NCBI RefSeq assembly: GCF_016887565.1
Contig: NZ_CP069396.1
Location: 310,001-374,000, forward strand
Source of the DNA: Archangium violaceum
Lineage (GTDB): Bacteria; Myxococcota; Myxococcia; Myxococcales; Myxococcaceae
Reading direction: 5' to 3'
Length of the DNA stretch: 64,000 nucleotides
This document shows positions 1 through 64,000 of this stretch, piece by piece. A program made the position numbers and the translations under genes. The notes beneath the pieces were generated by a model. It did not search any database. It saw nothing but the letters and a program-made list of their open reading frames with translations, and had not been told where the DNA came from. Every line of letters begins with the position of its first letter. Within the stretch, counting starts at the first letter, position 1.

Positions 1-1206
1 CTCGCCATGGTGCTGCCCGAGCGTGTGTTGTCCGAGCCCGCCTTCCTGGCGGCGCGCTACGTCCTGCTGCTGGGCATCGTGTCACTGCTGGTGGAGCTCT
101 TCATCATGTACCAGGTGCTCCAGCAGCAGATCACCCGTCCGCTGCTGACCTTGAGCCAGGCCACCGACAAGGTGGCGACCGGTGACTTCAAGGTGGCGCT
201 GGACACCGCACGCGGCGACGAGCTGGGGCAACTGGCCCGTGCCTTCAAGCTCATGGCCGACGAGGTCCAGCGGCGCGAGGAGGCCCTGCGCCAGGCCAAC
301 GAGGGGTTGGAGCAGCGTGTCGAGGAGCGCACGCGCGAGCTCAAGGACGTCAACCAGCAGTTGGTGCAGACGGCCCGGCGCGCGGGGATGGCGGAGGTCG
401 CCACCAACGTGTTGCACAACGTGGGCAACGTGCTCAACAGCGTCTACACCTCGGCCCAGGTGGCCAAGGAGCGGGTGCTGGGGATGAAGCTCGAACACGT
501 GGGCCGGGTGGCCCAGATGCTCGAGCAGCACCAGGCGGACCTGTCGACCTTCATCGGGCAGGACGAGCGCGGACGGCACCTGATGCCCTTCCTGAACGGG
601 TTGGGACGCAACCTGCTCGAGGAGCGCACGGAGATCGTCTCCCTGCTCGATGACGTGGGCCGCTACACCGAGCACATTGGCGACATCGTCAAGGTGCAGC
701 AGAACTACGCCCGCACGCCCCGGATGCACGAGCCCGTCGACCTGGCGGATCTGCTGGAGGACGCCTTGCGCATCAACTCGGCCGGGCTCACCCGCCACCA
801 GGTGAAGGTGCAGCGGCAACTGACGTCCCTGCCGCCCGTGATGACCGACAAGCACAAGACGCTGATGATCCTGGTCAACCTGGTCAGCAACGCCAAGTAC
901 GCCCTGGACGAGGCGCCCTCGGGCGAGCGGCTGCTGACGGTGAAGCTGGAGCAGGCCCATACCGACCGCTTCCGCATCGTCATCCATGACAACGGCATGG
1001 GCATCGCGCCGGAGATGCTCACCCGCATCTTCCAGTATGGCTTCACCACGCGAGAGGAGGGGCACGGCTTCGGCCTGCACTCCAGTGCGCTGGCGGCCCA
1101 GGAGCTGGGCGGCTCGTTGAACGTCCACAGCGAGGGGCTCGGACGCGGAGCCACGTTCTCCCTGGAGCTGCCCTACGTTCCGGTCCAGCCGCGGGCCCAG
1201 TCGTAG
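1..1206 (+). CDS. Sensor histidine kinase, 5' end outside window
   Basis: The reading frame is open to the first base, so the N-terminal sensor part is cut off. Numbering from the ATG at 7: one membrane helix at about residues 17-37, a HAMP linker at about 41-93, a coiled coil, then a phosphoacceptor region whose likely histidine is H137 in VLHNVGN. A HATPase_c domain follows with an N box (NLVSNAKYAL), a G1 box (DNGMGI) and a GHGFGLH lid motif, ending in TFSLELP. The protein would sit in the inner membrane and pass phosphate to a response regulator that is not in the window. The LHNVGN type of H box is common in myxobacterial kinases that occur alone. The stimulus cannot be inferred. Confidence 0.9.
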   Translation, partial: LAMVLPERVLSEPAFLAARYVLLLGIVSLLVELFIMYQVLQQQITRPLLTLSQATDKVATGDFKVALDTARGDELGQLARAFKLMADEVQRREEALRQANEGLEQRVEERTRELKDVNQQLVQTARRAGMAEVATNVLHNVGNVLNSVYTSAQVAKERVLGMKLEHVGRVAQMLEQHQADLSTFIGQDERGRHLMPFLNGLGRNLLEERTEIVSLLDDVGRYTEHIGDIVKVQQNYARTPRMHEPVDLADLLEDALRINSAGLTRHQVKVQRQLTSLPPVMTDKHKTLMILVNLVSNAKYALDEAPSGERLLTVKLEQAHTDRFRIVIHDNGMGIAPEMLTRIFQYGFTTREEGHGFGLHSSALAAQELGGSLNVHSEGLGRGATFSLELPYVPVQPRAQS

Positions 1207-1244
1207 AGGCGTCCAGCCGGGCCCGCGCCGTGGACTCTCCCGCG

Positions 1245-2348
1245 TCAGCGCGTGTACCGCTCCACCGCGCCATTTCCCACCGCCAGCACCTGGCCCGTCT
1301 GCAGCAGCACGGTGGCGAAGTCCCCGCGCACCTGCTGGGCGGGAGCCGCGAGGCGCCACGCGTTCGTCGACGCGTCATACAGCGCGCCCTGTCCGGAGCT
1401 GTTGAGCACCAGCACCTCGCCCGAGTAGAGCATCGTCGCGCTGACGTAGGGGCCGGAGATGGGAAGGGACGGGCCCGCGAGCCACTGGTGGCTGTACGGG
1501 TTGTACACGTCGGACGAGGTGTCGTTCACGTCCGCCGTGCCACCGGCGACCAGCACGTTGCCCGAGTAGAGCCGGATGGCGACGTGGCCCATGCGCGTCC
1601 TCGACATGTTGCCCGCCGGAGTCCACGTCTTCGTGGCCGGCTGGAACAGGTAGGCCGCGCTGCGCGGGTTGCTGAAGGGGTAGCTGAAGCTATCGAAGTG
1701 GGTGCCGCCCGTCACCAGGACCTCGCCGGAGTAGAGCTGGGTCGCCGTGTGAACGGAGAGCTCCTCGGGAAGGGCGCCCGCGCCGCTCCACGTGCCCGTG
1801 GCGGGGTCGTACAGCTCCGCGAGTGCCGTCTGACCACGCAGGTTGTAGCTGCCACCCACCACCAGTACCAGGCCCGAGTCGAGCAGCGTCGCCGTGTGCT
1901 CGACGCGGCCCTGGGCCATGGAACCCGTGGAGCTCCAGCTCTCCGTGGCGGGGTCGAACAGCATTGCCTGATTCTGGTTGCCGGACGACATGGTGCCACC
2001 GGCCAGGAGCACCTTGCCCGAGGGCAGCCGGCTCACGGTGCCGCGGATGCGTCCGAAGAGGTACGGGCCCACCAGACCGCGCCATGTGTCCGAGTACGGG
2101 TTGTACAGCTCCGTCGAGCCGTCGTGCACCGACAGCACCAGGCCCGAGTCGAGCAGTGTCGCGGTGCGCCAACCCGTGCTCTGCGCCTGGGGGGCATTGG
2201 CGCTCCAGGTGCCCACCACGCCCTCGAGCGCGGCCGCGCGGGTCTCCAGTGGAGCGGTGTCGGACGCCGAGGGCTCCTCGGGCTGGCAGCCGACCGCGAA
2301 GGACGTGAACCCCGCCACGAGCAAATACAGACAACGCTTCTTGTGCAT
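1245..2348 (-). CDS. Kelch-repeat lipoprotein
   Basis: 367 residues. I place the start at the ATG at 2348 because it follows a GAGG ribosome site and gives a clean lipoprotein signal peptide (MHKKR, a hydrophobic core, then AVGC as lipobox); a longer in-frame ORF up to 2408 has no signal. The mature protein consists of about six kelch-type repeats with the recurring pattern TATLLDSGLVLV-GG and YDPATGTWS, which predicts a beta-propeller on the periplasmic or outer face of an outer membrane. Such propellers are common in myxobacteria and usually bind other proteins or glycans; no catalytic residues are visible. It is transcribed away from the kinase to its left and is separated from the P450 operon by a hairpin. 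Confidence 0.85.
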   Translation of the reverse strand: MHKKRCLYLLVAGFTSFAVGCQPEEPSASDTAPLETRAAALEGVVGTWSANAPQAQSTGWRTATLLDSGLVLSVHDGSTELYNPYSDTWRGLVGPYLFGRIRGTVSRLPSGKVLLAGGTMSSGNQNQAMLFDPATESWSSTGSMAQGRVEHTATLLDSGLVLVVGGSYNLRGQTALAELYDPATGTWSGAGALPEELSVHTATQLYSGEVLVTGGTHFDSFSYPFSNPRSAAYLFQPATKTWTPAGNMSRTRMGHVAIRLYSGNVLVAGGTADVNDTSSDVYNPYSHQWLAGPSLPISGPYVSATMLYSGEVLVLNSSGQGALYDASTNAWRLAAPAQQVRGDFATVLLQTGQVLAVGNGAVERYTR

Positions 2349-2438
2349 GAACCTGTTCCTCTCGGGTAGCCGGCACCAGAGCTCCGAACCCGGACCGCTC
2401 TGGGGCACACCGGACTACCACCCGAGCCACATCGGTGC

Positions 2439-2477
2439 TGTGAGCCGCCTCACACCCCGAGAGCGAGGCGGATCACA
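2439..2477. terminator. Hairpin downstream of the NRPS/P450 operon
   Basis: Two 13-base arms (2439-2451 and 2465-2477) are complementary at 12 of 13 positions around a 13-base loop. The hairpin lies 36 bp beyond the stop of the P450 gene and 91 bp before the kelch gene start. No U tract follows, so this is a candidate terminator or mRNA-end structure only. Confidence 0.5.
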
Positions 2478-2512
2478 GCCTTCGTGGATGCCAGGAGGCG
2501 CGTGGATGCGGG

Positions 2513-3715
2513 CTACCAGGTGACTGGCATCTCGTGCACGCCGAGCAGGTTGTCGTTCTGCTTGAAGGGGATGTCCTCGACGGGCACGGCCAGCCGCAGG
2601 GTGGGGACGCGCTGGAACAGCGTGCGGAACACCACCTCGAGCTCGATGAGGGCGAGCGCGCGCCCCGTGCACAGGTGGATTCCATGGCCGAGGGCGAGGT
2701 TGCGATGCGGTGTGCGGTGGATGTCCAGGCGGTCCGGGTTGGGGAAGACCCTCTCGTCGCGGTTGGCCGAGTCCGTCTGGACGAGGACGCCTTCTCCGGC
2801 GCGGATGAGCTGGCCGCCCAGGGTGATGTCCTCCGTGGCGACTCGTTGTCTGCCGCTGTGCGAGACGGTGACGTAGCGCATCAATTCCTGGATGGCCGCG
2901 GAGAGCTGGCGGGGCTCATCCGCCACCGCGCGGAACTCGCGGAGCTGGTCCGGGTCGAGCACCAGCGCCATCGTGCCCATGCAGATCATGTACGCGGTGG
3001 GGCCGTGCCCGGCGTGGAACAGCATCTGGAACATGGCGGACGCGTCCTGCTTGCTCAGCGCTCCCTTCCGCACGTGCTCGGCCACGATGCGGCCGACGAG
3101 GGTGTCACCGGGGTTGCTGACGTTCGCCTCCACCAGACGTTGGAAATAGCCGTCCATCTCCTCCAGGGCCCGTCCGGCCTCGTCCTTCGGCGAGTCGCGG
3201 GAGCCGATCGTGCAACTCAGGCCGTGCAGGTACACGTAGTCGTCATAGGGGACGCCGAGCAGCTCACAGATGACGCGAATGGCCACGGGGAGCGCGAAGG
3301 CCGCCAGCAGGTCGGTCGGCCTCGGCCCGGCCAGCATCGCGTCGAGCCTCTCGTCGACGATGCTCTGGATTCGCGGTCGCAGGGTCTCCATCCGCCGGGG
3401 CGAGAACTCCTGCACGAGCATGGCCCGCTGGACCCGGTACTCCGCATCCTCGCGGAACGGAAACGGAAGAACCCGTTCCACCCGGGCGGCCGATGTGGGC
3501 GACGTGTGCGGGAAGCCCGGCAACCTGAAGTCCAGGCTCAGCCGCGGGTCGCCGAGGGCCTCGTATGCATGCTCGTAGCGGGTGATGAGCCACGGCGTGC
3601 TGCCGTCCCACACCTGGACGCGAGTCACCGGAGCTTCTTGCCTGAGCCGCTTGTACTCGGCGGGAGGGTCCAGCGGGCAGCGCCAGTTCTTGGGCAGCGG
3701 ATAGGAATCGCTCAT
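2513..3715 (-). CDS. Cytochrome P450, NRPS-associated
   Basis: 400 residues, the normal size for a soluble bacterial P450. Visible marks: the K-helix ExxR at residues 277-280 (ELMR) and the haem loop at 342-351 with the ligand Cys349 in LGHGIHLC. In the haem loop the usual Phe is Leu. In the I helix the usual AG-x-E/D-T-T reads AGHGPT (235-240), so the acid/alcohol pair normally used for oxygen activation is replaced by Gly-Pro. Its ATG (3715-3713) overlaps the TGA of the upstream C-PCP gene in an ATGA, implying translational coupling and a role in the same pathway, for instance oxidising a carrier-bound or released peptide. The missing acid/alcohol pair hints at coupling or other non-standard chemistry rather than plain hydroxylation, which is inference. 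Confidence 0.92.
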   Translation of the reverse strand: MSDSYPLPKNWRCPLDPPAEYKRLRQEAPVTRVQVWDGSTPWLITRYEHAYEALGDPRLSLDFRLPGFPHTSPTSAARVERVLPFPFREDAEYRVQRAMLVQEFSPRRMETLRPRIQSIVDERLDAMLAGPRPTDLLAAFALPVAIRVICELLGVPYDDYVYLHGLSCTIGSRDSPKDEAGRALEEMDGYFQRLVEANVSNPGDTLVGRIVAEHVRKGALSKQDASAMFQMLFHAGHGPTAYMICMGTMALVLDPDQLREFRAVADEPRQLSAAIQELMRYVTVSHSGRQRVATEDITLGGQLIRAGEGVLVQTDSANRDERVFPNPDRLDIHRTPHRNLALGHGIHLCTGRALALIELEVVFRTLFQRVPTLRLAVPVEDIPFKQNDNLLGVHEMPVTW

Positions 3716-5226
3716 CGTGACGCTCCTGGGTGCTCGAGAAGTGCGGCGGCTCCAGCCACCGTCGGGGTTGCGTACAGGTCGCGCAGCCCGATGTGCCGGT
3801 CGAGCTCGGCACGTACCCGGACCACGAGGTCGATCAGCTGCAGGGAATGGCCACCGAGACGGAAGAAGTCGTCATGCGGGCCGACGGACTCGAGACCCAG
3901 CACGTCGGCGAAGATCCGGGTGAGGGCCCGCTCGGTCGCGGAGCGCGGGGGCAGCAAGCGAGACACCGGCACACCGGGCGCGGCGGCGCGCAGGACCTTC
4001 TCGTAGGCCGACAGCAGGCCGTCGACGAAGCCGGTGTCGAACAGGCTCTCGTCGAACTCGGCCCAGGCGACGCTCGTGCCGCTGGGGGTCTCCTCGACGC
4101 GAAGGGTGAGCTCGAACTTGGCGGTGGCGAAGTCCAGCAACTGCTCCGTCACCGAGCAGCCGTGCAGCTCCATCGCGCCGATCGTGCCCACCGGGTGGTG
4201 GGCGAAGTTGACCTGCACGAGCGGTGACCGGGTGGGGTCTCTCGGTGGGGCGAGCTCGGCGACGAGCTGCTCGAAGGGCAGATCCTTGTGCTCGTAGGAC
4301 GCGGCCAGGGACTCGGCTACCCTCACGAGCAGCTCGCGGAAGTCGGGGTCTCCGCTCAGGTCAATCGGGAGCGCGACGGTGTTGACGAAGAACCCGAGCA
4401 CGCGCTCGATCTCCAGGGGTTCGCGGTTGGCCACGGCCAGGCCGAGCAGCACCTGGGGTCTGCTCGCGAAGTGCCCGAGCACCACTCCCCAGGCGGCGGA
4501 CAGGACCGTGAACACGGTCTGACGCTCGGCGCTCGCCAACGCGCGCACCCCCGCGACGACCTCCGCGGGCAGAGCGCGATGCATGCGCCGCCCCCGCCCC
4601 AGCGCGCGGCGGGGCGGGACGAGGTCCAGCATCAGCGGGAGTCCGGACAGCCGCTGACACCACCAGCGTGACAACTCCGCGCGCCGCGAGTCGGTGAGCT
4701 GCTCCCTCTGCCACTCCGCCCAGTCCGTGTACCGCACGGGCAGCTCGGGCAACCCGGCGGGCTCACCGGTGACCGCCGCCCGGTAGGTGAGGGCCAGCTC
4801 CTCGAAGAGGATCTGCAGCGAGCATCCATCGGCCACCAGGAGATGCGCCGAGAACACGAGGAAGTGCAGCTCCGGACCCGATCGGAGCACGGTGATCCGC
4901 AGCAGCGGCCCGTGCTCGATGTCGAATGGCTGGGAGACGACGGCCTCCGCGTGCCGCGGCGCCTCGGCTTCGTCCGGCACGTCGAGCACCTGCACGTGTC
5001 CGCGTCCGTCTGGCAGCACGTGTTGGTGCGTGCCGAGTGGAAAGACGGTCCGCAGCGACTCGTGCCGGGCCACCAGTACGTCCACGGCCGCACGCACGGC
5101 GGTGGTGTCCAGCGGGCCCGTCACCCGGAAGCAGCGGGCCGTGCTCTGGGCGAATCCCGAGGGCTCGAGCCAGTGGAGGAAACACAGCCGCTGCTGGGCG
5201 AAGGACATCGGGAACGCGTTCGTCAT
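3712..5226 (-). CDS. NRPS C-PCP protein with altered catalytic motif
   Basis: 504 residues from the ATG at 5226, which overlaps the TGA of the upstream NRPS gene (ATGA). An open frame continues upstream to 5568, but that part is a shadow of the NRPS reading frame. Residues about 5-420 are a condensation domain starting at SFAQQRLCFLHWLEP. Residues about 430-500 are a peptidyl carrier domain with the phosphopantetheine serine in LGGHSL. The condensation motif HHxxxDG reads HLLVADG (4825-4845), so the second, catalytic histidine is leucine. There is no adenylation, thioesterase or reductase domain. The protein probably acts as the last station of the line, as a non-condensing docking or P450-recruiting domain plus carrier, or as a release domain; these options are inference. 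Confidence 0.9.
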   Translation of the reverse strand: MTNAFPMSFAQQRLCFLHWLEPSGFAQSTARCFRVTGPLDTTAVRAAVDVLVARHESLRTVFPLGTHQHVLPDGRGHVQVLDVPDEAEAPRHAEAVVSQPFDIEHGPLLRITVLRSGPELHFLVFSAHLLVADGCSLQILFEELALTYRAAVTGEPAGLPELPVRYTDWAEWQREQLTDSRRAELSRWWCQRLSGLPLMLDLVPPRRALGRGRRMHRALPAEVVAGVRALASAERQTVFTVLSAAWGVVLGHFASRPQVLLGLAVANREPLEIERVLGFFVNTVALPIDLSGDPDFRELLVRVAESLAASYEHKDLPFEQLVAELAPPRDPTRSPLVQVNFAHHPVGTIGAMELHGCSVTEQLLDFATAKFELTLRVEETPSGTSVAWAEFDESLFDTGFVDGLLSAYEKVLRAAAPGVPVSRLLPPRSATERALTRIFADVLGLESVGPHDDFFRLGGHSLQLIDLVVRVRAELDRHIGLRDLYATPTVAGAAALLEHPGASR

Positions 5227-8200
5227 GCGCGCGGCCGTCTCTCGATGGTGGGCCGTGCGGGCGGCAGGGTGGTGAGCGCGTTGGCCAGCTTCGCGACGGT
5301 CGGGCCCGCGAGGATGGTGGCGAGACCGACCTCCCGGCCGGTCGCCCTGCTCACCCGTGAGGCGAGCCTCAGGGCCAGCAAGGAATGCATGCCCAGCTCG
5401 AACAGGTTGTCGTGGACACCGACCCGGTCCACCTTCAGCAGCTCGGCGGCGAGCGCGGCGATCTGGCTCTCGGTCTCGTTCCTCGGTGCCGTGAACGGCG
5501 CGTCCGCGTTCCCTCGCGGTCCTGGCAGGCGGGCCCGGTCGAGCTTGCCATGGGTGGTCAACGGCCACGCGTCGAGGACTACGACGACCCCGGGCACGAG
5601 GTGTCCGGGCAACCTGCGCGCCACGTCCTCGCGCACGGCCTGACCGGACACCGCCGACCCCGGGGCGGCCAGGACGTAGCCGATGAGCCGCGGCTCGCTC
5701 CCCGTCCGATCGACGAGCGCGACGGCATCGGTCACCCCGGGATGGGCGGCCAGGGCGGTCCGCACTTCGCCCAGCTCCACCCGGAAGCCGCGGATCTTCA
5801 CCTGTTCATCGCGGCGGCCCAGGAACTCGATCACACCGCCGGGGTGCCACCGGCCCAGGTCCCCGGTGCGGTACAGCCGTTCGTCCGGTGACGATCCGAA
5901 CGGGTTCGCCACGAACCGCTCGGACGTGAGCTCCGGCATGCCGAGGTATCCCCGCCCGACGACAGCTCCGCCGATGCAGATCTCCCCGACCACGCCCGGC
6001 GGCACCACCTGAAGGTGCTCGTCGAGCACGACGAGCTGGGAGTTGGACAGTGCCCGGCCGATCGGCACACTGGCACCCTCGACGTCGTGCCAGTCTTCGA
6101 GCCGCTGACCGCTGACCACGATGGTTGCCTCCGTGGGGCCGTAGGCGTTCGTCACCCGCGTGACCCCCCTGCGTCGCAGCGCGCGGAACGCGTCCGGAGA
6201 GACGACATCGCCCCCGACCAGGATCCGCTCCAGGTGGTCGAACGCCTCCGGGATCTCCGCCACCAGGGGGTGGAACACGGCGGGCGTGAGCATGCAGTGG
6301 GTGACCGCACTGCGGGTGAGGCACCGCGCCAGGCCGTGCAGGTCCCAGCCGGGCGGCAGGAAGTGGATCGCCGCGCCCTTCAGCAGCGGCCCCCAGAGCT
6401 CCAGCACCGACACGTCGAAGGTGGGCGACACCATGGCCAGCATCGTCTTGCCCGGACCCAGGTCGACAATGTCCGTTCCGTACAGACGGGCCACGACCGA
6501 GCGGTGCTCGATCTGGACGCCCTTGGGCCTGCCGGTCGACCCGGACGTGTAGATGACGTACGCGAGGTCGGTGGGCGCGCCCGAGGGCAGCGGGAGCTCC
6601 GGCGCGTCGGGGACGTCGTCCACCAACACGACCGGGATGCCCGTGACCCGATGGGCCAGCTCCGCCGTCGTGACCACGGCGCGTGCCCCGGAGTCCTGGA
6701 CGAGCCTCTCCAGGTGGGAAGGAGGATGGTGGGGATCCATCGGGAGGTAGGCCGCCCCCGACTTCAGGATGCCCAGTTGTGCCACGACGAGCTCGGCCGA
6801 ATGCGGGGCGCACACCGCCACCACGTCGCCGCGATCGATCCCCATCCCGCGCAGATGCCGCGCCAGCCGTCCCGCCAGGTGCGTGAGCTCGCGGTAGGAC
6901 ATCGGCGAGGGACCGGACGTCACGGCGGGTGCATCCGGAGTGCGCTCGGCCCAGTGATCGACGAAGCCGGGCAACCATCCCGACGGTGCGTCAACCCTGG
7001 GACCCGAGGAGACGAGCGCCCGCCGTTCCGCGTCATCCAGCAGGGCCAGTCTCGACACCGGGGTGTCCGGGGCGGAGGTGATGGCATGCAGCAGCCGCTG
7101 GTAGGCGGACAGCATTCCCGTGATGAAGAACTCCTCGAAGAGGTCGGAGTCGAACTCCCAGGCGAGCAGGATGCCTCGCAGGGACGAGCGCGGGCTGGGA
7201 CGCAAGGGCTCGTCGGACCGGGGGATGTGCACGATGTCCCCAGCCAGTCTGCTGATGTGCCCCGGCTCGGCGTAGCGGGGGACCGCGACGACGGACAGCT
7301 CGAACTTGGCCGAGCCGTTGCTGAGTCCTTCGACGATGGAGACCTCGAGCGGGGACGCGCCGAGCGCGCCGGGGGTCGAGTCGTGGAAGCTGAACATGGC
7401 CTGGATCAACGGGTTGAACCCGCCATGGTGCCGCGCGGGCGACTCCGCGAAGATCATCTCGTACGGCAACTCCTGGTGGTCGTAGGCCGCCAGGGAGGTC
7501 CGCCGCACCCGCGCCAGGAGCTCCTCGAACGAGGGGTCTCCGTGCAACCGGCCGCGCATCACGACGTTGTTGACGAACATCCCCAGCAGGTTCTCGGTGG
7601 CCTGCCAGCGCCGGTTGGCGACCGCGGAGCCAACGAGGATGTCCCGTGAGCCGGTATACCTGTGCAGCAGGACGAAGAACGCCGCGAGGAGCGTGTTGAA
7701 CAGCGACGTGTTGTTCCGGTCGGCCAATGCCTGCAAGCGGCGCGCGAGCTCACCGTCGATCTCCATCCGGGGCGCCATTCCGCGGAACTTCCTCGACCCG
7801 GGCTCGATGCGGCGGGGGAGCTGGAGCACGGTCTCGGCGCCTTCCAGCTCCTGGCGCCAGAAGCGGCGCTGCGCCGCCGCGGCCTCGGTGCCGCACCACT
7901 CGCGTTGCCAGCGCGCGTAGTCGGAGTACTGCACGGGCAGGTCCGGGTGCCGCACCTGGCCGTGGCGCACGAAGTCGGTGTAACCGTCGATCAGGTCGCG
8001 GACGAAGACGAGGAACGACCAGCCGTCGTGCACGATGTGGTGCTCGACATGCACGAAGACGTGCTCGTCCGCGCCGAGCCTGAGCAGCAGCCAGCGGAAC
8101 GGTCTGCCGTCGGCGAGCGAGAACGGTGTCTGGAGCATCTCGCGGACGGCCGCACCGACGAGGGCCTCCTGCCGGGCTTCGTCCTCGCCGCTGATGTCCC

Positions 8201-10379
8201 GTAGCGGAACCTCCACCTCCCAGGGTGGATCCACCTCACACCGCAGCTCCCCATCCATCTCGGGGAAGCGTGTGCGCAGCACGCCGTGGCGCCGGACGAT
8301 GTCGGTGAGGCTGGCGTGAAGCGCCGTGATGTCCAGCTCGCCCGCCAGCCTGAGCACCGCTTGCGTGTGGTAGGCCCCCGCGTCCGGGTTGAGCTTGTGC
8401 ATCAGCCACACCCGCTGCTGGGCGTACGACGGAGCGAGCTCCGCGCCGGGTTCAGCCACCCGCGGGCCCGACTCCGCGTCGTCGCGCCGGTCACCGAGCC
8501 GCGCCGCGATCTCGGCCACCGTGGGGGCCTGGAGAACGGCACTCAGCTCAAGGTGCGCCCCCAGCGCGCCGCGCACCCGGGCGACGAGCTGGGTGGCGAA
8601 CAGGGAATGGCCCCCCAGCTCGAACAGGTTGTCGTGCACCCCCACCCGTTCCAGCCCGAGCAACTCCGCCGCGATTCCCGCCAGCGCCTCTTCCTCGGGA
8701 GTGCGAGGAGGCTGGTCGTCGATGCTGTCCGGCCGTTGTGGCCGGGGCAGGCTGGCGCGGTCGACCTTGCCGCTCGTGGTCAACGGCCACGCGTCGACCG
8801 GCACGAGCACATCCGGTACCAGATAGCCGGGCAGGTGATGGCGGAGCTCGGCGCGTACCGCGTCGGCCGACAGCTCCGCTCCGGCGACCGGTATCACGTA
8901 GCCCAGGAGACGCTCACCGCGCGCGTCGATGACGGCTACCGCGTCACGCACGTTCGGCAGCGCGAGCAGTGCGGCCTCGACCTGGTCCAGCTCGATGCGC
9001 GCGCCACGGACCTTGACCTGGTTGTCGCGCCGGCCGAGGAATTCGATCGTCCCGTTGGCCAGCTGTCTGCCGACATCGCCGCTGCGATACAGTCGGCTTC
9101 CCGGCACCGGGCTGAAGGGATCGGGAATGAACCGCTCGGCGGTGAGGCCGGGCTGCCCCAGATACCCTCGCCCGACACCGGCCCCACCGATGCAGATCTC
9201 CCCCGGCATCCCGTTGGGAACCGGCCGCAGGTGGTCGTCGAGCAGGACGGCGTGGGAGTGGGAGATGGGACGGCCGATGGGCACCCGCTCGCCGTTCTGG
9301 GCTCCCACGGTGTGCAGCGTGCTGGCCACCGTCACCTCCGTCGGGCCGTAGCCGTTGACGAAGCGGTGGAATGCCGCCCATTGCCGAGCGGTCTCCGGGA
9401 GGCACACGTCACCGATGCTCAGCACCACCTCGAGGTGGGTGAACCGGCCCGGGTTCAGCGTGCGCACGACAGCCGCGGGCAGCACCGCGTGGGTGATGTG
9501 GCGGGTGAGCAGCACGTCGGCCAGCGGCTCACCGGAGATCCGCGTGGCGTCGATGGTCTCCAGACGGCCGCCATGGGCCAGCGCCAGCAGGATGTCGAAC
9601 AAGGCCCCGTCGAAGGCCGGGTGGGCGAACTGCAGCACCCGTGTGTCTGGCCCCAGCGCCCCCAGGGAGTCCCGCTGGGCGTGGATCAGATTGGCGACCC
9701 CCCGATGTTCGATCATGACCAGCTTGGGCTCACCGCTCGAGCCGGACGTGCAGATGATGTACGCCAGATCCTCCGGGGTGAGCGCCGCACCACCCGCCGC
9801 GTCCTCGCTCTCTGGCACGGTGCGGGGAGCACCGCCGAGGTCGAGGTAGGGCACGCCCGGGACGGCGCTGTCCGGCGACAGGTCCACCACCAGCGTCGCC
9901 CCCGCCTTGCGGATGACCTCCTCGCGCCAGGCCGCCGGGTGCGAGGGAGCCAGCGGGAGATAGGCCGCACCGACCCGCCAGATGGCGATCAGGGTCTCGA
10001 CGAAGGCGGGTCCGCGGTCCATCACGACGGCGACCACATCCCCGCGCCCGATCCCCCGGGCTCGCATCATCCCGGCGAGGATGCGGCTGCGCTTGCGCAG
10101 CTGCGCATAGGTCACCGTGACGGCGGCGTCCGCGATCGCGACGCGGTTGGCATGCAGCCGTGACTGCTCCTCGAGCACGTCCAACACCGAACGCCACGGT
10201 CCGGGCTCCGCCCCGCTGTCTCGTACGCGTGCGGCCATCGGCGCACCGTCCACGCCCTCCGGGGGGGCGGTCCCGGCGGGCTCATCTCCTATCGCCCAGG
10301 TGCTCTTCAGCCGGAGACTGGACAGCAGTCGTTCGTACTCTGTTCCAGTGACCAGGGTGGACGGGGGCATGGGATTCAT
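5223..10379 (-). CDS. Non-ribosomal peptide synthetase A-PCP-C-A-PCP
   Basis: 1718 residues from the ATG at 10379. This start is uncertain: no clear ribosome site is seen, and an ATG at 10370 or starts further upstream are possible. Domains in order, approximately: adenylation 60-560, carrier 575-645 (LGGHSL), condensation 670-1100 with an intact HHIVHDG, adenylation 1130-1600, carrier 1630-1700 (LGMHSL). It begins with an A domain, so the first module is a loading module, and the line would join at least two amino acids. Specificity residues read by hand: D-G-F-V-L-I-G-V-A-K for A1 and D-V-L-M-L-G-A-I-V-K for A2. The conserved Asp235 implies alpha-amino acids, and A1 looks hydrophobic. I do not recognise either code. 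No epimerase, methyltransferase or thioesterase is present. Confidence 0.93.
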   Translation of the reverse strand: MNPMPPSTLVTGTEYERLLSSLRLKSTWAIGDEPAGTAPPEGVDGAPMAARVRDSGAEPGPWRSVLDVLEEQSRLHANRVAIADAAVTVTYAQLRKRSRILAGMMRARGIGRGDVVAVVMDRGPAFVETLIAIWRVGAAYLPLAPSHPAAWREEVIRKAGATLVVDLSPDSAVPGVPYLDLGGAPRTVPESEDAAGGAALTPEDLAYIICTSGSSGEPKLVMIEHRGVANLIHAQRDSLGALGPDTRVLQFAHPAFDGALFDILLALAHGGRLETIDATRISGEPLADVLLTRHITHAVLPAAVVRTLNPGRFTHLEVVLSIGDVCLPETARQWAAFHRFVNGYGPTEVTVASTLHTVGAQNGERVPIGRPISHSHAVLLDDHLRPVPNGMPGEICIGGAGVGRGYLGQPGLTAERFIPDPFSPVPGSRLYRSGDVGRQLANGTIEFLGRRDNQVKVRGARIELDQVEAALLALPNVRDAVAVIDARGERLLGYVIPVAGAELSADAVRAELRHHLPGYLVPDVLVPVDAWPLTTSGKVDRASLPRPQRPDSIDDQPPRTPEEEALAGIAAELLGLERVGVHDNLFELGGHSLFATQLVARVRGALGAHLELSAVLQAPTVAEIAARLGDRRDDAESGPRVAEPGAELAPSYAQQRVWLMHKLNPDAGAYHTQAVLRLAGELDITALHASLTDIVRRHGVLRTRFPEMDGELRCEVDPPWEVEVPLRDISGEDEARQEALVGAAVREMLQTPFSLADGRPFRWLLLRLGADEHVFVHVEHHIVHDGWSFLVFVRDLIDGYTDFVRHGQVRHPDLPVQYSDYARWQREWCGTEAAAAQRRFWRQELEGAETVLQLPRRIEPGSRKFRGMAPRMEIDGELARRLQALADRNNTSLFNTLLAAFFVLLHRYTGSRDILVGSAVANRRWQATENLLGMFVNNVVMRGRLHGDPSFEELLARVRRTSLAAYDHQELPYEMIFAESPARHHGGFNPLIQAMFSFHDSTPGALGASPLEVSIVEGLSNGSAKFELSVVAVPRYAEPGHISRLAGDIVHIPRSDEPLRPSPRSSLRGILLAWEFDSDLFEEFFITGMLSAYQRLLHAITSAPDTPVSRLALLDDAERRALVSSGPRVDAPSGWLPGFVDHWAERTPDAPAVTSGPSPMSYRELTHLAGRLARHLRGMGIDRGDVVAVCAPHSAELVVAQLGILKSGAAYLPMDPHHPPSHLERLVQDSGARAVVTTAELAHRVTGIPVVLVDDVPDAPELPLPSGAPTDLAYVIYTSGSTGRPKGVQIEHRSVVARLYGTDIVDLGPGKTMLAMVSPTFDVSVLELWGPLLKGAAIHFLPPGWDLHGLARCLTRSAVTHCMLTPAVFHPLVAEIPEAFDHLERILVGGDVVSPDAFRALRRRGVTRVTNAYGPTEATIVVSGQRLEDWHDVEGASVPIGRALSNSQLVVLDEHLQVVPPGVVGEICIGGAVVGRGYLGMPELTSERFVANPFGSSPDERLYRTGDLGRWHPGGVIEFLGRRDEQVKIRGFRVELGEVRTALAAHPGVTDAVALVDRTGSEPRLIGYVLAAPGSAVSGQAVREDVARRLPGHLVPGVVVVLDAWPLTTHGKLDRARLPGPRGNADAPFTAPRNETESQIAALAAELLKVDRVGVHDNLFELGMHSLLALRLASRVSRATGREVGLATILAGPTVAKLANALTTLPPARPTIERRPRA

Positions 10380-10606
10380 GGATTTGCCAGGGACTGTGGC
10401 AGGACGATGCGTTGGGTTCGTCACGAGGACGAGTGAGGACTGGCTACCGTCTGGCGGGGGCGGCGAGCTACCTCGGAAGAGGCATGACGCGTCCCGCGGA
10501 TTGCGGTCTGCTCGTTGGGTTTGACCGCCCTCACGGGGATGTGGGCCCGCCACATCCCGGGTAGGGTCGGGAGAGAACTGCGTATCGCGAGAGGAACGCG
10601 GAACGG
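10380..10606. promoter_or_regulatory. Divergent promoter region, NRPS / hybrid sensor kinase
   Basis: 227 bp separate the NRPS start (leftward) from the sensor kinase start (rightward), so both promoters must lie here. I see no clean -35/-10 pair and no strong palindrome. The placement makes it plausible that the flanking two-component system controls the NRPS operon. Confidence 0.45.
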
Positions 10607-13600
10607 ATGATGGACGCGACGAGCCTTCGCTGGGAGCAGTCGTTGCGCGGTTGGGGCCCGCTGTGCCTCTGCGCGTTCCTGCTGTGTGGCGGGGTCGCTC
10701 CCGCGCAAACGAATGGCCGCGACCGCAGCATCGGCCAGTTCTATCACTCGCGCTGGACCATCAAGGACGGCGCACCGGGCCAGATCTCCGCGATCGCGCA
10801 GACCCGTGACGGTTTCCTCTGGATGGCCGCCGCGGCGACGCTCTACAGCTTCGACGGCGTCCGCTTCGAACGTTTCGAGCCGCCCAGCGGTGACCCCGTC
10901 ACCAGCATCCAGACGCTGGTGGCTTCACCCGATGGCGGGTTGTGGATCGGCTTCCAGCATGGCGGCGCGGCCTACCTGAAGGACGGGCAGCTCACCCGCT
11001 ATGGCGAGGCACAGGGGCTGTCGCCGTACCAGCTGGCGTCATTCGCGTTCGACGCGGACGGAGCCGTCTGGACCGGCAGCAGGCAGGCCGGGCTCCTCCG
11101 CCTGCGGGACGGGCGCTGGCATCGCGTGGGCGCGGACTGGAACTTCCCGGGCACGCAGGCCACGGCGCTGTTCGTCGATCGCGACGGGACGTTGTGGGTC
11201 TCGGCGGCGGATACGCTCGTGTTCCTTCCGAGGGGGAGTCATTCGTTCCGCGATACCGGGGTGCGCGTGGGGTGGGTGGGGAGGATCGCGCAGGCACCCG
11301 ATGGGGTGATCTGGATCGCCGAGCTGGATGGCAACGTGCGGCCCGTGGTGCGCGCGAATGGGGAGCCTCTCCCCGCGCCAGCGAGGATCGAGGTGCAGTC
11401 GGGTGGGATGGTGTTCGACCGCGAAGGCAGCCTGTGGCTCAGCACGCTCGGCGATGGCATGCGCCGTGTGCCCCATGCCGAACGTCTGGGTGACCGGCGC
11501 ATCGGACGGTTCGATCCGGCCGCGGAGATCTTCACCGAGAAGGATGGCCTCAGCGCGGACTATGTCTGGCCGCTGATCCAGGACCGGGAAGGGAACATCT
11601 GGGTTGGCACCAGCGGGGGGCTCGACTGCTTCCGCCACAGCTCCCTGGTGCTGGCGGAGTTTCCGCGCGGCTCGCACGACTTCGCGCTGGCCGCGGGCGA
11701 TGACGGGGCCCTCTGGGCGGGCAGCACCAACCGGCCCCTGATGCGGCTGCACGACAAGCAGGTCGAGTTCGCCGCGCTCGATGAGCCGATCCGCTGCGCG
11801 TATCGCGATCCGGACGGCATCGTGTGGTTCGGAACCTCGAATGGCATCTGGCGCATCGAGGACGGCCGTCCCGTGCTCGTCGCCACGGTTCCCGTCGAAG
11901 CGAACACCCTGCAGGTCCAGGCGATGACGAAGGACGCGGCCGGTGGGTTGTGGGTCGCCATGTCGATGGGCGGGCTGCTGCGCTGGAAGGACGGCGCGTG
12001 GACGCGCATGGACGAACAGCTCGGGATGGCCGCGCGGACGCGCATCCTTTCCGCGACGACTGACGCGTGGGGCGGTGTCTGGCTGGGGTTCAATGACGCG
12101 GTCGCCAGGGTCGACCAGGGTCTCGTGCGCCGCTACGGCGCCGCGGACGGGCTCCACCTGGGAGTGGTGACCGCGCTGCGCGCCGGGCGGCGGTTGTGGG
12201 TGGGGGGGCAGTTCGGTCTCGTTCATTTCGACGGGCAGCGCTTCCACCCCTTCGGCGTGGCCAGCGGCGAGCCCTTGCGCGGTGTCGCTGGCATCCTGGA
12301 GATGCCGGATGGTGGCCTGTGGATCCACGCGGTGCCGGGCATCTTCCACTTCAGCGCGGAGGAGGTGGCGCGCGTCGTCGCCGATCCGAGCCAGCTCGCG
12401 CGCGGCGAGCGCTTCGACTTCCTCGATGGCCTGCCGGCGCGGCCCACCCTGTTGCGTCCGCTGCCCACCGCGGTGCAGGGCACCGACGGCAGGCTGTGGT
12501 TCGCGACCAGCAATGGCGTGGTGTGGATCGACCCGACACGCATCTTCCGCAACCCGTTGCCCCCCCCGGTGCACATCCGCGCGGTGCGCGTGGATGGCCG
12601 GCTGCTCGCACCGGGCCCGTCGCTCACGGTGCCGGCGCGGACGATGAACATCGAGATCGATTACACGGCGTTGAGCTTCGCCGTTCCCGAGCGCGTGCGC
12701 TTCCGCTACCGCCTCGAAGGCGTGGACGAGGCGTGGCAGGACGTCGGCACGAGGCGCGAGGCGTACTACATGCATCTGGAGCCCGGGCGATACCGCTTCC
12801 GTGTCATCGCCGCCAACAACGACGGCGTCTGGAACGAGACGGGCGCGACGCTCGAGCTCATCCTGCCACCGGCGTTCTTCCAGACGTGGTGGTTCCGCGC
12901 CTTGTGCATCGCCTCGGCCCTGGCGGGGTTGTGGATGCTGTTCCTGCTGCGGCTGCGCCAGGTGAGGGCGCGCATGCGCGCCCTGTTGGAGGAGCGTCAC
13001 CGCGAGCGCGAGCGCATCGCTCGGGAGCTGCACGACACGCTGCTGCAGGGCATCCAGGGGTTGATCCTGCGTTTCCAATCCGTGGCGGAGCTGCTCCCGG
13101 CGGACGCGCCCGTGCGCGTCGCGATGGAGAAGGCGTTGGATCGTGCCGAAGCTGTCCTGGGCGAGGGGCGCGACCGGGTGAAGGGCCTGCGCGCCGCTTC
13201 GGAGAGCACGGGAGAGCTGTCCCAGGCCCTCGCCGGGGTGGGGGAGGATCTCGAGCTGAATCCTCCGGAGGGATTCCACGTGGTGGTGGAGGGGCAGCCC
13301 GCGTCGCTGGACCCGCTCGTGCGCGATGAGATTCTGCGCATCGGCCGCGAGGCGTTGGTGAACGCGTGGCAGCATGCCAACGCGCGGCGGATCGAGGTGG
13401 AGCTCACCTATGATTACGGCGAGCTGCGCCTGCGCGTCCGAGACGACGGATGCGGCATCGATGAGGAAGTCCTCCAGGCGGGAGGACGGCACGGACACTG
13501 GGGCCTGTCGGGCATGCGCGAGCGGGCGCGGAAGATCGGAGCGCGGCTGGACATCTGGTGCCGCAGCGAGTCGGGGACGGAAGTGGAGCTGCGCGTCCCG

Positions 13601-13678
13601 GCGGCGGTCGTGTATCGCGGAGATCCGAAGCGGACCTGGCGCAACCGGTTGCGGTGCATCGTTGGCGGAGGCCGCTGA
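10607..13678 (+). CDS. Beta-propeller (Y_Y_Y) sensor histidine kinase
   Basis: 1023 residues. A signal peptide (about 1-34) is followed by a periplasmic part of some 14 Reg_prop-type repeats (patterns such as DGFLWMA, GGLWIG, GNIWVGT-GL), which fold as a double propeller. A Y_Y_Y domain follows at about 660-745 (IEIDYTALSF, YRFRVIAANNDGVWNE), then a single membrane helix at about 765-785, a HisKA_3 dimerisation domain with phosphoacceptor H809 (RELHDTLLQ) and a C-terminal HATPase (NAWQHANA, DDGCGID, GLSGMRERA). This is the BaeS-unrelated NarX/DesK-like class that pairs with NarL-type regulators. The matching regulator gene is immediately downstream but on the other strand. In other bacteria this architecture often senses polysaccharides or their fragments; the ligand here is unknown. 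Confidence 0.92.
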   Translation: MMDATSLRWEQSLRGWGPLCLCAFLLCGGVAPAQTNGRDRSIGQFYHSRWTIKDGAPGQISAIAQTRDGFLWMAAAATLYSFDGVRFERFEPPSGDPVTSIQTLVASPDGGLWIGFQHGGAAYLKDGQLTRYGEAQGLSPYQLASFAFDADGAVWTGSRQAGLLRLRDGRWHRVGADWNFPGTQATALFVDRDGTLWVSAADTLVFLPRGSHSFRDTGVRVGWVGRIAQAPDGVIWIAELDGNVRPVVRANGEPLPAPARIEVQSGGMVFDREGSLWLSTLGDGMRRVPHAERLGDRRIGRFDPAAEIFTEKDGLSADYVWPLIQDREGNIWVGTSGGLDCFRHSSLVLAEFPRGSHDFALAAGDDGALWAGSTNRPLMRLHDKQVEFAALDEPIRCAYRDPDGIVWFGTSNGIWRIEDGRPVLVATVPVEANTLQVQAMTKDAAGGLWVAMSMGGLLRWKDGAWTRMDEQLGMAARTRILSATTDAWGGVWLGFNDAVARVDQGLVRRYGAADGLHLGVVTALRAGRRLWVGGQFGLVHFDGQRFHPFGVASGEPLRGVAGILEMPDGGLWIHAVPGIFHFSAEEVARVVADPSQLARGERFDFLDGLPARPTLLRPLPTAVQGTDGRLWFATSNGVVWIDPTRIFRNPLPPPVHIRAVRVDGRLLAPGPSLTVPARTMNIEIDYTALSFAVPERVRFRYRLEGVDEAWQDVGTRREAYYMHLEPGRYRFRVIAANNDGVWNETGATLELILPPAFFQTWWFRALCIASALAGLWMLFLLRLRQVRARMRALLEERHRERERIARELHDTLLQGIQGLILRFQSVAELLPADAPVRVAMEKALDRAEAVLGEGRDRVKGLRAASESTGELSQALAGVGEDLELNPPEGFHVVVEGQPASLDPLVRDEILRIGREALVNAWQHANARRIEVELTYDYGELRLRVRDDGCGIDEEVLQAGGRHGHWGLSGMRERARKIGARLDIWCRSESGTEVELRVPAAVVYRGDPKRTWRNRLRCIVGGGR

Positions 13679-13702
13679 GCGGCCCGGGCCCATCGGGCTC
13701 AG
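13675..13702. terminator. Bidirectional hairpin spanning both stop codons
   Basis: The six-base arms CTGAGC (13675-13680) and GCTCAG (13697-13702) contain the TGA of the sensor kinase and the stop of the regulator, read from opposite strands. A GC-rich self-complementary stretch lies between them. The compact tail-to-tail arrangement suggests a shared bidirectional terminator; no U tract is present. Confidence 0.45.
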
Positions 13703-14331
13703 ATGTCGATGATGCCCCGCTTCAGCGCGACCACCACCGCATGCGTCCTGTCCTTGGCGCCGAGCTTGGTCAGGACGTTCTTCATGTGCGTCTTGACCGT
13801 CTCCTCGGAGATGCCCATCCGGGCGGCGACCTCCTTGTTGGCGTTCCCGGCGGCGACGTGGGCCAGGACGTCGCGCTCGCGTGCCGTCAGCTCGTCGTCC
13901 GCCATGTGCTCGGCCATCTCGGAGGCGATGTCCGCGGAGATGCGGCGACGTCCCGCGTGCACGCTGCGGATCGTCTCCACCAGCTCCTTGCGCAGCATGC
14001 TCTTGAGCAGATAACCGGACGCACCGGCCTTGATGGCGCGCAGCGCCTGTGCGTCGCCCTCGTAGGTCGTCAGGACGATGATCCGGGCCGTGGGGAACTC
14101 GGTGCGGATCGCGGTGATTGCATCGATGCCGCCCATGGTGGGCATCCGCACATCCATCAGCGTGATGTCGGGCCGATGGTGGCGGAAGGCTTGCAAGGCC
14201 TGCTCGCCATTCTCCGCTTCGGCGACCAGCGCCATGTCCGATTGCCCGGAGATCATGGCACTGAGCCCTTCGCGCAGCAGGGGATGGTCGTCGACGACCA
14301 GGATGCGAATGATCGGGCCCGTGGAAGTCAT
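13699..14331 (-). CDS. NarL/LuxR-family response regulator
   Basis: 210 residues from the ATG at 14331; upstream in-frame sequence to 14610 has no regulator features. A receiver domain occupies residues 7-125, with the acidic pocket DD14-15, phosphoacceptor D60 (LMDVRMP) and the conserved lysine in LLKSMLRKE. A LuxR-type helix-turn-helix is at about 145-205 (LTARERDVLAHVAAGNANKEVAARMGISEETVKTH, quoted here only as the region). It is the obvious partner of the Y_Y_Y sensor kinase, 20 bp away and convergent. Targets are unknown; the divergent NRPS operon beyond the kinase is a candidate. Confidence 0.92.
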   Translation of the reverse strand: MTSTGPIIRILVVDDHPLLREGLSAMISGQSDMALVAEAENGEQALQAFRHHRPDITLMDVRMPTMGGIDAITAIRTEFPTARIIVLTTYEGDAQALRAIKAGASGYLLKSMLRKELVETIRSVHAGRRRISADIASEMAEHMADDELTARERDVLAHVAAGNANKEVAARMGISEETVKTHMKNVLTKLGAKDRTHAVVVALKRGIIDI

Positions 14332-14444
14332 CGGCGTATGAACAAGATACTCGTGGTCACCCTTGTCGGGATCCCTCGAAAGAGGGAGGATGGACTCGCT
14401 TATCCCAGGTTCTGTCGCGTTCCACCAGCGGGTAGCCTGCGCTG

Positions 14445-14813
14445 GTGCAACGTCTCTTCTCCATGTTTCCGGACGGTGGCCCTGGGGTCGGCCTGCTGTT
14501 GTTGCGGCTGGCGGTGACTCTGCCCCTGCTGTTTCAGCCATCCCGCGGAGCGCTGGGGCAAGCGCTGCTCGCACTCCTGGTCCTGGGTCTCTGGCTGGGG
14601 CTCCTGACACCTGTCTTCGCGGTCACGTGTTGTCTGCTCGAGCTCTACGCGCTCCTGGTGTCGGGGGGCACGAGCCTTCCCGAGGCAGGCATCCAGTTGC
14701 TGGCCGCGGCGGCGGTGGTGCTGCTCGGACCCGGCGCGTATTCGCTGGATGCCCGGTTGTTCGGAAGACGTGTCATCACCCTGCTTCCGCGTGGACGGAA
14801 CCAGGAGGAATGA
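14445..14813 (+). CDS. Small integral membrane protein, unknown function
   Basis: 122 residues if the GTG at 14445 is used; an ATG at 14463 would drop six residues. Three to four hydrophobic helices cover most of the chain (GLLLLRLAVTLPLLF, LLALLVLGLWLGLL, FAVTCCLLELYALLV, LLAAAAVVLLGPGAYSLD). The overall plan resembles the short DoxX-like family, but no diagnostic motif is visible. It is divergent from the response regulator gene with 113 bp between starts, so it could be a target of that regulator. Nothing recognisable lies in the 197 bp that follow (14814-15010). Confidence 0.65.
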   Translation: MQRLFSMFPDGGPGVGLLLLRLAVTLPLLFQPSRGALGQALLALLVLGLWLGLLTPVFAVTCCLLELYALLVSGGTSLPEAGIQLLAAAAVVLLGPGAYSLDARLFGRRVITLLPRGRNQEE

Positions 14814-15010
14814 ACCGATGGGCGGGCCGGTGCCCGTGAGCCAGGCGAGCCGAGTGGACCTTCGGATACGCAACGCTCCTCCGGTCATCCGCGGGGGGAG
14901 GGCTGTCGTGAAGGCAGCACACGGTATCGCCCTCCGGGGCTGGATGGGGAGATGGCTCCTGGCTGTCAGGCTTTGGCGCCCTATCCTCCACGTCGGAGGC
15001 TCAGTCCGCC

Positions 15011-15514
15011 ATGTCCAGCAGATCGCTCCACGGCTCACGCCTCGCCCTGGCCGTTGGGCTCATCCTCATGCCAGTCCTCGTCCTGGCTCAGGCTCCCGAG
15101 AGCTCGAAGCAGTTCGAGCTGACTCCCGACCTGGTCTTGTGGATGTACGGCATGGGCATCGCCGCCATCTCCATCGCGTGGGTGCTCATTGCCTGGCTGT
15201 TCGCCCGGAATAAAGCCCTGGGTGATCTCGTCGACCTCGTGAAGCGGGGGCCGCTCATCAAGTTCGTCACGGTGACGTACATCATCATCGTCATCGTCAC
15301 CCTGAGCCTGGTGGGGCAACTGGAGAGCTCGCATGTCTCGACGTTGCTCGGGGCCATCGCCGGGTACGTGCTGGGAGATCGCGGGCGGGAGGACAGGGTC
15401 GTCGAGAATCGCTGCCCCGAGCCACAGCCCTCCCGAGCCGGAGCGCCTCCCCCACCGTCAGCTCCGACGCAGGCCTCGGAGGGGCAGCACCCGCCCTCGG
15501 AGTTCCACTCATGA
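15011..15514 (+). CDS. Small membrane protein with signal anchor
   Basis: 167 residues. A hydrophobic N-terminal segment (about 10-26, ending near LAQA) may be a signal peptide. Two membrane helices follow at about 45-65 and 85-105, and then a proline- and glutamate-rich, charged, probably disordered tail. I do not recognise the family. The stop overlaps the ATG of the downstream prenyltransferase gene in an ATGA, so the two are translated together, and the protein may help or anchor that enzyme; this is inference. Confidence 0.7.
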   Translation: MSSRSLHGSRLALAVGLILMPVLVLAQAPESSKQFELTPDLVLWMYGMGIAAISIAWVLIAWLFARNKALGDLVDLVKRGPLIKFVTVTYIIIVIVTLSLVGQLESSHVSTLLGAIAGYVLGDRGREDRVVENRCPEPQPSRAGAPPPPSAPTQASEGQHPPSEFHS

Positions 15515-16398
15515 GCCGTCCCTTGCGGTTGTCACTGGCCCCCGTGCACCGCGACCAGGGCACGTGGCGGGCCGTCCTCCAGTGGCTCATCCGGAACAAG
15601 CTCCACGTGGCCGCCTGCTCGCTCGCGGCGACCTGGGCCTGGAGTCGCATGATGGGCACTCCCCTCCTGGGGGTGGACCTGTTCGTGGTTCCGGTGCTGG
15701 TGCTCAGCATCTATCAGTGGAACAGGCTCAACGATGTCCTCGAGGACGCGGTGAACTGTCCAGACGAGCTCGCCGCGGCCGAACAGGCGCAGGGGCTCAT
15801 CCGGGTGTCCTGCCTTCTCGGGTCGATCCTCGCTCTCGGGGGCGCCCTGCTCGTGGGGCGCGCGGCCGGTGTGCTCGTGGTGTTGATGGGACTGCTGCTC
15901 GGCTGGTTCTATGGTTTCCGCTCGGGCGTGGAGACCTTCGGCCTGAAGCGTCTGTTCGGCATCAAGAACGTGAGCAGCGCATTCGGATGGACGCTCATGA
16001 CCGTCCTCTACCCCGGCCTGCACTCCGGCGCCGGCCTCGGAGTGGCATTCTGGGTCGCCGCCGCCTGCATGTTCCTGGCGGTCTGGACGGTGGAGGTCCT
16101 CTGGGACATCCGAGATGTGCGTGGAGATGCCGTGGCGGGCATTCCCTCGTTGCCGGTCGTGCTGGGAGTACCGGCCGCGAGACGTCTCGTCCACGTGGGC
16201 AATCTGCTGATCGTGGCGCTCGTTGGGACAGCCGTCCTGACCCGGACGCTGCCTGGCATCTGGGCCCTCATCCTCATCAACCCGCTGCTCACCTTCGTGT
16301 GGCTGCGGTTCGACATCGAGACCGGACGCGGTTGGTCCCACCTCCTCGTGCTCATGCAGACGCTGCTCCTCTTCGGGCTTGGCGTGCTCTCGGGCTGA
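15511..16398 (+). CDS. UbiA-family prenyltransferase
   Basis: 295 residues with about eight membrane helices. The two Asp-rich motifs of the UbiA superfamily are present: NRLNDVLED at about residues 71-79 and DIRDVRGD at about 197-204, the latter followed by the family's typical GIPSLPVVLG. These bind the magnesium-diphosphate of a polyprenyl donor. Such enzymes prenylate aromatic or other acceptors in quinone, haem or secondary metabolism in the inner membrane. The isolated setting next to a small membrane protein gives no hint of the acceptor. It is too divergent for me to assign as UbiA, MenA or CyoE. Confidence 0.88.
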   Translation: MSRPLRLSLAPVHRDQGTWRAVLQWLIRNKLHVAACSLAATWAWSRMMGTPLLGVDLFVVPVLVLSIYQWNRLNDVLEDAVNCPDELAAAEQAQGLIRVSCLLGSILALGGALLVGRAAGVLVVLMGLLLGWFYGFRSGVETFGLKRLFGIKNVSSAFGWTLMTVLYPGLHSGAGLGVAFWVAAACMFLAVWTVEVLWDIRDVRGDAVAGIPSLPVVLGVPAARRLVHVGNLLIVALVGTAVLTRTLPGIWALILINPLLTFVWLRFDIETGRGWSHLLVLMQTLLLFGLGVLSG

Positions 16399-16414
16399 GC
16401 GCTTTCGTCAACCA

Positions 16415-16537
16415 CTAGTGGAGTGTCCACGAAGTTCGTGGACCTGGTCGTGTTGCGCATGCTCCCTCTCCCAGAGGGAGAGGGGACATCCACGGGCTCT
16501 CGGACCATGTCCAAGGACTTCGTGGACACTCCACTAG
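16415..16537. repeat. Long inverted repeat with nested REP-like palindrome
   Basis: Outer arms 16415-16449 and 16503-16537 match over about 35 bp with few mismatches; the outermost 21 bp (16415-16435 against 16517-16537) are perfect. The 53-bp centre holds a 9-bp stem (16464-16472 with 16476-16484, loop AGA) made of CCCTCTCCC/GGGAGAGGG, the reverse complement of a copy at 39913-39933. The right arm contains the TAG stop of the hydrolase gene on the minus strand. The structure resembles a short non-autonomous element such as a MITE; it may also serve as terminator for the two convergent genes around it. Confidence 0.8.
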
Positions 16538-17355
16538 CGCCCGCCCAGGCCTCGCGTGTCGTGGGCTGTCCCCTCGAGCTCGCGGTAGAACCCCTTCACC
16601 GCCTCGACGATCTGCTCGGGCTGGTCGAGCGGGGCGGCGTGGCCGGAGTCCTTCAGCTCCTGGAGACGGGCGTTCCCGAGCAGGTCGACATACGCCTTCT
16701 TCACGGACAGCGGTGTGTAGTCACGATCCGAGGCGAGGACCAGGACAGGACACGTGATGTCCTTCAGCCGCTCCAGGACGGTCCAGCCAGCGAGCCCGCG
16801 GGTCGCGCGCCGATAGGCGTCCGGCTCGTTGGCCCCGAGCGACTCCACGACCCGGCGCCGTAGCTCCGCCTGCTCCGGCTTGGGAAAGAGCTTCGGAGCG
16901 ATCACCCTGGCCAGGGTCCTCGGTCCGAGGAGCTTCAGGATCGCCATCCGCAGCGCGAACGAGAGCTTCAGGCGCAGCGTTCGCGCAACCATGTCCGGCC
17001 CGCTGTTGATGACGACCAGGCTGCGCACGAGCTCCGGGCGATCCACCGCGAGCTGGAAGCCGATCATCCCTCCCATCGAGAGGCCGACGACATCCACGCG
17101 GGCCAGGCCCAGCCGGTCGCAGAAGGCCGCGATGTCCCGGGCGAAGAGCGGCACCCCATAGGGCCCCGCCGGCTTGTCGCTGCGCCCGTGGCCCCGGATG
17201 TCGGGAACGATGACGCGGCGGTGGGCGGCGAGCCGGGGCGCCACGAGCTCCCAATCCTGTCCCGAGGAGCCGAGTCCATGGAGGAGCAGGACGGGCGCGC
17301 CCGCGCCGGACTCCTCGAAGTGAAGGGATGAGCCATCGAGCTGGAGCCTGGGCAT
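16534..17355 (-). CDS. Alpha/beta-hydrolase
   Basis: 273 residues with the complete fold signature: HGLGSSGQDW oxyanion region, nucleophile Ser93 in GLSMGG, an acid near DRDY in the C-terminal third, and the catalytic His in DSGHAAPLDQPE. Cytoplasmic, with no signal peptide. It resembles 3-oxoadipate enol-lactonase or haloperoxidase-like hydrolases, which I cannot separate by eye. It is divergent from a TetR gene, and a palindrome 29 bp upstream of its start (17384-17399) matches the operator in front of that TetR gene, so it is probably repressed by it. Its stop codon is supplied by the arm of the inverted repeat at 16503-16537. Confidence 0.9.
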   Translation of the reverse strand: MPRLQLDGSSLHFEESGAGAPVLLLHGLGSSGQDWELVAPRLAAHRRVIVPDIRGHGRSDKPAGPYGVPLFARDIAAFCDRLGLARVDVVGLSMGGMIGFQLAVDRPELVRSLVVINSGPDMVARTLRLKLSFALRMAILKLLGPRTLARVIAPKLFPKPEQAELRRRVVESLGANEPDAYRRATRGLAGWTVLERLKDITCPVLVLASDRDYTPLSVKKAYVDLLGNARLQELKDSGHAAPLDQPEQIVEAVKGFYRELEGTAHDTRGLGGR

Positions 17356-17383
17356 GGTGGGTCCTCGAGTCCGGCCAGCACCT

Positions 17384-17399
17384 GAACGAGCGTTCGCTC
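17384..17399. promoter_or_regulatory. TetR operator, hydrolase side
   Basis: The 16-bp sequence GAACGAGCGTTCGCTC differs at two positions from the perfect palindrome at 17448-17463 and retains six of its eight base-pair symmetries. It lies 29 bp upstream of the hydrolase start, where a repressor would block transcription. Confidence 0.65.
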
Positions 17400-17447
17400 A
17401 TGCGAGCGATTGAACAGGGCCGTTAGTTCATGTTATGGAGTCTAGCC

Positions 17448-17463
17448 GAACGAACGTTCGTTC
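17448..17463. promoter_or_regulatory. TetR operator, autoregulatory side
   Basis: GAACGAACGTTCGTTC is a perfect 16-bp palindrome ending 13 bp before the preferred start of the TetR gene (17477). Palindromes with GAACG/CGTTC halves are typical TetR-family operators. Confidence 0.75.
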
Positions 17464-17476
17464 AGCAAGGCGGGTC

Positions 17477-18112
17477 ATGCGTCCCCTTCCACGGTCACGT
17501 CTGCAGGTCCAGAAGGAGCCCCTTCCGCGGACGGTGCCCGAGGGCACCCGACGACGGATTCTCGAGGCGGCCCTGAGGCTCTTCGCGAGCCAGGGGTTTC
17601 ACGGCACGTCGATCCGGGATGTCGCGAAGGAGCTGGAGCTACAGCCCAGCGCGCTGTACTCGCACTTCCCCTCCAAGGAGCACATCCTCGCCGCGCTGGT
17701 CCAGGTCGGCCATGAGGCGCATCACGAGGCGCTCCGCACGGCGATGCTGGACGCGGGCAACGCGCCAGAGGCGCAGGTGCGAGCGCTCATCCGGGCCCAT
17801 ACCGTCACGCATGCGACCCATCCGCTCTTGGCGGTCGTGGTGAACGAGGAGGTCAACGCACTGCCACCCGAGCTCGCCGCACCAGCGCTGGTGCTGCGCC
17901 AGCAGTCCGCCGCCCTGCTGCTCCAGGTCATCGAGCGCGGCGTGGCACTGGGCCGGTTCTCCCCTCCCCACCCGGTCGCGACCGCGGCGGCGATCTCCGC
18001 GATGGGTGTGCGCATCCCGTATTGGTACGAGCCGGGCGGGGCACTCGATATCGACTCCCTCGCCAACATCCATGCCGAGCTGGCGCTCCGCATGCTGGGA
18101 GCTCGCGGATGA
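17477..18112 (+). CDS. TetR-family transcriptional repressor
   Basis: 211 residues. I choose the ATG at 17477 because it follows AAGG at good spacing and leaves the palindromic operator (17448-17463) outside the gene; an ATG at 17435 would place the operator inside the coding region. The N-terminal helix-turn-helix (about residues 23-66) has the family pattern RRRILEAALRLFASQGF and TSIRDVAKELELQPSALYSHF. The C-terminal ligand-binding part has the TetR_C-like hydrophobic helices and a WYEPGG segment near the end. It probably represses itself and the divergent alpha/beta-hydrolase, with release by an unknown small molecule. Confidence 0.9.
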   Translation: MRPLPRSRLQVQKEPLPRTVPEGTRRRILEAALRLFASQGFHGTSIRDVAKELELQPSALYSHFPSKEHILAALVQVGHEAHHEALRTAMLDAGNAPEAQVRALIRAHTVTHATHPLLAVVVNEEVNALPPELAAPALVLRQQSAALLLQVIERGVALGRFSPPHPVATAAAISAMGVRIPYWYEPGGALDIDSLANIHAELALRMLGARG

Positions 18113-18148
18113 AGTGCCCACGCTGAAGCAGGTAGCAAGGAGAGGACC

Positions 18149-19141
18149 ATGAAGCGGAGTGATGGCGTTTTCGCGCGCATCGGTGTGTTGCTGCTCGTGC
18201 TCGTCGCGCTGTCTGGAGCCCCGGCCCATGCCGGCTCGTGGGTTCATGGCAACTACACGAGTGTCTGGGGCTCCCGAGGTTTCCAGCTCTGGGTCCCGAC
18301 TGGTTATCAGCCGGGACAGGCGCTCCCGCTGGTGGTGGCGCTGCACGGCTGCTTCCAGAATCCAGATCAATTCGCCGGCCTCTCGCGGCTGAATCAGAAA
18401 GCGGACGCGGAGAAGTTCCTGGTGCTCTACCCGAACCAGGCGACGATCACCAATGGCACACAATGTTGGAATTTCATGATCGCCACCAACCAGGAGCGTG
18501 GCATCGGTGAGCCTTCCCTCATCGTGGGCATGGTGGGCTGGGTGAAGAGCCGTTACACGGTGGACAACCACCGTGTCTATGTCGGGGGAGTCTCCGCGGG
18601 CGCGGTCATGAGCAGCATCCTGCTCGCCTGTTATTCGGATGTATTCGCCGCCGGCATGGTGGGGGCCGGGGCGATGTACAAGGCGGCGACCACCGCCTCC
18701 GGCAGCGCCTATGCCATGGTCTTCGGCAGCATCTACAACCCCGATGACCGCGGCCGTGACGCCTGGGAGTGCTCGGGCAGGCCTCGCTGGCAGGTGCCCG
18801 TGCTCGTCCTCCACGGCACCGAGGATACCGTCGTCAACCCGATCAACGGCGAGCAGGTGGTGCGGCAGTTCCTGCAGACCAACGATTACGGTGATGACGG
18901 TGCCAACAACGACAGCGTGCCCTACGCGCCCACCCGCGTCTGGTATGGCAGCGCGCCCGGCGGTCGCGCCTACACCGTCAAGGATTACCAGTACGCCGGC
19001 CGTCTACTGGTCCAGAAGTACGAGCTCCACGGCATGGATCACGCCTGGCCCGGTGGAGATCCCTCCTACCTGTTCTCGGACCCCTCCGGTCCCGATGCCA
19101 CCTCCATCATGTGGGACTTCCTGAAACAGCATTCGCGTTAG
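18149..19141 (+). CDS. Secreted PHA-depolymerase-like esterase
   Basis: 330 residues with an N-terminal signal peptide (cleavage near AHA-GS, residue 28). The mature enzyme has the type-1 short-chain PHA depolymerase/feruloyl esterase layout: an oxyanion region ALHGCFQNPDQF, nucleophile S149 in the lipase box GVSAG, an acid in HGTEDTVV and the catalytic His in HGMDHAWPGG. Cys68, Cys107 and further cysteines could form the family disulphides. No carbohydrate- or polymer-binding domain follows, so it may hydrolyse soluble oligomers or other esters outside the cell. It lies 36 bp after the TetR gene on the same strand and could be in its operon. Confidence 0.88.
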   Translation: MKRSDGVFARIGVLLLVLVALSGAPAHAGSWVHGNYTSVWGSRGFQLWVPTGYQPGQALPLVVALHGCFQNPDQFAGLSRLNQKADAEKFLVLYPNQATITNGTQCWNFMIATNQERGIGEPSLIVGMVGWVKSRYTVDNHRVYVGGVSAGAVMSSILLACYSDVFAAGMVGAGAMYKAATTASGSAYAMVFGSIYNPDDRGRDAWECSGRPRWQVPVLVLHGTEDTVVNPINGEQVVRQFLQTNDYGDDGANNDSVPYAPTRVWYGSAPGGRAYTVKDYQYAGRLLVQKYELHGMDHAWPGGDPSYLFSDPSGPDATSIMWDFLKQHSR

Positions 19142-19270
19142 GCCACTCTCCGAGCAAGGGCGCAGCGGGCTCGGGGTTGATCCGGTCCCACCGGGTTCGT
19201 ACGATTTCCTGGCGTCGTGGCGTTGCCGGCTCGCGCGCGTCGGCCATTCCATGGCCGATGGGGGGCCGCA

Positions 19271-22200
19271 ATGGCCATGACGACGAACACCGCCTCTGCC
19301 TACACCATTGTCGAGACCCTCCAGGCAGGCAGTGGCACGCGTCTGCTTCGCGCCTTCCGGAATTCAGATCACCAACCGGTCATCCTCAAGGTCATCGACT
19401 CGAAGCGCGGCCGTCCCCAGGACCTCGAGCGCTTGAAGCATGAGCTGGAGATTGGCAAGACACTGGACGTCCGGAGCGTCATCAGTCCACTCGCCCTCGG
19501 GACGTACGAGGGCCTCCCGGTCCTCATCCTGGAGGATTTCGGCGGCGAACCGCTCGATCACCTCCTCGGCTCACCGATGGACACCGGGCGTTTCCTCGCG
19601 CTTGCTCTGCGCATCACGGCGGCGGTCGCGGACGTCCATCGGCGCAGCGTCGTCCACAAGAACCTCAAGCCCCAGAACATCCTCGTCAGGGCCTCCACGG
19701 GTGAGGTGAAGCTGACGGACTTCAGTATCGCCTCGCGTCTCCCTCGCGAGCACACGTCCCCGCGCAGTCCGCGTCATATCGAGGGCTCCCTGCCCTATAT
19801 GTCTCCCGAGCAGACCGGACGGACGAACCGGGCGATCGACAGCCGCTCCGATCTCTACTCGCTCGGCGTCACGTACTACCAGATGCTCACGGGCAGGCTT
19901 CCGTTCGACGCGAGAGATCCCCTGGAGTGGGTCCATTCCCACATCGCCCGCCTGCCTCCCTCGCCCTCCGAGGTCGTCCCGGGGGTGCCCGAGACGCTCT
20001 CGCGCATCGTGATGAAGCTCCTGGCCAAGACGGCGGACGAGCGCTACCAGAGCGCACACGGCCTCGCCCATGACCTGGAAAGGTGCCTGGCGCAATGGCG
20101 CGAGCACGGCGCCCTCGAGCCGTTCCCCCTGGGAGAGCGGGACGTCTCCGGCCTCCTGCGGATTCCCCAGAAGCTCTACGGACGCGAGGCCGAGCTGGCC
20201 CACCTGCGCGACGCCCTCGGCCGCGTGGTGACCCGGGGGACGCCAGAGCTCGTGCTCGTGGGCGGAAACTCCGGCATCGGCAAGTCCTCCCTCGTGCGCG
20301 AGCTCCACGAAACCGTCGTCCGGGCCGGAGGGAAGTTCCTGTCGGGCAAGTTCGAGCCGTACGCGAGGAACGTTCCGTATGCCACCGTGGCCCAGGCCTT
20401 CAAGGCGCTCGTGCTCGACCTGCTGGCCGAGGACGAGGAGCGGCTGCGCGCCACGAAGCAGGCGCTCTGGGAGGCGCTCGGTTCGAACGGCAAGCTGATC
20501 CTCGACCTGCTCCCCCCGCTCGAGCACCTCCTCGGAAGATTGCCGCCCGTTCCCGAGCTACCGCCCACCGAGGCGGAGCGGCGATTCCGCGGCGTCTTCC
20601 GGAAGTTCCTGGGGGTATTCGCCACACGCGAACACCCCCTCGTCCTCTTCCTCGATGATCTTCAATGGGTCGACTCGAGCAGCCTCGGCCTCATCGAGGA
20701 TCTCCTCGTCGCGCCCGGGACGCGCCACCTGCTCCTCATCGGGACCTGGCGTGACAACGAGGTCTCCGCCTCGCACCCGCTCACGATGGCCCTCGAGCGG
20801 ATACGGAAGACCTCCGCGCGGGTGAGTGGGCTCGTCCTCGAGCCGCTCCGGTTGGAGCACGTGGTCCAGCTCGTGGCGGACACCGTGCGCGCGGTGGACC
20901 GGGAGCATGTCCGCCCTCTGGCCACCCTGGTCTACGAGAAGACGGCGGGCACCCCCTTCTTCATCCTCCAGTTCCTGACGACCCTGTATGAGGAGCGACT
21001 GCTCGAGTTCGACGAGTCCTCCGCGACCTGGCGCTGGGACATCGAGCGGATCCGCCAGAAGGGCTACACGGACAACGTCGTCGACTTCCTGCTCGGGAAG
21101 CTCGTGGGGCTGCCCGCCACCGTGCAGGACGTCCTCGAAACCGCGGCCTGCATCGGCAGCAAGGGAAAGATAGCCCTGCTCGCGCTGGCGGGAGGGAGGT
21201 CCGAGGAGGAAACCCGCCAGGACCTGTGTGGTGCGATCCGCGAGGGGCTCGTCCTCTCCTCGCGAGATGCCTACGCCTTCGCGCACGACCGCGTGCAACT
21301 GGCCGCCTACTCGCTCCTGTCCGAGGGACACAGGGATGAGCTGCACCTGCGGATCGGCCGTCTGCTCATGGCTCGTACCCCGCCGGACGAGCTCGAGGAG
21401 CGGCTCTTCGACGTCGTGACGCAGCTCGATCTGGGCGCGGCCATGGTGACGGAGCCGGGGGAACGAACCCGTATCGCGGAGCTGAACCTGCGCGCCGCGC
21501 GCAAGGCCAAGGCCTCCGCGGCCTACCGGATCGCCACCAGCTACCTCGCCACGGGAATGGAGATGCTCGACAGGGACTCCTGGGAGCACCAGTACAGACT
21601 CACCTACGAGTCGTTCCTGGAACGGGCGCATTGCGAGTTCCTGAGCGGAAACTCCGACGAGGCCGGGCGGCTCTTCCCCGTGCTCCTGCGGCACGCCCGG
21701 ACTCGCGTCGACAAGGCCGCCGTCATCTGCATCCAGATCAACACCCACCTCACCCGGGGTGAGCTCCGCGAGTGCATCGAGACCGCGCTCGCGGGGCTTC
21801 GGATGTTTGGGATCGAGATGTCGCCGAATCCCTCGGCGAGCGAGGTGGAGCAGGTCTACCGCTCGGTCTGGAACCATCTCGGCAACCGGCCTATCGAGGA
21901 GCTCCTCGCGCAGCCCCCCATGACGGACCCCGACGTGCAGGCCGCCATGAACATCCTGACCAATCTGCGCGTGCCCGCGTTCTCCTCGGACCTCCACCTC
22001 CTCAGCCTCTCCCTCTGCCACGCGATGCTCCTCAGCCTTCGCCACGGCAATGCCGCCACCTCGCCGCCCAACTACGCCTGGTTCGGCATGGTCCTGTGCC
22101 ACGCGTATCACCGGTACGAGGAGGGATACCGGTTCGCCAGGCTCGCCCTCGAGTTGTCCGGGAGGTCCGAGCTCATCGCCTACAAGGCGAAGATGTACTC

Positions 22201-24964
22201 GTGCCTGGGGGTCGTCTCGTTCTGGAGCCGCCCCATCGACACGGGCCTGGAGTTCCTGCGCACCGCCATCAGGGTCGGCGAAGAGGACGGAGACGTGCTG
22301 GCGAGCTGTTACGCCTGGCACCACATCGTCAGCCAGATGTTCGTGCGGGGCGATACCCTGGCCGACGTCCATCGCGAATCAGGGCGGGGCCTCGACTTCA
22401 TCCAACGGGCCAGATTCCAGGATGCCCTCGATACCACTCTCATCGTGGATCGCCTCGTCCAGGCCCTGCGGGGGGAGACCCGGCACCTCTCGAGCTTCGA
22501 CGACGAGCGCTTCAGCGAGGCGGAGCTCGAGTCCCGGTTGCTCGGGGGGCAGAACAAGACGGTGATGTGCCTGTACCATTTGATGCGGCTCGCGGCGCTG
22601 TTCATGGCGGGTGACTACGCGGAGGCCCTCGCCGCGGGCAGGCGGGGCAAGGCACTGCTGGGGTCCTGCCTCGCCCTGGTCCACGTCTATCTCTTCCATT
22701 TCCATGACGCCCTGGCGCTGGCGGCCGTCTACTCCGAGCTCCCATCCGAACAGCGGCGAGAAGCCCTGGATGACCTCTCCGCGCACCACGAGCAGCTCCG
22801 GGAATGGGCGGAGCTCTACCCGCCGACCTTCCAGAGCGCTCATCTCCTCGTCTCCGCGGAGCTCGCCCGCCTGTCGGGCAGGGGTGAGGAGGCCATGCGG
22901 CTCTACGAGGAGTCCATCCGGTCGGCCCGGACGAACGGCCTCGTGCAGCACGAGGGGCTCGCCTACGAGTTCGCGTCGCGGTTCTACCGGACACGTGGGC
23001 TCGAGCTGATCGCCGACACCTACCTGCGCGAGGCCCGCGCCTGCTATGTGCGCTGGGGAGCCGAAGGCAAGGTGAAGTGGCTCGACCAGCGTCATCCCCA
23101 CCTCGTGGAGAGACAGCCCCTCGAGCCCCTGGTCACCATCTCCGCCCGGACCGAGCAGCTGGATCTGCTCTCGGTATTCAAGGCGTCGCAGAGCATCTCG
23201 GGGGAGATCATCCTCGACAAACTCCTGCGCAAGCTGCTCGAGGTCGTGCTCGAGCAGGGCGGAGCGCAGAAGGGCTGCCTGCTCCTCTCCAGGGGGGGTG
23301 CCCTGTCGATCGAGGCCGAGGCGACACTCGTCGAGGGAAGAGGGGTGGTGACACAGGTCCTGCAGTCACAGCCCCTCTCGTCGTCGACGCTCGTCCCCGT
23401 CTCGATCGTCCATTACGTGGTGCGGACGAAGGAGCGCGTCATCCTCGACGACGCCGCCACGGCCGTGAAATACGCCTCGGACGCGTACATGGCCCACGCC
23501 CGGCCCAGGTCGCTCCTGTGTCTGCCCATCCTCCGGCAGGCCGAGGTGGTCGGTCTGCTGTATCTGGAGAACGACCTCGTCCCCGGCGCGTTCACGCCCG
23601 AGCGGCTCGCCGCGCTCGAGCTGCTCGCCTCCCAGGCCGCCATCTCCCTGGAGAACGCGCTGCTGCTCTCCAGGGAGCAATCGGCCCGGTCGATGGCCGA
23701 GCTCGCGGAGCGCCGCTCGAGGTTCCTCGCCGAGGCGGGAGAGCTCCTCTCGGAGTCACTCCAGTACGAGGCGACACTCACGCGGCTCAGCCGGCTGTGT
23801 GTCCGCTCGATGGCCGACTGGTGTGTGATCGACCTCGTGGAGGATGGGGCGCTCCGCCGCCTGGCCGGTGCGCACGCCGATCCCGCGAAGGAAACCCTGC
23901 TCCGCAAGCTCCAACTGCGTCATCCGCCTACCCAGGGTTCGGCTCATGGGGCGACCCGGGTGCAGCGCAGCCACCAGCCACTCGTCCTGCCGGAGCTGTC
24001 CGACGACATCATCCGGCGTATGACCGACGACGAGGAGCATCGGCAGCTCATCCATGCACTGGGGAGCCGCTCGGCGCTGGTCGTGCCCATCATGACACGT
24101 GGAGAGTTGCTCGGGGCGATCAGCCTCGTTTCGGGCGAGCCGGGGTTTCGCTACGGGAGCGCCGAGCTCGAGCTGGCACAAGAGGTGGCTCGCCGCGCCG
24201 CGACCGCCATCGATAATGCGCGGCTCTACAGGAAGACCCAGGAGGCCATCCGTGTGCGGGACGAATTCCTGTCCGTCGCCTCGCATGAGTTCAATACGCC
24301 GCTGACCTCCCTCACGCTCTCACTTCAAGCCCTGCTCAGGTCCATCCAGGTGGGACGGCGTGTCGAGCCACAGGAGCTGAAGAGGCAGCTCGAGCGCGCG
24401 CTGCTGCAGGGAGCACGCCTCGGCAGACTGAACCGCGCCCTCCTCGACGTCTCACTGCTGCACTCGGGGCGCCTTCCCCTGGAGCTCATGGATGTCGAGC
24501 TCGGGGCCGTCGTCCGCGAGACGCTCGAGCACTTCGCACCCGAGTTGGCACGGGCCCGGTGTCCCATCTCGGTCCAGGAAGACGCCCGGGCCGTGGGCTC
24601 GTGGGATCGCACCCGCCTCGGGCAGGTCGTCGCCAACCTCCTGTCCAATGCCATCAAGTTCGGAGCGGGTCGGCCCATCGAGCTCCACATCGGGATGCGG
24701 GACGGAAGAGCACGCTTGAGCGTCACGGACCATGGAATCGGCATCGAGCCGAGCCAGCGTGCCCGGATCTTCGGCCGCTTCGAGCGCGCCGTCTCGGAGA
24801 GGCACTACGGCGGATTGGGCCTCGGCCTGTACATCAGCCGAGGGATCGCCGAGGCGCATGGGGGGACGCTCCAGGTCGAGAGCCAACCGGGAGAGGGGGC
24901 GACCTTCACGGTCGAGCTTCCGTGTGCGGGCCCGACCGCTCAAGAGGGCAGGGTGAATCGGTAG
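19271..24964 (+). CDS. Ser/Thr-kinase-like / AAA / GAF / histidine kinase hybrid
   Basis: 1897 residues from the ATG at 19271 (G-rich ribosome site just upstream). Order, approximately: protein-kinase fold 10-275; AAA/NACHT-like ATPase 300-580 with Walker A GNSGIGKSS and Walker B LFLDDLQW; helical TPR-like repeats 600-1270; GAF domain 1310-1465; second GAF 1480-1650; HisKA with SHEFNTPLT; HATPase with NLLSNAIKF, DHGIGI and GLGLGLY. In the kinase fold the catalytic HRD reads HKN (N131, codon 19661-19663) and DFG reads DFS, so Ser/Thr phosphorylation is doubtful while the histidine kinase looks complete. It is a cytoplasmic multi-input sensor of the type also known in cyanobacteria and fungi. 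There is no receiver domain and no partner regulator nearby. Confidence 0.93.
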   Translation: MAMTTNTASAYTIVETLQAGSGTRLLRAFRNSDHQPVILKVIDSKRGRPQDLERLKHELEIGKTLDVRSVISPLALGTYEGLPVLILEDFGGEPLDHLLGSPMDTGRFLALALRITAAVADVHRRSVVHKNLKPQNILVRASTGEVKLTDFSIASRLPREHTSPRSPRHIEGSLPYMSPEQTGRTNRAIDSRSDLYSLGVTYYQMLTGRLPFDARDPLEWVHSHIARLPPSPSEVVPGVPETLSRIVMKLLAKTADERYQSAHGLAHDLERCLAQWREHGALEPFPLGERDVSGLLRIPQKLYGREAELAHLRDALGRVVTRGTPELVLVGGNSGIGKSSLVRELHETVVRAGGKFLSGKFEPYARNVPYATVAQAFKALVLDLLAEDEERLRATKQALWEALGSNGKLILDLLPPLEHLLGRLPPVPELPPTEAERRFRGVFRKFLGVFATREHPLVLFLDDLQWVDSSSLGLIEDLLVAPGTRHLLLIGTWRDNEVSASHPLTMALERIRKTSARVSGLVLEPLRLEHVVQLVADTVRAVDREHVRPLATLVYEKTAGTPFFILQFLTTLYEERLLEFDESSATWRWDIERIRQKGYTDNVVDFLLGKLVGLPATVQDVLETAACIGSKGKIALLALAGGRSEEETRQDLCGAIREGLVLSSRDAYAFAHDRVQLAAYSLLSEGHRDELHLRIGRLLMARTPPDELEERLFDVVTQLDLGAAMVTEPGERTRIAELNLRAARKAKASAAYRIATSYLATGMEMLDRDSWEHQYRLTYESFLERAHCEFLSGNSDEAGRLFPVLLRHARTRVDKAAVICIQINTHLTRGELRECIETALAGLRMFGIEMSPNPSASEVEQVYRSVWNHLGNRPIEELLAQPPMTDPDVQAAMNILTNLRVPAFSSDLHLLSLSLCHAMLLSLRHGNAATSPPNYAWFGMVLCHAYHRYEEGYRFARLALELSGRSELIAYKAKMYSCLGVVSFWSRPIDTGLEFLRTAIRVGEEDGDVLASCYAWHHIVSQMFVRGDTLADVHRESGRGLDFIQRARFQDALDTTLIVDRLVQALRGETRHLSSFDDERFSEAELESRLLGGQNKTVMCLYHLMRLAALFMAGDYAEALAAGRRGKALLGSCLALVHVYLFHFHDALALAAVYSELPSEQRREALDDLSAHHEQLREWAELYPPTFQSAHLLVSAELARLSGRGEEAMRLYEESIRSARTNGLVQHEGLAYEFASRFYRTRGLELIADTYLREARACYVRWGAEGKVKWLDQRHPHLVERQPLEPLVTISARTEQLDLLSVFKASQSISGEIILDKLLRKLLEVVLEQGGAQKGCLLLSRGGALSIEAEATLVEGRGVVTQVLQSQPLSSSTLVPVSIVHYVVRTKERVILDDAATAVKYASDAYMAHARPRSLLCLPILRQAEVVGLLYLENDLVPGAFTPERLAALELLASQAAISLENALLLSREQSARSMAELAERRSRFLAEAGELLSESLQYEATLTRLSRLCVRSMADWCVIDLVEDGALRRLAGAHADPAKETLLRKLQLRHPPTQGSAHGATRVQRSHQPLVLPELSDDIIRRMTDDEEHRQLIHALGSRSALVVPIMTRGELLGAISLVSGEPGFRYGSAELELAQEVARRAATAIDNARLYRKTQEAIRVRDEFLSVASHEFNTPLTSLTLSLQALLRSIQVGRRVEPQELKRQLERALLQGARLGRLNRALLDVSLLHSGRLPLELMDVELGAVVRETLEHFAPELARARCPISVQEDARAVGSWDRTRLGQVVANLLSNAIKFGAGRPIELHIGMRDGRARLSVTDHGIGIEPSQRARIFGRFERAVSERHYGGLGLGLYISRGIAEAHGGTLQVESQPGEGATFTVELPCAGPTAQEGRVNR

Positions 24965-25494
24965 ACGACCTCCGGGTCGCCCCGGCTGAAGCCCTTGAGC
25001 ACCTCGTGCGAAATCTCCATGCCACTCAGGTAGGCGATTCCGCCGGACGCGAAGCCCATCACCGACAGCTCGAAGTAGATGTGCGGCCGGGGCACGCCGG
25101 TGATGCGCAGCTCCGCCACGTTGCCGTTGATCTGCGCCGTCAGGTCTCCCGCGGTGAAGTAGCCCTTCCAGATGCCCGGAGTAAACAGCGCGAAGCGCCG
25201 GTGCTCCCCCTTGCTGAAGATGGCCTTGAGCTGACCCAGACTCAGCGCGTACTCGGCGGACTTCACGCCGTACTTCCAGTAGGCCTGCGGATCCCCCGCG
25301 TAGAACTGCCGGGTCAGGGCGTCATTGAGCCGCAGGAAGGCATCCGCCGGGATGCGCGTCACCGGCAGCACCGGCTGGGCGAAGAGGGGGTCCCGCTTCG
25401 CCTGCTCGGCGAGGAACGCGCGCCACCGCTCCACTCCGAAGGTCTGCTCCGCCTGGGCCTGTCGTGCCAGGAACGCAACGCCTTTGACATCCAT
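24940..25494 (-). CDS. Hypothetical protein, possibly TIGR02265/DUF2378-like
   Basis: 184 residues, soluble, no signal. The N-terminal half is helical (VKGVAFLARQAQ and FLRLNDALTRQFYAGDPQAYWKYG); the C-terminal half is beta-rich (LTAQINGNVAELRITGVP, HIYFELSVMGF). This helix-then-strand plan and the size faintly recall the myxobacterial paralogous family DUF2378, but I cannot confirm it. Its last 25 bp overlap the end of the hybrid kinase gene in a convergent arrangement, so antisense interference between the two transcripts is possible. Confidence 0.75.
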   Translation of the reverse strand: MDVKGVAFLARQAQAEQTFGVERWRAFLAEQAKRDPLFAQPVLPVTRIPADAFLRLNDALTRQFYAGDPQAYWKYGVKSAEYALSLGQLKAIFSKGEHRRFALFTPGIWKGYFTAGDLTAQINGNVAELRITGVPRPHIYFELSVMGFASGGIAYLSGMEISHEVLKGFSRGDPEVVYRFTLPS

Positions 25495-25709
25495 TCGTGT
25501 GTCTCCGCTGCCGTCCGGCCTCGTATTCTGCGCGGTTTCGCGCCCGTGTGCGATACGCAGCGCGACAATCCGGCGGCGGCATCTGCCTTCAGGACCTGAT
25601 GGGCACGGGACGTCGAGCGTGGCCGCGTGTGCGGGGGCGGTTTTGCTTCGACATTTTTCGTACCCGAAATTACAGAATGGAGACTCGGGTCCCGAGCCGA
25701 CAACTGGAG

Positions 25710-26597
25710 ATGAAGAAGAACATGTCCCGAATCCCTCGCCTGCTTTTGTTCATGCTCTTGCCCGTGCTTGGCGCCGCGTGCGCCGGGGCGAGGTCACCCG
25801 CCGCCGGCGCGCCGGGCTCCACCGCCGAGGATGCACCTGCGATTCGTCTCTACGTGCTCGACTGCGGCCGGATCGAAATCAATGACATGGGCTTCTTCTC
25901 GGGCAGCGGCGCGCCCACGGGTCAGGCCGGCACGCTCACCGTCCCGTGCTTCTTGATCCGGCATCCCCAGGGCGTGTTCTTGTGGGACACGGGGCTGAGT
26001 GACTCCCTTGCCCAGGCGCCCGGGGCCGACCCGGTGGGGAACCGGACCTACGTCGATACTCCGCTGAGCGCTCAATTGAGGCAGCTCGGTCTCGAGCACG
26101 CGGATGTGCGCTACGTCGCCCTTTCACATCTGCATGCCGACCATGCCGGCAATGCCAACGCGTTCACCTCGTCCACGTGGATCCTCCAGAGGCGCGAGCT
26201 CGAGTGGGCGACCCAGACCCCGACGCCACTGGGTGTGGATGCGACGGTGTTCTCCGCGTATCGCACGGCGAAGCTGCAGCTCCTCGACGGCGATGCCGAC
26301 GTCTTCGGCGACGGCAGCGTGCGCATCGTCCAGACGCCCGGGCATACCCCCGGACATCAGTCGCTCGTCGTCCGGCTTCCGCGGGCGGGCACGTTCGTCC
26401 TGTCGGGCGACCTCTGCCATACGCGCGAGAACTGGCGGAACCATGTCGTGCCGCACTTCAGCTTCAGCCGTCCGCAGATGATCGAGTCCCTCGACCGGGC
26501 CGAGGCGCTCGTCAAGGACTCCCACGGGCGCTTCGTGGTGCAGCATGCGCCGGAGGACGTGCGCGCACTGCCGAAGTTCCCGGCCTATCTGGAGTGA
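25710..26597 (+). CDS. Metallo-beta-lactamase-fold hydrolase, exported
   Basis: 295 residues from the ATG at 25710; an ATG at 25722 is nearly as likely. The N-terminal signal sequence ends in LGAACAGA, a weak lipobox, so the protein is exported and perhaps lipid-anchored. The metal site is complete: HLHADH, GHTPGH and the bridging Asp in LSGDLCH, with a later His in VVQHAPED. The set resembles N-acyl-homoserine-lactone lactonases (AttM/AiiA group) more than beta-lactamases, so quenching of lactone signals is a reasonable guess. The 215 bp before the start contain an AT-richer stretch (25651-25680), probably the promoter. Confidence 0.87.
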   Translation: MKKNMSRIPRLLLFMLLPVLGAACAGARSPAAGAPGSTAEDAPAIRLYVLDCGRIEINDMGFFSGSGAPTGQAGTLTVPCFLIRHPQGVFLWDTGLSDSLAQAPGADPVGNRTYVDTPLSAQLRQLGLEHADVRYVALSHLHADHAGNANAFTSSTWILQRRELEWATQTPTPLGVDATVFSAYRTAKLQLLDGDADVFGDGSVRIVQTPGHTPGHQSLVVRLPRAGTFVLSGDLCHTRENWRNHVVPHFSFSRPQMIESLDRAEALVKDSHGRFVVQHAPEDVRALPKFPAYLE

Positions 26598-26657
26598 GGG
26601 AGCGGAATTCGCACGGGCCGTTGAGCGCAACCCGGCGGGATGGGGGAGACTGCCTTC

Positions 26658-27524
26658 ATGACGACCCCCGCCGCCGTGGAAATCGACCACCGGGACCGCG
26701 CACTGCAAGCCGCCTTCTGTGACTACGTGCCTCAGGTCTTCCGCACCGTGGACTTCCGGCGCTGGTGCGCGTGGGGCGAATGGAACGACGACTACCGCGC
26801 CTTCGTGGTGCTCGACGAGGGGCGCGTGGTGGCCAACGCGTCGGTGATGCGGATGCGGCTGCGTGTCGAGGGCCGCGAGGTCATCGGCTACCAGCTCGGC
26901 GCGGTCGGCTGCGTGCCCTCCCACCGTGGCCAGGGGTTGTCGCGGGTGGTGATGCAGGCGGCGCTCGAGCATTGCGGCGACGCGCCCGTGCTGTTGTTCG
27001 CCAACAAGAACGTGCTCGGCTTCTATCCGCGCTTCGGGTTCACGCCTCGGGAGCAGGCGCTGTTCGGTGCCGCGTTCCACGCGGAGCCGGGAGGCGAGCC
27101 CGCGCCGGTGCTCGAGCTGGCCGAGGCCGACGTCCGCGCGGGACTGGTCTCGCTGTGCGACGAGGGGCTCGCGGTGACCGAGCGGTTCGGCGCGCGCGGC
27201 CATGCGAGAATCGCGAGCTGGTATGCGGCGACTGCCTTCTCACGACCGCTGCGCCAGCTGCGCGCCGATGCCTGGGTGTTCGCCAGCGTCGAGGACGGCA
27301 CGCTGTATATCGACGACATCTTCGCGCGCGAGCTCTTCGACCTGCGCCCCCACATCCCGCGATTGATTGACCAGCCCATCACCGCGGTCCACTTCGGCTT
27401 CACGCCCGAGCGCTGGTGGCCCCAGGCAGGTGTCGTTGGCGAGGACACGGAGGCCTACCTCTTCGTGCGCAACCTGGCGCTGCCGCCTGGGCCCCATCGG
27501 TTTCCGGTGATGGCACGAACCTGA
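26658..27524 (+). CDS. GNAT N-acetyltransferase (Eis-like)
   Basis: 288 residues from the ATG at 26658, which has GGGGGAG about ten bases upstream; an ATG at 26640 is the alternative. The acetyl-CoA loop is visible as GCVPSHRGQGLSRVVM (about residues 90-105), followed by the helix-strand NVLGFYPRFGF, typical of the GNAT fold. The long C-terminal part without further motifs recalls the two-GNAT or GNAT-SCP layout of Eis-like enzymes, which acetylate amines in drugs or proteins. The substrate is unknown. It follows the lactonase-like gene by 60 bp on the same strand and could be co-transcribed. Confidence 0.85.
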   Translation: MTTPAAVEIDHRDRALQAAFCDYVPQVFRTVDFRRWCAWGEWNDDYRAFVVLDEGRVVANASVMRMRLRVEGREVIGYQLGAVGCVPSHRGQGLSRVVMQAALEHCGDAPVLLFANKNVLGFYPRFGFTPREQALFGAAFHAEPGGEPAPVLELAEADVRAGLVSLCDEGLAVTERFGARGHARIASWYAATAFSRPLRQLRADAWVFASVEDGTLYIDDIFARELFDLRPHIPRLIDQPITAVHFGFTPERWWPQAGVVGEDTEAYLFVRNLALPPGPHRFPVMART

Positions 27525-27581
27525 CGTGAGGGAGGCCGGTTGACACACCCTGGCTTCCCTCCCCTCCAGCGAACCTGGCGC

Positions 27582-27977
27582 TCACTTGCTCGGAGGCTGT
27601 TCGAGCGCGACCACGGCCTTGATCGCCCCCGCCGCGTCGAGCACGAGCAGGCGGGCAGACGCGGCGTGCCCCTTTCGCGCCGGATTCAGCACGAGTCGCA
27701 GCGCGGGCTCACCGTCGCTCTGCGGCTTGAGTGCGAACAGCCTCCTGCCGTCGCGCTCCTCGAGAAGCGAGAGCTTCGCCTCGAACACGCGAATGGCGAT
27801 CCTCGTGCAGGCGGTGGTGTCGCCGAAGGCATCGAGCTGGCAGATGTTCGGATCCAGCGACACCTGCACCGCGTCCCCGTTGGCGGAGATCGCGATGCGG
27901 TGGACCGCCTGCCCGTTGGAGAGCGGAAGGGACGTCACCTGGTACGGCGTCTCGAACTCCAGACGGAGCTGCTTCAT
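27582..27977 (-). CDS. Hypothetical small protein
   Basis: 131 residues from the ATG at 27977, which has a strong AAGGAGG ribosome site; the open frame reaching 28022 is therefore not the start. No signal, no membrane helix. Predicted mixed beta structure with several Asp/Glu-rich strands and two cysteines (NICQLDAFGDTTACTR). I do not recognise a family. It is convergent with the acetyltransferase gene and divergent from the DUF2381 gene. Confidence 0.75.
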   Translation of the reverse strand: MKQLRLEFETPYQVTSLPLSNGQAVHRIAISANGDAVQVSLDPNICQLDAFGDTTACTRIAIRVFEAKLSLLEERDGRRLFALKPQSDGEPALRLVLNPARKGHAASARLLVLDAAGAIKAVVALEQPPSK

Positions 27978-28119
27978 GGTGTCCTCCTTTCCGGTAGAGA
28001 GGCGTCGGCGGAAAAGTGACACGCGGCCCGCGGCGCCTGTTTGTAAAGACCCTCGCCCCTTTGGTGCTGGCTGTCCCGGGTGCGACCTCTGCTAGGGTGA
28101 ACCGCAGAGGTCACCCATT

Positions 28120-28998
28120 TTGGCACTACCATCGACCCTTCACCTCCTGGTCCTCCTCACCCTGTCCCCGGCGACGCCCTCGGCAGCCGAGCCCTCCACC
28201 CGAGAGCGCCAAGAGCGGCAGATCGTCATTCCCTCCAGCCCGGACGAGCCGGTGCCGGAGGTGCGGGTGGCGGCCAACACCCTCACCCTCTTCCGCTTCG
28301 ACGCCCCCATCGATCGGGCCTCGGTGGAAGTGGAGGGGCGGACAACGCGCTTCCGGGTGGTGGACGTGGGCGACCGGACCCTCATCCTCGAGCCCGCGGT
28401 GGAGCCGGGCTCCGGAGAGAAGCTGGGTGTACGGGTGCGCTACCGCGACGGCGCCACCCCGGCGTACGCCACCTTCTCCCTCGTCTCCCACTCCACGCAG
28501 GTGGACAAGGAGGTGGAGGTGGTGCGCCGTCCACGCTCCGTGGAGGCGCTGGAAGCAATGCTGGCGGAGAAGGAGGCGGCGCTCGCCGCGTTGCAGGGCG
28601 CGAGTGGGCCCGCCGGGCTCGTCTTCTTCGGGCGGCTCGACCTCAAGGGCGTACAGGCCCAGCGTATAGAGGTACCCCTGGGTACACAGGGGGGACTGAA
28701 CGTGGTGACGGGGGAGGCGTATCGCGCCGGCACCTGGGCGCTCGCCGTCGTTCGCGTGCTCAATCTTCCGGGGCAGAAGCCCTGGGAGCCAGGGGCGGCT
28801 CGCCTCACCCGGCCAGACGGTACCCCGGTGAAGGTGCGCTCCGTGGACATGGACAGGGCGCTGCTCGGGCCAGGCGAGGAGGGCCTCGTGGCTGTAGAGA
28901 CGGAGTCCCCTTTCTGGAAGGTGAGCGAGGCCCTTCGCCTGGAGCTGCTCGACAAGAGTGGCAGCCGGCGTCTCCTCATCTCCGAAGTGAAGCTATAG
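28120..28998 (+). CDS. DUF2381 (TIGR02268) family exported protein
   Basis: 292 residues starting at a TTG (28120) preceded by AGAGG; no ATG or GTG gives a signal peptide. The first 23 residues are a signal sequence (LLVLLTLSPATPSAA). The rest matches the myxobacterial paralogous family TIGR02268/DUF2381: an N-terminal beta domain (TLTLFRFDAPI, RFRVVDVGDRTLILEP), a coiled coil at about 140-165 (EALEAMLAEKEAAL) and a C-terminal beta domain (NVVTGEAYRAGTWALAVVRVLN). In this lineage the gene is usually next to a Ser/Thr kinase, as here, 12 bp upstream of one. The partnership suggests a periplasmic factor for that kinase; function unknown. Confidence 0.85.
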   Translation: MALPSTLHLLVLLTLSPATPSAAEPSTRERQERQIVIPSSPDEPVPEVRVAANTLTLFRFDAPIDRASVEVEGRTTRFRVVDVGDRTLILEPAVEPGSGEKLGVRVRYRDGATPAYATFSLVSHSTQVDKEVEVVRRPRSVEALEAMLAEKEAALAALQGASGPAGLVFFGRLDLKGVQAQRIEVPLGTQGGLNVVTGEAYRAGTWALAVVRVLNLPGQKPWEPGAARLTRPDGTPVKVRSVDMDRALLGPGEEGLVAVETESPFWKVSEALRLELLDKSGSRRLLISEVKL

Positions 28999-29010
28999 GA
29001 GCGTCGGCCC

Positions 29011-30801
29011 ATGACAGTGGAAGCTCTGCATCCGGACCATCTCCAACCCGGCCACATGGTGGGGCCCTGGCGCATCGTCCAGGTACTGGGCCGTGGCGGC
29101 TCCTCCCGCGTCTTCTTGGTGGAGCGGGACAGCAAGCCCTACTCCCTGAAGATGGGATTGCTCCCGCTCTCCGAGGCCCAGGAAGGGCTCTCGGAAGAGG
29201 AGTACGTGGAGGAGAAGAGCGCCTACCGGAGGCTGGCGCGCGAGGCGGCGACGCTCTTCACCTACGCCTCCCACCCCAACCTGCTGCGCCTGTACGCGGT
29301 GGACTGCTGGCCCAACCCCAGTATGGGCTACCCCTTCCTCGTCACCGACTACCTGGACGGGGACAACTGGCACCAGTGGCGCTGGCGCAACCCTCCTCAC
29401 GCCGCCAGGCTGGTGGACACCTTCAGCGACGTGGTGCGCACCGTGGGCGTGCTGCACCAGCGCGGCGTGTACCACCGGGACTTGAAGGCGGAGAACCTTC
29501 TCATCCGCCGCGAGGACGGCAGGCCCTTCCTCATCGACTTCGGCACCGTGCGTCTGCCGGGAGCCCTCACCAGAACCCTGGGACTGCCCGAGGGCGTCAT
29601 GCACCTGCTGCCGCCCGAGCTCCTGGCCTACACGCGCACCGAGGCATGGAAGAAGGGGGTGCCCTTCAACGGGGGCGCAGCCGCGGACCTGTATGCCTTG
29701 GGGGCGTTGCTCTTCCAGTCTCTCGCGGACCTGCACCCCTTCAACCCCGAGCTGCCTGACGAGCAGCTGGTGGCCGCCATCGCCACCGTGTCCCCAACAG
29801 CGCCCCACCTGCTCAACCCCCTGGCGCCGCGCTCCCTCAGCGACATCGCCATGAGGTTGCTGGAGAAGAAGCCCGAGGACCGGTACCCCAGCACTGGGGC
29901 GCTGCTGCAAGCGCTGGAGGAGGCAGCCGAGCGGGAGAGGGAGTCCCCCGCCTGGAAGGTGCCTCTCTTCGAGGCCGAGCAGGGGCCAGGGGAGCCACCG
30001 CCCAAGGACGAGGTAACTCCGCTGGCCCTGTCTCCGGAAACGGCGCGCGAGGTTCCACCGGAGGCTCAGCCATCCAAGGAGCAGGAGCGCCAGATACCGG
30101 AGCCACAGGAGGCCCTTGCGGCTCCTGGTTGCCTCCGGCGCGCGAGGTGGCCCCTGGTCCTCCTCGCGAGCCTGACTGTACTCGGCCTTGTCTTGTGGCT
30201 GGCACGCTCCACACTCGCGCCCCCACCCGAGGCGCTGCCGCCTGGGTCTGAACGTTCCGAGAAAGGAAGCCCGCCCGTGTCCACCACTCCCCCCTCCACC
30301 TCCTCGAGTTTCCTCGCCGCCTGGCTGTGCGCCGTCGTCGGCATCGGCTGTCCTGGTGTCCAGGTGAGGCCTCCGGAGTCCGAGGACTGCCCGAAGGAGG
30401 CGGCAGAGGCCATGACTCAGGAACTGAAGATTGACTGGGGCAGCCCTCTTCGGGCCGTCGTGGACATCAACCAGCCCGGCGCTCAGAGCGACACGGGCGT
30501 CTACCAGGATGGGCCTATCATCGGGCGTGTCGTGGAGGGCGACGGCAACCTGCCCGAGGGGACGCTGCTCCACGGCCGCCTCTGGACGGGCCCCGGCATC
30601 TACGACATCGCGGGGGATGTGGAGCGCCCGGCTGTCCTGGGCCGCTACACGCTGGCCGTGCTGCCCGATGGGCGGAAGTACCCTGTCTGCATCGTGCTGG
30701 GAGACAGGGACGGGCGTGTGCCCAAGTCGGAGGGCTCCAAGCCCGGCGCCGCCGTGCTGGCGCGCGCGCTGCCGGTGAGCCCCGTCTGGCGCTGGCCGTG
30801 A
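29011..30801 (+). CDS. Membrane Ser/Thr protein kinase
   Basis: 596 residues. The kinase domain (about 17-305) is complete: glycine loop GRGGSSRV, catalytic HRDLKAEN, DFG in IDFGTVRLP, and a final MRLLEKKPEDRYPS. A proline- and glutamate-rich linker leads to one membrane helix at about 385-405 (WPLVLLASLTVLGLVLWLA). The extracytoplasmic part (about 470-590) has a beta-rich region (VVDINQPGAQSDTGVYQDGPIIGRV is its start) recognisable from other myxobacterial kinases. It sits in one operon with the DUF2381 protein, which may be its sensor partner. Substrates are unknown. Confidence 0.92.
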   Translation: MTVEALHPDHLQPGHMVGPWRIVQVLGRGGSSRVFLVERDSKPYSLKMGLLPLSEAQEGLSEEEYVEEKSAYRRLAREAATLFTYASHPNLLRLYAVDCWPNPSMGYPFLVTDYLDGDNWHQWRWRNPPHAARLVDTFSDVVRTVGVLHQRGVYHRDLKAENLLIRREDGRPFLIDFGTVRLPGALTRTLGLPEGVMHLLPPELLAYTRTEAWKKGVPFNGGAAADLYALGALLFQSLADLHPFNPELPDEQLVAAIATVSPTAPHLLNPLAPRSLSDIAMRLLEKKPEDRYPSTGALLQALEEAAERERESPAWKVPLFEAEQGPGEPPPKDEVTPLALSPETAREVPPEAQPSKEQERQIPEPQEALAAPGCLRRARWPLVLLASLTVLGLVLWLARSTLAPPPEALPPGSERSEKGSPPVSTTPPSTSSSFLAAWLCAVVGIGCPGVQVRPPESEDCPKEAAEAMTQELKIDWGSPLRAVVDINQPGAQSDTGVYQDGPIIGRVVEGDGNLPEGTLLHGRLWTGPGIYDIAGDVERPAVLGRYTLAVLPDGRKYPVCIVLGDRDGRVPKSEGSKPGAAVLARALPVSPVWRWP

Positions 30802-30830
30802 GGCCCAATGTCCCGAAGCGTTGGCTCCGA

Positions 30831-30872
30831 GCCCGGGCCTCTCGCTCGACGTCGAGCGACTACGGCCCGGGC
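30831..30872. terminator. Bidirectional hairpin between kinase and glyS
   Basis: Outer arms GCCCGGGC at 30831-30838 and 30865-30872 pair with each other, and a perfect 16-bp palindrome (30843-30858) is nested inside. The structure sits between two convergent genes, 30 bp after the kinase stop and 26 bp after the glyS stop read from the other side, as expected for a shared terminator. No U tract. Confidence 0.6.
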
Positions 30873-30898
30873 AGGGGGTCAGACGATACGTAGGGCCT

Positions 30899-32512
30899 TC
30901 ACTGCATCTTCTCTCGCAGGTAGGTCTCGAGCTCGGAGATGGCGACGCGCTCCTGCGCCATGCTGTCGCGGTGGCGCACGGTGACCGTGTCCTTGAGCGC
31001 CGTGTCCTTCCCCTCACCGAGCGTGTCGAAGTCCACCGTGATGCAGAACGGTGTGCCGATCTCGTCCTGGCGCCGGTAGAGCTTTCCGATGGCTCCGGTG
31101 TCGTCGTAGACGATGCGCATCGCTCCGGTGGACTGGAGCTTCCTGCGGATGCTCTTCGCCGTGCTGACGATCTCCGGGTTGTTCTTCTTGAGCGGAAGCA
31201 CCGCCACCTTGATGGGCGCCAGGTGCGGCTTGAAGTGCAGCACCGTCCGGTAGAACTCGTCGACCACCGGGTCCACCTGGCCGCGCAGCTTCTTGGCCAC
31301 CTCGATGCTCTCCGCGCCGGGCATCGACAGGAGCCCCGTGACGGATGGCAGCCGCTCGCCGAGCGCCTGGGAGATGCGCTCGCCCTCGGCGAGGAGCGCC
31401 TCCTTCGCCTGGGCCGGAATCTTGTCGTTGCGGCTCACCGACTTGAGGAACGTGCCGAGCGCCTCTTCCACCGGCTTCAGGCGGTCCGCCGGAGCGGGCT
31501 TCACCTGCTCCTCCGCGTAGGCCTCGCTCAGGAGCGCGAGCACGCCGCGGTCCACGCCGGCCGACGGCTCGATGACGAAGGGCACCACGTGCTGCTTCGT
31601 CTCCGGGTCGAAGTACGTGAGCTTGTCGGTGCTGTGCGAGTTGGGGCTGACGCGCGCCCTGAGCCCGAGCGAGCCCTGGTCCTTGCTGTGCGAGCCCAGG
31701 TCGTAGTCGGTGCGGTTGGCGATGCCCTCCAGCTCCTCCAGCCCGTGCGGGAAGCGGTAGAGCAGGTCCACCGTCGCCTTGGCGTAGTGGGCGAGCTCCT
31801 CGGGCTTCTGGTGGTACGGCTCGAGGTTCTGCCGGGACAGTCCCACCGACAGCCACCAGTTGATGCGATCCTCCACCCACTTCTTGTGCCACCCCTCGTC
31901 CTCGCCCGGGCGGACGAAGAACTCGATCTCCATCTGCTCGAACTCGCGGACGCGGAAGATGAAGTTGCGCGGGGTGATCTCGTTGCGGAACGCCTTGCCG
32001 ATCTGCGCGATGCCGAACGGGAGCTTGCGCGACGTGGAGTCGAGCACGTGCTTGAAGTTGACGAAGATGCCCTGCGCCGTCTCGGGCCTCAGGTACGAGA
32101 AGGACTCGGGGTCCGGCACCGGGCCGATCTGCGTCTTGAACATCAGGTTGAACGGACGCGGCTCGGTGAGCTCCGTGGACGCGCAGTTGGGGCACTTGCC
32201 GGAGATCTGATCCGCGCGCCAGCGCATCTTGCACTGCTTGCAGTCGACCATCGGGTCCACGAACGTCTCTTCGTGGCCGGAGTAGCGCCAGGTCAGCTTG
32301 TTCATGAGGATCGCCGCGTCGATCCCCTCCATGTCCTCGCGCTCCCAGACGTTGGCGCGCCACCAGGCCAGCTTGAGGTTGTTCTTCAGCTCGACGCCGA
32401 GCGGACCGTAGTCGTAGGTGCCCTGAAGACCGCCGTAGACCGCCGAGCCAGGAAAGATGAATCCCCGGCGTTTACACAGGGAAACCAACTGCTCCATCGT
32501 CTGCGCGGGCAT
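30899..32512 (-). CDS. glyS: Glycyl-tRNA synthetase, single-chain type
   Basis: 537 residues, the homodimeric class II GlyRS (also named GlyQS) and not the alpha2beta2 type. Signature parts: YDYGPLG near the N-terminus, a Zn-binding CKQC/CPNC insertion (about 90-112), the motif 2 loop FRNEITPRN followed by VREFEQME, the family block [11 protein letters not shown], motif 3 [14 protein letters not shown], and the C-terminal anticodon-binding domain ([11 protein letters not shown]). It charges tRNA-Gly in the cytoplasm and should be essential unless a second copy exists. Start at ATG 32512. It is monocistronic as far as the sequence shows. The long open frame on the opposite strand is a composition shadow. 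Confidence 0.97.
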
Positions 32513-32598
32513 CGGTGTATCGCTCCTTCACATGCCAGATTGGCGAAGGGTGGCAGCCTACACCGGCTGGTACGGAAGACGAGGGCGAGTGGGGGGGC

Positions 32599-32636
32599 GG
32601 GGGCCAGCCCATCGGCGAGCGCGTGCCCTGGCCCCC
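32599..32636. terminator. Hairpin downstream of cglB
   Basis: Perfect 9-bp arms GGGGGCCAG (32599-32607) and CTGGCCCCC (32628-32636) with a 20-base loop begin 10 bp after the cglB stop on the minus strand. Candidate terminator separating cglB from glyS. Confidence 0.55.
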
Positions 32637-32646
32637 TGCCTGCGGG

Positions 32647-33900
32647 CTACCGCTTCCGGACGGCGCGCACTTCGATGTTCGCCGGGTTGGCCGGCGTGGA
32701 CTCCCCGAGGCGCGCACACACGGAGCCCGTGAAGCGGATGGTATCGCCCGACATGGTCCAGGTGTCCGGACCCTGATCCACACGCTCGCCGTTCAGGTAC
32801 ACCACCACCAGGTCATCGGTGCTCGGAAGCTCCTCGGGATCGAAGGTCAGCAGGCACGGATCCGAACCGATCTTCTTGGTGATCTCCTTCAGCGCATTCA
32901 CCAGCTCGGTCCTGTTGGCCGCCTGATAGAAGCCGCGGTTGCACACCCCCGCCGCCTTGTCGCACGTGTCGCCCGTGCCACAGTCCAGGTCCACCTTGCA
33001 CGTGCGCGCGAAGCCACCCGCCCTGGCCATGGCGTTGAGGGTCACCGCGCCCTGGCGCCCCGACTCATTGTTGGCGTTGAAGTCCGCGCCGAAGCCGATG
33101 ACGATGGTCTGGATGTTCTTGGCGCGCAGCTTCTCCACCGCCACCACCGAGGCATCCTTGTCGAGGCAGCCGTCCTCCGGCGCGTACTCGCAACCACCTT
33201 CCAGCGTGCAGAAGCACGCGGAGTTCGGGTACGGCTTGGGGAACTGAGCGTTGCAGTTGGGCAGTCCGTCCGTCAGCACCACCACGAAGTCGGAGCGTTC
33301 CTCCGTCTGCAGCTCCGGAAGCTTGCCCACGTACTCGAGGCTCAGACCCGTGGGCGTACCCCCCTCCGGAACCCTGTCGTCCGACGCCGTCCTGTAGGTC
33401 TTGATGCTCTGGATCTCCGCCAACACACTCTTGGCGTTGGCATCGAGCGTGACATCGTCTTCCTTGTCCGCGGTGGGCAACGGAATCGCCACCGAGCCCG
33501 TGGAGCCGCAGTAGTCATCCGACGGGTAGGTGGTGAGGCCGATGCGGGCAATCGTCCCGCTGCTGCCCAGGAAGTCCCCCATCGCCTTCTGCAGCGCGCT
33601 CCAGCGCGTGTCGCAGCCGCTCGAGATGGGACACTGGAACGTTTCGTCGCCGCAGACCACGTTGTTCCTCTTGCAGGCGGCGAGGCTCGGGTCCGCCGGC
33701 GCCGTCATCGAGCCGGACGTGTCCACCAGCAGCATCAGGTTCGGCTTGCGCTCACGCGCCTCTATCCGCCGCGTCTCCGTCGTCTGGGTGATGGCCAATG
33801 GCTCCACCGGCTCGAAGTCATAGGTCTGGCAGCCCGTGGCGAGCATTCCACCCAGGGTGCCCAACACCAGGGCGCTCGGAAGATTCAGCTTGGCGCGCAT
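32647..33900 (-). CDS. cglB: Gliding-motility VWA lipoprotein CglB
   Basis: 417 residues from the ATG at 33900, close to the 416 of Myxococcus CglB. A longer frame to 33924 lacks a better start. Signal peptide with lipobox LATGC, lipidated Cys24. A von Willebrand A domain begins at residue 52 with an intact MIDAS, D60-TSGS (DTSGSM), a later Thr (GGTPTG) and an Asp (VLTDGLP). About 14 cysteines occur in the mature part, including CxC pairs, suggesting extensive disulphides as known for CglB. In Myxococcus CglB is the outer-membrane adhesin of the Agl-Glt focal-adhesion motility machinery and is exchanged between cells by TraAB. It stands alone here, as in Myxococcus. Name given from remembered family features, not from a search. 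Confidence 0.88.
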   Translation of the reverse strand: MRAKLNLPSALVLGTLGGMLATGCQTYDFEPVEPLAITQTTETRRIEARERKPNLMLLVDTSGSMTAPADPSLAACKRNNVVCGDETFQCPISSGCDTRWSALQKAMGDFLGSSGTIARIGLTTYPSDDYCGSTGSVAIPLPTADKEDDVTLDANAKSVLAEIQSIKTYRTASDDRVPEGGTPTGLSLEYVGKLPELQTEERSDFVVVLTDGLPNCNAQFPKPYPNSACFCTLEGGCEYAPEDGCLDKDASVVAVEKLRAKNIQTIVIGFGADFNANNESGRQGAVTLNAMARAGGFARTCKVDLDCGTGDTCDKAAGVCNRGFYQAANRTELVNALKEITKKIGSDPCLLTFDPEELPSTDDLVVVYLNGERVDQGPDTWTMSGDTIRFTGSVCARLGESTPANPANIEVRAVRKR

Positions 33901-34067
33901 AGATTGAAGTCGCTCCTCGATCATCAGGCGGCGAGGGTACCCTCTCGCCCGCGCGCTCGGCCAGCATTCACCGCCGGGCGGAGCGGACCCGCCGCTCGAT
34001 GTCTTCCGCGAAAGTGGGAATGGCGAGGGGCGGCTCCGGCGGCGGGAGAATATTGCGTCAGCGGTGG

Positions 34068-35393
34068 CTACCGGGCGCTCGGGGCGGACACGGGGGCCCT
34101 GTCGTCGCGGTACACGACGCCCTCCTTCATGACGAAGAAGACCTGCTGGGTCCGGCGGATGTCCTGGAGCGGGTCCCCGGGCACGGCCACCACGTCGGCC
34201 AGCTTCCCCGCCTCCAGCGTGCCCAGGGTGTCCTGCACCCCGAGCAGCTCGGCGCCGTGCACGGTGGCGGAGCGCAGGGCCTCGGCGGGCTTCATCCCCG
34301 CCCCCACCAGCAGCGCGAACTCCTCGGCGTTGCGCCCGTGGGCGTACACCCCGGAGTCCGTGCCGAAGGCCATCCGCACGCCGCTCGCGATGGCCTTGCG
34401 CATCGCCTGCCGATGCGCCGCCCCGGCCTCGCGCGCCTTGCGGGCGACCTCCGGCGGCAGCATCCCCTTGTCGGCGCGCTCCAGCACAGTCTGCAGCGCG
34501 AGCGCCGTGGGCACGAACCAGGTGCCCTGCTTCTTCATCAGCGCCAGCGCCTCGTCGTCCAGGAACGAGCCGTGCTCGATGGAGTCCACGCCCGCGCGGA
34601 TGGCGCGCTTGGCTCCCTCCGCCCCGTGCGCGTGCGCGGCCACCTTGCGCTTGTGGGCATGGGCCTCGTCGATGAGCGCATCCAGCTCGGCCTGGGTGAG
34701 CTGGGGCGAGCCCACGTCGTCATTGAAGCTGAGCACGCCGCCGGTGGCGCACACCTTGATGAGGTCCGCCCCGTACTTGATGTTCTCGCGCACCTTGACG
34801 CGGAAGGCCTCGGGGCCGTCGGCGACGCCGCGCGAGGCCTCCTCCACGAGCAGGCCCTTGCGGAACGAGTTGCCGTCGTCGCAGTGACCGCCGGTGGTGC
34901 CCAGCCCCGCGGTGGCGGTGAGGATGCGCGGGCCCACGGCGACGCCGCGGCGGATGCCATTGCGCAGGCCCACGTCGATGAAGTCCGGGCCTCCCAGGTT
35001 GCGCACCGTGGTGAAGCCCGCCATCAGCGTGGCCCGCGCGAAGGGCAGCGCGTCGAGCGTCTGCTCGGCGATGGTGCGCTGGAAGGAGTCGAGCACGTCC
35101 TGGCGCCAGTCCTCACCCGGTTGGGTGGTGAGGTGCGTGTGCGCGTCCAGGAAACCGGGCAGCAGCGTGGCGTCGCCCAGCTCCAGCACCTCGGCGCCCG
35201 CGGGCACGGGGGCGGTGGGGCCCACCGCGGAGATCCTCCCCCCCACCACGACGACCTGGCCGGGGGTGACGAGCTTCCCGCTCTTCGCGTCGAAGAGGCG
35301 GGCGGCCTTGAGGACGAGGGCGCGGGGTGGAGCGGGCTCGGCGGCGGAGGCGGGCAGCGCGAGGAGGGCGGCGAGCAGGAGCACGTGTCTCAT
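34068..35393 (-). CDS. Exported amidohydrolase / Xaa-Pro dipeptidase-like
   Basis: 441 residues from the ATG at 35393, which has AAGGGA nine bases upstream; the ATG at 35402 is too close to that site. Signal peptide ending in ASA-AEP. The metal ligands of the amidohydrolase superfamily are all present: DAHTHL, the lysine in IKVCATGG, HAHG, EHGSF and GTDSGV. Overall it matches the imidazolonepropionase-like/Sgx9260 group of periplasmic Xaa-Pro and Xaa-Arg dipeptidases. It probably degrades peptides in the periplasm, fitting a predator. The gene upstream on the same strand (35456-35941) is 62 bp away. Confidence 0.88.
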   Translation of the reverse strand: MRHVLLLAALLALPASAAEPAPPRALVLKAARLFDAKSGKLVTPGQVVVVGGRISAVGPTAPVPAGAEVLELGDATLLPGFLDAHTHLTTQPGEDWRQDVLDSFQRTIAEQTLDALPFARATLMAGFTTVRNLGGPDFIDVGLRNGIRRGVAVGPRILTATAGLGTTGGHCDDGNSFRKGLLVEEASRGVADGPEAFRVKVRENIKYGADLIKVCATGGVLSFNDDVGSPQLTQAELDALIDEAHAHKRKVAAHAHGAEGAKRAIRAGVDSIEHGSFLDDEALALMKKQGTWFVPTALALQTVLERADKGMLPPEVARKAREAGAAHRQAMRKAIASGVRMAFGTDSGVYAHGRNAEEFALLVGAGMKPAEALRSATVHGAELLGVQDTLGTLEAGKLADVVAVPGDPLQDIRRTQQVFFVMKEGVVYRDDRAPVSAPSAR

Positions 35394-35455
35394 GCGAGCC
35401 ATTCCCTTCCGCGCCCGCCTTCCGAGTCAAGGCATTCGCCGGGCACGGGGCCCGC

Positions 35456-35941
35456 TCACGGCGTGTGCGTCTGGGCCCAGTAGGAGATGACGGCCTCGTC
35501 GTCGACGATGCGCGAGTGGAAGTGGTCCCACATGTCGGTGACGGCCACCGCGTGGCCCTTGGACAGCTTGGGCGTGAGGTAGAGGGCGTAGTACTCGGCG
35601 CCGCTGCCGTCGTCGGCGGGGCCCAGCTTGTCCAGCGGGCGCTTCGTCACCGGACACATCAGCGTGCAGCGTGTGCCCGGGGCGATGTCGATGAAGCCCA
35701 CCTTCCGCTTGTCCCCGTGGATGGGGGAGAGGTGGACGATGCCCTCGCGCCCATCCGGGGTGCGCACCAGCAGACTGACGGCGGGGTAGTTGTTGAACTT
35801 CACGTCCGAGTAGCCGACCAGGTTGTGCCCACCGGGGCCAAAGGCCTGCGTCACCACCAACGTCACCTTCTCGTCGATGGGCTGGATGCTCGCGTGCTTC
35901 TCGGGGATGTCGTTCTGGGGGTCGACGTGGTTCTTGGGCAT
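35456..35941 (-). CDS. Hypothetical cytoplasmic protein
   Basis: 161 residues from the ATG at 35941, preceded by AAGGGAGG; the frame is open much further upstream (to 36784), but that part lies opposite the Xre and phosphatase genes and is a shadow. No signal or membrane helix. Beta-rich, with recognisable blocks VRTPDGREGIVHLSPIHGD, APGTRCTLMCPV and YALYLTPKLSKG. Two cysteines (RCTLMC) could bind metal. I do not recognise the family. The 270 bp before it (35942-36211) contain the promoter region for this gene and the Xre gene. Confidence 0.78.
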   Translation of the reverse strand: MPKNHVDPQNDIPEKHASIQPIDEKVTLVVTQAFGPGGHNLVGYSDVKFNNYPAVSLLVRTPDGREGIVHLSPIHGDKRKVGFIDIAPGTRCTLMCPVTKRPLDKLGPADDGSGAEYYALYLTPKLSKGHAVAVTDMWDHFHSRIVDDEAVISYWAQTHTP

Positions 35942-36137
35942 GGGCGGGGGCCTCCCTTTGGGGAGCAGCAAGATAGCGACGCTGGCTCCTGGCGAACACC
36001 CTGGGTCGTCTCCTACCCGATGTGGGGTGGGGGAGGACCGACTCCGCGAGTCACGTGGGAAACCGGCGGGCGGGACGCGCGGCCATACCTCCAAAGGGGG
36101 GAAGAGTCGGCGCAACCCCTCGTGTTGGTAGTGGGCA

Positions 36138-36165
36138 TTGACAGGACGTATCAAGTTCGTAAGGT
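36138..36165 (+). promoter_or_regulatory. Sigma-70-type promoter for the Xre gene
   Basis: A perfect TTGACA (36138-36143), a 16-bp spacer and TAAGGT (36160-36165) lie 47 bp upstream of the Xre regulator start, in an AT-richer patch. A good match by eye; no start site is known. Confidence 0.5.
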
Positions 36166-36211
36166 AGGGACACTCGCTGGATGCCTTCCGTCCGCTCTGG
36201 AGACCCCTGCC

Positions 36212-36562
36212 ATGTCCCGGCTCCCCGACCGTGTTGAACATCCGTTGTCGATGTCCCTTGGAGCGGCGGTCCTGGCCGCCCGGCTGCGCGCGGCGCTCAC
36301 GCCGTCCGAGGTGGCGCGCCGGGTGGGCGTGCCGCTCGACATGTATGGCCGTATCGAGCGGGGCGAGACGTTCCCCAGCGTCCTCACGCTGCGGCGGCTG
36401 TGCCTGGCGCTGGAGATTCCCTCGGACGAGCTGCTGGGGCTGGATGCTCCCGAGTCCCTGGACATGAACCGCCTGGTGAGCGCCGCGCGCGGGTTGAAGG
36501 TCTCGCAACTGCGGCTGCTGCACCGGCTGGCCGAGTCGCTCCTCCCTTCCCAGCGGGGGTGA
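36212..36562 (+). CDS. Xre-family HTH regulator
   Basis: 116 residues from the ATG at 36212. The helix-turn-helix domain spans about 18-75 (LRAALTPSEVARRVGVPLDMYGRIERGE marks it, followed by PSVLTLRRLCLALEI), the Cro/C1 type fold. The C-terminal 40 residues (LVSAARGLKVSQLRLLHRLAESLL) look like a dimerisation helix pair. It is a single-domain repressor-like protein. A TTGACA/TAAGGT promoter precedes it. Targets are unknown; the gene to the left is divergent. Confidence 0.88.
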   Translation: MSRLPDRVEHPLSMSLGAAVLAARLRAALTPSEVARRVGVPLDMYGRIERGETFPSVLTLRRLCLALEIPSDELLGLDAPESLDMNRLVSAARGLKVSQLRLLHRLAESLLPSQRG

Positions 36563-36653
36563 AGCGTCCCGAGAGTCGCTGCTCGCCCGACAGGGCGTGG
36601 ATAGAGTCCCTTCCGAGGACCCTCCGTCCATGAGAGAAGGGGCTGGCCCAACC

Positions 36654-37646
36654 ATGGAGCAGCCGAGCGTGCGAGAGCTACAACCCATCATCGACGCGGT
36701 CCGACTCGCGTGTGAGCTATGCCGCCGGGTCCAGTCTTCCGAGGCGGGTGTCACCCGAAAGAGCGACGCCAGTCCCGTCACCATCGCGGATTACGGCTCG
36801 CAGGCCCTGCTGTGCCGGGCCATCCGCCGCCACTTCCCCGATGACGGCGTCATTGCCGAGGAGGGCGGTGAGGCCTTCCTCTCCGTGCCCCAGCCCGAGC
36901 GGGAGCAGGCCCTGCGCCTGGTGGGCAGGTTGCTCGGGGAGCAGGTGGGCGAGGAGGACTTCGTCCGTTGGCTGGACCATGGGCGCGGTGTGCGCTCGGA
37001 CCGGATCTGGGTCATCGACCCCGTGGACGGCACCGAGGGCTTCGTCCACGGGCGCGCGTATGCCGTGTGCGTGGGGACGCTGGTGGAGGGCGAGCCCCGG
37101 GATGGCGTCATCGGCGCGCCGGTGTCGCCGCTGGACGAGGGGGGCACGCTCTTCTACACGGACGGCGGCGGCGCCTGGTCCGAGCTGCTCGCGGGCGGCG
37201 AGCCGCGCCCCCTGCACGTGTCAGACCGCGCGGATCCTCCGAGCCTGCGCATCGTGGAGAGCTACGTGATGGGTCGGCGCTCGCGGGAGATCGCGGACCG
37301 GGTGTACGCGGAGGCGGGGCTCGATGCGCGGCGCATCAAGCGCTACGACGGCATGGTGAAGTACGCGCTGCTGGCGGCGGGGGCGGCGGACCTGTACGTG
37401 CGAGGGCCTCGGGACTCGCGGAAGAATCCGCACAAGCTCTGGGACCACGTGGCGGGCACGGCGCTGGTGCGCGCGGCGGGCGGCCAGGTCACGGGGCTGG
37501 ATGGCCGGGCGGTGGACTTCTCGCAGGGCACGGAGCTGCGCACCCCGGGGCTGCTCGTGAGCAACGGGCGCATCCACATGCGCCTCGTCGAGGCCATGGA
37601 GCGCGTGGCCGGCGAGGAGTGGGGCTTCCTGTCTCACTCCCACTGA
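36654..37646 (+). CDS. Inositol-monophosphatase-family phosphatase (Hal2/CysQ-like)
   Basis: 330 residues from the ATG at 36654 (36630 is an equal alternative). Lithium-sensitive phosphatase signature: KSDASPVTIADYGSQ near the N-terminus, EE in IAEEGGE, the metal motif DPVDGTEGFVHG, and WDHVAGTAL near the C-terminus. The SPVTIADYGSQ block is typical of 3'(2'),5'-bisphosphate nucleotidases, which remove the phosphate from PAP left by sulphate assimilation and sulphotransferases. The activity could alternatively be on inositol phosphates. Its last 13 bp overlap the convergent MFS gene. Confidence 0.88.
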   Translation: MEQPSVRELQPIIDAVRLACELCRRVQSSEAGVTRKSDASPVTIADYGSQALLCRAIRRHFPDDGVIAEEGGEAFLSVPQPEREQALRLVGRLLGEQVGEEDFVRWLDHGRGVRSDRIWVIDPVDGTEGFVHGRAYAVCVGTLVEGEPRDGVIGAPVSPLDEGGTLFYTDGGGAWSELLAGGEPRPLHVSDRADPPSLRIVESYVMGRRSREIADRVYAEAGLDARRIKRYDGMVKYALLAAGAADLYVRGPRDSRKNPHKLWDHVAGTALVRAAGGQVTGLDGRAVDFSQGTELRTPGLLVSNGRIHMRLVEAMERVAGEEWGFLSHSH

Positions 37647-38881
37647 CGCGGCGCGGGGCGCTTCCACAGGTCCCGCGTCCACCCCAACCACCAGGCGCCG
37701 TAGGCGAGTGACAGCCCGGCCAGCCCCCAGGAGGCCTGGGTCAGGCCCACGGTCTCGGCGGCGGCCCCCGCGGCCAGGGAGGACACGCCGACGGTGAGCG
37801 TGGCCAGTCCGAAGTCGATGGCGAGCACGCGCCCGCGCATCCCATCCGGCGTGGACATCTGGAGGCCATAGGTGGAGAGGACCCATTGCGCGCCGCCGCC
37901 CAGGTGCGCCAGCAGCACGCACAGGGCGGCCAGCGGCAGCGAGGGGGCCCAGGGCAGCAGCAGGTAGGCGAGCCCGTACGTCAGCATCGAGCCGCCGCAC
38001 ACCAGGAGCAGGCGCCGCCCGTCGTCACGGGCCCAGCCCTGGCCGAGGAAGGGGCCCAGCAGCGCGCCCAGCCCGCGCGCGGCCAGCAGCATGCCCACGC
38101 CCGCGTCCCCCGAGGCGAAGCGGGTGGTGGCGAAGGCGGGCAGCAGCCCGACGATGCCATTGCCCAGCCCCACGCCGAGCTTGGTGAGGAGCAGCGAGCG
38201 GGTGAGTCGGCTCTGGCGGGTGAGCGTCCACACCTCGCCCAGCTGGCGCCACATGCCGTGGGCGGAGGGGGGGCCGTGGTGCTGGAGGGGGCGGCGGATG
38301 CCCCACACGAGCAGGGCGGAGACGAGGAAGGTGGCGGCGTTGAAGAGGATGCTGACCTCGCGGCCGAAGGCGAGGGTGGTGAGGCCTCCCACGGCGGCGC
38401 CGATGAAGAGCATGGTGCCCCAGACGCCGCCCATGGCCGCCTGGGCGAGGGAGAGCTCCTCGGGGGCGACGACGTTGGGGACGGAGGCCTCGGCGACGGG
38501 GTCGAAGAAGGAGGAGAGCGCGGCGAGCAGGGCCACGCAGGCGATGGCGAGCCCGGGGGAGTGCCAGCGCAGGGCGGCGAGCAGGCCGAGCGCGGGCAGC
38601 ACGCGCAGCAGATCCACGGCGACCATGAGGCGCTTGCGATCCACGCGGTCCGCGATGAGGCCGGCCAGGGGAGAGAGGAGGAAGGCGGGCAGGACGCTGG
38701 CGGCGTGCACGGCGGCGGCCGAGCCGGGGCGGCCGGTGGACTCGGTGACGAAGCCGCTGATGGCCACGAAGGCGAACCAGTCGCCGAGCAGGGAGACGAC
38801 GGTGGCGCAGAAGAGGCGTCGGTAGTCCGGGTTGCGCCGCAGCAGCGGCAGCACGTTCCAGACGGAGGCGGGGGAGGCCAT
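37634..38881 (-). CDS. MFS transporter
   Basis: 415 residues with about 12 membrane helices. The loop 2-3 motif of the major facilitator superfamily is recognisable as GLIADRVDRKRLM (about 74-86), and a second conserved block, GMRGRVLAIDFGLA, marks helix 10. It fits the MFS_3 / enterobactin-exporter-like group, which mostly exports small metabolites or drugs. The substrate is unknown. Its start is 47 bp from the moxR start on the other strand, so a divergent promoter must lie within 38882-38928. Confidence 0.9.
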   Translation of the reverse strand: MASPASVWNVLPLLRRNPDYRRLFCATVVSLLGDWFAFVAISGFVTESTGRPGSAAAVHAASVLPAFLLSPLAGLIADRVDRKRLMVAVDLLRVLPALGLLAALRWHSPGLAIACVALLAALSSFFDPVAEASVPNVVAPEELSLAQAAMGGVWGTMLFIGAAVGGLTTLAFGREVSILFNAATFLVSALLVWGIRRPLQHHGPPSAHGMWRQLGEVWTLTRQSRLTRSLLLTKLGVGLGNGIVGLLPAFATTRFASGDAGVGMLLAARGLGALLGPFLGQGWARDDGRRLLLVCGGSMLTYGLAYLLLPWAPSLPLAALCVLLAHLGGGAQWVLSTYGLQMSTPDGMRGRVLAIDFGLATLTVGVSSLAAGAAAETVGLTQASWGLAGLSLAYGAWWLGWTRDLWKRPAPRQWE

Positions 38882-38928
38882 GGGGAGGGCGGGAGACTAG
38901 CCGTGGCGTGCTACGCTGCGCGTCCAGA

Positions 38929-39903
38929 ATGTCATCGTCCCCTGTGAAGGTCTCCCTCACCGAGCGTGCGGCTCCGGTGCGCGTGCTGGTGTCCCGGCTG
39001 GCCGACAACCTGGAGCGAGTCATCCGCGGCAAGCGCGAGGCGCTGGAGCTGGTGCTGTGCGCGGTGGCCGCCGGAGGGCACGTGCTGCTGGAGGACGTAC
39101 CGGGCACGGGGAAGACGACGCTGGCGAAGGCGCTGGCGCTGAGCATCGGCGGCAGCTTCAAGCGGGTGCAGTTCACGCCGGACCTGCTGCCCACGGACAT
39201 CGTCGGCGCGTCCATCTTCAATCCGCAGGAGGGCACGTTCCGCTTCCGGGAGGGGCCGCTGTTCGCCAACGTGTTGATCGCCGATGAGATCAACCGGGCC
39301 TCGCCACGTACGCAGTCGGCGCTGCTGGAGGCGCTGAGCGAGGGGCAGGTGACGGTGGATGGGCAGTCGCACGTGCTGGCGCCGCCGTTCCTGTGCATCG
39401 CGACGCAGAACCCGGTGGAGTTCCACGGCACGTATCCGCTGCCCGAGGCGTCGCTGGATCGGTTCGCGGTGCAGCTGTCGCTGGGGTACCTGCCGGAGGA
39501 CGAGGAGCGGACGCTGCTGATGACGCGCTCGGGGCCGCCGCCGCTGGAGGGGATGAAGCCGGTGTGCACGGTGTCGGAGGTGACGGAGCTGCAGAGGCAG
39601 GTGCAGGAGGTGAAGCTGGAGGAGTCGGTGGCGGACTACCTGCTGCGAATCGTGCAGGCGACGCGAGGGCACCCGAGCATCCGGCTGGGGGTGTCGACGC
39701 GCGGGGCGCTCGTGTACGGGCGGATGGCGAGGGCGCGGGCGTTGATGCAGGGGCGGGACTACGTGCTGCCAGAGGACCTGAAGGCGCTGGGAGTGCCGGT
39801 GCTGGCGCACAGGCTGGTGCTGGATACGCGGGCGCGCTACGCGGGAGCGGACAAGCGAGCGCTCACGAAGGAGCTCGTCGGCTCCGTGCCTGTGCCCCGG
39901 TGA
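38929..39903 (+). CDS. MoxR-family AAA ATPase
   Basis: 324 residues from the ATG at 38929. Walker A EDVPGTGKTT, Walker B LIADEINRA, sensor 1 IATQNP and a sensor 2 region near the C-terminus define a MoxR chaperone-type ATPase. These work with DUF58 and VWA or transglutaminase proteins. Here the DUF58 and transglutaminase genes are found 4.1 kb downstream (43992-47212), so the operon is interrupted. The last 57 bp of the gene (39845-39901) occur again at 41241-41297 with one mismatch, on the far side of an inserted toxin-antitoxin-like pair. The stop is TGA here and TAG in the second copy. Confidence 0.95.
   Translation: MSSSPVKVSLTERAAPVRVLVSRLADNLERVIRGKREALELVLCAVAAGGHVLLEDVPGTGKTTLAKALALSIGGSFKRVQFTPDLLPTDIVGASIFNPQEGTFRFREGPLFANVLIADEINRASPRTQSALLEALSEGQVTVDGQSHVLAPPFLCIATQNPVEFHGTYPLPEASLDRFAVQLSLGYLPEDEERTLLMTRSGPPPLEGMKPVCTVSEVTELQRQVQEVKLEESVADYLLRIVQATRGHPSIRLGVSTRGALVYGRMARARALMQGRDYVLPEDLKALGVPVLAHRLVLDTRARYAGADKRALTKELVGSVPVPR
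39845..39901 (+). repeat. Direct repeat, intact moxR 3' end
   Basis: 57 bp ending at the first base of the moxR stop codon. Matches 41241-41297 in the same orientation at 56 of 57 positions; the one difference (T/G) is silent. See the copy at 41241. Confidence 0.95.
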
Positions 39904-39912
39904 CTCAACTCC

Positions 39913-39945
39913 CCCTCTCCCTCTGGGAGAGGGACGGGGTGAGGG
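39913..39945. repeat. REP-like palindrome with conserved tail
   Basis: A 9-bp stem CCCTCTCCC/GGGAGAGGG with loop TCT (39913-39933) followed by ACGGGGTGAGGG, starting 10 bp after the moxR stop. The 21-bp palindrome is the exact reverse complement of that at 16464-16484. Sequences of this form are widespread intergenic repeats in several proteobacteria. Confidence 0.8.
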
Positions 39946-39990
39946 TATAAGTGTCCGTGTTCTGCACCCGAGTCAGGGAAATGGCTCGCG

Positions 39991-40557
39991 TCAGACGCCG
40001 AGAAGTTCCTCGAGCATGGCGACCGAGACGGCCAGACCCTGCTCGCGCAGGCGCTCCAGCACCTCTGCGAGCGTCTTCGGTGGGTTCTTCAAGGAATTGG
40101 CTTGTGCCCGGACCACCTGGGCCACCGTGGCCTCGTCGAGATCGATGAGGCCTCGCACGAAGTCGTCCGGGTGCTGCGCCTCCATCCCATGGCGTGCCAG
40201 CACCCGCTCGGGGAAGTCCTTGAGGTTGAAGGTCACGATGACCTGGGCACCGCAGCGAATGGCCGCCGCGACGACATGACGGTCATCGGGGTCTGGCAGT
40301 CCGCTGATGCCGTCGATGAGACCTTCATGGTCACTCACCTGCACATCCAGGATGGCCTGCTCCAGCAGCTCACGGTTTCGGAGAAGCCGTTCGGGCCGTA
40401 GATCGGGTCGTTGCGCCGCGATGCTTCGGAAGCATTCGTCCAGGATCTGCCGGGTCCACTTCACCTGGCAAAGACCGGTGCGGCCCAGTCGGACGAGGAG
40501 GTCCCTGAGCGGAGCCGGATAGAGGACGCAGGCGTCGTAGACCACGACGAATGGCAT
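39991..40557 (-). CDS. PIN-domain ribonuclease, VapC-like toxin
   Basis: 188 residues. The acidic triad or quartet of the PIN fold is visible: D8 in VVYDACVLYP, E41 in ILDECF, D89-D92 in LPDPDDRHVVAAA, and D114 in TFNLKDFP. Such proteins cut RNA with magnesium or manganese and act as toxins when freed from their antitoxin. The C-terminal extension (about 130-188) beyond the PIN core is common in the group paired with excisionase-type HTH proteins. The probable partner gene is divergent, at 40755, whereas such pairs normally share one operon. The gene lies inside the block bounded by the moxR 3'-end repeats. Confidence 0.87.
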   Translation of the reverse strand: MPFVVVYDACVLYPAPLRDLLVRLGRTGLCQVKWTRQILDECFRSIAAQRPDLRPERLLRNRELLEQAILDVQVSDHEGLIDGISGLPDPDDRHVVAAAIRCGAQVIVTFNLKDFPERVLARHGMEAQHPDDFVRGLIDLDEATVAQVVRAQANSLKNPPKTLAEVLERLREQGLAVSVAMLEELLGV

Positions 40558-40676
40558 GCGACAGCAGCATACTCCAGGTAGGTATGCCGGGTCTACCTTT
40601 CAGGTTATGTAACACCTCGCCTTCCGTCACGGCAGCGACAGGCGGAGACAGAGCACGACGGGGTTGCGCCCGTTTC

Positions 40677-40705
40677 GAATATTGCGAATATTGCCATTGT
40701 TGACA
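40677..40705. promoter_or_regulatory. Tandem 9-bp repeats and -35-like box between PIN and HTH genes
   Basis: GAATATTGC occurs twice head to tail (40677-40685, 40686-40694), followed by TTGACA (40700-40705). The 197-bp gap 40558-40754 between the two divergent genes is AT-richer than its surroundings (about 52% G+C in the line I counted). The repeats are a likely operator for the HTH protein, controlling both promoters. A convincing -10 box is not seen. Confidence 0.5.
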
Positions 40706-40754
40706 TAGGGGGCTGGATCGCCCCTTTGAGTAGAATCAGGCAGGGAGTGAACAC

Positions 40755-41231
40755 ATGGCCGCCACGCTGGACCTCGATGAGGTCGTACCGCCGAACGAGG
40801 CCGAGGCCGAGGCCGCCGCACAGGCTGCCCGGGCACTGGCCCGATACCTCAAGCCCGCCAGACGTCGGGCCCGTTACGTCGCCCTCCGCCCGGAAGGAGC
40901 ACCCGCCGAGCAGGAGTCCATCTCCGTGCCGCGAGAGGCGTTCGAGCTCTTCGTGAAGATCCTGGAGCAGATGGCCCAGGGCCATGCGGTGACCGTCGTT
41001 CCCATCCATGCCGAGCTGACCACCCAGGAGGCAGCCAACCTCCTGAACGTCTCACGCCCGTTCCTCATCGGACTGCTCGACCAGGGAAAGATTCCGTTCC
41101 ACAAGGTGGGGACCCATCGCCGCATCCGCTTCGAGGAGCTGCTCGCCTACAAACGTCGGGAGGAGCAGCGTCAGGAGCAGGTCCTGAGCGAGCTGGCCGC
41201 TGAAGCCCAGGAGCTCGATCTCGGCTACTGA
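40755..41231 (+). CDS. Excisionase-type HTH protein, probable antitoxin
   Basis: 158 residues. The C-terminal half carries a winged HTH of the MerR/excisionase (HTH_17) type: LTTQEAANLLNVSRPFL, GKIPFHKVGTHRRI, FEELLAYK (about 98-140). The N-terminal half (about 15-90) is helical, with an Ala/Glu-rich start, and probably binds the toxin. In known pairs this protein is the antitoxin of a PIN toxin; here the PIN gene is divergent rather than downstream. An alternative is a regulator or recombination directionality factor of the inserted block, but no integrase is present to need one. Confidence 0.82.
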   Translation: MAATLDLDEVVPPNEAEAEAAAQAARALARYLKPARRRARYVALRPEGAPAEQESISVPREAFELFVKILEQMAQGHAVTVVPIHAELTTQEAANLLNVSRPFLIGLLDQGKIPFHKVGTHRRIRFEELLAYKRREEQRQEQVLSELAAEAQELDLGY

Positions 41232-41240
41232 GGTTGTGTT

Positions 41241-41297
41241 GAGCGGACAAGCGAGCGCTCACGAAGGAGCTCGTCGGCTCCGTGCCGGTGCCCCGGT
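41241..41297 (+). repeat. Direct repeat, second copy of moxR 3' end
   Basis: Same orientation as 39845-39901, 56 of 57 identical. Encodes the last 18 residues of MoxR plus an in-frame TAG. It has no start and is not expressed as a gene. Together with the first copy it brackets the PIN/HTH block. Confidence 0.95.
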
Positions 41298-41381
41298 AGG
41301 CCAGGGCGCGGTGACACGATATGCTCGGGAGCGGATGGCTCGGAGCCCGGACGACGGCTCGCCATCCTCCGGGGGACGACC

Positions 41382-42611
41382 GTGTCGAAAGAAGTGAAGG
41401 CGGATTACGCGGCGCTGAGACAGAAGCTGCTCTACGAGTGCGAGAGCATGGTGGAGTTCGTCGCCACCTCCGGACGCACCATTCCCCAGGAGGCGGTGCG
41501 GCGGTTGCAGACGGCGCTCGCGGCGGACGGCCAGGCGATGGACCTCACGGACATCGCGGCCATGCACGAGCAGCTCGCCAAGTGCGTCTCACCCGCCACG
41601 CCCCGGGGCATCTCGGTCATTCGCGAGTCGGCGAATGACCGGTTCCGCTTCCTGGGCTCGGTTCCGCTCGTCCGGCGGCTGATGCAGACGGGCATCCTGT
41701 GCCTGGTGGCGTTCATCTCCATCAGTCTGTCCCCCCATATCGGCTCCTCCGATGAGTCGCTCGCGGTCACGCCGCAGGTCAATGCGACCCATGCCCCGGA
41801 GGCACATGCGGAGGGAGCCCAGACCCAGGAGGAGCAGACGGGGGTGGCCCAGCAGGCCCAGGCCCAGGAAGGACAGAAGGGGGGAGCCCAGCTCTCGGCG
41901 CGACGGCCCAGGGATCTCCTCGACGGCGAAGGGGTGGGCCTGCTCATCAATGAGCTCTTCCTCCTGGCCGCCGCGGGGCTGGGCGCATGCTTCGCCGCCC
42001 TCTTCGAGGTCGAGAGCCGCATCGTCCAGCGCAACTTCGATCCGGACAGCGAGGGCTCCTATTGGATCCGCTTCCTCCTCGGGGTGATCTCCGGCTTCAT
42101 CCTCGTCACGCTGGTCCCCATCCCCCAGGATGCGGCCTTCAGCTTCGGCCGGCCCTTGATGGCGATGCTGGGCGGATTCTCCGGTTCCGCCGTCCACCGC
42201 ATCCTGCTCCGGTTGGTGGAGACCATCGAATCCCTGGTGAAGGGCAGCACCCAGGAAGTCATCACCGCGCAGGAGCATGCGATCAAGGCCCGGGCCGCAG
42301 GGGAGCTGTTGCAGCAACGCACGAAGCTCGCCATGTCGATCATGCGCTTTCGCAAGGATGTCTCGGGTGAGGCGACTGCGGAGCAGGTGGACGCGCTGCT
42401 CGATCAACTCCTGGGCTCGCTGGTGGAGCCGGAGGGTGCCGAGGCCCGCGGTTCCACCCGGCCCGCGCGAAATGTGTCCCGCGTCCTGGCGAACAACCTG
42501 GTGAACGCGCCAGCACCGGAAGCGTCCGAGCCCGCGCCGGGAGTGGAGTCGACGCCGGGCGGGGAGGCGCCGGCACGGAAGTCTCCGACGGAGACAGGGG
42601 TCCCCGGCTGA
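41382..42611 (+). CDS. Hypothetical membrane protein with three to four helices
   Basis: 409 residues starting at GTG 41382 behind a G-rich site. A soluble N-terminal helical part (1-95) is followed by a membrane helix at about 99-118. A Gln/Glu/Ala-rich linker (about 125-180, HAEGAQTQEEQTG-like) then leads to membrane helices at about 188-210 and 228-248, possibly 260-275, and a helical charged C-terminal part ending in a disordered Pro/Glu tail. I do not recognise the family. It lies between the moxR repeat block and the decayed SitA block, so it may also be accessory, though its base composition and codon use look native. Confidence 0.75.
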   Translation: MSKEVKADYAALRQKLLYECESMVEFVATSGRTIPQEAVRRLQTALAADGQAMDLTDIAAMHEQLAKCVSPATPRGISVIRESANDRFRFLGSVPLVRRLMQTGILCLVAFISISLSPHIGSSDESLAVTPQVNATHAPEAHAEGAQTQEEQTGVAQQAQAQEGQKGGAQLSARRPRDLLDGEGVGLLINELFLLAAAGLGACFAALFEVESRIVQRNFDPDSEGSYWIRFLLGVISGFILVTLVPIPQDAAFSFGRPLMAMLGGFSGSAVHRILLRLVETIESLVKGSTQEVITAQEHAIKARAAGELLQQRTKLAMSIMRFRKDVSGEATAEQVDALLDQLLGSLVEPEGAEARGSTRPARNVSRVLANNLVNAPAPEASEPAPGVESTPGGEAPARKSPTETGVPG

Positions 42612-42628
42612 ACGGCCTTCCGTTCCTC

Positions 42629-42658
42629 GTGCGGTCTGCTCCAATGTGAGCTGACCTC
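42629..42658 (+). repeat. 30-bp direct repeat, left of decayed SitA block
   Basis: Matches 43920-43949 in the same orientation at 29 of 30 positions (core GCGGTCTGCTCCAATGTGAG). The pair encloses the SitA pseudogene and the DUF2019 gene. Confidence 0.85.
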
Positions 42659-42705
42659 CATGGAAGCTCCATTTGTTTGAACCGCCTTGAGTTGGAGGCC
42701 GCTCC

Positions 42706-43546
42706 GTGATTTCGCGTTCGAGCCTTGCGACGCTGCTGCTCCTGCTGTGCGCCTGTAGCTCCACGCGCGTCGTGCGCCTCGACATCGGTCAGGGGGAGTC
42801 CCTGGAGTACAGGCCGTCCACCTGGAACAAGTCAGTGGCGGTGGATGCGAACTCGTTCGAGGTGGCGCTGACGCGGCTGGTGCTCGAAGCGCCCCTGACC
42901 CTCCGCTCTTATCGGCGGTGATGCTGATCTACCTGGGGGTGGATGTCTTCCTGGACGTGGTGAAGGCGAGCTTCGAACTGAAGCGCTCCACCGACAGGGC
43001 CACCACCTTCGAGGAGTTGCAGGAGGCCAGCCAGCGTTTCGGGCGCGTGGTGGGACCCGGGGTCGCGCGCGTCTTCGTCCTCGCGGTGACGGTGGTGGTG
43101 AGTCAAGGCATGGTCGGGGGCGGCGCGTGGTTGGCCTCACGGCTGTCGATGCTGCCCCATTTCCCGGAAGCAGCGGCGGTGGGGGCCTCTCAGTTGGGCA
43201 TTCGACTGGGAGCCGTGGGGCAGGTGAGCGCAGTGGCAGTGATTGAAGACAGTCTCGTCATCGCCCTGGAGCAGCGGGCAAGGGCAAGCACTGGCACCAC
43301 ATCGTGGAGCAGACGGAGAGCAATATCCAGCGGTTCGGCCCCCATGCGGTTCACAACACCGAGAACGTCATCCAGTTGGAAGAGGCGCTGCACACCCGTC
43401 TGAGTGCTTTCTACTCGAGAAAGAACTTGTCGGTTACCGGCTCGACGGACCTTACCGTGCGGCAGTGGTTGAGCACGCAGTCCTACGAGGCCCAGCGCAA
43501 GTTCGGGCTGTTGGCCATCGAGAGAGTTCAAAAGGGAGTCTGGTGA
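42706..43546 (+). pseudogene. Decayed SitA-type polymorphic toxin lipoprotein
   Basis: Three pieces of one myxobacterial SitA-like toxin are recognisable. First, a lipoprotein N-terminus (42706-42921: signal, LCACSS lipobox, RVVRLDIGQGESLEYRP), which stops after 71 residues. Second, in another frame, the membrane and middle region from 42918 (YLGVDVFLDVV, DRATTFEELQEASQRFG, VARVFVLAVT). Third, after a further frame change near 43283, the C-terminal toxin domain, beginning GKHWHHIVEQTE and ending TQSYEAQRKFGLLAIERVQKGVW at 43546, with the HH pair of HNH/AHH-type nucleases. A large part of the middle found in full-length relatives appears deleted. SitA toxins pass between cells by TraAB outer-membrane exchange. 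This copy cannot make a normal toxin, but its nuclease domain sequence is intact. Confidence 0.8.
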
Positions 43547-43896
43547 TGGAGCTCGAAAAGCTCGTCGAGGAGTTCGCCCGGCATGTGGAGGCTGGGACCG
43601 ACGCGGTCTGGAGGGGAGACTCCAAGGCCGGTAGCACGCATGCCGACCGGTACATCGCGGCTTTCAAGAAGCTGCGTGCCCAGGGAGATGCGGGGCGAGA
43701 TGCACTTGCCGTTCTTCTCCAGCACCCACGTATGGACGTCCGGGTCACGGCGGCTGCTTGCCTGCTTCGCTATCGCACGAGGGAGGCCAAGGCGGTTCTG
43801 GAAGAGGCCGCCAGGGGAGAAGGGATGGTTTCCTTCGAGGCACAGCAAGCCTTGCAGCGGTGGGAGGACGGCACCTGGGCCTTGGACCTGGCATAG
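43546..43896 (+). CDS. DUF2019 protein, probable immunity to the decayed toxin
   Basis: 116 residues from the ATG at 43546, which overlaps the TGA ending the toxin domain, the coupling expected of a toxin/immunity pair. All-helical, HEAT-like, with the DUF2019 pattern LVEEFARHVEAGTDAVWRGD, a block HADRYIAAFKKL and RDALAVLLQHPRMDVRVTAAACLLRY. It appears intact although the toxin gene is broken, which is typical when immunity to relatives is still useful. It lies inside the 30-bp direct repeats. Confidence 0.82.
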   Translation: MELEKLVEEFARHVEAGTDAVWRGDSKAGSTHADRYIAAFKKLRAQGDAGRDALAVLLQHPRMDVRVTAAACLLRYRTREAKAVLEEAARGEGMVSFEAQQALQRWEDGTWALDLA

Positions 43897-43919
43897 CTCG
43901 GGGTCCCTGGAATGGATCG

Positions 43920-43949
43920 GTGCGGTCTGCTCCAATGTGAGCCGACCTC
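43920..43949 (+). repeat. 30-bp direct repeat, right of decayed SitA block
   Basis: Copy of 42629-42658 with one mismatch. It ends 42 bp before the DUF58 gene. Confidence 0.85.
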
Positions 43950-43991
43950 TGTCCGCCCACCTCTTCCTGGTTCTCGAGGAAAACGCCGCGC

Positions 43992-45203
43992 ATGGCCCGA
44001 CGTCACCGCTGGTCCTTCTTCATGCCGGCCGAGGAGCATGGGTTCATCCGCTTCCTCCAGGACCGGTACAACGGCCTGCTCACTCCCGTGGGACGCGTGG
44101 TGCTGTGGGCGGCGCTGGCCGCGGCGTTGCTGCTGCTCGGCGGGCTCGTCACGCCGCTCATCCTCTTCTTCTCCTTCTCCGTCTCCGCGCTGGTGGCCGC
44201 CGCCGTGGTGGGCGCGCCCTTCCGGCCCCGCGTCTCCCTCACGCGCCTGCTCCCGCCTCCCGTCTCCGCGGGTGACACGCTCACCTACCGCGTGCGCGTG
44301 GAGAACACCGGCCGGCGCACCGTGCGCCACATCGCCGTGGAGGAGCGAGACCTGCCCCCCGAGCTGCGCGCCGTGGGCGAGCCCCCCGTCATCGACTCGC
44401 TCGCGCCCGGTGAGCGCGCAGAGGTCACCCTGCGCCTGCGCTGCTCCACCCGGGGCGTCTACCAGGTGGGCGCGCTCCAGGCCGCGAGTCTCTTCCCCTC
44501 GGCGCTGGTGAAGTGGCCGAGGCGCTCGTCCGCGAAGGACCGGCTGCTCGTGTACCCGCGCTTCACCCCGCTCGAGTCGCTCGAGGTGCCGCACGGGCGC
44601 AACTACCAGCCCGGCGGCATCGCCGTGGCCTCGCAGGTGGGCGACTCCACCGAGTTCTTCGGCACCCGTGACTGGCACGAGGGGGACCGCACGCGGGACA
44701 TCCACTGGCCCTCCTTCGCGCGCACCGGCCGGCTGGTGGTGAAGGAGTTCCAGGAGGAGTTCTTCGTCCGGCTGGCCCTGGTGCTCGACGTGCAGTCGCG
44801 CTCGGCGAAGGAGGACGTGCTGCTGGAGCAGGCGCTCTCGCTGGCGGCGGGCATGGCGGACGTGCTCGCGCGGCAGGAGTACATCATCGACCTGTTCGCC
44901 GCCGGGCCCCAGGTGTTCCACTTCCAGGCGGGCCGCGCGCTGGCGCACTTCGAGCACATCCTGGAAATCCTCGCCGCGCTGGAGCCGGGGGACCAGCTGG
45001 ACATGGAGGCGCTGGAGGCGGCGCTGCTGCCCGAGTCCAGCCAGCTGTCCGCCGTCATCTTCGTGGTGATGGACTGGGAGCCCTCGCGCGCGGCGCTGGT
45101 GGAGAAGCTCAAGGCGCACGGGGTGGCGGTGCGGGTGCTCTCGGTGAGGCCGGACCGCAAGCCCGTGGGACTGGCCCCCGAAGAGGTGGTGGAGCTGTCA
45201 TGA
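43992..45203 (+). CDS. DUF58 domain membrane protein
   Basis: 403 residues. Two membrane helices near the N-terminus (about 35-75) are followed by a beta-sandwich (RVRVENTGRRTVRHI, EVTLRLRCSTRGVY) and the conserved DUF58 block GTRDWHEGDRTRDIHWPSFARTG (region about 218-240). The C-terminal part has a degenerate VWA-like fold (LALVLDVQS, VIFVVMDW). DUF58 proteins work with MoxR ATPases and transglutaminase-like membrane proteins. Its stop overlaps the start of the next gene (ATGA). The moxR partner lies 4.1 kb upstream beyond the accessory blocks. Confidence 0.9.
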   Translation: MARRHRWSFFMPAEEHGFIRFLQDRYNGLLTPVGRVVLWAALAAALLLLGGLVTPLILFFSFSVSALVAAAVVGAPFRPRVSLTRLLPPPVSAGDTLTYRVRVENTGRRTVRHIAVEERDLPPELRAVGEPPVIDSLAPGERAEVTLRLRCSTRGVYQVGALQAASLFPSALVKWPRRSSAKDRLLVYPRFTPLESLEVPHGRNYQPGGIAVASQVGDSTEFFGTRDWHEGDRTRDIHWPSFARTGRLVVKEFQEEFFVRLALVLDVQSRSAKEDVLLEQALSLAAGMADVLARQEYIIDLFAAGPQVFHFQAGRALAHFEHILEILAALEPGDQLDMEALEAALLPESSQLSAVIFVVMDWEPSRAALVEKLKAHGVAVRVLSVRPDRKPVGLAPEEVVELS

Positions 45204-47212
45204 GTGAGCCTCACGGTCACATCTCCCGGGGTGCGCGGCTCATCGAGCTGCTGCCGGTGTTCGCGGCGCTCGTGCTGCACGCGGTGGCACACGGCCGGTG
45301 GCTCGTGTGCGCGCCCGCGATGGTGGTAATGCTGTGGGCGGTGCTGGCGGGCGTGCGGCTCGACTACACCCCGGCGCGCCTGCTGCTCGCCGGCGCCCTG
45401 GGCTTCGCGGTGGGCGTGGTGATGCTCGGGGTGAGCGTGCCGCCGACGGCACCCTTCCCGCCCTCCATCTTCGGTCCGGTGTGCGGGGCCCTGGTGGGGC
45501 TGTGCGTGCTGTGCGGGCTGGGCCGCAACCGCTACTACGCCTGGACGTACGCGTGCCTCTTGGTGGCGCTCAGCATGCGGGTGCGAGCCCTTCCGGGCAT
45601 GGCGTGGGTGCTGGGCGCGGTGGTGCTGAGCGTGCTGCTGGTCGCCTTCGTCGAGGGCGGTTTCCTCCGCACGGGTCTCCGGGGCGCGGTGGGCTTCGGC
45701 GTCTTCACCGTGCTGCTGGTGGGGCTGGCGCTGTTGCTGGCGCGCACGGTGGCGGCCAGCGAGGGCCTGTTGATGGACGCGGTGTACCGGATGACGAGCG
45801 GCACGGGCTCCGGGGGCGGCGCGGAGTTCCAGTCGCAGGTGGACATCCGCTCCATCTCCCGCATCCCCCGAGGCTCCGAGCGGGCGCTGCTGGTGGTGTC
45901 CGGCGCGAGGCCCGAGCGGTTGCGCATGCGGGTGTTCGACGCGTTCGATGGCGAGCGGTGGACGACCTCGGCGGCGCTGGCGAAGGAGCGGCTGACGCTG
46001 CCCTCGGGCGGGGCGGGGGAGGAGCGGTTGTTGGCGCTGACGGTGCTGGCGCCCCTGGGGGCGTGGTTGCCGGCACCCGCGGGGATGCGCGGGGTGGATG
46101 GCGCCCGGCCCGAGGTCCAGGGCGGCTGGGTGATGAAGGGGGAGGGACTGGAGGGAACCGCGCTCGTGCTGCACGCGAGCCCGGAGGAGCGCCTGCCGCC
46201 GGAGGCCGCGCCGGGGGAGTCGCTCACCACGCTTCCGGAGGAGCTGAAGGCGGAGCTGCGCCCGCTGGCGGAGGCGCTCACCGGGAAGGCGCTCACGGCG
46301 CGCGAGAAGGCGGAGGCCTTGGAGACGTACTTCCACCACCATTTCGAGTACTCGCTGGACGTGAACCTGAAGGGAGAGGGCAGCCCGCTGGCGGTGCTGG
46401 TGCGGGAGAAGCGGGCGGCGTACTGCACGTACTTCGCGAGCGCGATGGCGGCGCTGCTGCGCACCCAGGGCGTGCCGACGCGGGTGGTGGGGGGCTTCGC
46501 GCCCGAGGAGCGCAACACGCTCACCGGGGCCACGCTGGTGCGTGAGCGGGATGCGCACGCCTGGGTGGAGGTGTACCTCGCGGACGAGGGGCGCTTCGTG
46601 GCCTTCGACCCGACGCCGTGGCGCAGCCGGGACGAGGCGCTCGGGCTGACGCAGGGGCCACCGGGGTTGCTCGGGAATGTCGTGGGCGCGGTGGGGACGT
46701 TCTTCCGGAAGCTGGGTGCGGCGCTGCGCTACCACCCGATGGACCAGCTTCGCGCGGTGGGAAGCTCGCCGGTGTTCTGGGCGCTCCTCACGGCGGGGGC
46801 GCTGTGGCGGTGGTGGCGGGGACGGCGGACGGGCGGCCGGGTGAAGGCGGGGCGCGGAGCCCTGGACACCCGGGACGCGAAGCTCGCGGCGGCCTACGCG
46901 CGCTACCTGAGGACGCTGAAGCGGAGGGCGGGCCTGGTGCCAGCGCCCTCGGAGACGGACGACGAGCTGCTGTCGCGGCTGCGCGCGGCGCGAGGGGACG
47001 CGGTGGCGGACGTGGCGGCCGAGTTCCTCGCGCACTACCGCGAGGCGCGCTATCGGGGTGGGCCCGCCGGTCCGGCGCGGTGGACCGAGCTGGTGGAGCG
47101 GCTCGAGGCCGTGCTGCGCCTTCCCGTTACTGATAGGCGCTCTTCTGGTCCAACCCCGTCGCCTGCTTCCACCGGGTCAGGTCCCGGGTCTCCACGCGCT
47201 GATCGGCCTTGA
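45200..47212 (+). CDS. Transglutaminase-like membrane protein (DUF3488/TgpA type)
   Basis: 670 residues. Five to six N-terminal membrane helices (about 15-195) precede a periplasmic domain with the transglutaminase triad: Cys in RAAYCTYFASAMAALLR, His in RDAHAWVEVY and Asp in FDPTPWRS. One more membrane helix (about 520-535) precedes a cytoplasmic DUF4129-like tail (TDDELLSRLRAARGDAVADVAAEFL). The enzyme class modifies or cross-links envelope proteins, or cleaves peptide bonds; the substrate is unknown. It is translationally coupled to the DUF58 gene. Its end overlaps the convergent beta-helix gene by 86 bp, more than usual, so a few C-terminal residues are not under normal constraint. Confidence 0.9.
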   Translation: MSEPHGHISRGARLIELLPVFAALVLHAVAHGRWLVCAPAMVVMLWAVLAGVRLDYTPARLLLAGALGFAVGVVMLGVSVPPTAPFPPSIFGPVCGALVGLCVLCGLGRNRYYAWTYACLLVALSMRVRALPGMAWVLGAVVLSVLLVAFVEGGFLRTGLRGAVGFGVFTVLLVGLALLLARTVAASEGLLMDAVYRMTSGTGSGGGAEFQSQVDIRSISRIPRGSERALLVVSGARPERLRMRVFDAFDGERWTTSAALAKERLTLPSGGAGEERLLALTVLAPLGAWLPAPAGMRGVDGARPEVQGGWVMKGEGLEGTALVLHASPEERLPPEAAPGESLTTLPEELKAELRPLAEALTGKALTAREKAEALETYFHHHFEYSLDVNLKGEGSPLAVLVREKRAAYCTYFASAMAALLRTQGVPTRVVGGFAPEERNTLTGATLVRERDAHAWVEVYLADEGRFVAFDPTPWRSRDEALGLTQGPPGLLGNVVGAVGTFFRKLGAALRYHPMDQLRAVGSSPVFWALLTAGALWRWWRGRRTGGRVKAGRGALDTRDAKLAAAYARYLRTLKRRAGLVPAPSETDDELLSRLRAARGDAVADVAAEFLAHYREARYRGGPAGPARWTELVERLEAVLRLPVTDRRSSGPTPSPASTGSGPGSPRADRP

Positions 47213-48656
47213 GCAGGCCTCCCGCGCGGTAGCGGTTGTCATCCATGTCGAGCCGGGGGCGCTTGGGGCCCACGCGGACGAGCATGCCCGTGCGGATGTC
47301 GTTGTTCCTGACGATCAGATCCTCGCTGGGGTCTTTGTTGGCACCCACTCCCACCATCACCCCGTAGCTGTCCGTGTTCTCGATGACGTTTTGGAGGAGC
47401 TGGACCTTCCGGGCGTTCTCGACGCGGATGCCGGTGCCGTGTCCGTCCGAGGCGATGTCACGGATGCGGTTGCCGCGCACCATCACGTTGAGGGGATTGG
47501 GGCCCTCCTTGACGCCTCCGATCGAGATGCCCCGGCCCGCCTGGGCGATGTCGTTGTCCTCGATGCGCACGTCGCTGGCGGAGTAGTGCACGACGACCGC
47601 CTCGCCTTTGGATGTCTTTGACAGCTTGAAGCCGTGCATGCGGTTGCCGCGGATGACCACGTCGCGGCAGGTCTTGATGTCCACGGCGTTCTCGCCGTTC
47701 TCATGGAGGTGGTTGCGTTCGATGAGCACGCCCCGGGCGGGCTCCTGGCTGGCATTGTCCGGCTTGAGGCACTGCACCGAGTCGCCCGAGTTGCCATGGA
47801 TGTCATTGTCCCGGATGACGATGTCGCGGGAGGTGGCCTGGACGACCACGCCATGGGAGTCGTCCGGGTCCCTGCGGAAGCCATGGATGTGGTTGCGCTC
47901 GATGGTCACCCCTCGCGCGCCTCCATGGGTGGTGACCCCGCCCCCGAGCTTCCCGTCGTGCAGGTGGGAGTGGGCCAGGGAGGAGCCCTCGGTGTTGCCC
48001 GCGAAGAGGACGGCGAAGCGGGGTTGTCTCCGGACATCCACCTCGAAGCCCTCGATGCGCCAGTGGGGTTTGCGGACCTGCACCAGCGCTCCGGAGGCCT
48101 TGCCCGGGACGAGTCTCGGCATGCGCTCGCCCTTCAGGAGGATGGGAGCCTTCGCCGTTCCCGCCCGGACGTTGCCATCGATGACGACGCTCTCCGCGTA
48201 CTCGCCCGCCTGGACCCGGATGAGCTCTCCGGGGCTCACGGCCTTGACGGCCCGGCTGATGGTCCGAAAGGGCGCGTCGCGTGAACCCGCCGCGCTGTCC
48301 GAGCCCGAGGGGCTCACGTACCACTCACGGGAATAGGTGTTCGATGGCGCCTTGCTTTGGGGACCGACGGTGTCTTCCACCGGGGGAACCTCTTCGGGTT
48401 TCACCCACTCCTTCAACGAGTCAGTGGGTTCTGGGAGGGGTTGCTCCGCTGGCTGCTCTTCCGTCGCGGGCGTCTCCTCTTCCGTGAACACTTTGCCCTG
48501 GAATGTGCCGTTGATCTCCTTCACACCGGTCGTGACGTCGCTCAATCCGTCGGCGATTCCCTCGAGCTTGTCGTTGACCTTCTCCACATGGCTGCATCCG
48601 CCCAGGGTGGCCAGCAAAGCAGTCAGCCCTACCCAGGTCCAAGCCCTCTTCATCAT
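47127..48656 (-). CDS. Right-handed beta-helix lipoprotein
   Basis: 509 residues from the ATG at 48656 (an ATG at 48653 follows directly), with GGAGG at good spacing. Signal peptide with a lipobox ending LGGC, then a helical segment (VNDKLEGIADGLSDVTTGVKEI) and a Glu/Pro-rich linker to about residue 105. The rest is a parallel beta-helix of about 12 turns with the PbH1 rhythm (VVIRGNRMHG, VRIEDNDI, VMVRGNRIRDI, LIVRNNDIRTG). The start WYVSPSGSDSAAGSRDAPFRTI is the typical entry of the DUF1565/pectate-lyase-like family. It is probably on the outer membrane and binds or cleaves polysaccharide; I see no clear lyase Asp cluster. Confidence 0.88.
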   Translation of the reverse strand: MMKRAWTWVGLTALLATLGGCSHVEKVNDKLEGIADGLSDVTTGVKEINGTFQGKVFTEEETPATEEQPAEQPLPEPTDSLKEWVKPEEVPPVEDTVGPQSKAPSNTYSREWYVSPSGSDSAAGSRDAPFRTISRAVKAVSPGELIRVQAGEYAESVVIDGNVRAGTAKAPILLKGERMPRLVPGKASGALVQVRKPHWRIEGFEVDVRRQPRFAVLFAGNTEGSSLAHSHLHDGKLGGGVTTHGGARGVTIERNHIHGFRRDPDDSHGVVVQATSRDIVIRDNDIHGNSGDSVQCLKPDNASQEPARGVLIERNHLHENGENAVDIKTCRDVVIRGNRMHGFKLSKTSKGEAVVVHYSASDVRIEDNDIAQAGRGISIGGVKEGPNPLNVMVRGNRIRDIASDGHGTGIRVENARKVQLLQNVIENTDSYGVMVGVGANKDPSEDLIVRNNDIRTGMLVRVGPKRPRLDMDDNRYRAGGLLKADQRVETRDLTRWKQATGLDQKSAYQ

Positions 48657-50295
48657 GTGACACCTCCAGGGGAAATCACTCCCCAATGAAGGCGGACAAC
48701 CTCCCTGATTTTGTGAGGGAGAGAGCCGACACGTGGTTTTCGTGCCCGTCCGCCGCTCGGACGGAGGCGCATCCGCACTGCTCGTTCCCAGCCCGCGGAT
48801 GACTTCCTTTCCAGCCCCGGCTCTGGAATGCCGATAGAATCCACCCCGCTGACGGATGACCTCGGAGAGAGGGATTCATGCGCTCCAGGACGAAGGTGCT
48901 CTTGTTCGGCCTGCTGGCCGGGCTGTGGATGATCGCGACGGGCTGTGCTCCCAAGAAGTCCACCGGTTCGGTGCAGGTATGGGGGACGGTCCAGGCGAGC
49001 CTGGCCTCGCCGAGCAGTGTCGCCCGGGTGTCGCTGACGGTGAGCGCACCGGGCAATGACTCGCGCACCGTGAACCTCGGCCGCAGGGGCGGTCAGTGGA
49101 CCGGTGTCGTCGCGGAGCTGCCCACCGGTGCCGTCCATACCTTCTCGGCGGAGGCCTTCGATTCCGCGGGCACCCGGCTCCAGGTCGGAGAGGCCACGGG
49201 CATCACGCTCGCCGACGAGCAGGTCACCGTGGTCTCCCTCTCCCTTCGCGAGATGAGTCCCCCGGAGCCCCCGGTGAACGTGGCCCCTGTCCTCACGTCG
49301 CTCGTGGCCGGTCCCGGCTCCGTGGCTCCGGGAGGCACGCTCTCCCTGGCGGCTACGGCCTGGGATGCCAATCCGGGCGACACCCTCACCTATGCCTGGA
49401 CGGCCTCGGCGGGCTCCTTCTCCTCCACTTCGAGCGGCTCCACCACCTGGACGGCGCCACCGGACACGGGCCGCGCCACCCTCACGCTCACGGTGACGGA
49501 CTCACAGGGCGCCCTGGCGGGCCTCAGCCTCGTCCTTCCCGTGAGCGAGAGCACCGGAAGCAGCGCCGCGGGCTTCTCCCTCAACACCTGGCGCTCGGTG
49601 ACGGGACGAATACCGAGCGGAAGACCCCTGTCCAGGTGCATGGGCTCACCGGGGCGCTGGCCGTGGCCGCCGGGTATGGGTCCTCCCTGGCGATGAAGAG
49701 GGACGGGACCGTCTGGGGATGGGGCGACAACCTGTATGGCCAACTCGGGAATGGGAGGCCGATCGGCAGTGTCACGCCCGTGCGGGTCTCCGACCTCTCG
49801 GGGGTGCAGGCCCTCTCCGCGTCGAACTCCTACGTATTGGCACTGAAGACGGACGGCACCGTCTGGGGCTGGGGCGCCAACAGATTCGCTCAGCTAGGCG
49901 ACGGGACGACCACCACTCGCGCCAGGCCCGTGCAGGTGGCGGGACTCGGCGGAGTCGTGGCCACCCGAGCAGGAGATGATTTCTCGCTGGCGGTGAAGTC
50001 GGACGGGAACGTCTGGGCCTGGGGTCTCGATATCCACAACGGGCCGTCGTTGAGCTTCCTGACGTCCCCCGTGCAGGTGACGGATCTCAGCGGAGTGGCG
50101 GCCGTCTCCGCGGGCTTGCGCCATGCGTTGGCGCTGAAGACGGATGGCACTGTGTGGGCCTGGGGCAACAACGACTCCGGACAGGCCGGAGACGGGACGA
50201 CGACCTTCCACCCGACTCCCGTGCGAGTCGACGGCCTCACGGAGGTGACGGCCATCTCCGCGGGGAGATACTTCGGATTGGCGCTGAAGAAGGAT

Positions 50296-50355
50296 GGCAC
50301 CGTGTGGGCCTGGGGTGAGAACGGCAACGGCCAGCTCGGCGACGGGACGACGACC
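50296..50355 (+). repeat. 60-bp exact repeat in RCC1 coding region (copy 1)
   Basis: Identical over 60 bp to 50446-50505, 150 bp downstream. It codes the core of one RCC1 blade (WAWGENGNGQLGDGTTT). Recent duplication or gene conversion within the array. Confidence 0.9.
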
Positions 50356-50445
50356 GTCCGCACCAGACCCGTCCAGGTGCAGGGGCTCACCTCGGTGGTG
50401 GCCATTTCCGCCGGAGATCTCTCCTCGCTGGCCTTGAAGTCGGAC

Positions 50446-50505
50446 GGCACCGTGTGGGCCTGGGGTGAGAACGGCAACGGCCAGCTCGGCGACGGGACGA
50501 CGACC
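50446..50505 (+). repeat. 60-bp exact repeat in RCC1 coding region (copy 2)
   Basis: Second identical copy of 50296-50355. The 150-bp spacing equals one RCC1 blade. Confidence 0.9.
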
Positions 50506-50855
50506 CAGCGGACGACCCCCGTCCGGGTGACAGGACTCACCGGCATCATTGCCCTCCCGGGGGATGGGGTCTCGCTGGCGGAGAAGTCGGACGGCACTTT
50601 CTGGAGCTGGGGCGGCAAGGTGCCCGGTGGAGGCCTGGAGGACTACCGCACGACGCCCGAGCAGGTGACCGTCATCCCCAGGACTCGCACCGTGGCCTTC
50701 GCCGCGAAGTACACCGTGGTGATGAAGACGGATGGCACCGTCTGGACCTGGGGCTTCGGTGAGGAAGGGCAGCTCGGTGATGGCACCCTCGCCTTCGCGC
50801 TGACGCCTGGCCCGGCCGTGCTGACCGCATACACCGACGGATAGACGCGCCCGGC

Positions 50856-52347
<1,492 letters not shown>

Positions 52348-52365
52348 GCGGGCGTCCCCGTACGG

Positions 52366-52812
52366 TCACACCACCAGGTCCCTGTCCCCGAGTGGCGAGA
52401 AGCACGCCTCCACGTCCGCTTCACGCACCTCGGCCAGGGTGGGCGGGTTCCACTTCGGGCGGTTGTCCTTGTCCACGAGCACGGCGCGGATGCCTTCGCG
52501 GAAGTCCGGCAGTGCGGTGCAGTGCTGGCTCAGCCGGTACTCCACGGTGACGACCTCGTCGTAGGGCCTGCTCCGGCACAGCCGCACCTGGCGCCGTGTC
52601 ACCTTCAGGCTCGAGGGCGACATGCGCCCCAGCGTGGCCCGCGTCTCCTCGGCCCACGGCGTGCGCTCGGCCTCCAGCGTCACGAGGATGTCCTCCACCC
52701 GGTCCTTCGAGAAGCACCGGTCGATGGCCTCGCGGTGCTCACTCAGCGGCGAGGGCCCTGGCTCGGTGGCGAAGCCGGACAGAACTCGCGTGGCCACGTC
52801 GCGTGCGGCCCA
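52366..52812 (-). pseudogene. Detached 3' end of the hydratase-family gene
   Basis: About 149 codons homologous to the C-terminal part (from about residue 213) of the intact gene at 55038-56126: 9 amino-acid differences in the 144 I compared. Homology stops sharply near 52812, where the sequence becomes AT-rich. The fragment has no proper start (only an internal GTG). The stop differs: it ends in LVV, the intact copy in LVVPH. It is the downstream edge of the inserted three-gene cassette. Confidence 0.9.
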
Positions 52813-52843
52813 TAATTTCAGTCAACCAGACATCAGCAGTGGT

Positions 52844-53278
52844 CTACTTTGATAGGAAGTATTTGAGCAGCAGAACCGCTATTGAGCCACCAGTGGTAAT
52901 TGCGGCCACGATGATCTTCGTCTTGTGCTTGGGCAGCCAGTGGCTCAAAGAACTCGCCGTGACCGATCGACCCTTTACACCTTCGACGATGGATTCATCC
53001 TCGGAGTGGACGCGAACGCTCATTCCGTCCGACTCAATGTTCTTTGCTGTACTCTTCTTTACGGCGGTGACGTTGATGCCCTCGCTAGGTATTTGGTCGC
53101 GCTTTGGATCGTTAGTCATAAACCCCTCCGGCCCCGCATTATTTATGTTGATACCCTGCATCCCGCTTCCCTCTGAAGCCATGATGAGGGTACCCCTGTT
53201 TTCGATGTGATTGTAAACGATTCGTGCTGCATCCTGCCCCACCTTGTGGGACACCACATCGGGGTCTGGGAGCTTCAA
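52844..53278 (-). CDS. Unrecognised protein with C-terminal membrane helix
   Basis: 144 residues if translation begins at TTG 53278, which overlaps the TGA of the upstream gene (TTGA). An ATG at 53182 with AGGGG upstream would give 112 residues. A hydrophobic helix at the very C-terminus (about 117-141, KIIVAAITTGGSIAVLLL) with a short basic end suggests a tail-anchored membrane protein. The preceding part is polar and rich in Asn, Ser and Val (GININNAGPEG, NIESDGMSVRV), possibly beta. I do not recognise a family. Base composition is low for this genome (47-57% G+C in the lines counted). Third gene of the cassette operon; a membrane effector is one possibility. Confidence 0.65.
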   Translation of the reverse strand: MKLPDPDVVSHKVGQDAARIVYNHIENRGTLIMASEGSGMQGININNAGPEGFMTNDPKRDQIPSEGINVTAVKKSTAKNIESDGMSVRVHSEDESIVEGVKGRSVTASSLSHWLPKHKTKIIVAAITTGGSIAVLLLKYFLSK

Positions 53279-53661
53279 AGGCGGAACGTTGGAGTTTTTT
53301 TTTGAGACTTGTCGAGTTGAGCCCGCCACGAGGGGGCGAGTTCGAACTCGAGCTCCATGTTCTCGCATTCCTCAGGCGCTGTCTCATCGCAATAGGGACA
53401 TGTTCGTCCCGCTTGCTTCGGCAGGATCTCATACGGACCACGCCAGAAGTCATGCCCTTCGTCGCAGAACAGGGTGACCTTAACGATCAGGAACTGTGCT
53501 TCGCTCAGTCCCATGAGCGTCTTGACGATCTGCTCCTCAGTCCCGAGTTGAGCAGCCGTGAATTGGCTTGGGTAGAACCGAGTCCAGCGCCGCTCAAGAT
53601 ACCCCAGCGTCAGCTGCTCCAGAATCTCGCCCGGAACGAACTGTGAGCTCGTGGTTTCCAT
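53275..53661 (-). CDS. Unrecognised small protein with zinc-ribbon-like site
   Basis: 128 residues. Helical N-terminal half (GEILEQLTLGYLERRW, AAQLGTEEQIVKTLMGLSEAQF). Residues 66-91 carry C66-x3-H70 and C88-x2-C91 (LFCDEGHDFW, TCPYCDE), a likely zinc site, and a further Cys99 follows. The C-terminal end is Lys/Gln-rich. Family unknown to me. It starts 9 bp after the upstream gene's stop and overlaps the start of the next gene, so the three form one operon. The zinc site could bind nucleic acid or act as a structural scaffold. Confidence 0.72.
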   Translation of the reverse strand: METTSSQFVPGEILEQLTLGYLERRWTRFYPSQFTAAQLGTEEQIVKTLMGLSEAQFLIVKVTLFCDEGHDFWRGPYEILPKQAGRTCPYCDETAPEECENMELEFELAPSWRAQLDKSQKKTPTFRL

Positions 53662-53670
53662 GAACCCACT

Positions 53671-54741
53671 CTAACGGCTGCGTCTGACACCGCTCGTTGC
53701 TGCAATGGCCGGTTTCGCAGCGGCCACGCGACCAGTCGCTTGATCGTACACCGCTTCGATGATTTTCTCCATGGCGGGGATGCTAAGGCGCCGAGGAAAA
53801 GTCAAGTGCTGGTGCTTGCCCCGAAGCGAAAATCCCACCTGAGCGATCTCCATGTACCCATCGTCATGGTCAAAGCGGAAGTTGAAGAAGCCCTTGTGGA
53901 CGTTGCCCCTGCGCTGGCGCTGGGCGAGTTCATCGTCCGCTTCGAAGGGGACGTACTGATCCAGCTCCATCCGGGACACGAGCGTCATGCTGGTGTACCT
54001 GCCCTCGTTATCTGGCGCGGTGATGCTGAAGTTCTCTAGGCTGAGGCGCCGCTCAAGCAGCAGCATTTGCTCCTTAGTGAAGGTGATCGGCTCGACGTAC
54101 GCGAGATGGTCCCCCCGCTTCTTGCCCAGAGCTTTGCCGGTCAGCCAGCCGATGAAAGTAATGACTGCAGTGCGACTGTCGCTTGCAGCAGCGAAGGATT
54201 TCAGCAGTGGCACCTGCGCGTTCACATTGAGGACGAGGGTAACCAAGGTACTACTGAGCCGCTTCTCAGGTTGACCCTCAGGGTCGGTGAACTTGTGCGG
54301 CTTGACGATACGAACCTCAAGGGTCAACTGGCCATCGTTCACGCGGATGCGCTCTACCCATGAGTCGCCAGCTTTCGGCCTCTTCTTCTTGGGGAATGTC
54401 ACCCACGTCGTGCCAAGGTCCCTAGGCGCGAACCCCTCATCCACACTTCGCCGGATTGCCGCTACGAGCGCCTCACGCAGTTCCTTTTCGCCATCGAGTT
54501 CGCCCATGATGAGGAGCTTCCAGAGGAAGACCGCCTTACGTCCCTGGAAGTTGCTCCAGATGCCCAAGAGGCGGTCCCTGCATCCCTCTTGATACTGCTG
54601 CTCAAGTAGCTCGAGCACCTCGTTGCGATGGCTGTCCTGCAGCGAGCGAGCGAGTTCCGTGTAGCGCTGAAGCTCATCTTCCGAGACTGCCACCTTGCTG
54701 AGCAGAAAGAGGATGTGCCCCGGGTCGATGAGGGAGAGCAT
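53671..54741 (-). CDS. Unrecognised 356-residue protein, first gene of cassette
   Basis: Start placed at the ATG at 54741 (MLSLIDPGHILFLLSK); an in-frame ATG at 54789 is the alternative. The N-terminal third is helical with a possible coiled coil (DELQRYTELARSLQDSHRNEVLELLEQQY region, about 21-50). The middle is beta-rich and basic (FPKKKRPKAGDSW, LTLEVRIVKPHKF, STLVTLVLNVNAQV). The last third has FSITAPDNEGRYTSM, FFNFRFDHDDGYMEI and a helical end. No signal, no membrane helix, no nuclease, ATPase or recombinase motif that I can see. Upstream, TTGACG and GTTAAT (54803-54773, spacer 19) could be a promoter. Lower G+C than the chromosome. Confidence 0.72.
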   Translation of the reverse strand: MLSLIDPGHILFLLSKVAVSEDELQRYTELARSLQDSHRNEVLELLEQQYQEGCRDRLLGIWSNFQGRKAVFLWKLLIMGELDGEKELREALVAAIRRSVDEGFAPRDLGTTWVTFPKKKRPKAGDSWVERIRVNDGQLTLEVRIVKPHKFTDPEGQPEKRLSSTLVTLVLNVNAQVPLLKSFAAASDSRTAVITFIGWLTGKALGKKRGDHLAYVEPITFTKEQMLLLERRLSLENFSITAPDNEGRYTSMTLVSRMELDQYVPFEADDELAQRQRRGNVHKGFFNFRFDHDDGYMEIAQVGFSLRGKHQHLTFPRRLSIPAMEKIIEAVYDQATGRVAAAKPAIAATSGVRRSR

Positions 54742-55037
54742 GTAGGTCCGTGGTGAGTTTCTAGGGCTCGCGATTAACGCCCGAGTCACAATTTCTCGTC
54801 AAGCTGTAGGGAAGGAGAGGTAGGAGCGTCGGCTTGCGCAGATGCTGCCCTGCTATCAAGCCAACCCTCTTGGCTAGTTGGGCCTCACACAGAGTCGAAA
54901 CAGGCGCGGGCTGGCGTACTCGCCCGGCAGGCACTCAAGCACGGCTTAGCTGCCCTCTCTGGGCGTTGAGGACTGCCATAATGCCGCTCTTCGCTACTGA
55001 ACAGGGAGATGGCTGGGGTGAGGGTCGTTCATCACTA
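54742..55037. other. Gene-free edge of the cassette
   Basis: 296 bp between the cassette operon and the intact hydratase-family gene's stop. It holds a small hairpin (54859-54864 with 54870-54875) and the REP-like half-element at 55004-55024. No gene or RNA recognised. Confidence 0.6.
55004..55024 (+). repeat. REP-like half-element
   Basis: Agrees at 18 of 21 positions with 39925-39945 (GGGAGA..GG..GGGGTGAGGG), the right stem arm and tail of the REP-like element downstream of moxR. It ends 13 bp before the stop of the intact hydratase-family gene. The left stem arm is missing. Confidence 0.55.
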
Positions 55038-56126
55038 TCAGTGTGGCACGACCAGGTCCCTGTCCCCGAGTGGCGAGAAGCACGCCTCCACGTCCGCTTC
55101 ACGCACCTCGGCCAGGGTGGGCGGGTTCCACCTGGGGCGGTTGTCCTTGTCCACGAGCACGGCGCGGATGCCCTCGCGGAAGTCCGGCAGCGCGGTGCAG
55201 TGCTGGCTCAGCCGGTACTCCACGGTGACGACCTCGTCGTAGGGCCTGCTCCGGCACAGCCGCAACTGGCGCAGCGTCACCTTCAGGCTCGAGGGCGACA
55301 TGCGCCCCAGCGTGGCCCGCGTCTCCTCGGCCCACGGCGTGCGCTCGGCCTCCAGCGCCGCGAGGATGTCCTCCACCCGGTTCTTCGAGAAGCACCGGTC
55401 GATGGTCTCGCGGTGCGCGCTCAGCGGCGAAGGCCCGGGCTCGGTGGTGAAGCCGGACAGCACCCGTGTGGCCACGTCGCGCGCTGCCCCCACGCTCCAA
55501 TCCGTGGCGGCGAGCGCGTCCACCACTGCGTCCAGCGTGTCGTGCGTCACGTGCTGTGTTCCATACCCGAGCCACATCGCATCCGCGGTGTTGCACCGGG
55601 TGCCCGTGAGCCCGAGGTACGTGCCGGCCTCGCCCGGAAAGCGCGGGAGGAACCACCCACCGCCCACGTCGGGGAACAATCCAATCGCCGTCTCGGGCAT
55701 GGCGAGCACGAGCCGCTCGGTGACGACGCGGTGCGAGCCGTGCACGGACAGCCCGAGCCCTCCGCCCATGCTGATGCCATCCACGAGCGCGATGTACGGC
55801 TTGGGGTAGTGGTGGATGAGGTGGTTGAGCCGGTACTCCTCGCGGAAGAAGGAGCGGGAGAGGGGCTCCTGTCCCTCGGGTGCGGGCGAGCCCAGCGAGA
55901 CGGCCACGGCGCGCACGTCACCGCCGGCACAGAACGCGCGGCCGCCAGCGCCGCGAATCACCACGGCCTTCACCGAGGGCTCCTTCGCCCAGGCCGCCAG
56001 CGCCGGGTGCAGCGCGCGAATCATCCCCAGGTCGAGCGCGTTGAGCGCCTTCGGGCGGTTGAGCGTCACCAGGCCCACGGGCCCCCGCGTCTCCAGCAGC
56101 ACGTCCGTGTTCATGCCGCCGGGCAT
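55038..56126 (-). CDS. Enoyl-CoA hydratase/isomerase family, 3-hydroxyisobutyryl-CoA hydrolase-like
   Basis: 362 residues from the ATG at 56126 (GGGAGG just upstream; ATG 56114 is possible). Crotonase fold with the oxyanion motifs RAFCAGGDVRAV and ISMGGGLGLSVHG and the catalytic acid region ETAIGLFPDVGGGWFLPR, a pattern typical of 3-hydroxyisobutyryl-CoA hydrolase in valine breakdown, with the ECH_2-type C-terminal half. Its C-terminal part from about residue 213 is duplicated at 52366-52812, so the 3' end may have been replaced when the cassette entered. The nested palindrome at 56135-56195 lies directly upstream. Confidence 0.9.
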   Translation of the reverse strand: MPGGMNTDVLLETRGPVGLVTLNRPKALNALDLGMIRALHPALAAWAKEPSVKAVVIRGAGGRAFCAGGDVRAVAVSLGSPAPEGQEPLSRSFFREEYRLNHLIHHYPKPYIALVDGISMGGGLGLSVHGSHRVVTERLVLAMPETAIGLFPDVGGGWFLPRFPGEAGTYLGLTGTRCNTADAMWLGYGTQHVTHDTLDAVVDALAATDWSVGAARDVATRVLSGFTTEPGPSPLSAHRETIDRCFSKNRVEDILAALEAERTPWAEETRATLGRMSPSSLKVTLRQLRLCRSRPYDEVVTVEYRLSQHCTALPDFREGIRAVLVDKDNRPRWNPPTLAEVREADVEACFSPLGDRDLVVPH

Positions 56127-56134
56127 ACCACCTC

Positions 56135-56195
56135 CCGGGCGCGCTCTTCACGAACTGGTCTGACAGTCAGACCAGTTGCTCGCGAGCGCGCCCGG
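56135..56195. promoter_or_regulatory. Nested palindromes upstream of the hydratase-family gene
   Basis: Outer 12-bp arms (56135-56146 and 56184-56195) are perfectly complementary. Inside them sits a perfect 12+1+12 palindrome (56153-56177) with halves AACTGGTCTGAC and GTCAGACCAGTT. The inner palindrome looks like a TetR- or GntR-family operator; the outer arms could form a terminator for the upstream thioesterase gene. Location between two minus-strand lipid-type genes fits control of acyl-CoA metabolism. Confidence 0.7.
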
Positions 56196-56210
56196 CGGGC
56201 CTCCCTCGGC

Positions 56211-56645
56211 TCAGCGCTTCCGGGCCAGTACCGCCAGCGTCACCGTGGCCTTCGAGACGAGCTTCTCCTGGCCCCGGGCCACGGCGTGGACCTCCGACTC
56301 GACGACGGAGAGGGTCCGCCCGGCGCGCAGCACCTGGGCGCGGCACCGCAGCTCCTCGCCCACGGCCGCCTGGAGCAGGTTCATGGTGAAGCCCGTGGTG
56401 AGGACCAGCTGGTCCGCGGCGATCAGCGAGCCCGCCGCCGCGCCCGCGGTGTGGTCCGCCATCGTCGCCTGCACGCCCATGTGGATGACTTCGTCCTGCT
56501 GCAGGTGCCGGGGCTGGACCGTCAGCCGCGTCTCCACCCGCCCGGGAGAGATGGCGACCAGCTCGTAGCCCACGTCCATGACGAACGCCGCCTTGCGGAA
56601 GAGCTCCTCCACGTCGCGTGCGTAATCGGGATTCCTCGGTTCCAT
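56211..56645 (-). CDS. PaaI-type hotdog thioesterase
   Basis: 144 residues, single hotdog domain. The PaaI-family signature appears as VIHMGVQATMADHTAGAAAGSL (region about 53-74), with the catalytic-helix Asp, followed by strands TTGFTMNLLQAAVGEEL and LRAGRTLSVVESEVHA. Such enzymes hydrolyse phenylacetyl-, medium-chain or other acyl-CoA. The gene is upstream of the hydratase-family gene and probably in the same acyl-CoA regulon, though a palindromic element lies between them. Confidence 0.9.
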   Translation of the reverse strand: MEPRNPDYARDVEELFRKAAFVMDVGYELVAISPGRVETRLTVQPRHLQQDEVIHMGVQATMADHTAGAAAGSLIAADQLVLTTGFTMNLLQAAVGEELRCRAQVLRAGRTLSVVESEVHAVARGQEKLVSKATVTLAVLARKR

Positions 56646-56734
56646 CGGGAGACCTCGTGAGGGGAGTCTCTACCGCGTACCTCGGGCAGGACCCGGAGAG
56701 ACTCTCGCCGCCCCGGGCCCGGGAGTATCACGCA

Positions 56735-57802
56735 CTACTTGATGAGCGTCATCCAGCCGTGGCGGTCGGGCTGCGTGCCGTACTGGATGCCCGTGACGGT
56801 GTCGTAGAGGCGCTTCGACAGCTCGCCCACCTTGCCGTCACCGATGACGAGCTGGCCCTCCTGGAAGCCCAGCGCGCCCACCGGGGAGATGACCGCCGCG
56901 GTGCCCGTGCCGAACACCTCGCGCAGCTCGCCCTTCTTGTGCGCCTCGCGCAGCTCGTCGATGGACAGCTTGCGCTCGCTCACCTTCGTGCCCCAGTCGC
57001 GCAGCAGCGTCAGCACGCTCTCGCGGGTGATGCCCGGCAGGAAGGTGCCGTCCAGCGGCGGGGTGATGAGCTCGTCGCCAATGCGCACGAAGAGGTTCAT
57101 CGTGCCCACCTCCTCGATGTAGCGGTGCTCGAGCGCGTCCAGCCACAGCACCTGCGCGTACCCGCGCTTCTTGGCCTCCACCGAGGCCTGCAGGCCCGCC
57201 GCGTAGTTGGCCGCCGCCTTCGCGCCACCCAGTCCACCCGGCGCCGCGCGCGTGTGCTGCTGCTCCACCCAGATGCGCACCGGCTCCGCACCGCCGGAGA
57301 AGTAGCTGCCCACCGGGCTGAGGATGATGAAGAAGATGTACTTGTCCGCCGGGCGCACCCCGAGGAAGGCCTCCGAGGCCATCACCACCGGCCGCACGTA
57401 CAGCGACGTGCCCGGGGCGCTCGGCACCCAGTCCGCGTCCACCTTCACCAGCGCCTCGATGGCCTCGCGCGCCACCTCGGGCGGCACCGGCGGCATCGCC
57501 AGCCGCTCGGCGCTCGCCGCCAGCCGCTTGCTGTGGTCCAGCACCCGGAAGGCGCGCAGCTGCCCGTCCTTGCCGCGGAACACCTTCGAGCCGTCGAACA
57601 CCGCCTGCGCGTAGTGGAACACCGCCGCGCCCGGGTCCAACCCCAACGGCCCGTGCGGCAGGATCCGCGCCTGGTGCCAGCCCCGCTCCGGCGAGTAGTC
57701 CATCCGGAACATGTGGTCGGTGAAGTACTTGCCGAAGCCGAGCCCCTCGGGGGCGGGCCGGGTCTTCGGGGTGGCGGAGCGCTGGACCTCGATGGGCAAC
57801 AT
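56735..57802 (-). CDS. ilvE: Branched-chain amino acid aminotransferase
   Basis: 355 residues, fold-type IV PLP enzyme of the eukaryote-like BCAT group (IlvE_II). The PLP lysine is K195 in GGAKAAANYA. Other family blocks: FGKYFTDHMF, VFHYAQAVFDGSKVFRG, LYVRPVV, QVLWLDALEHRYIEEVGTMNLF, FLPGITRESVL and EVFGTGTAAVISPVG. It interconverts Leu, Ile and Val with their 2-oxo acids in the cytoplasm. In myxobacteria it also feeds iso-branched fatty acid synthesis. It is divergent from a MocR-type regulator gene with 163 bp between starts, where repeated GTGACAAT-like half sites lie. Confidence 0.94.
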   Translation of the reverse strand: MLPIEVQRSATPKTRPAPEGLGFGKYFTDHMFRMDYSPERGWHQARILPHGPLGLDPGAAVFHYAQAVFDGSKVFRGKDGQLRAFRVLDHSKRLAASAERLAMPPVPPEVAREAIEALVKVDADWVPSAPGTSLYVRPVVMASEAFLGVRPADKYIFFIILSPVGSYFSGGAEPVRIWVEQQHTRAAPGGLGGAKAAANYAAGLQASVEAKKRGYAQVLWLDALEHRYIEEVGTMNLFVRIGDELITPPLDGTFLPGITRESVLTLLRDWGTKVSERKLSIDELREAHKKGELREVFGTGTAAVISPVGALGFQEGQLVIGDGKVGELSKRLYDTVTGIQYGTQPDRHGWMTLIK

Positions 57803-57890
57803 GCTTCGGCTCCTCGTGAAGAGGGGACGGGGTGATTCCCGTCCGGGGCCCGGGCATGCCCCAGTGGCTCGCGCTTCTCCCGAAACATGG

Positions 57891-57964
57891 GTGACAATTC
57901 CGGGTAGAATCGAGACAATCAGTTACGTTGGCAGCGGTATTCCGTCAAGTGTATCGATTGTCAC
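57891..57964. promoter_or_regulatory. Candidate MocR operator array
   Basis: Three half-site-like copies: GTGACAAT (57891-57898), GAGACAATC (57912-57920) and the inverted GATTGTCAC (57956-57964, abutting the start codon of the MocR gene). The first and third form an exact inverted pair. MocR proteins usually bind paired half sites between their own gene and a divergent target, here ilvE. Confidence 0.5.
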
Positions 57965-57965
57965 T

Positions 57966-59372
57966 ATGACAAGTTGGACGCCGGAGCTCCGGGGACGCAG
58001 CGGGCCGCTCTACAGGGCCATCGCGGATGCGCTCGCCGAGGACATTGACGCGGGGCGTCTGACCCCGGGCACCCGGCTGCCCACACACCGGGAGCTGGCG
58101 GAGCGGGTGGGGGTCACCGTGGGGACGGTGACGCGCGCCTACGCCGAGGCCGACAAGCGCGGGCTGGTGAGCGGTGAGGTGGGACGCGGCACCTTCGTGA
58201 GGGACCGCGAGGTGCCCGCGTACATGCCCAAGCCGGTGGACCTGGAGGATGACGCCTCGCCGGTGGAGCTGGGCATCAACGCGCCCGCGACGCCCGAGGG
58301 GGACCCGGCGAGCCAGGCGCTCCGCCGCTCGCTGGAGGAGCTGGGCCGGACGTCGCGGCTGGCGGATCTGCTGGCGTACCAGCCGGCCGCGGGCACCACG
58401 GCGCACCGCGTCGCGGGAGCGGCGTGGGCCTCGCGCTTCGGGCTGCAGGTGAAGCCGGAGCAGGTGGTGGTGTGCGCGGGCGGACAGCACGCCATGGAGG
58501 TGGCGCTGGCGGCGCTCACGAAGCCGGGGGACACGCTGGCCACCGAGGCGCTCACGTACCCGGGGGTGAAGGTGCTGGCGCGGCGCTTCCAGTTGCGGCT
58601 GCAGGGGGTGGCCATGGACGCGCAGGGGCTGGTGCCCGACGCCTTCGAGGCGGCGTGCCGTGGCGGCACCGTGCGGCTGCTCTACACCCAGCCCACGTGT
58701 CACAACCCCACGGGGGCGCTGCTGACGGAGGAGCGGCGCAAGCGCATCGCCGAGGTGGCGCGCAAGCACGGGGTGCTGGTGCTGGAGGACGATGCGTACG
58801 GGCTGCTGCCGGAGCAGCGTCCGCCGCCGCTGGCCTCGTTCCTGCCGGAGGCGAGCTACTTCATCGCCGGGGTGTCGAAGCTGCTGACGCCGGGGCTGCG
58901 CATCGGCTACCTGGTGGCGCCGGCGAGGGCGCGGGGCGAGCGGCTGGCGGAGGAGGTGGGGCTGGCCTCGCTGATGACGACGCCGCTGATGGCGGAGGTG
59001 CTGGCGCGCTGGGTGGAGGACGGCACGGCGGACGAGCTGGTGGTGCGCCAGCGGCAGGAGGTGCGGGAGCGGATGGAGCTGACGCGCGCGCTGCTGGGGA
59101 GCGAGGTGCTGCGCGGGTCGCCGATGCCGCTGTACCACCTGTGGCTGGGGCTGCCGGAGGGGCGCAGGAGCGAGGAGTTCGTGGCGCAGGCGAGGCGCAA
59201 CGGGGTGTCGGTGACGTCGGCGGACCTGTTCACCGCGGGGCAGGGGCCGGTGCCGGCGGCGGTGCGGGTGTGCATCGGAACGCCGCGCACGCGCGCGCAG
59301 CTGGAGCGAGGCCTGCGGCGGCTGCGCGAGGTACTCGAGACAGGATTGGAGCCGCTGGCCGCCATCGTGTGA
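57966..59372 (+). CDS. MocR-type regulator (GntR HTH plus aminotransferase domain)
   Basis: 468 residues from the ATG at 57966; an open frame to 57711 runs back over ilvE and is a shadow. A winged helix at about 12-80 has the GntR pattern PLYRAIADALAEDI, GTRLPTHRELAERVGVTVGTVTRAY. A fold-type I aminotransferase domain follows with PTCHNPTG, DDAYGLL and the PLP lysine K305 in AGVSKLLTPGLRIGYL. MocR regulators use PLP-bound amines or amino acids as signals. As it is divergent from ilvE, it may control branched-chain amino-acid metabolism; it could also act as an enzyme. Confidence 0.92.
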   Translation: MTSWTPELRGRSGPLYRAIADALAEDIDAGRLTPGTRLPTHRELAERVGVTVGTVTRAYAEADKRGLVSGEVGRGTFVRDREVPAYMPKPVDLEDDASPVELGINAPATPEGDPASQALRRSLEELGRTSRLADLLAYQPAAGTTAHRVAGAAWASRFGLQVKPEQVVVCAGGQHAMEVALAALTKPGDTLATEALTYPGVKVLARRFQLRLQGVAMDAQGLVPDAFEAACRGGTVRLLYTQPTCHNPTGALLTEERRKRIAEVARKHGVLVLEDDAYGLLPEQRPPPLASFLPEASYFIAGVSKLLTPGLRIGYLVAPARARGERLAEEVGLASLMTTPLMAEVLARWVEDGTADELVVRQRQEVRERMELTRALLGSEVLRGSPMPLYHLWLGLPEGRRSEEFVAQARRNGVSVTSADLFTAGQGPVPAAVRVCIGTPRTRAQLERGLRRLREVLETGLEPLAAIV

Positions 59373-59476
59373 CTTCTTCCGCTCTTCACTACCTGGGATG
59401 TCAGATGGCCCGGTAGACTGGAGGAGTCAGGAAGGGGTTCCACTCTTCCTGTGTTGGAAGAACCAGGAGGCGGGGC

Positions 59477-60058
59477 ATGGCGAAGGGGAAGAAGCCGGCG
59501 ACCTACGAGGACATCGAGGCGCTGCCGGTCGGGTGGGTGGGGGAGATTGTCGAGGACGAGCTGGTGGCCTCACCGAGGCCGGTCATGGGACATGCCCATG
59601 TCTCCTACGCCCTGAGTGTCATGCTGGGAGCGCCCTTCGCATTCGGGAACGGAGGGCCCGGTGGGTGGTGGCTCCTGTCCGAGCCAGAGCTTCACCTGGG
59701 CCGGGCCATCCTCGTGCCGGACCTCGCGGGATGGCGTCGCGAGCGTCTGCCCCGGCTGCCGTCTTCCGAGGAGCCCTTCATGACACTCGCGCCGGACTGG
59801 GTGTGCGAGGTGCTCTCGCCCTCCACCGCCACCGTGGACCGGATGCGCAAGCTGCCCATCTACCACCGCGAAGGCGTGGCGTACGCGTGGCTCATCGACC
59901 CGCTCGCGCGCACCCTGGAGGTCTTCCGGCGTGAGCCGTCCGGCTGGCTCCTCACCGCGACGCACGCGGGAGAGGACGTGGTGCGCGCCGAGCCCTTCGA
60001 CGCGGTGCCGCTCGGGCTGGGGGCGCTCTGGTTGGAGCGCGCCCAGCCGAGCCGGTGA
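59477..60058 (+). CDS. Uma2-family (DUF820) putative nuclease
   Basis: 193 residues with an AGGAGG site before the ATG. The family start TYEDIEALPVGWVGEIVEDELVASPRP, a HAHVSYAL block and the restriction-endonuclease-like core (ILVPDLAGWRR, PDWVCEVLSPST, KLPIYHREGVAYAWLIDP) match Uma2/DUF820 proteins, which have a PD-(D/E)xK fold. They are abundant in cyanobacteria and myxobacteria, often as many paralogs, and activity in vivo is not established. Standalone gene here, with no partner visible. Confidence 0.9.
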   Translation: MAKGKKPATYEDIEALPVGWVGEIVEDELVASPRPVMGHAHVSYALSVMLGAPFAFGNGGPGGWWLLSEPELHLGRAILVPDLAGWRRERLPRLPSSEEPFMTLAPDWVCEVLSPSTATVDRMRKLPIYHREGVAYAWLIDPLARTLEVFRREPSGWLLTATHAGEDVVRAEPFDAVPLGLGALWLERAQPSR

Positions 60059-60063
60059 GGCTT

Positions 60064-60855
60064 TCAGCGCGGCTTGACGAACTTCAGCGCGAAGCGATCG
60101 CTGGTGCCACGGCGCTCGCCGGCCGCGCCCGGGCTGGAGTTCCAGTCGCGGGCGTCCTCGGGGTTGCGCCAGACATCGCTCTCGCCAGCGAGCTGGAAGC
60201 CCGCGGCGAGCACCTCGTCACGCACGAGCTGCTCTTCGATGCGGTGCAGCGTCTGCGCGTCGTTCACGCCCGTGCCGGGCTTCGCGCTCGAGTCGAGGAC
60301 GACGTAGACGCCGCCGGGCTCGAGTGCCCGGAAGATGGCCGCGTTCATCTTCGCGCGGTCGGCCTTCAGCCACACGGTGTCGTGGTAGATGATGTTGCTC
60401 ACCACGGCGTCCAGGTCGGTGACTTCGGGAGGCAGGGGCTCGTCGAACTCGCGGTCCACGCGCACCACCCGCTGGTTGACGGGTTTGGCGAGCCGCTCGC
60501 TCCAGGGCTTCTCGGCGAAGCGCTCGAGGACGAACTTCGGATTGTGCCCGTAGACGGTGCCCGTGGGGCCCACCGCGCGGGCGAGCAGCTCGGTGGTGTA
60601 GCCGCCACCGGCCATCAGCTCGGCGACCTTCATGCCGGGCTGGACGCCCACGAACTCGAGCAGGGCGGCGGGGTGACGTCCCGCGTCGAGGGCCCGATCG
60701 GCCTCGGTCCGGTCCGGAGCCTCGACGACGGCGCGGGCGATGGACGCGGGGGTCGTGGCGGCGGGAGTGGAGGACCCGGCGGGCGGCGCGGTATGGGCGC
60801 AGCCGGCCAGGGCGAGACACGCGACGGTGAGGAAGGAGCGCATGGCTCCTTTCAT
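60064..60855 (-). CDS. Exported SAM-methyltransferase-like lipoprotein
   Basis: 263 residues from the ATG at 60855 (GAGGG at good spacing; 60843 and 60873 are alternatives). Signal peptide with lipobox LAGC. The mature part has a class I methyltransferase fold: a motif I-like VAELMAGGGYTTELLARAVG, an acidic strand and SNIIYHDTVWL, and GGVYVVLDSSAKPGTG. The NPKFVLERF/HNP and DVWRNPEDAR segments recur in similar periplasmic proteins of many Gram-negatives. SAM is cytoplasmic, so a lipidated exported methyltransferase is puzzling; it may have changed function. Confidence 0.85.
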   Translation of the reverse strand: MKGAMRSFLTVACLALAGCAHTAPPAGSSTPAATTPASIARAVVEAPDRTEADRALDAGRHPAALLEFVGVQPGMKVAELMAGGGYTTELLARAVGPTGTVYGHNPKFVLERFAEKPWSERLAKPVNQRVVRVDREFDEPLPPEVTDLDAVVSNIIYHDTVWLKADRAKMNAAIFRALEPGGVYVVLDSSAKPGTGVNDAQTLHRIEEQLVRDEVLAAGFQLAGESDVWRNPEDARDWNSSPGAAGERRGTSDRFALKFVKPR

Positions 60856-60892
60856 AACGGCCCTCACCGTCATCCCGAATGGGTTTTCGTGG

Positions 60893-61369
60893 CTACTTCA
60901 ACGCGGCCAGGAGCCGGGTGCCGGCCATCGCGACGAGCGCGTCCTCCAGCAGGCCCGCGACGATATTGGGGACGTGGAGCCGCTGCGTGGCGAAACGGCG
61001 GAGCGCGGAGAACGCGAAGGAGGAGGCCACCGCGGCGGCCGCGCCGAGCAGTACCGGGCCGAGCACGGGCTGTTTGTCCCGCCGGGCCAGGGCCGCGCCC
61101 ACGAGGGCGCCGGAGAGGATGCGGCCCGCGAGCGCGGGGGGCGCGGTGCGCGCGGGGATGTTGGGCAGCTTGTCTCCGACGAGCTCGCCGAGGGCCAGCA
61201 TCGAGAGCGTCCGCCCACCCACCTTCGAGGACAGGGCCTGTTCGATGCGGCCCTGGACGGATCCGCCATCCCGGGCCAGAAGAATGCTCAAGATGGCGGG
61301 AGCACTGAAGGACCGCATCCCCGCCACCGCTCCCAGTCCCGCCGCTGCCAGCACACCGCTTCGTTCCAT
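60893..61369 (-). CDS. DUF4126-like membrane protein
   Basis: 158 residues from the ATG at 61369 (GGAGG eight bases upstream). Four weakly hydrophobic segments. The block AGMRSFSAPAILS, ELVGDKLPNIPART and AGRILSGALVGAAL is the DUF4126 pattern. Function unknown; related proteins are inner-membrane proteins of about 150-200 residues. It lies 37 bp from the methyltransferase-like gene on the same strand. Confidence 0.8.
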   Translation of the reverse strand: MERSGVLAAAGLGAVAGMRSFSAPAILSILLARDGGSVQGRIEQALSSKVGGRTLSMLALGELVGDKLPNIPARTAPPALAGRILSGALVGAALARRDKQPVLGPVLLGAAAAVASSFAFSALRRFATQRLHVPNIVAGLLEDALVAMAGTRLLAALK

Positions 61370-61523
61370 GTGCACACCCTCCTCCATCAGGCCAACCGCT
61401 GGACAGGATGGGCAGGGAGCGAAGGTGTGGACAGGGCTGGCGGTACCCGCGGTGGTACGCCTGGATGCCTGCTCGCCGGCGAACCAACAAGGCAGCCATC
61501 CGCTGGCCAGGCCAGGGGCGGCG

Positions 61524-62465
61524 CTATCCGGTGGAGGCCACCCGGGACGCGGCCTCGCCGTCCAGGTACTCCAGGAGCGGCTCGAGGAACGGGGTGAGCC
61601 GCTTGTAGGCCCGCGTTTCCGGCGGCACGGTGCGCAGTACGTTGGCCAGGCGGCGGCGGCGCTCGGGGTCCACCACCTCGGTGGCCACGGGGGCGCGGTA
61701 CGTGTGGATGGTGAAGAGGATTCCGCCTGTCTCCGGCAGCAGCGTGAGTGTCTGCCGCTCCAGCCGCAGGAAGCACCGCTCCCCCGCGTCGCGCGCGGTG
61801 ATGCCGTCGAACAGGTGCTGCCACTCGGGCAGGCTCCGAGGCTCCAGGTCCAGCCGGTCCGTGACGGTGAAGGCCCAGTTGCAGCGCGTCACCGACCGTC
61901 CGGGCTTGAGCCCCTCCAGCAACCGCTGGGTGGAGGCCCCCAACCGCGCGTTGAGGTTCGGCACCGGCGCGTGCACCTCCATCATCGAGCGCCCCATCTT
62001 CTCGTCGAGGCTCCACATCGAGGGGAAGCAGAGCTGCCCGGCGACCAGCGGCAGTCCCTCGCGCCCTCCATCCAACACCAGCAGATCCTCCTGCACCTGC
62101 CGGCCGAGCCAGTCGAGCGGGGCGTGGGGAAGATCGTCCCCGCCCGGGGTGAAGGCCGTCTCCGTACCGAGCAGGTGGTTGCGCCAGTGCCAGCGCCCGC
62201 CTTCCACCGCCAGCGCGAAGTGCTGGGGGTGCTGGAGCGCCATCACCCGCAGCAGCACCGTCACCGTCTCCCATTGGAGCGCCTCCGTGCCGGGCCCGGC
62301 CTGGAAGCGGGCCCGCGGGTCCTCGGCCAACAGGGCCGCCTTGAGCGCGAGCTCGTCGCGGTAGTGCGGCTCGTCCACCTCGATGAGGGACTCGTCGGGG
62401 CTCAACGCGCGCACCCCGAGCGTCATCGCGTAGCTGTCTTGTGTGAACGGGAAGTAGGGCAGCAC
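61524..62465 (-). CDS. DUF3445 haem-dependent oxidative N-demethylase-like protein
   Basis: 313 residues from the GTG at 62465, preceded by GAGGAG at nine bases. The family is marked by YFPFTQDSYAMTLGVRAL at the N-terminus, LVAGQLCFPSMWSLDEKMGRSMMEVHAPVPNLN in the middle (region about 145-177) and RCNWAFTVTD and FLRLERQTLTLLPETGGILFTIHTY later. DUF3445 proteins are the haem-binding alpha subunit of oxidative N-demethylases, removing methyl groups from small amines. The usual partner subunits are not nearby. Confidence 0.88.
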   Translation of the reverse strand: MLPYFPFTQDSYAMTLGVRALSPDESLIEVDEPHYRDELALKAALLAEDPRARFQAGPGTEALQWETVTVLLRVMALQHPQHFALAVEGGRWHWRNHLLGTETAFTPGGDDLPHAPLDWLGRQVQEDLLVLDGGREGLPLVAGQLCFPSMWSLDEKMGRSMMEVHAPVPNLNARLGASTQRLLEGLKPGRSVTRCNWAFTVTDRLDLEPRSLPEWQHLFDGITARDAGERCFLRLERQTLTLLPETGGILFTIHTYRAPVATEVVDPERRRRLANVLRTVPPETRAYKRLTPFLEPLLEYLDGEAASRVASTG

Positions 62466-62760
62466 GGCGTCGGCTCCTCGCAGTCCCAAGAGTCTACGCC
62501 TCGGGTCCTTCTCGCGAACAGCGAAGCCCGGCGGCAACGTTCACCCGTGGCCCTCCCGGAGAGGTAGACCCGTCTCCTCGCTCAGTGTCCGGCGGACGAT
62601 GCCCGCGCGGCGGAGAGGCGGCCGAGCGGAGGAGCCCTCCGATGGCGGACCCTGGTCCAGTGCGGGCTGCCGGGCGCCAGTGTCCCCGGGGTCACCCCCT
62701 CCACCCCGGTGCCTAGCTTTCGACGGTGCCGGGGCTCGGCCTGGTTCGAGGACACGTGAC
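62466..62760. other. Intergenic region, divergent
   Basis: 295 bp between the leftward DUF3445 gene and the rightward thiamine-diphosphate enzyme gene. It must hold both promoters. I see no clear promoter boxes, no repeats and no coding region with plausible composition. Confidence 0.5.
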
Positions 62761-64000
62761 ATGAGCGGAACCGTCAGTGACTACATGCTCCACCGCCTCA
62801 CCCAGTGGGGCGTCCGGCGTCTCTATGGCTACCCGGGAGACGGCATCAACGGCATCCTCGGCGCGCTCGGGCGCACCTCCGAGTTCCAGTTCATCCAGGC
62901 GCGGCACGAGGAGATGGCGGCCTTCATGGCCTGCGCCCACGCCAAGTTCACCGGCGAGCCGGGCGTGTGTCTGGCCACCTCCGGCCCCGGCGCCATCCAC
63001 CTGCTCAACGGCCTCTATGACGCGAAGCTGGACCACCAGCCCGTGGTGGCCATCGTGGGCCAGCAGAAGAGCATGGGGCTCGGGGGCCACTACCAGCAGG
63101 AGGTGGACCTGCCGGTGCTCTTCAAGGACGTGGCGAGCGAGTACACCGTCATGGTGTCCCATCCCTCGGCCATCCGCCACGCGGTGGACCGGGCCCTGCG
63201 CATCGCCCGGGCCGAGCGCACGGTGACGTGCATCATCATCCCCAACGACGTCCAGGAGCAGCCCTACCAGCCTCCTCCTCGCGCGCACGGCTCCATCCAC
63301 TCCAGCGTGGGCTACTGCGAGCCGCGCGTGGTGCCCCAGGAGAGGGATTTGCGCCGCGCCGCGGATGTCCTCAACGCCGGCAAGAAGGTGGCCATGCTCG
63401 TGGGTGCCGGCGCCCTGCGCGCGGCGGACGAAGTCATCGAGGTGGCGGAGCTGCTGGGCGCGGGCGTGGCCAAGGCGCTGCTGGGCAAGGCGGTGCTGCC
63501 CGACTCGCTGCCCTTCGTCACCGGCGCCATCGGCCTGCTGGGGACGAAGCCGAGCTGGGACATGATGATGGCGTGCGACACCCTCCTCATGGTGGGCAGC
63601 AGCTTCCCCTACTCGGAGTTCCTCCCTCCCGAGGGCCAGGCGCGCGGCGTGCAGATCGACCTCGACGGCCGCATGCTCGCCATCCGCTACCCCATGGAGG
63701 TGCCGCTCACGGGCGACTCCCAGGAGACGCTGCGCGCGCTCATCCCGTTGCTCAAGCGCAAGGAGGACCGGAGCTGGCGTGACTCGCTGGAGAAGGGCAT
63801 CCGCCAGTGGTGGAAGGTGTTGGAGGGCCGGGCGATGAACGAAGCCAACCCCATCAACCCCCAGCGCGTCTTCCACGAGCTGTCACCGAGGATTCCGGAC
63901 GGGGCCATCCTCGCGGCGGACTCGGGCTCGGCGGCCAACTGGTTCGCGCGCGACATCAAGATTCGCGAGGGGATGATGGCGTCGCTGTCGGGCAATCTGG
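62761..64000 (+). CDS. Thiamine-diphosphate-dependent oxidase/decarboxylase, 3' end outside window
   Basis: 413 codons from the ATG at 62761 to the window edge, no stop. The N-terminal Pyr domain is clear: LYGYPGDGINGIL, the catalytic glutamate in ARHEEMAAFMACAHAKFTG, ATSGPGAIHLLNGLYDA and GQQKSMGLGGHYQQEVDL. The central domain follows with KVAMLVGAGAL and a nucleotide-binding-like fold, then the start of the PP domain (ILAADSGSAANWFARDI). It belongs to the pyruvate oxidase / acetolactate-synthase-like group of general TPP enzymes. The layout resembles pyruvate:quinone oxidases (PoxB-like), but the diagnostic C-terminus is missing. Confidence 0.9.
   Translation, partial: MSGTVSDYMLHRLTQWGVRRLYGYPGDGINGILGALGRTSEFQFIQARHEEMAAFMACAHAKFTGEPGVCLATSGPGAIHLLNGLYDAKLDHQPVVAIVGQQKSMGLGGHYQQEVDLPVLFKDVASEYTVMVSHPSAIRHAVDRALRIARAERTVTCIIIPNDVQEQPYQPPPRAHGSIHSSVGYCEPRVVPQERDLRRAADVLNAGKKVAMLVGAGALRAADEVIEVAELLGAGVAKALLGKAVLPDSLPFVTGAIGLLGTKPSWDMMMACDTLLMVGSSFPYSEFLPPEGQARGVQIDLDGRMLAIRYPMEVPLTGDSQETLRALIPLLKRKEDRSWRDSLEKGIRQWWKVLEGRAMNEANPINPQRVFHELSPRIPDGAILAADSGSAANWFARDIKIREGMMASLSGNL

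Follow-up and report, generated by a model that had tools for sequence, protein, structure and literature searches.

A three-gene cassette on the minus strand of the 64,000-nucleotide stretch of Archangium violaceum DNA analyzed here (the window) couples a two-module NRPS to a free-standing C-PCP protein whose HHxxxDG motif has lost its second histidine. This protein, which we call C*-PCP after its altered domain C*, probably helps to free the dipeptide made by the line, perhaps as a ring, before or during oxidation by the P450 encoded by the third gene. The best explanation, judged from sequence and from analogy with known systems and given a probability of about 0.46, would be a minimal dipeptide line whose last step, release as a diketopiperazine, is performed by C*-PCP acting as a separate C-T couplet.

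The genes follow one another in the order NRPS, C*-PCP and P450, with an ATGA overlap at each of the two junctions, in a host genome of 13.2 Mb. The NRPS (5223..10379, minus strand) has the domain order A-PCP-C-A-PCP, in which a single intact C domain, with the motif HHIVHDG (8022..8042, minus strand), joins two A-PCP modules. Its start is set at Met59 (10379) in place of the mechanical ORF start at 10553, since orthologue alignments mostly begin at residues 45–68, making Met59 the likelier start. The C*-PCP protein (3712..5226, minus strand; 504 aa) consists of a C domain (residues 4–416) and a PCP (residues 434–497), and the domain scan found no A domain in it; the cytochrome P450 (2513..3715, minus strand) has 400 aa. 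The domain scan and the overlaps bear out both the A-less C-PCP protein and the order A-PCP-C-A-PCP / C*-PCP / P450, with a coupled P450, that the first-pass annotation had read from the letters. Its statement that no thioesterase follows agrees with the search for PF00975, the one TE family searched, which has no match within the window. The nearest PF00975 match in the genome is marginal (27 bits) and lies ∼123 kb away from the window; strong PF00975 matches occur in two short stand-alone frames, megabases off. With the code positions set by GrsA anchors that we assume to apply to these A domains, the A1 code reads DGFVLIGVA in the window and DAFVMTGVA in many orthologues, and the A2 code reads DVLMLGAIV in the window and is variable among orthologues. 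Coralinone, a myxobacterial pyrazinone, was considered as the product and rejected, as its line has the order A-T-C-A-T-KS-AT-ACP-TE in the available text of PMC10979478.

The altered motif of C* is HLLVADG (residues 128–134; 4825..4845, minus strand), exactly the letters and position given in the first-pass annotation, with Leu129 replacing the second His. The same replacement is found in all 28 full-length orthologues, 27 of them myxobacterial and one from Streptomyces, where the motif takes the form HLL(V/A/T)ADG; the second His is present in 100 of 100 comparison C and E domains. These comprise 92 C, DCL-like and E-like domains from this genome and eight cassette internal C domains, the 92 being a subset of the 102 C-type domain matches in the genome; three matches lay outside the sequence stretches used, and the others left out were unselected or the cassette's own. 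Decay or sequencing error was rejected as the origin of Leu129, given that the change is common to 28 orthologues and that the frame is open. His128, Asp133 and Gly134 of the motif are kept in all aligned rows, as is the phosphopantetheine Ser of the C*-linked PCP (GGHS, 3844..3855, minus strand), and their retention while the second His is gone from every row points to a preserved function. For four close C* pairs, pN/pS is 0.19–0.37.

A second position is as invariant in C* as Leu129. Column 263, which lies in the sequence GLAVANR (4423..4443, minus strand), is Leu in 28/28 C* rows and mostly Thr or Ser in other C domains, with Ser in the cassette's own intact C domain; the column counts for LCL domains omit eight long-branch rows that the His count includes. 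Ala264 is also invariant in C*, at a column that by alignment would correspond to P271 of RzmA. A Pro-to-Ala change there was considered as a further active-site change and rejected, since the cassette's intact C domain has Gly, Ala or Ser at this column. Cys357, Glu378 and Asn340 are invariant in C* as well and may be candidates for a relocated catalyst.

Of 96 family genomes, 27 carry a full-length C-PCP orthologue, the window's own counted, with 62–88% identity to the window protein; except for a second, truncated copy in G032, the next matches do not exceed 43% identity. Full-length P450 orthologues number 29, spread over 26 of the 96 genomes, with a fragment in G006, and the clusters total 30 with three second copies included. 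At the class level the P450 was found in 26 of 147 genomes, all within one family. A search for related loci returned 14, of which 13 are myxobacterial and the last belongs to Streptomyces sp. NRRL S-31. That locus has the same gene order, with identities of 56% (NRPS), 50% (C-PCP) and 61% (P450), the motifs HLLAADG in the C-PCP protein and GHGPS in the P450, and no match to any TE family in the six neighboring frames scanned. A survey of 150 Streptomyces genomes with the P450 as the sole query found it in one, the source genome itself.

The proteins on either side of C* have unusual motifs of their own, GMHS and GHGP, which the first-pass annotation did not mention. The donor (second) PCP of the NRPS carries LGMHSLL (5376..5396, minus strand), and GMHS is found in 29 of the 29 readable clusters (of 30) and in Streptomyces; this count omits the NRPS of L064, and the loci L068, L072 and L075 end at contig edges. 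All 49 PCP motifs sampled from other parts of the genome are GGxS, with a search pattern that would admit GMHS. In the P450, the I-helix reads AGHGPTA (2993..3013, minus strand), and GHGP is present in 29/29 myxobacterial orthologues and in Streptomyces. The two nearest solved structures, CYP105Q4 (8swl) and 5y1i, carry AGHETTA at this position, and GHGP in the I-helix implies that the P450 has lost its acid–alcohol pair, both the acid and the Thr. Three invariant oddities occur together: Leu129 of C*, the GMHS motif of the donor carrier and the GHGP of the P450 I-helix.

The domain order of the cassette recalls a known route to diketopiperazines. In GliP, a terminal C-T3 couplet makes the diketopiperazine and the order is A-T-C-A-T-C-T, so that in GliP, as in the cassette, an apparently additional C-T pair follows the second module of an A-T-C-A-T line, as described in the part of PMC11610984 available to us. 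GliP is, however, one fungal polypeptide, whereas C*-PCP is a separate bacterial protein with Leu at the second His, a residue that the fungal C-T3-type motifs, SHxxxD and HxxxDxxS in the available text of PMC10212144 and PMC11546977, keep. A second likeness is to HtmB2-CT (PDB 8z0q, 8z0r), a terminal domain that, like C*, is condensation-like and has an altered HHxxxDG, CT being the term of the entry title. The two are about 30% identical. HtmB2-CT has the motif TRPWGIFDG, with no His at either site, whereas C* retains the first (His128), and its deposited chain has a T before the C and none after, whereas in C* the PCP comes after the C. We take HtmB2-CT to close a diketopiperazine ring; no paper on this ring closure was found in the literature search. 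HtmB2 is a hangtaimycin synthetase, and hangtaimycin bears a terminal diketopiperazine unit (PMC10624959, in the text available). The GliP-like order, and the occurrence on a diketopiperazine line of HtmB2-CT, which lacks the catalytic His, lead us to favor a release couplet acting in trans.

In the proposed mechanism, the dipeptidyl chain on the second PCP would enter the donor side of C*, where the Leu-lined center would not support amide transfer to an incoming aminoacyl carrier. C* would fold the chain such that its own free amine could attack the thioester and a 2,5-diketopiperazine would be released, the C*-linked carrier taking the role that T3 has in GliP. The P450 would oxidize either the released ring or the carrier-bound chain. 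In GliP, a point mutation in the conserved active site of the C domain reportedly abolishes gliotoxin, so a cyclase that lacks the His must work otherwise. The FscG variant H2697Q, which is changed at the second His, retained about 1% activity in the available text of PMC8097023, and this result counts against release by a domain without that residue.

The couplet could also be an amide synthase, with a free amine, for instance a polyamine, accepting the dipeptide on release. Glidonin-type C and C-T units resemble C* in that they carry out terminal release without a working A domain: C-T didomains are listed as one type of terminal unit for putrescine-ended peptides, and the terminal C domain of glidonin forms an amide bond (PMC10587159, in the portion available). 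That domain (C13) keeps the second His of HHxxxDG, however, and uses it in joining an external amine (PMC10587159), whereas C* has Leu, and the cassette showed no amine-supply gene. We consider this use of C* very improbable.

The phylogenetic placement proposed in the first-pass annotation has now been carried out, and it sets C* in the LCL-like clade. In a quick tree of 111 domains, built without X-domain sequences, the 11 C* rows form one group (SH-aLRT 100), whose long stem (0.95) arises within the LCL-like part (enclosing fork SH-aLRT 98), apart from nearly all DCL/E rows. The DCL and E labels were set by the adjacency of two C-type domains, and one pair labeled in this way groups with the LCL-like rows in the tree and is mislabeled. 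Because X domains are also placed among LCL domains in the available text of PMC10212144, tree placement alone is indecisive. When HtmB2-CT was added in a further quick tree, which omitted six long-branch rows and 17 E rows, C* and HtmB2-CT fell on one side of a branch with an SH-aLRT of 82 (not significant), both being long branches; by path length, the rows closest to HtmB2-CT are ordinary C domains.

The predicted structure of C* resembles ordinary C domains. A first AlphaFold model of C* from 15 rows was poor (pLDDT 68), and with internal C domains added the model reached a pLDDT of 79.9 and a pTM of 0.75, with residues 265–281 below 50. The highest structural match is to the C domain of FscG (Z 38.3, rmsd 3.1, 408 aligned), and further matches are to HtmB2-CT (Z 36.6, rmsd 2.6, 408 residues), the teicoplanin X domain (4tx2; Z 34.6, rmsd 3.6, 415 aligned) and the X domain of 6m7l (Z 33.3, rmsd 4.4, 406 aligned). 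These Z scores are close, and the fold alone is thus indecisive on function. No structure of the fungal CT domain (TqaA) is among the 50 structure matches listed, which is neutral for all readings. In a phmmer search against solved chains, 8z0q_C is the top match over T and C together (222 bits, E 1.2e-64); for the C part alone, Txo1, an ordinary C domain, scores 209 bits versus 181 bits for HtmB2-CT. X domains score 89–91 bits (teicoplanin X 91) versus 210–222 bits for the three best solved chains.

The LCL-like placement bears on a different reading, in which A2 or a different A domain would load the final PCP in trans and C* would retain peptide-bond formation, giving a tripeptide. Such A-less elongation would also fit Arg13, which is invariant in 15/15 aligned C* rows, Streptomyces included, and in our own alignment would match R2577 of FscG, the LCL acceptor gate that keeps unloaded Ppant out. 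There is precedent in the available parts of two sources: an RzmA mutant at the second His retained very weak activity (PMC7804268), and a C-T module of the mannopeptimycin synthetase is served by a neighboring A domain (PMC8949500). On the other hand, the His is replaced by Leu in 28/28 orthologues, the Ser or Thr of column 263 is replaced by Leu as well, and no release domain would follow the tripeptide. Elongation by C* is therefore quite unlikely in our judgment.

The first-pass annotation had compared C* with the inactive X domains of glycopeptide synthetases and offered C*-PCP as either a docking platform for the P450 or an unusual release station. An X domain does resemble C* in its C fold, its altered HHxxxDG and its tie to P450 chemistry. 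However, the X-domain motif is HRxxxDD, whereas that of C* is HLL(V/A/T)ADG; an X domain lies between the last T and the TE, whereas C*-PCP is free-standing in a window without PF00975; and the T motif adjoining an X domain is LGGDSG in the available text of PMC10212144, whereas C* in the window has LGMHSL before it and LGGHSL after it. PRDD, the F-helix motif of P450s that partner X domains, occurs in 0/29 myxobacterial P450 orthologues when searched anywhere in the protein, and the looser PR[DE][DE] occurs in 5/29, the window's P450 not among them. On motif, position, T motif and PRDD, then, membership of C* in the X-domain family is rejected and the X-domain parallel of the earlier interpretation falls with it, while the release station fits better and is supported by the A-T-C-A-T-C-T order and the similarity to HtmB2-CT.

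Interface (I) domains of siderophore synthetases recruit a TauD-type beta-hydroxylase to a carrier. As a P450 platform, C* would be a C-like domain without catalytic activity that delivers the P450 to the carrier-bound dipeptide, in the way X domains serve Oxy P450s, but via an interface of its own. Of the 27 clusters whose C* is full-length, 26 have the P450 gene directly after it, with an ATGA overlap in the window, and the loss of the second His in all 28 rows and the good structural matches to X domains (4tx2 among them) are in line with such a role. The I-helix is abnormal in every P450 orthologue, which makes a special presentation of the substrate plausible. Against a platform stand the absence of HRxxxDD, of a position before a TE and of PRDD, the low phmmer scores of X domains, and the clusters in which the two genes part: L056 and L057 keep the P450 and have lost C*, and L053 keeps C* without the P450. 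G057 has an intact C* and a truncated P450. Taken together, a P450 platform appears unlikely.

The release couplet can be further considered in light of natural deletions. Three genomes (G020, G032 and G068) have two cassettes each, and one copy in each genome is without the whole or part of C*. L056 has a 38-codon remnant of C*, L057 a 13-codon remnant, and L081 is without about residues 71–239, the stretch that holds the motif. All three deletions are in frame (chance 1 in 27), and the NRPS and P450 frames remain open in all three clusters. By a simple count over the 30 clusters, the probability of one loss per two-cassette genome is 0.002, and that of three losses merely confined to two-cassette genomes is 0.005, with few events (three) behind both values. 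Among the one-cassette genomes of the 96, a P450 without C* was found only as the G006 fragment, in a wrecked locus. L056 and L057 are ∼98% identical to intact relatives across the cassette, which shows that these losses are recent and that the low pN/pS of the NRPS and the P450 is mostly older than the losses.

While it is possible to suggest from the open NRPS and P450 frames that C* is dispensable, its invariance and the pattern of losses make a dead relic unlikely. The fuller scenario, in which C* is being lost and the dipeptide leaves by spontaneous diketopiperazine formation, is highly so: all three losses are in genomes with a second, complete C*, the only other C*-less P450 orthologue is the G006 fragment, and the motif and the Ppant Ser are invariant under the pN/pS given above. 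Most simply, the losses mean that a single C* suffices for each cell, which suggests that C* is a component acting in trans, and C* could in this way serve a second line of the same cell. In favor of release by C* we count the GliP order, the HtmB2-CT match, the lack of a TE match in the window and at the Streptomyces locus, and the deletion pattern. Against it we count the retention of Arg13, the higher score of Txo1 than of HtmB2-CT on the C part, and the top Z score of FscG. An extended form of the release reading, in which C*-PCP would be a release factor shared by two lines, closing diketopiperazines on both, recognized through GMHS and handing its product to a P450 without the acid–alcohol pair, is tentative and rather doubtful. 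In that case C*-PCP would be the bacterial equivalent of the fungal C-T3 couplet, acting in trans and with another kind of catalytic center.

Terminal C and C-T release units are already known as a kind. What is apparently new is the free-standing bacterial His-to-Leu variant, which has partners with GMHS and GHGP and seems to be shared between lines; no description of the cassette was recognized in a limited search of the open-licence full-text literature. What the second His does in C domains is still under debate in the available text of PMC11546977, and a natural Leu-for-His family that keeps the carrier Ser and the remainder of the motif from myxobacteria to Streptomyces offers a clean test of a C domain without this His. 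Should C* close rings in trans, this cassette of only three genes would contain a small and separable release part.

The biosynthetic cassette, whose three coupled genes encode the NRPS, the free-standing C-PCP protein (C*) and the P450, seems to move as one block, because approximately 8 kb of sequence is 97–99% identical between genera while the flanks are nearly unmatched. The near-identical stretch covers positions 5978-13988 of L056, a cassette copy from which C* has been deleted in frame, and was compared with L049, L057 and L050, which are loci from different genera; the identity holds with the exception of the deleted C*. Beyond this shared stretch, a single match of 907 bases is seen, to one of the seven loci compared.

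A gene for a PGA_cap (CapA-like) protein lies upstream of the NRPS and divergent to it in nine of the compared loci. These include L056, where the gene (6019-7239; Pfam, run on the L056 protein) falls inside the stretch common to L056 and L049. In the window, the place of this gene is occupied by that of a histidine kinase (Reg_prop/Y_Y_Y; 10607-13678), which together with a LuxR-type regulator (13699-14610) constitutes a two-component pair, divergent from and upstream of the cassette. The pair is present in L062 (genome G004) and L058 (genome G006) among the 33 flank loci searched, some of which are incomplete. L058 is itself a wrecked cassette, in which only fragments of the NRPS and P450 adjoin the two-component genes. 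Downstream of the P450, the window carries a Kelch/beta-propeller protein gene (1245-2408), for which no match of at least 50% identity was found among the same 33 loci.

A second P450 group, 42% identical, occurs in three genomes (L059, L060 and L061). A pattern search of these P450s found no typical I-helix match, and no NRPS or C-PCP match was found at these loci above identity limits of 45–50%. As for the cassette P450, the customary acid-alcohol pair is absent from the I-helix (window 2993-3013) in every orthologue. The reaction that this enzyme carries out may itself be an uncommon one.
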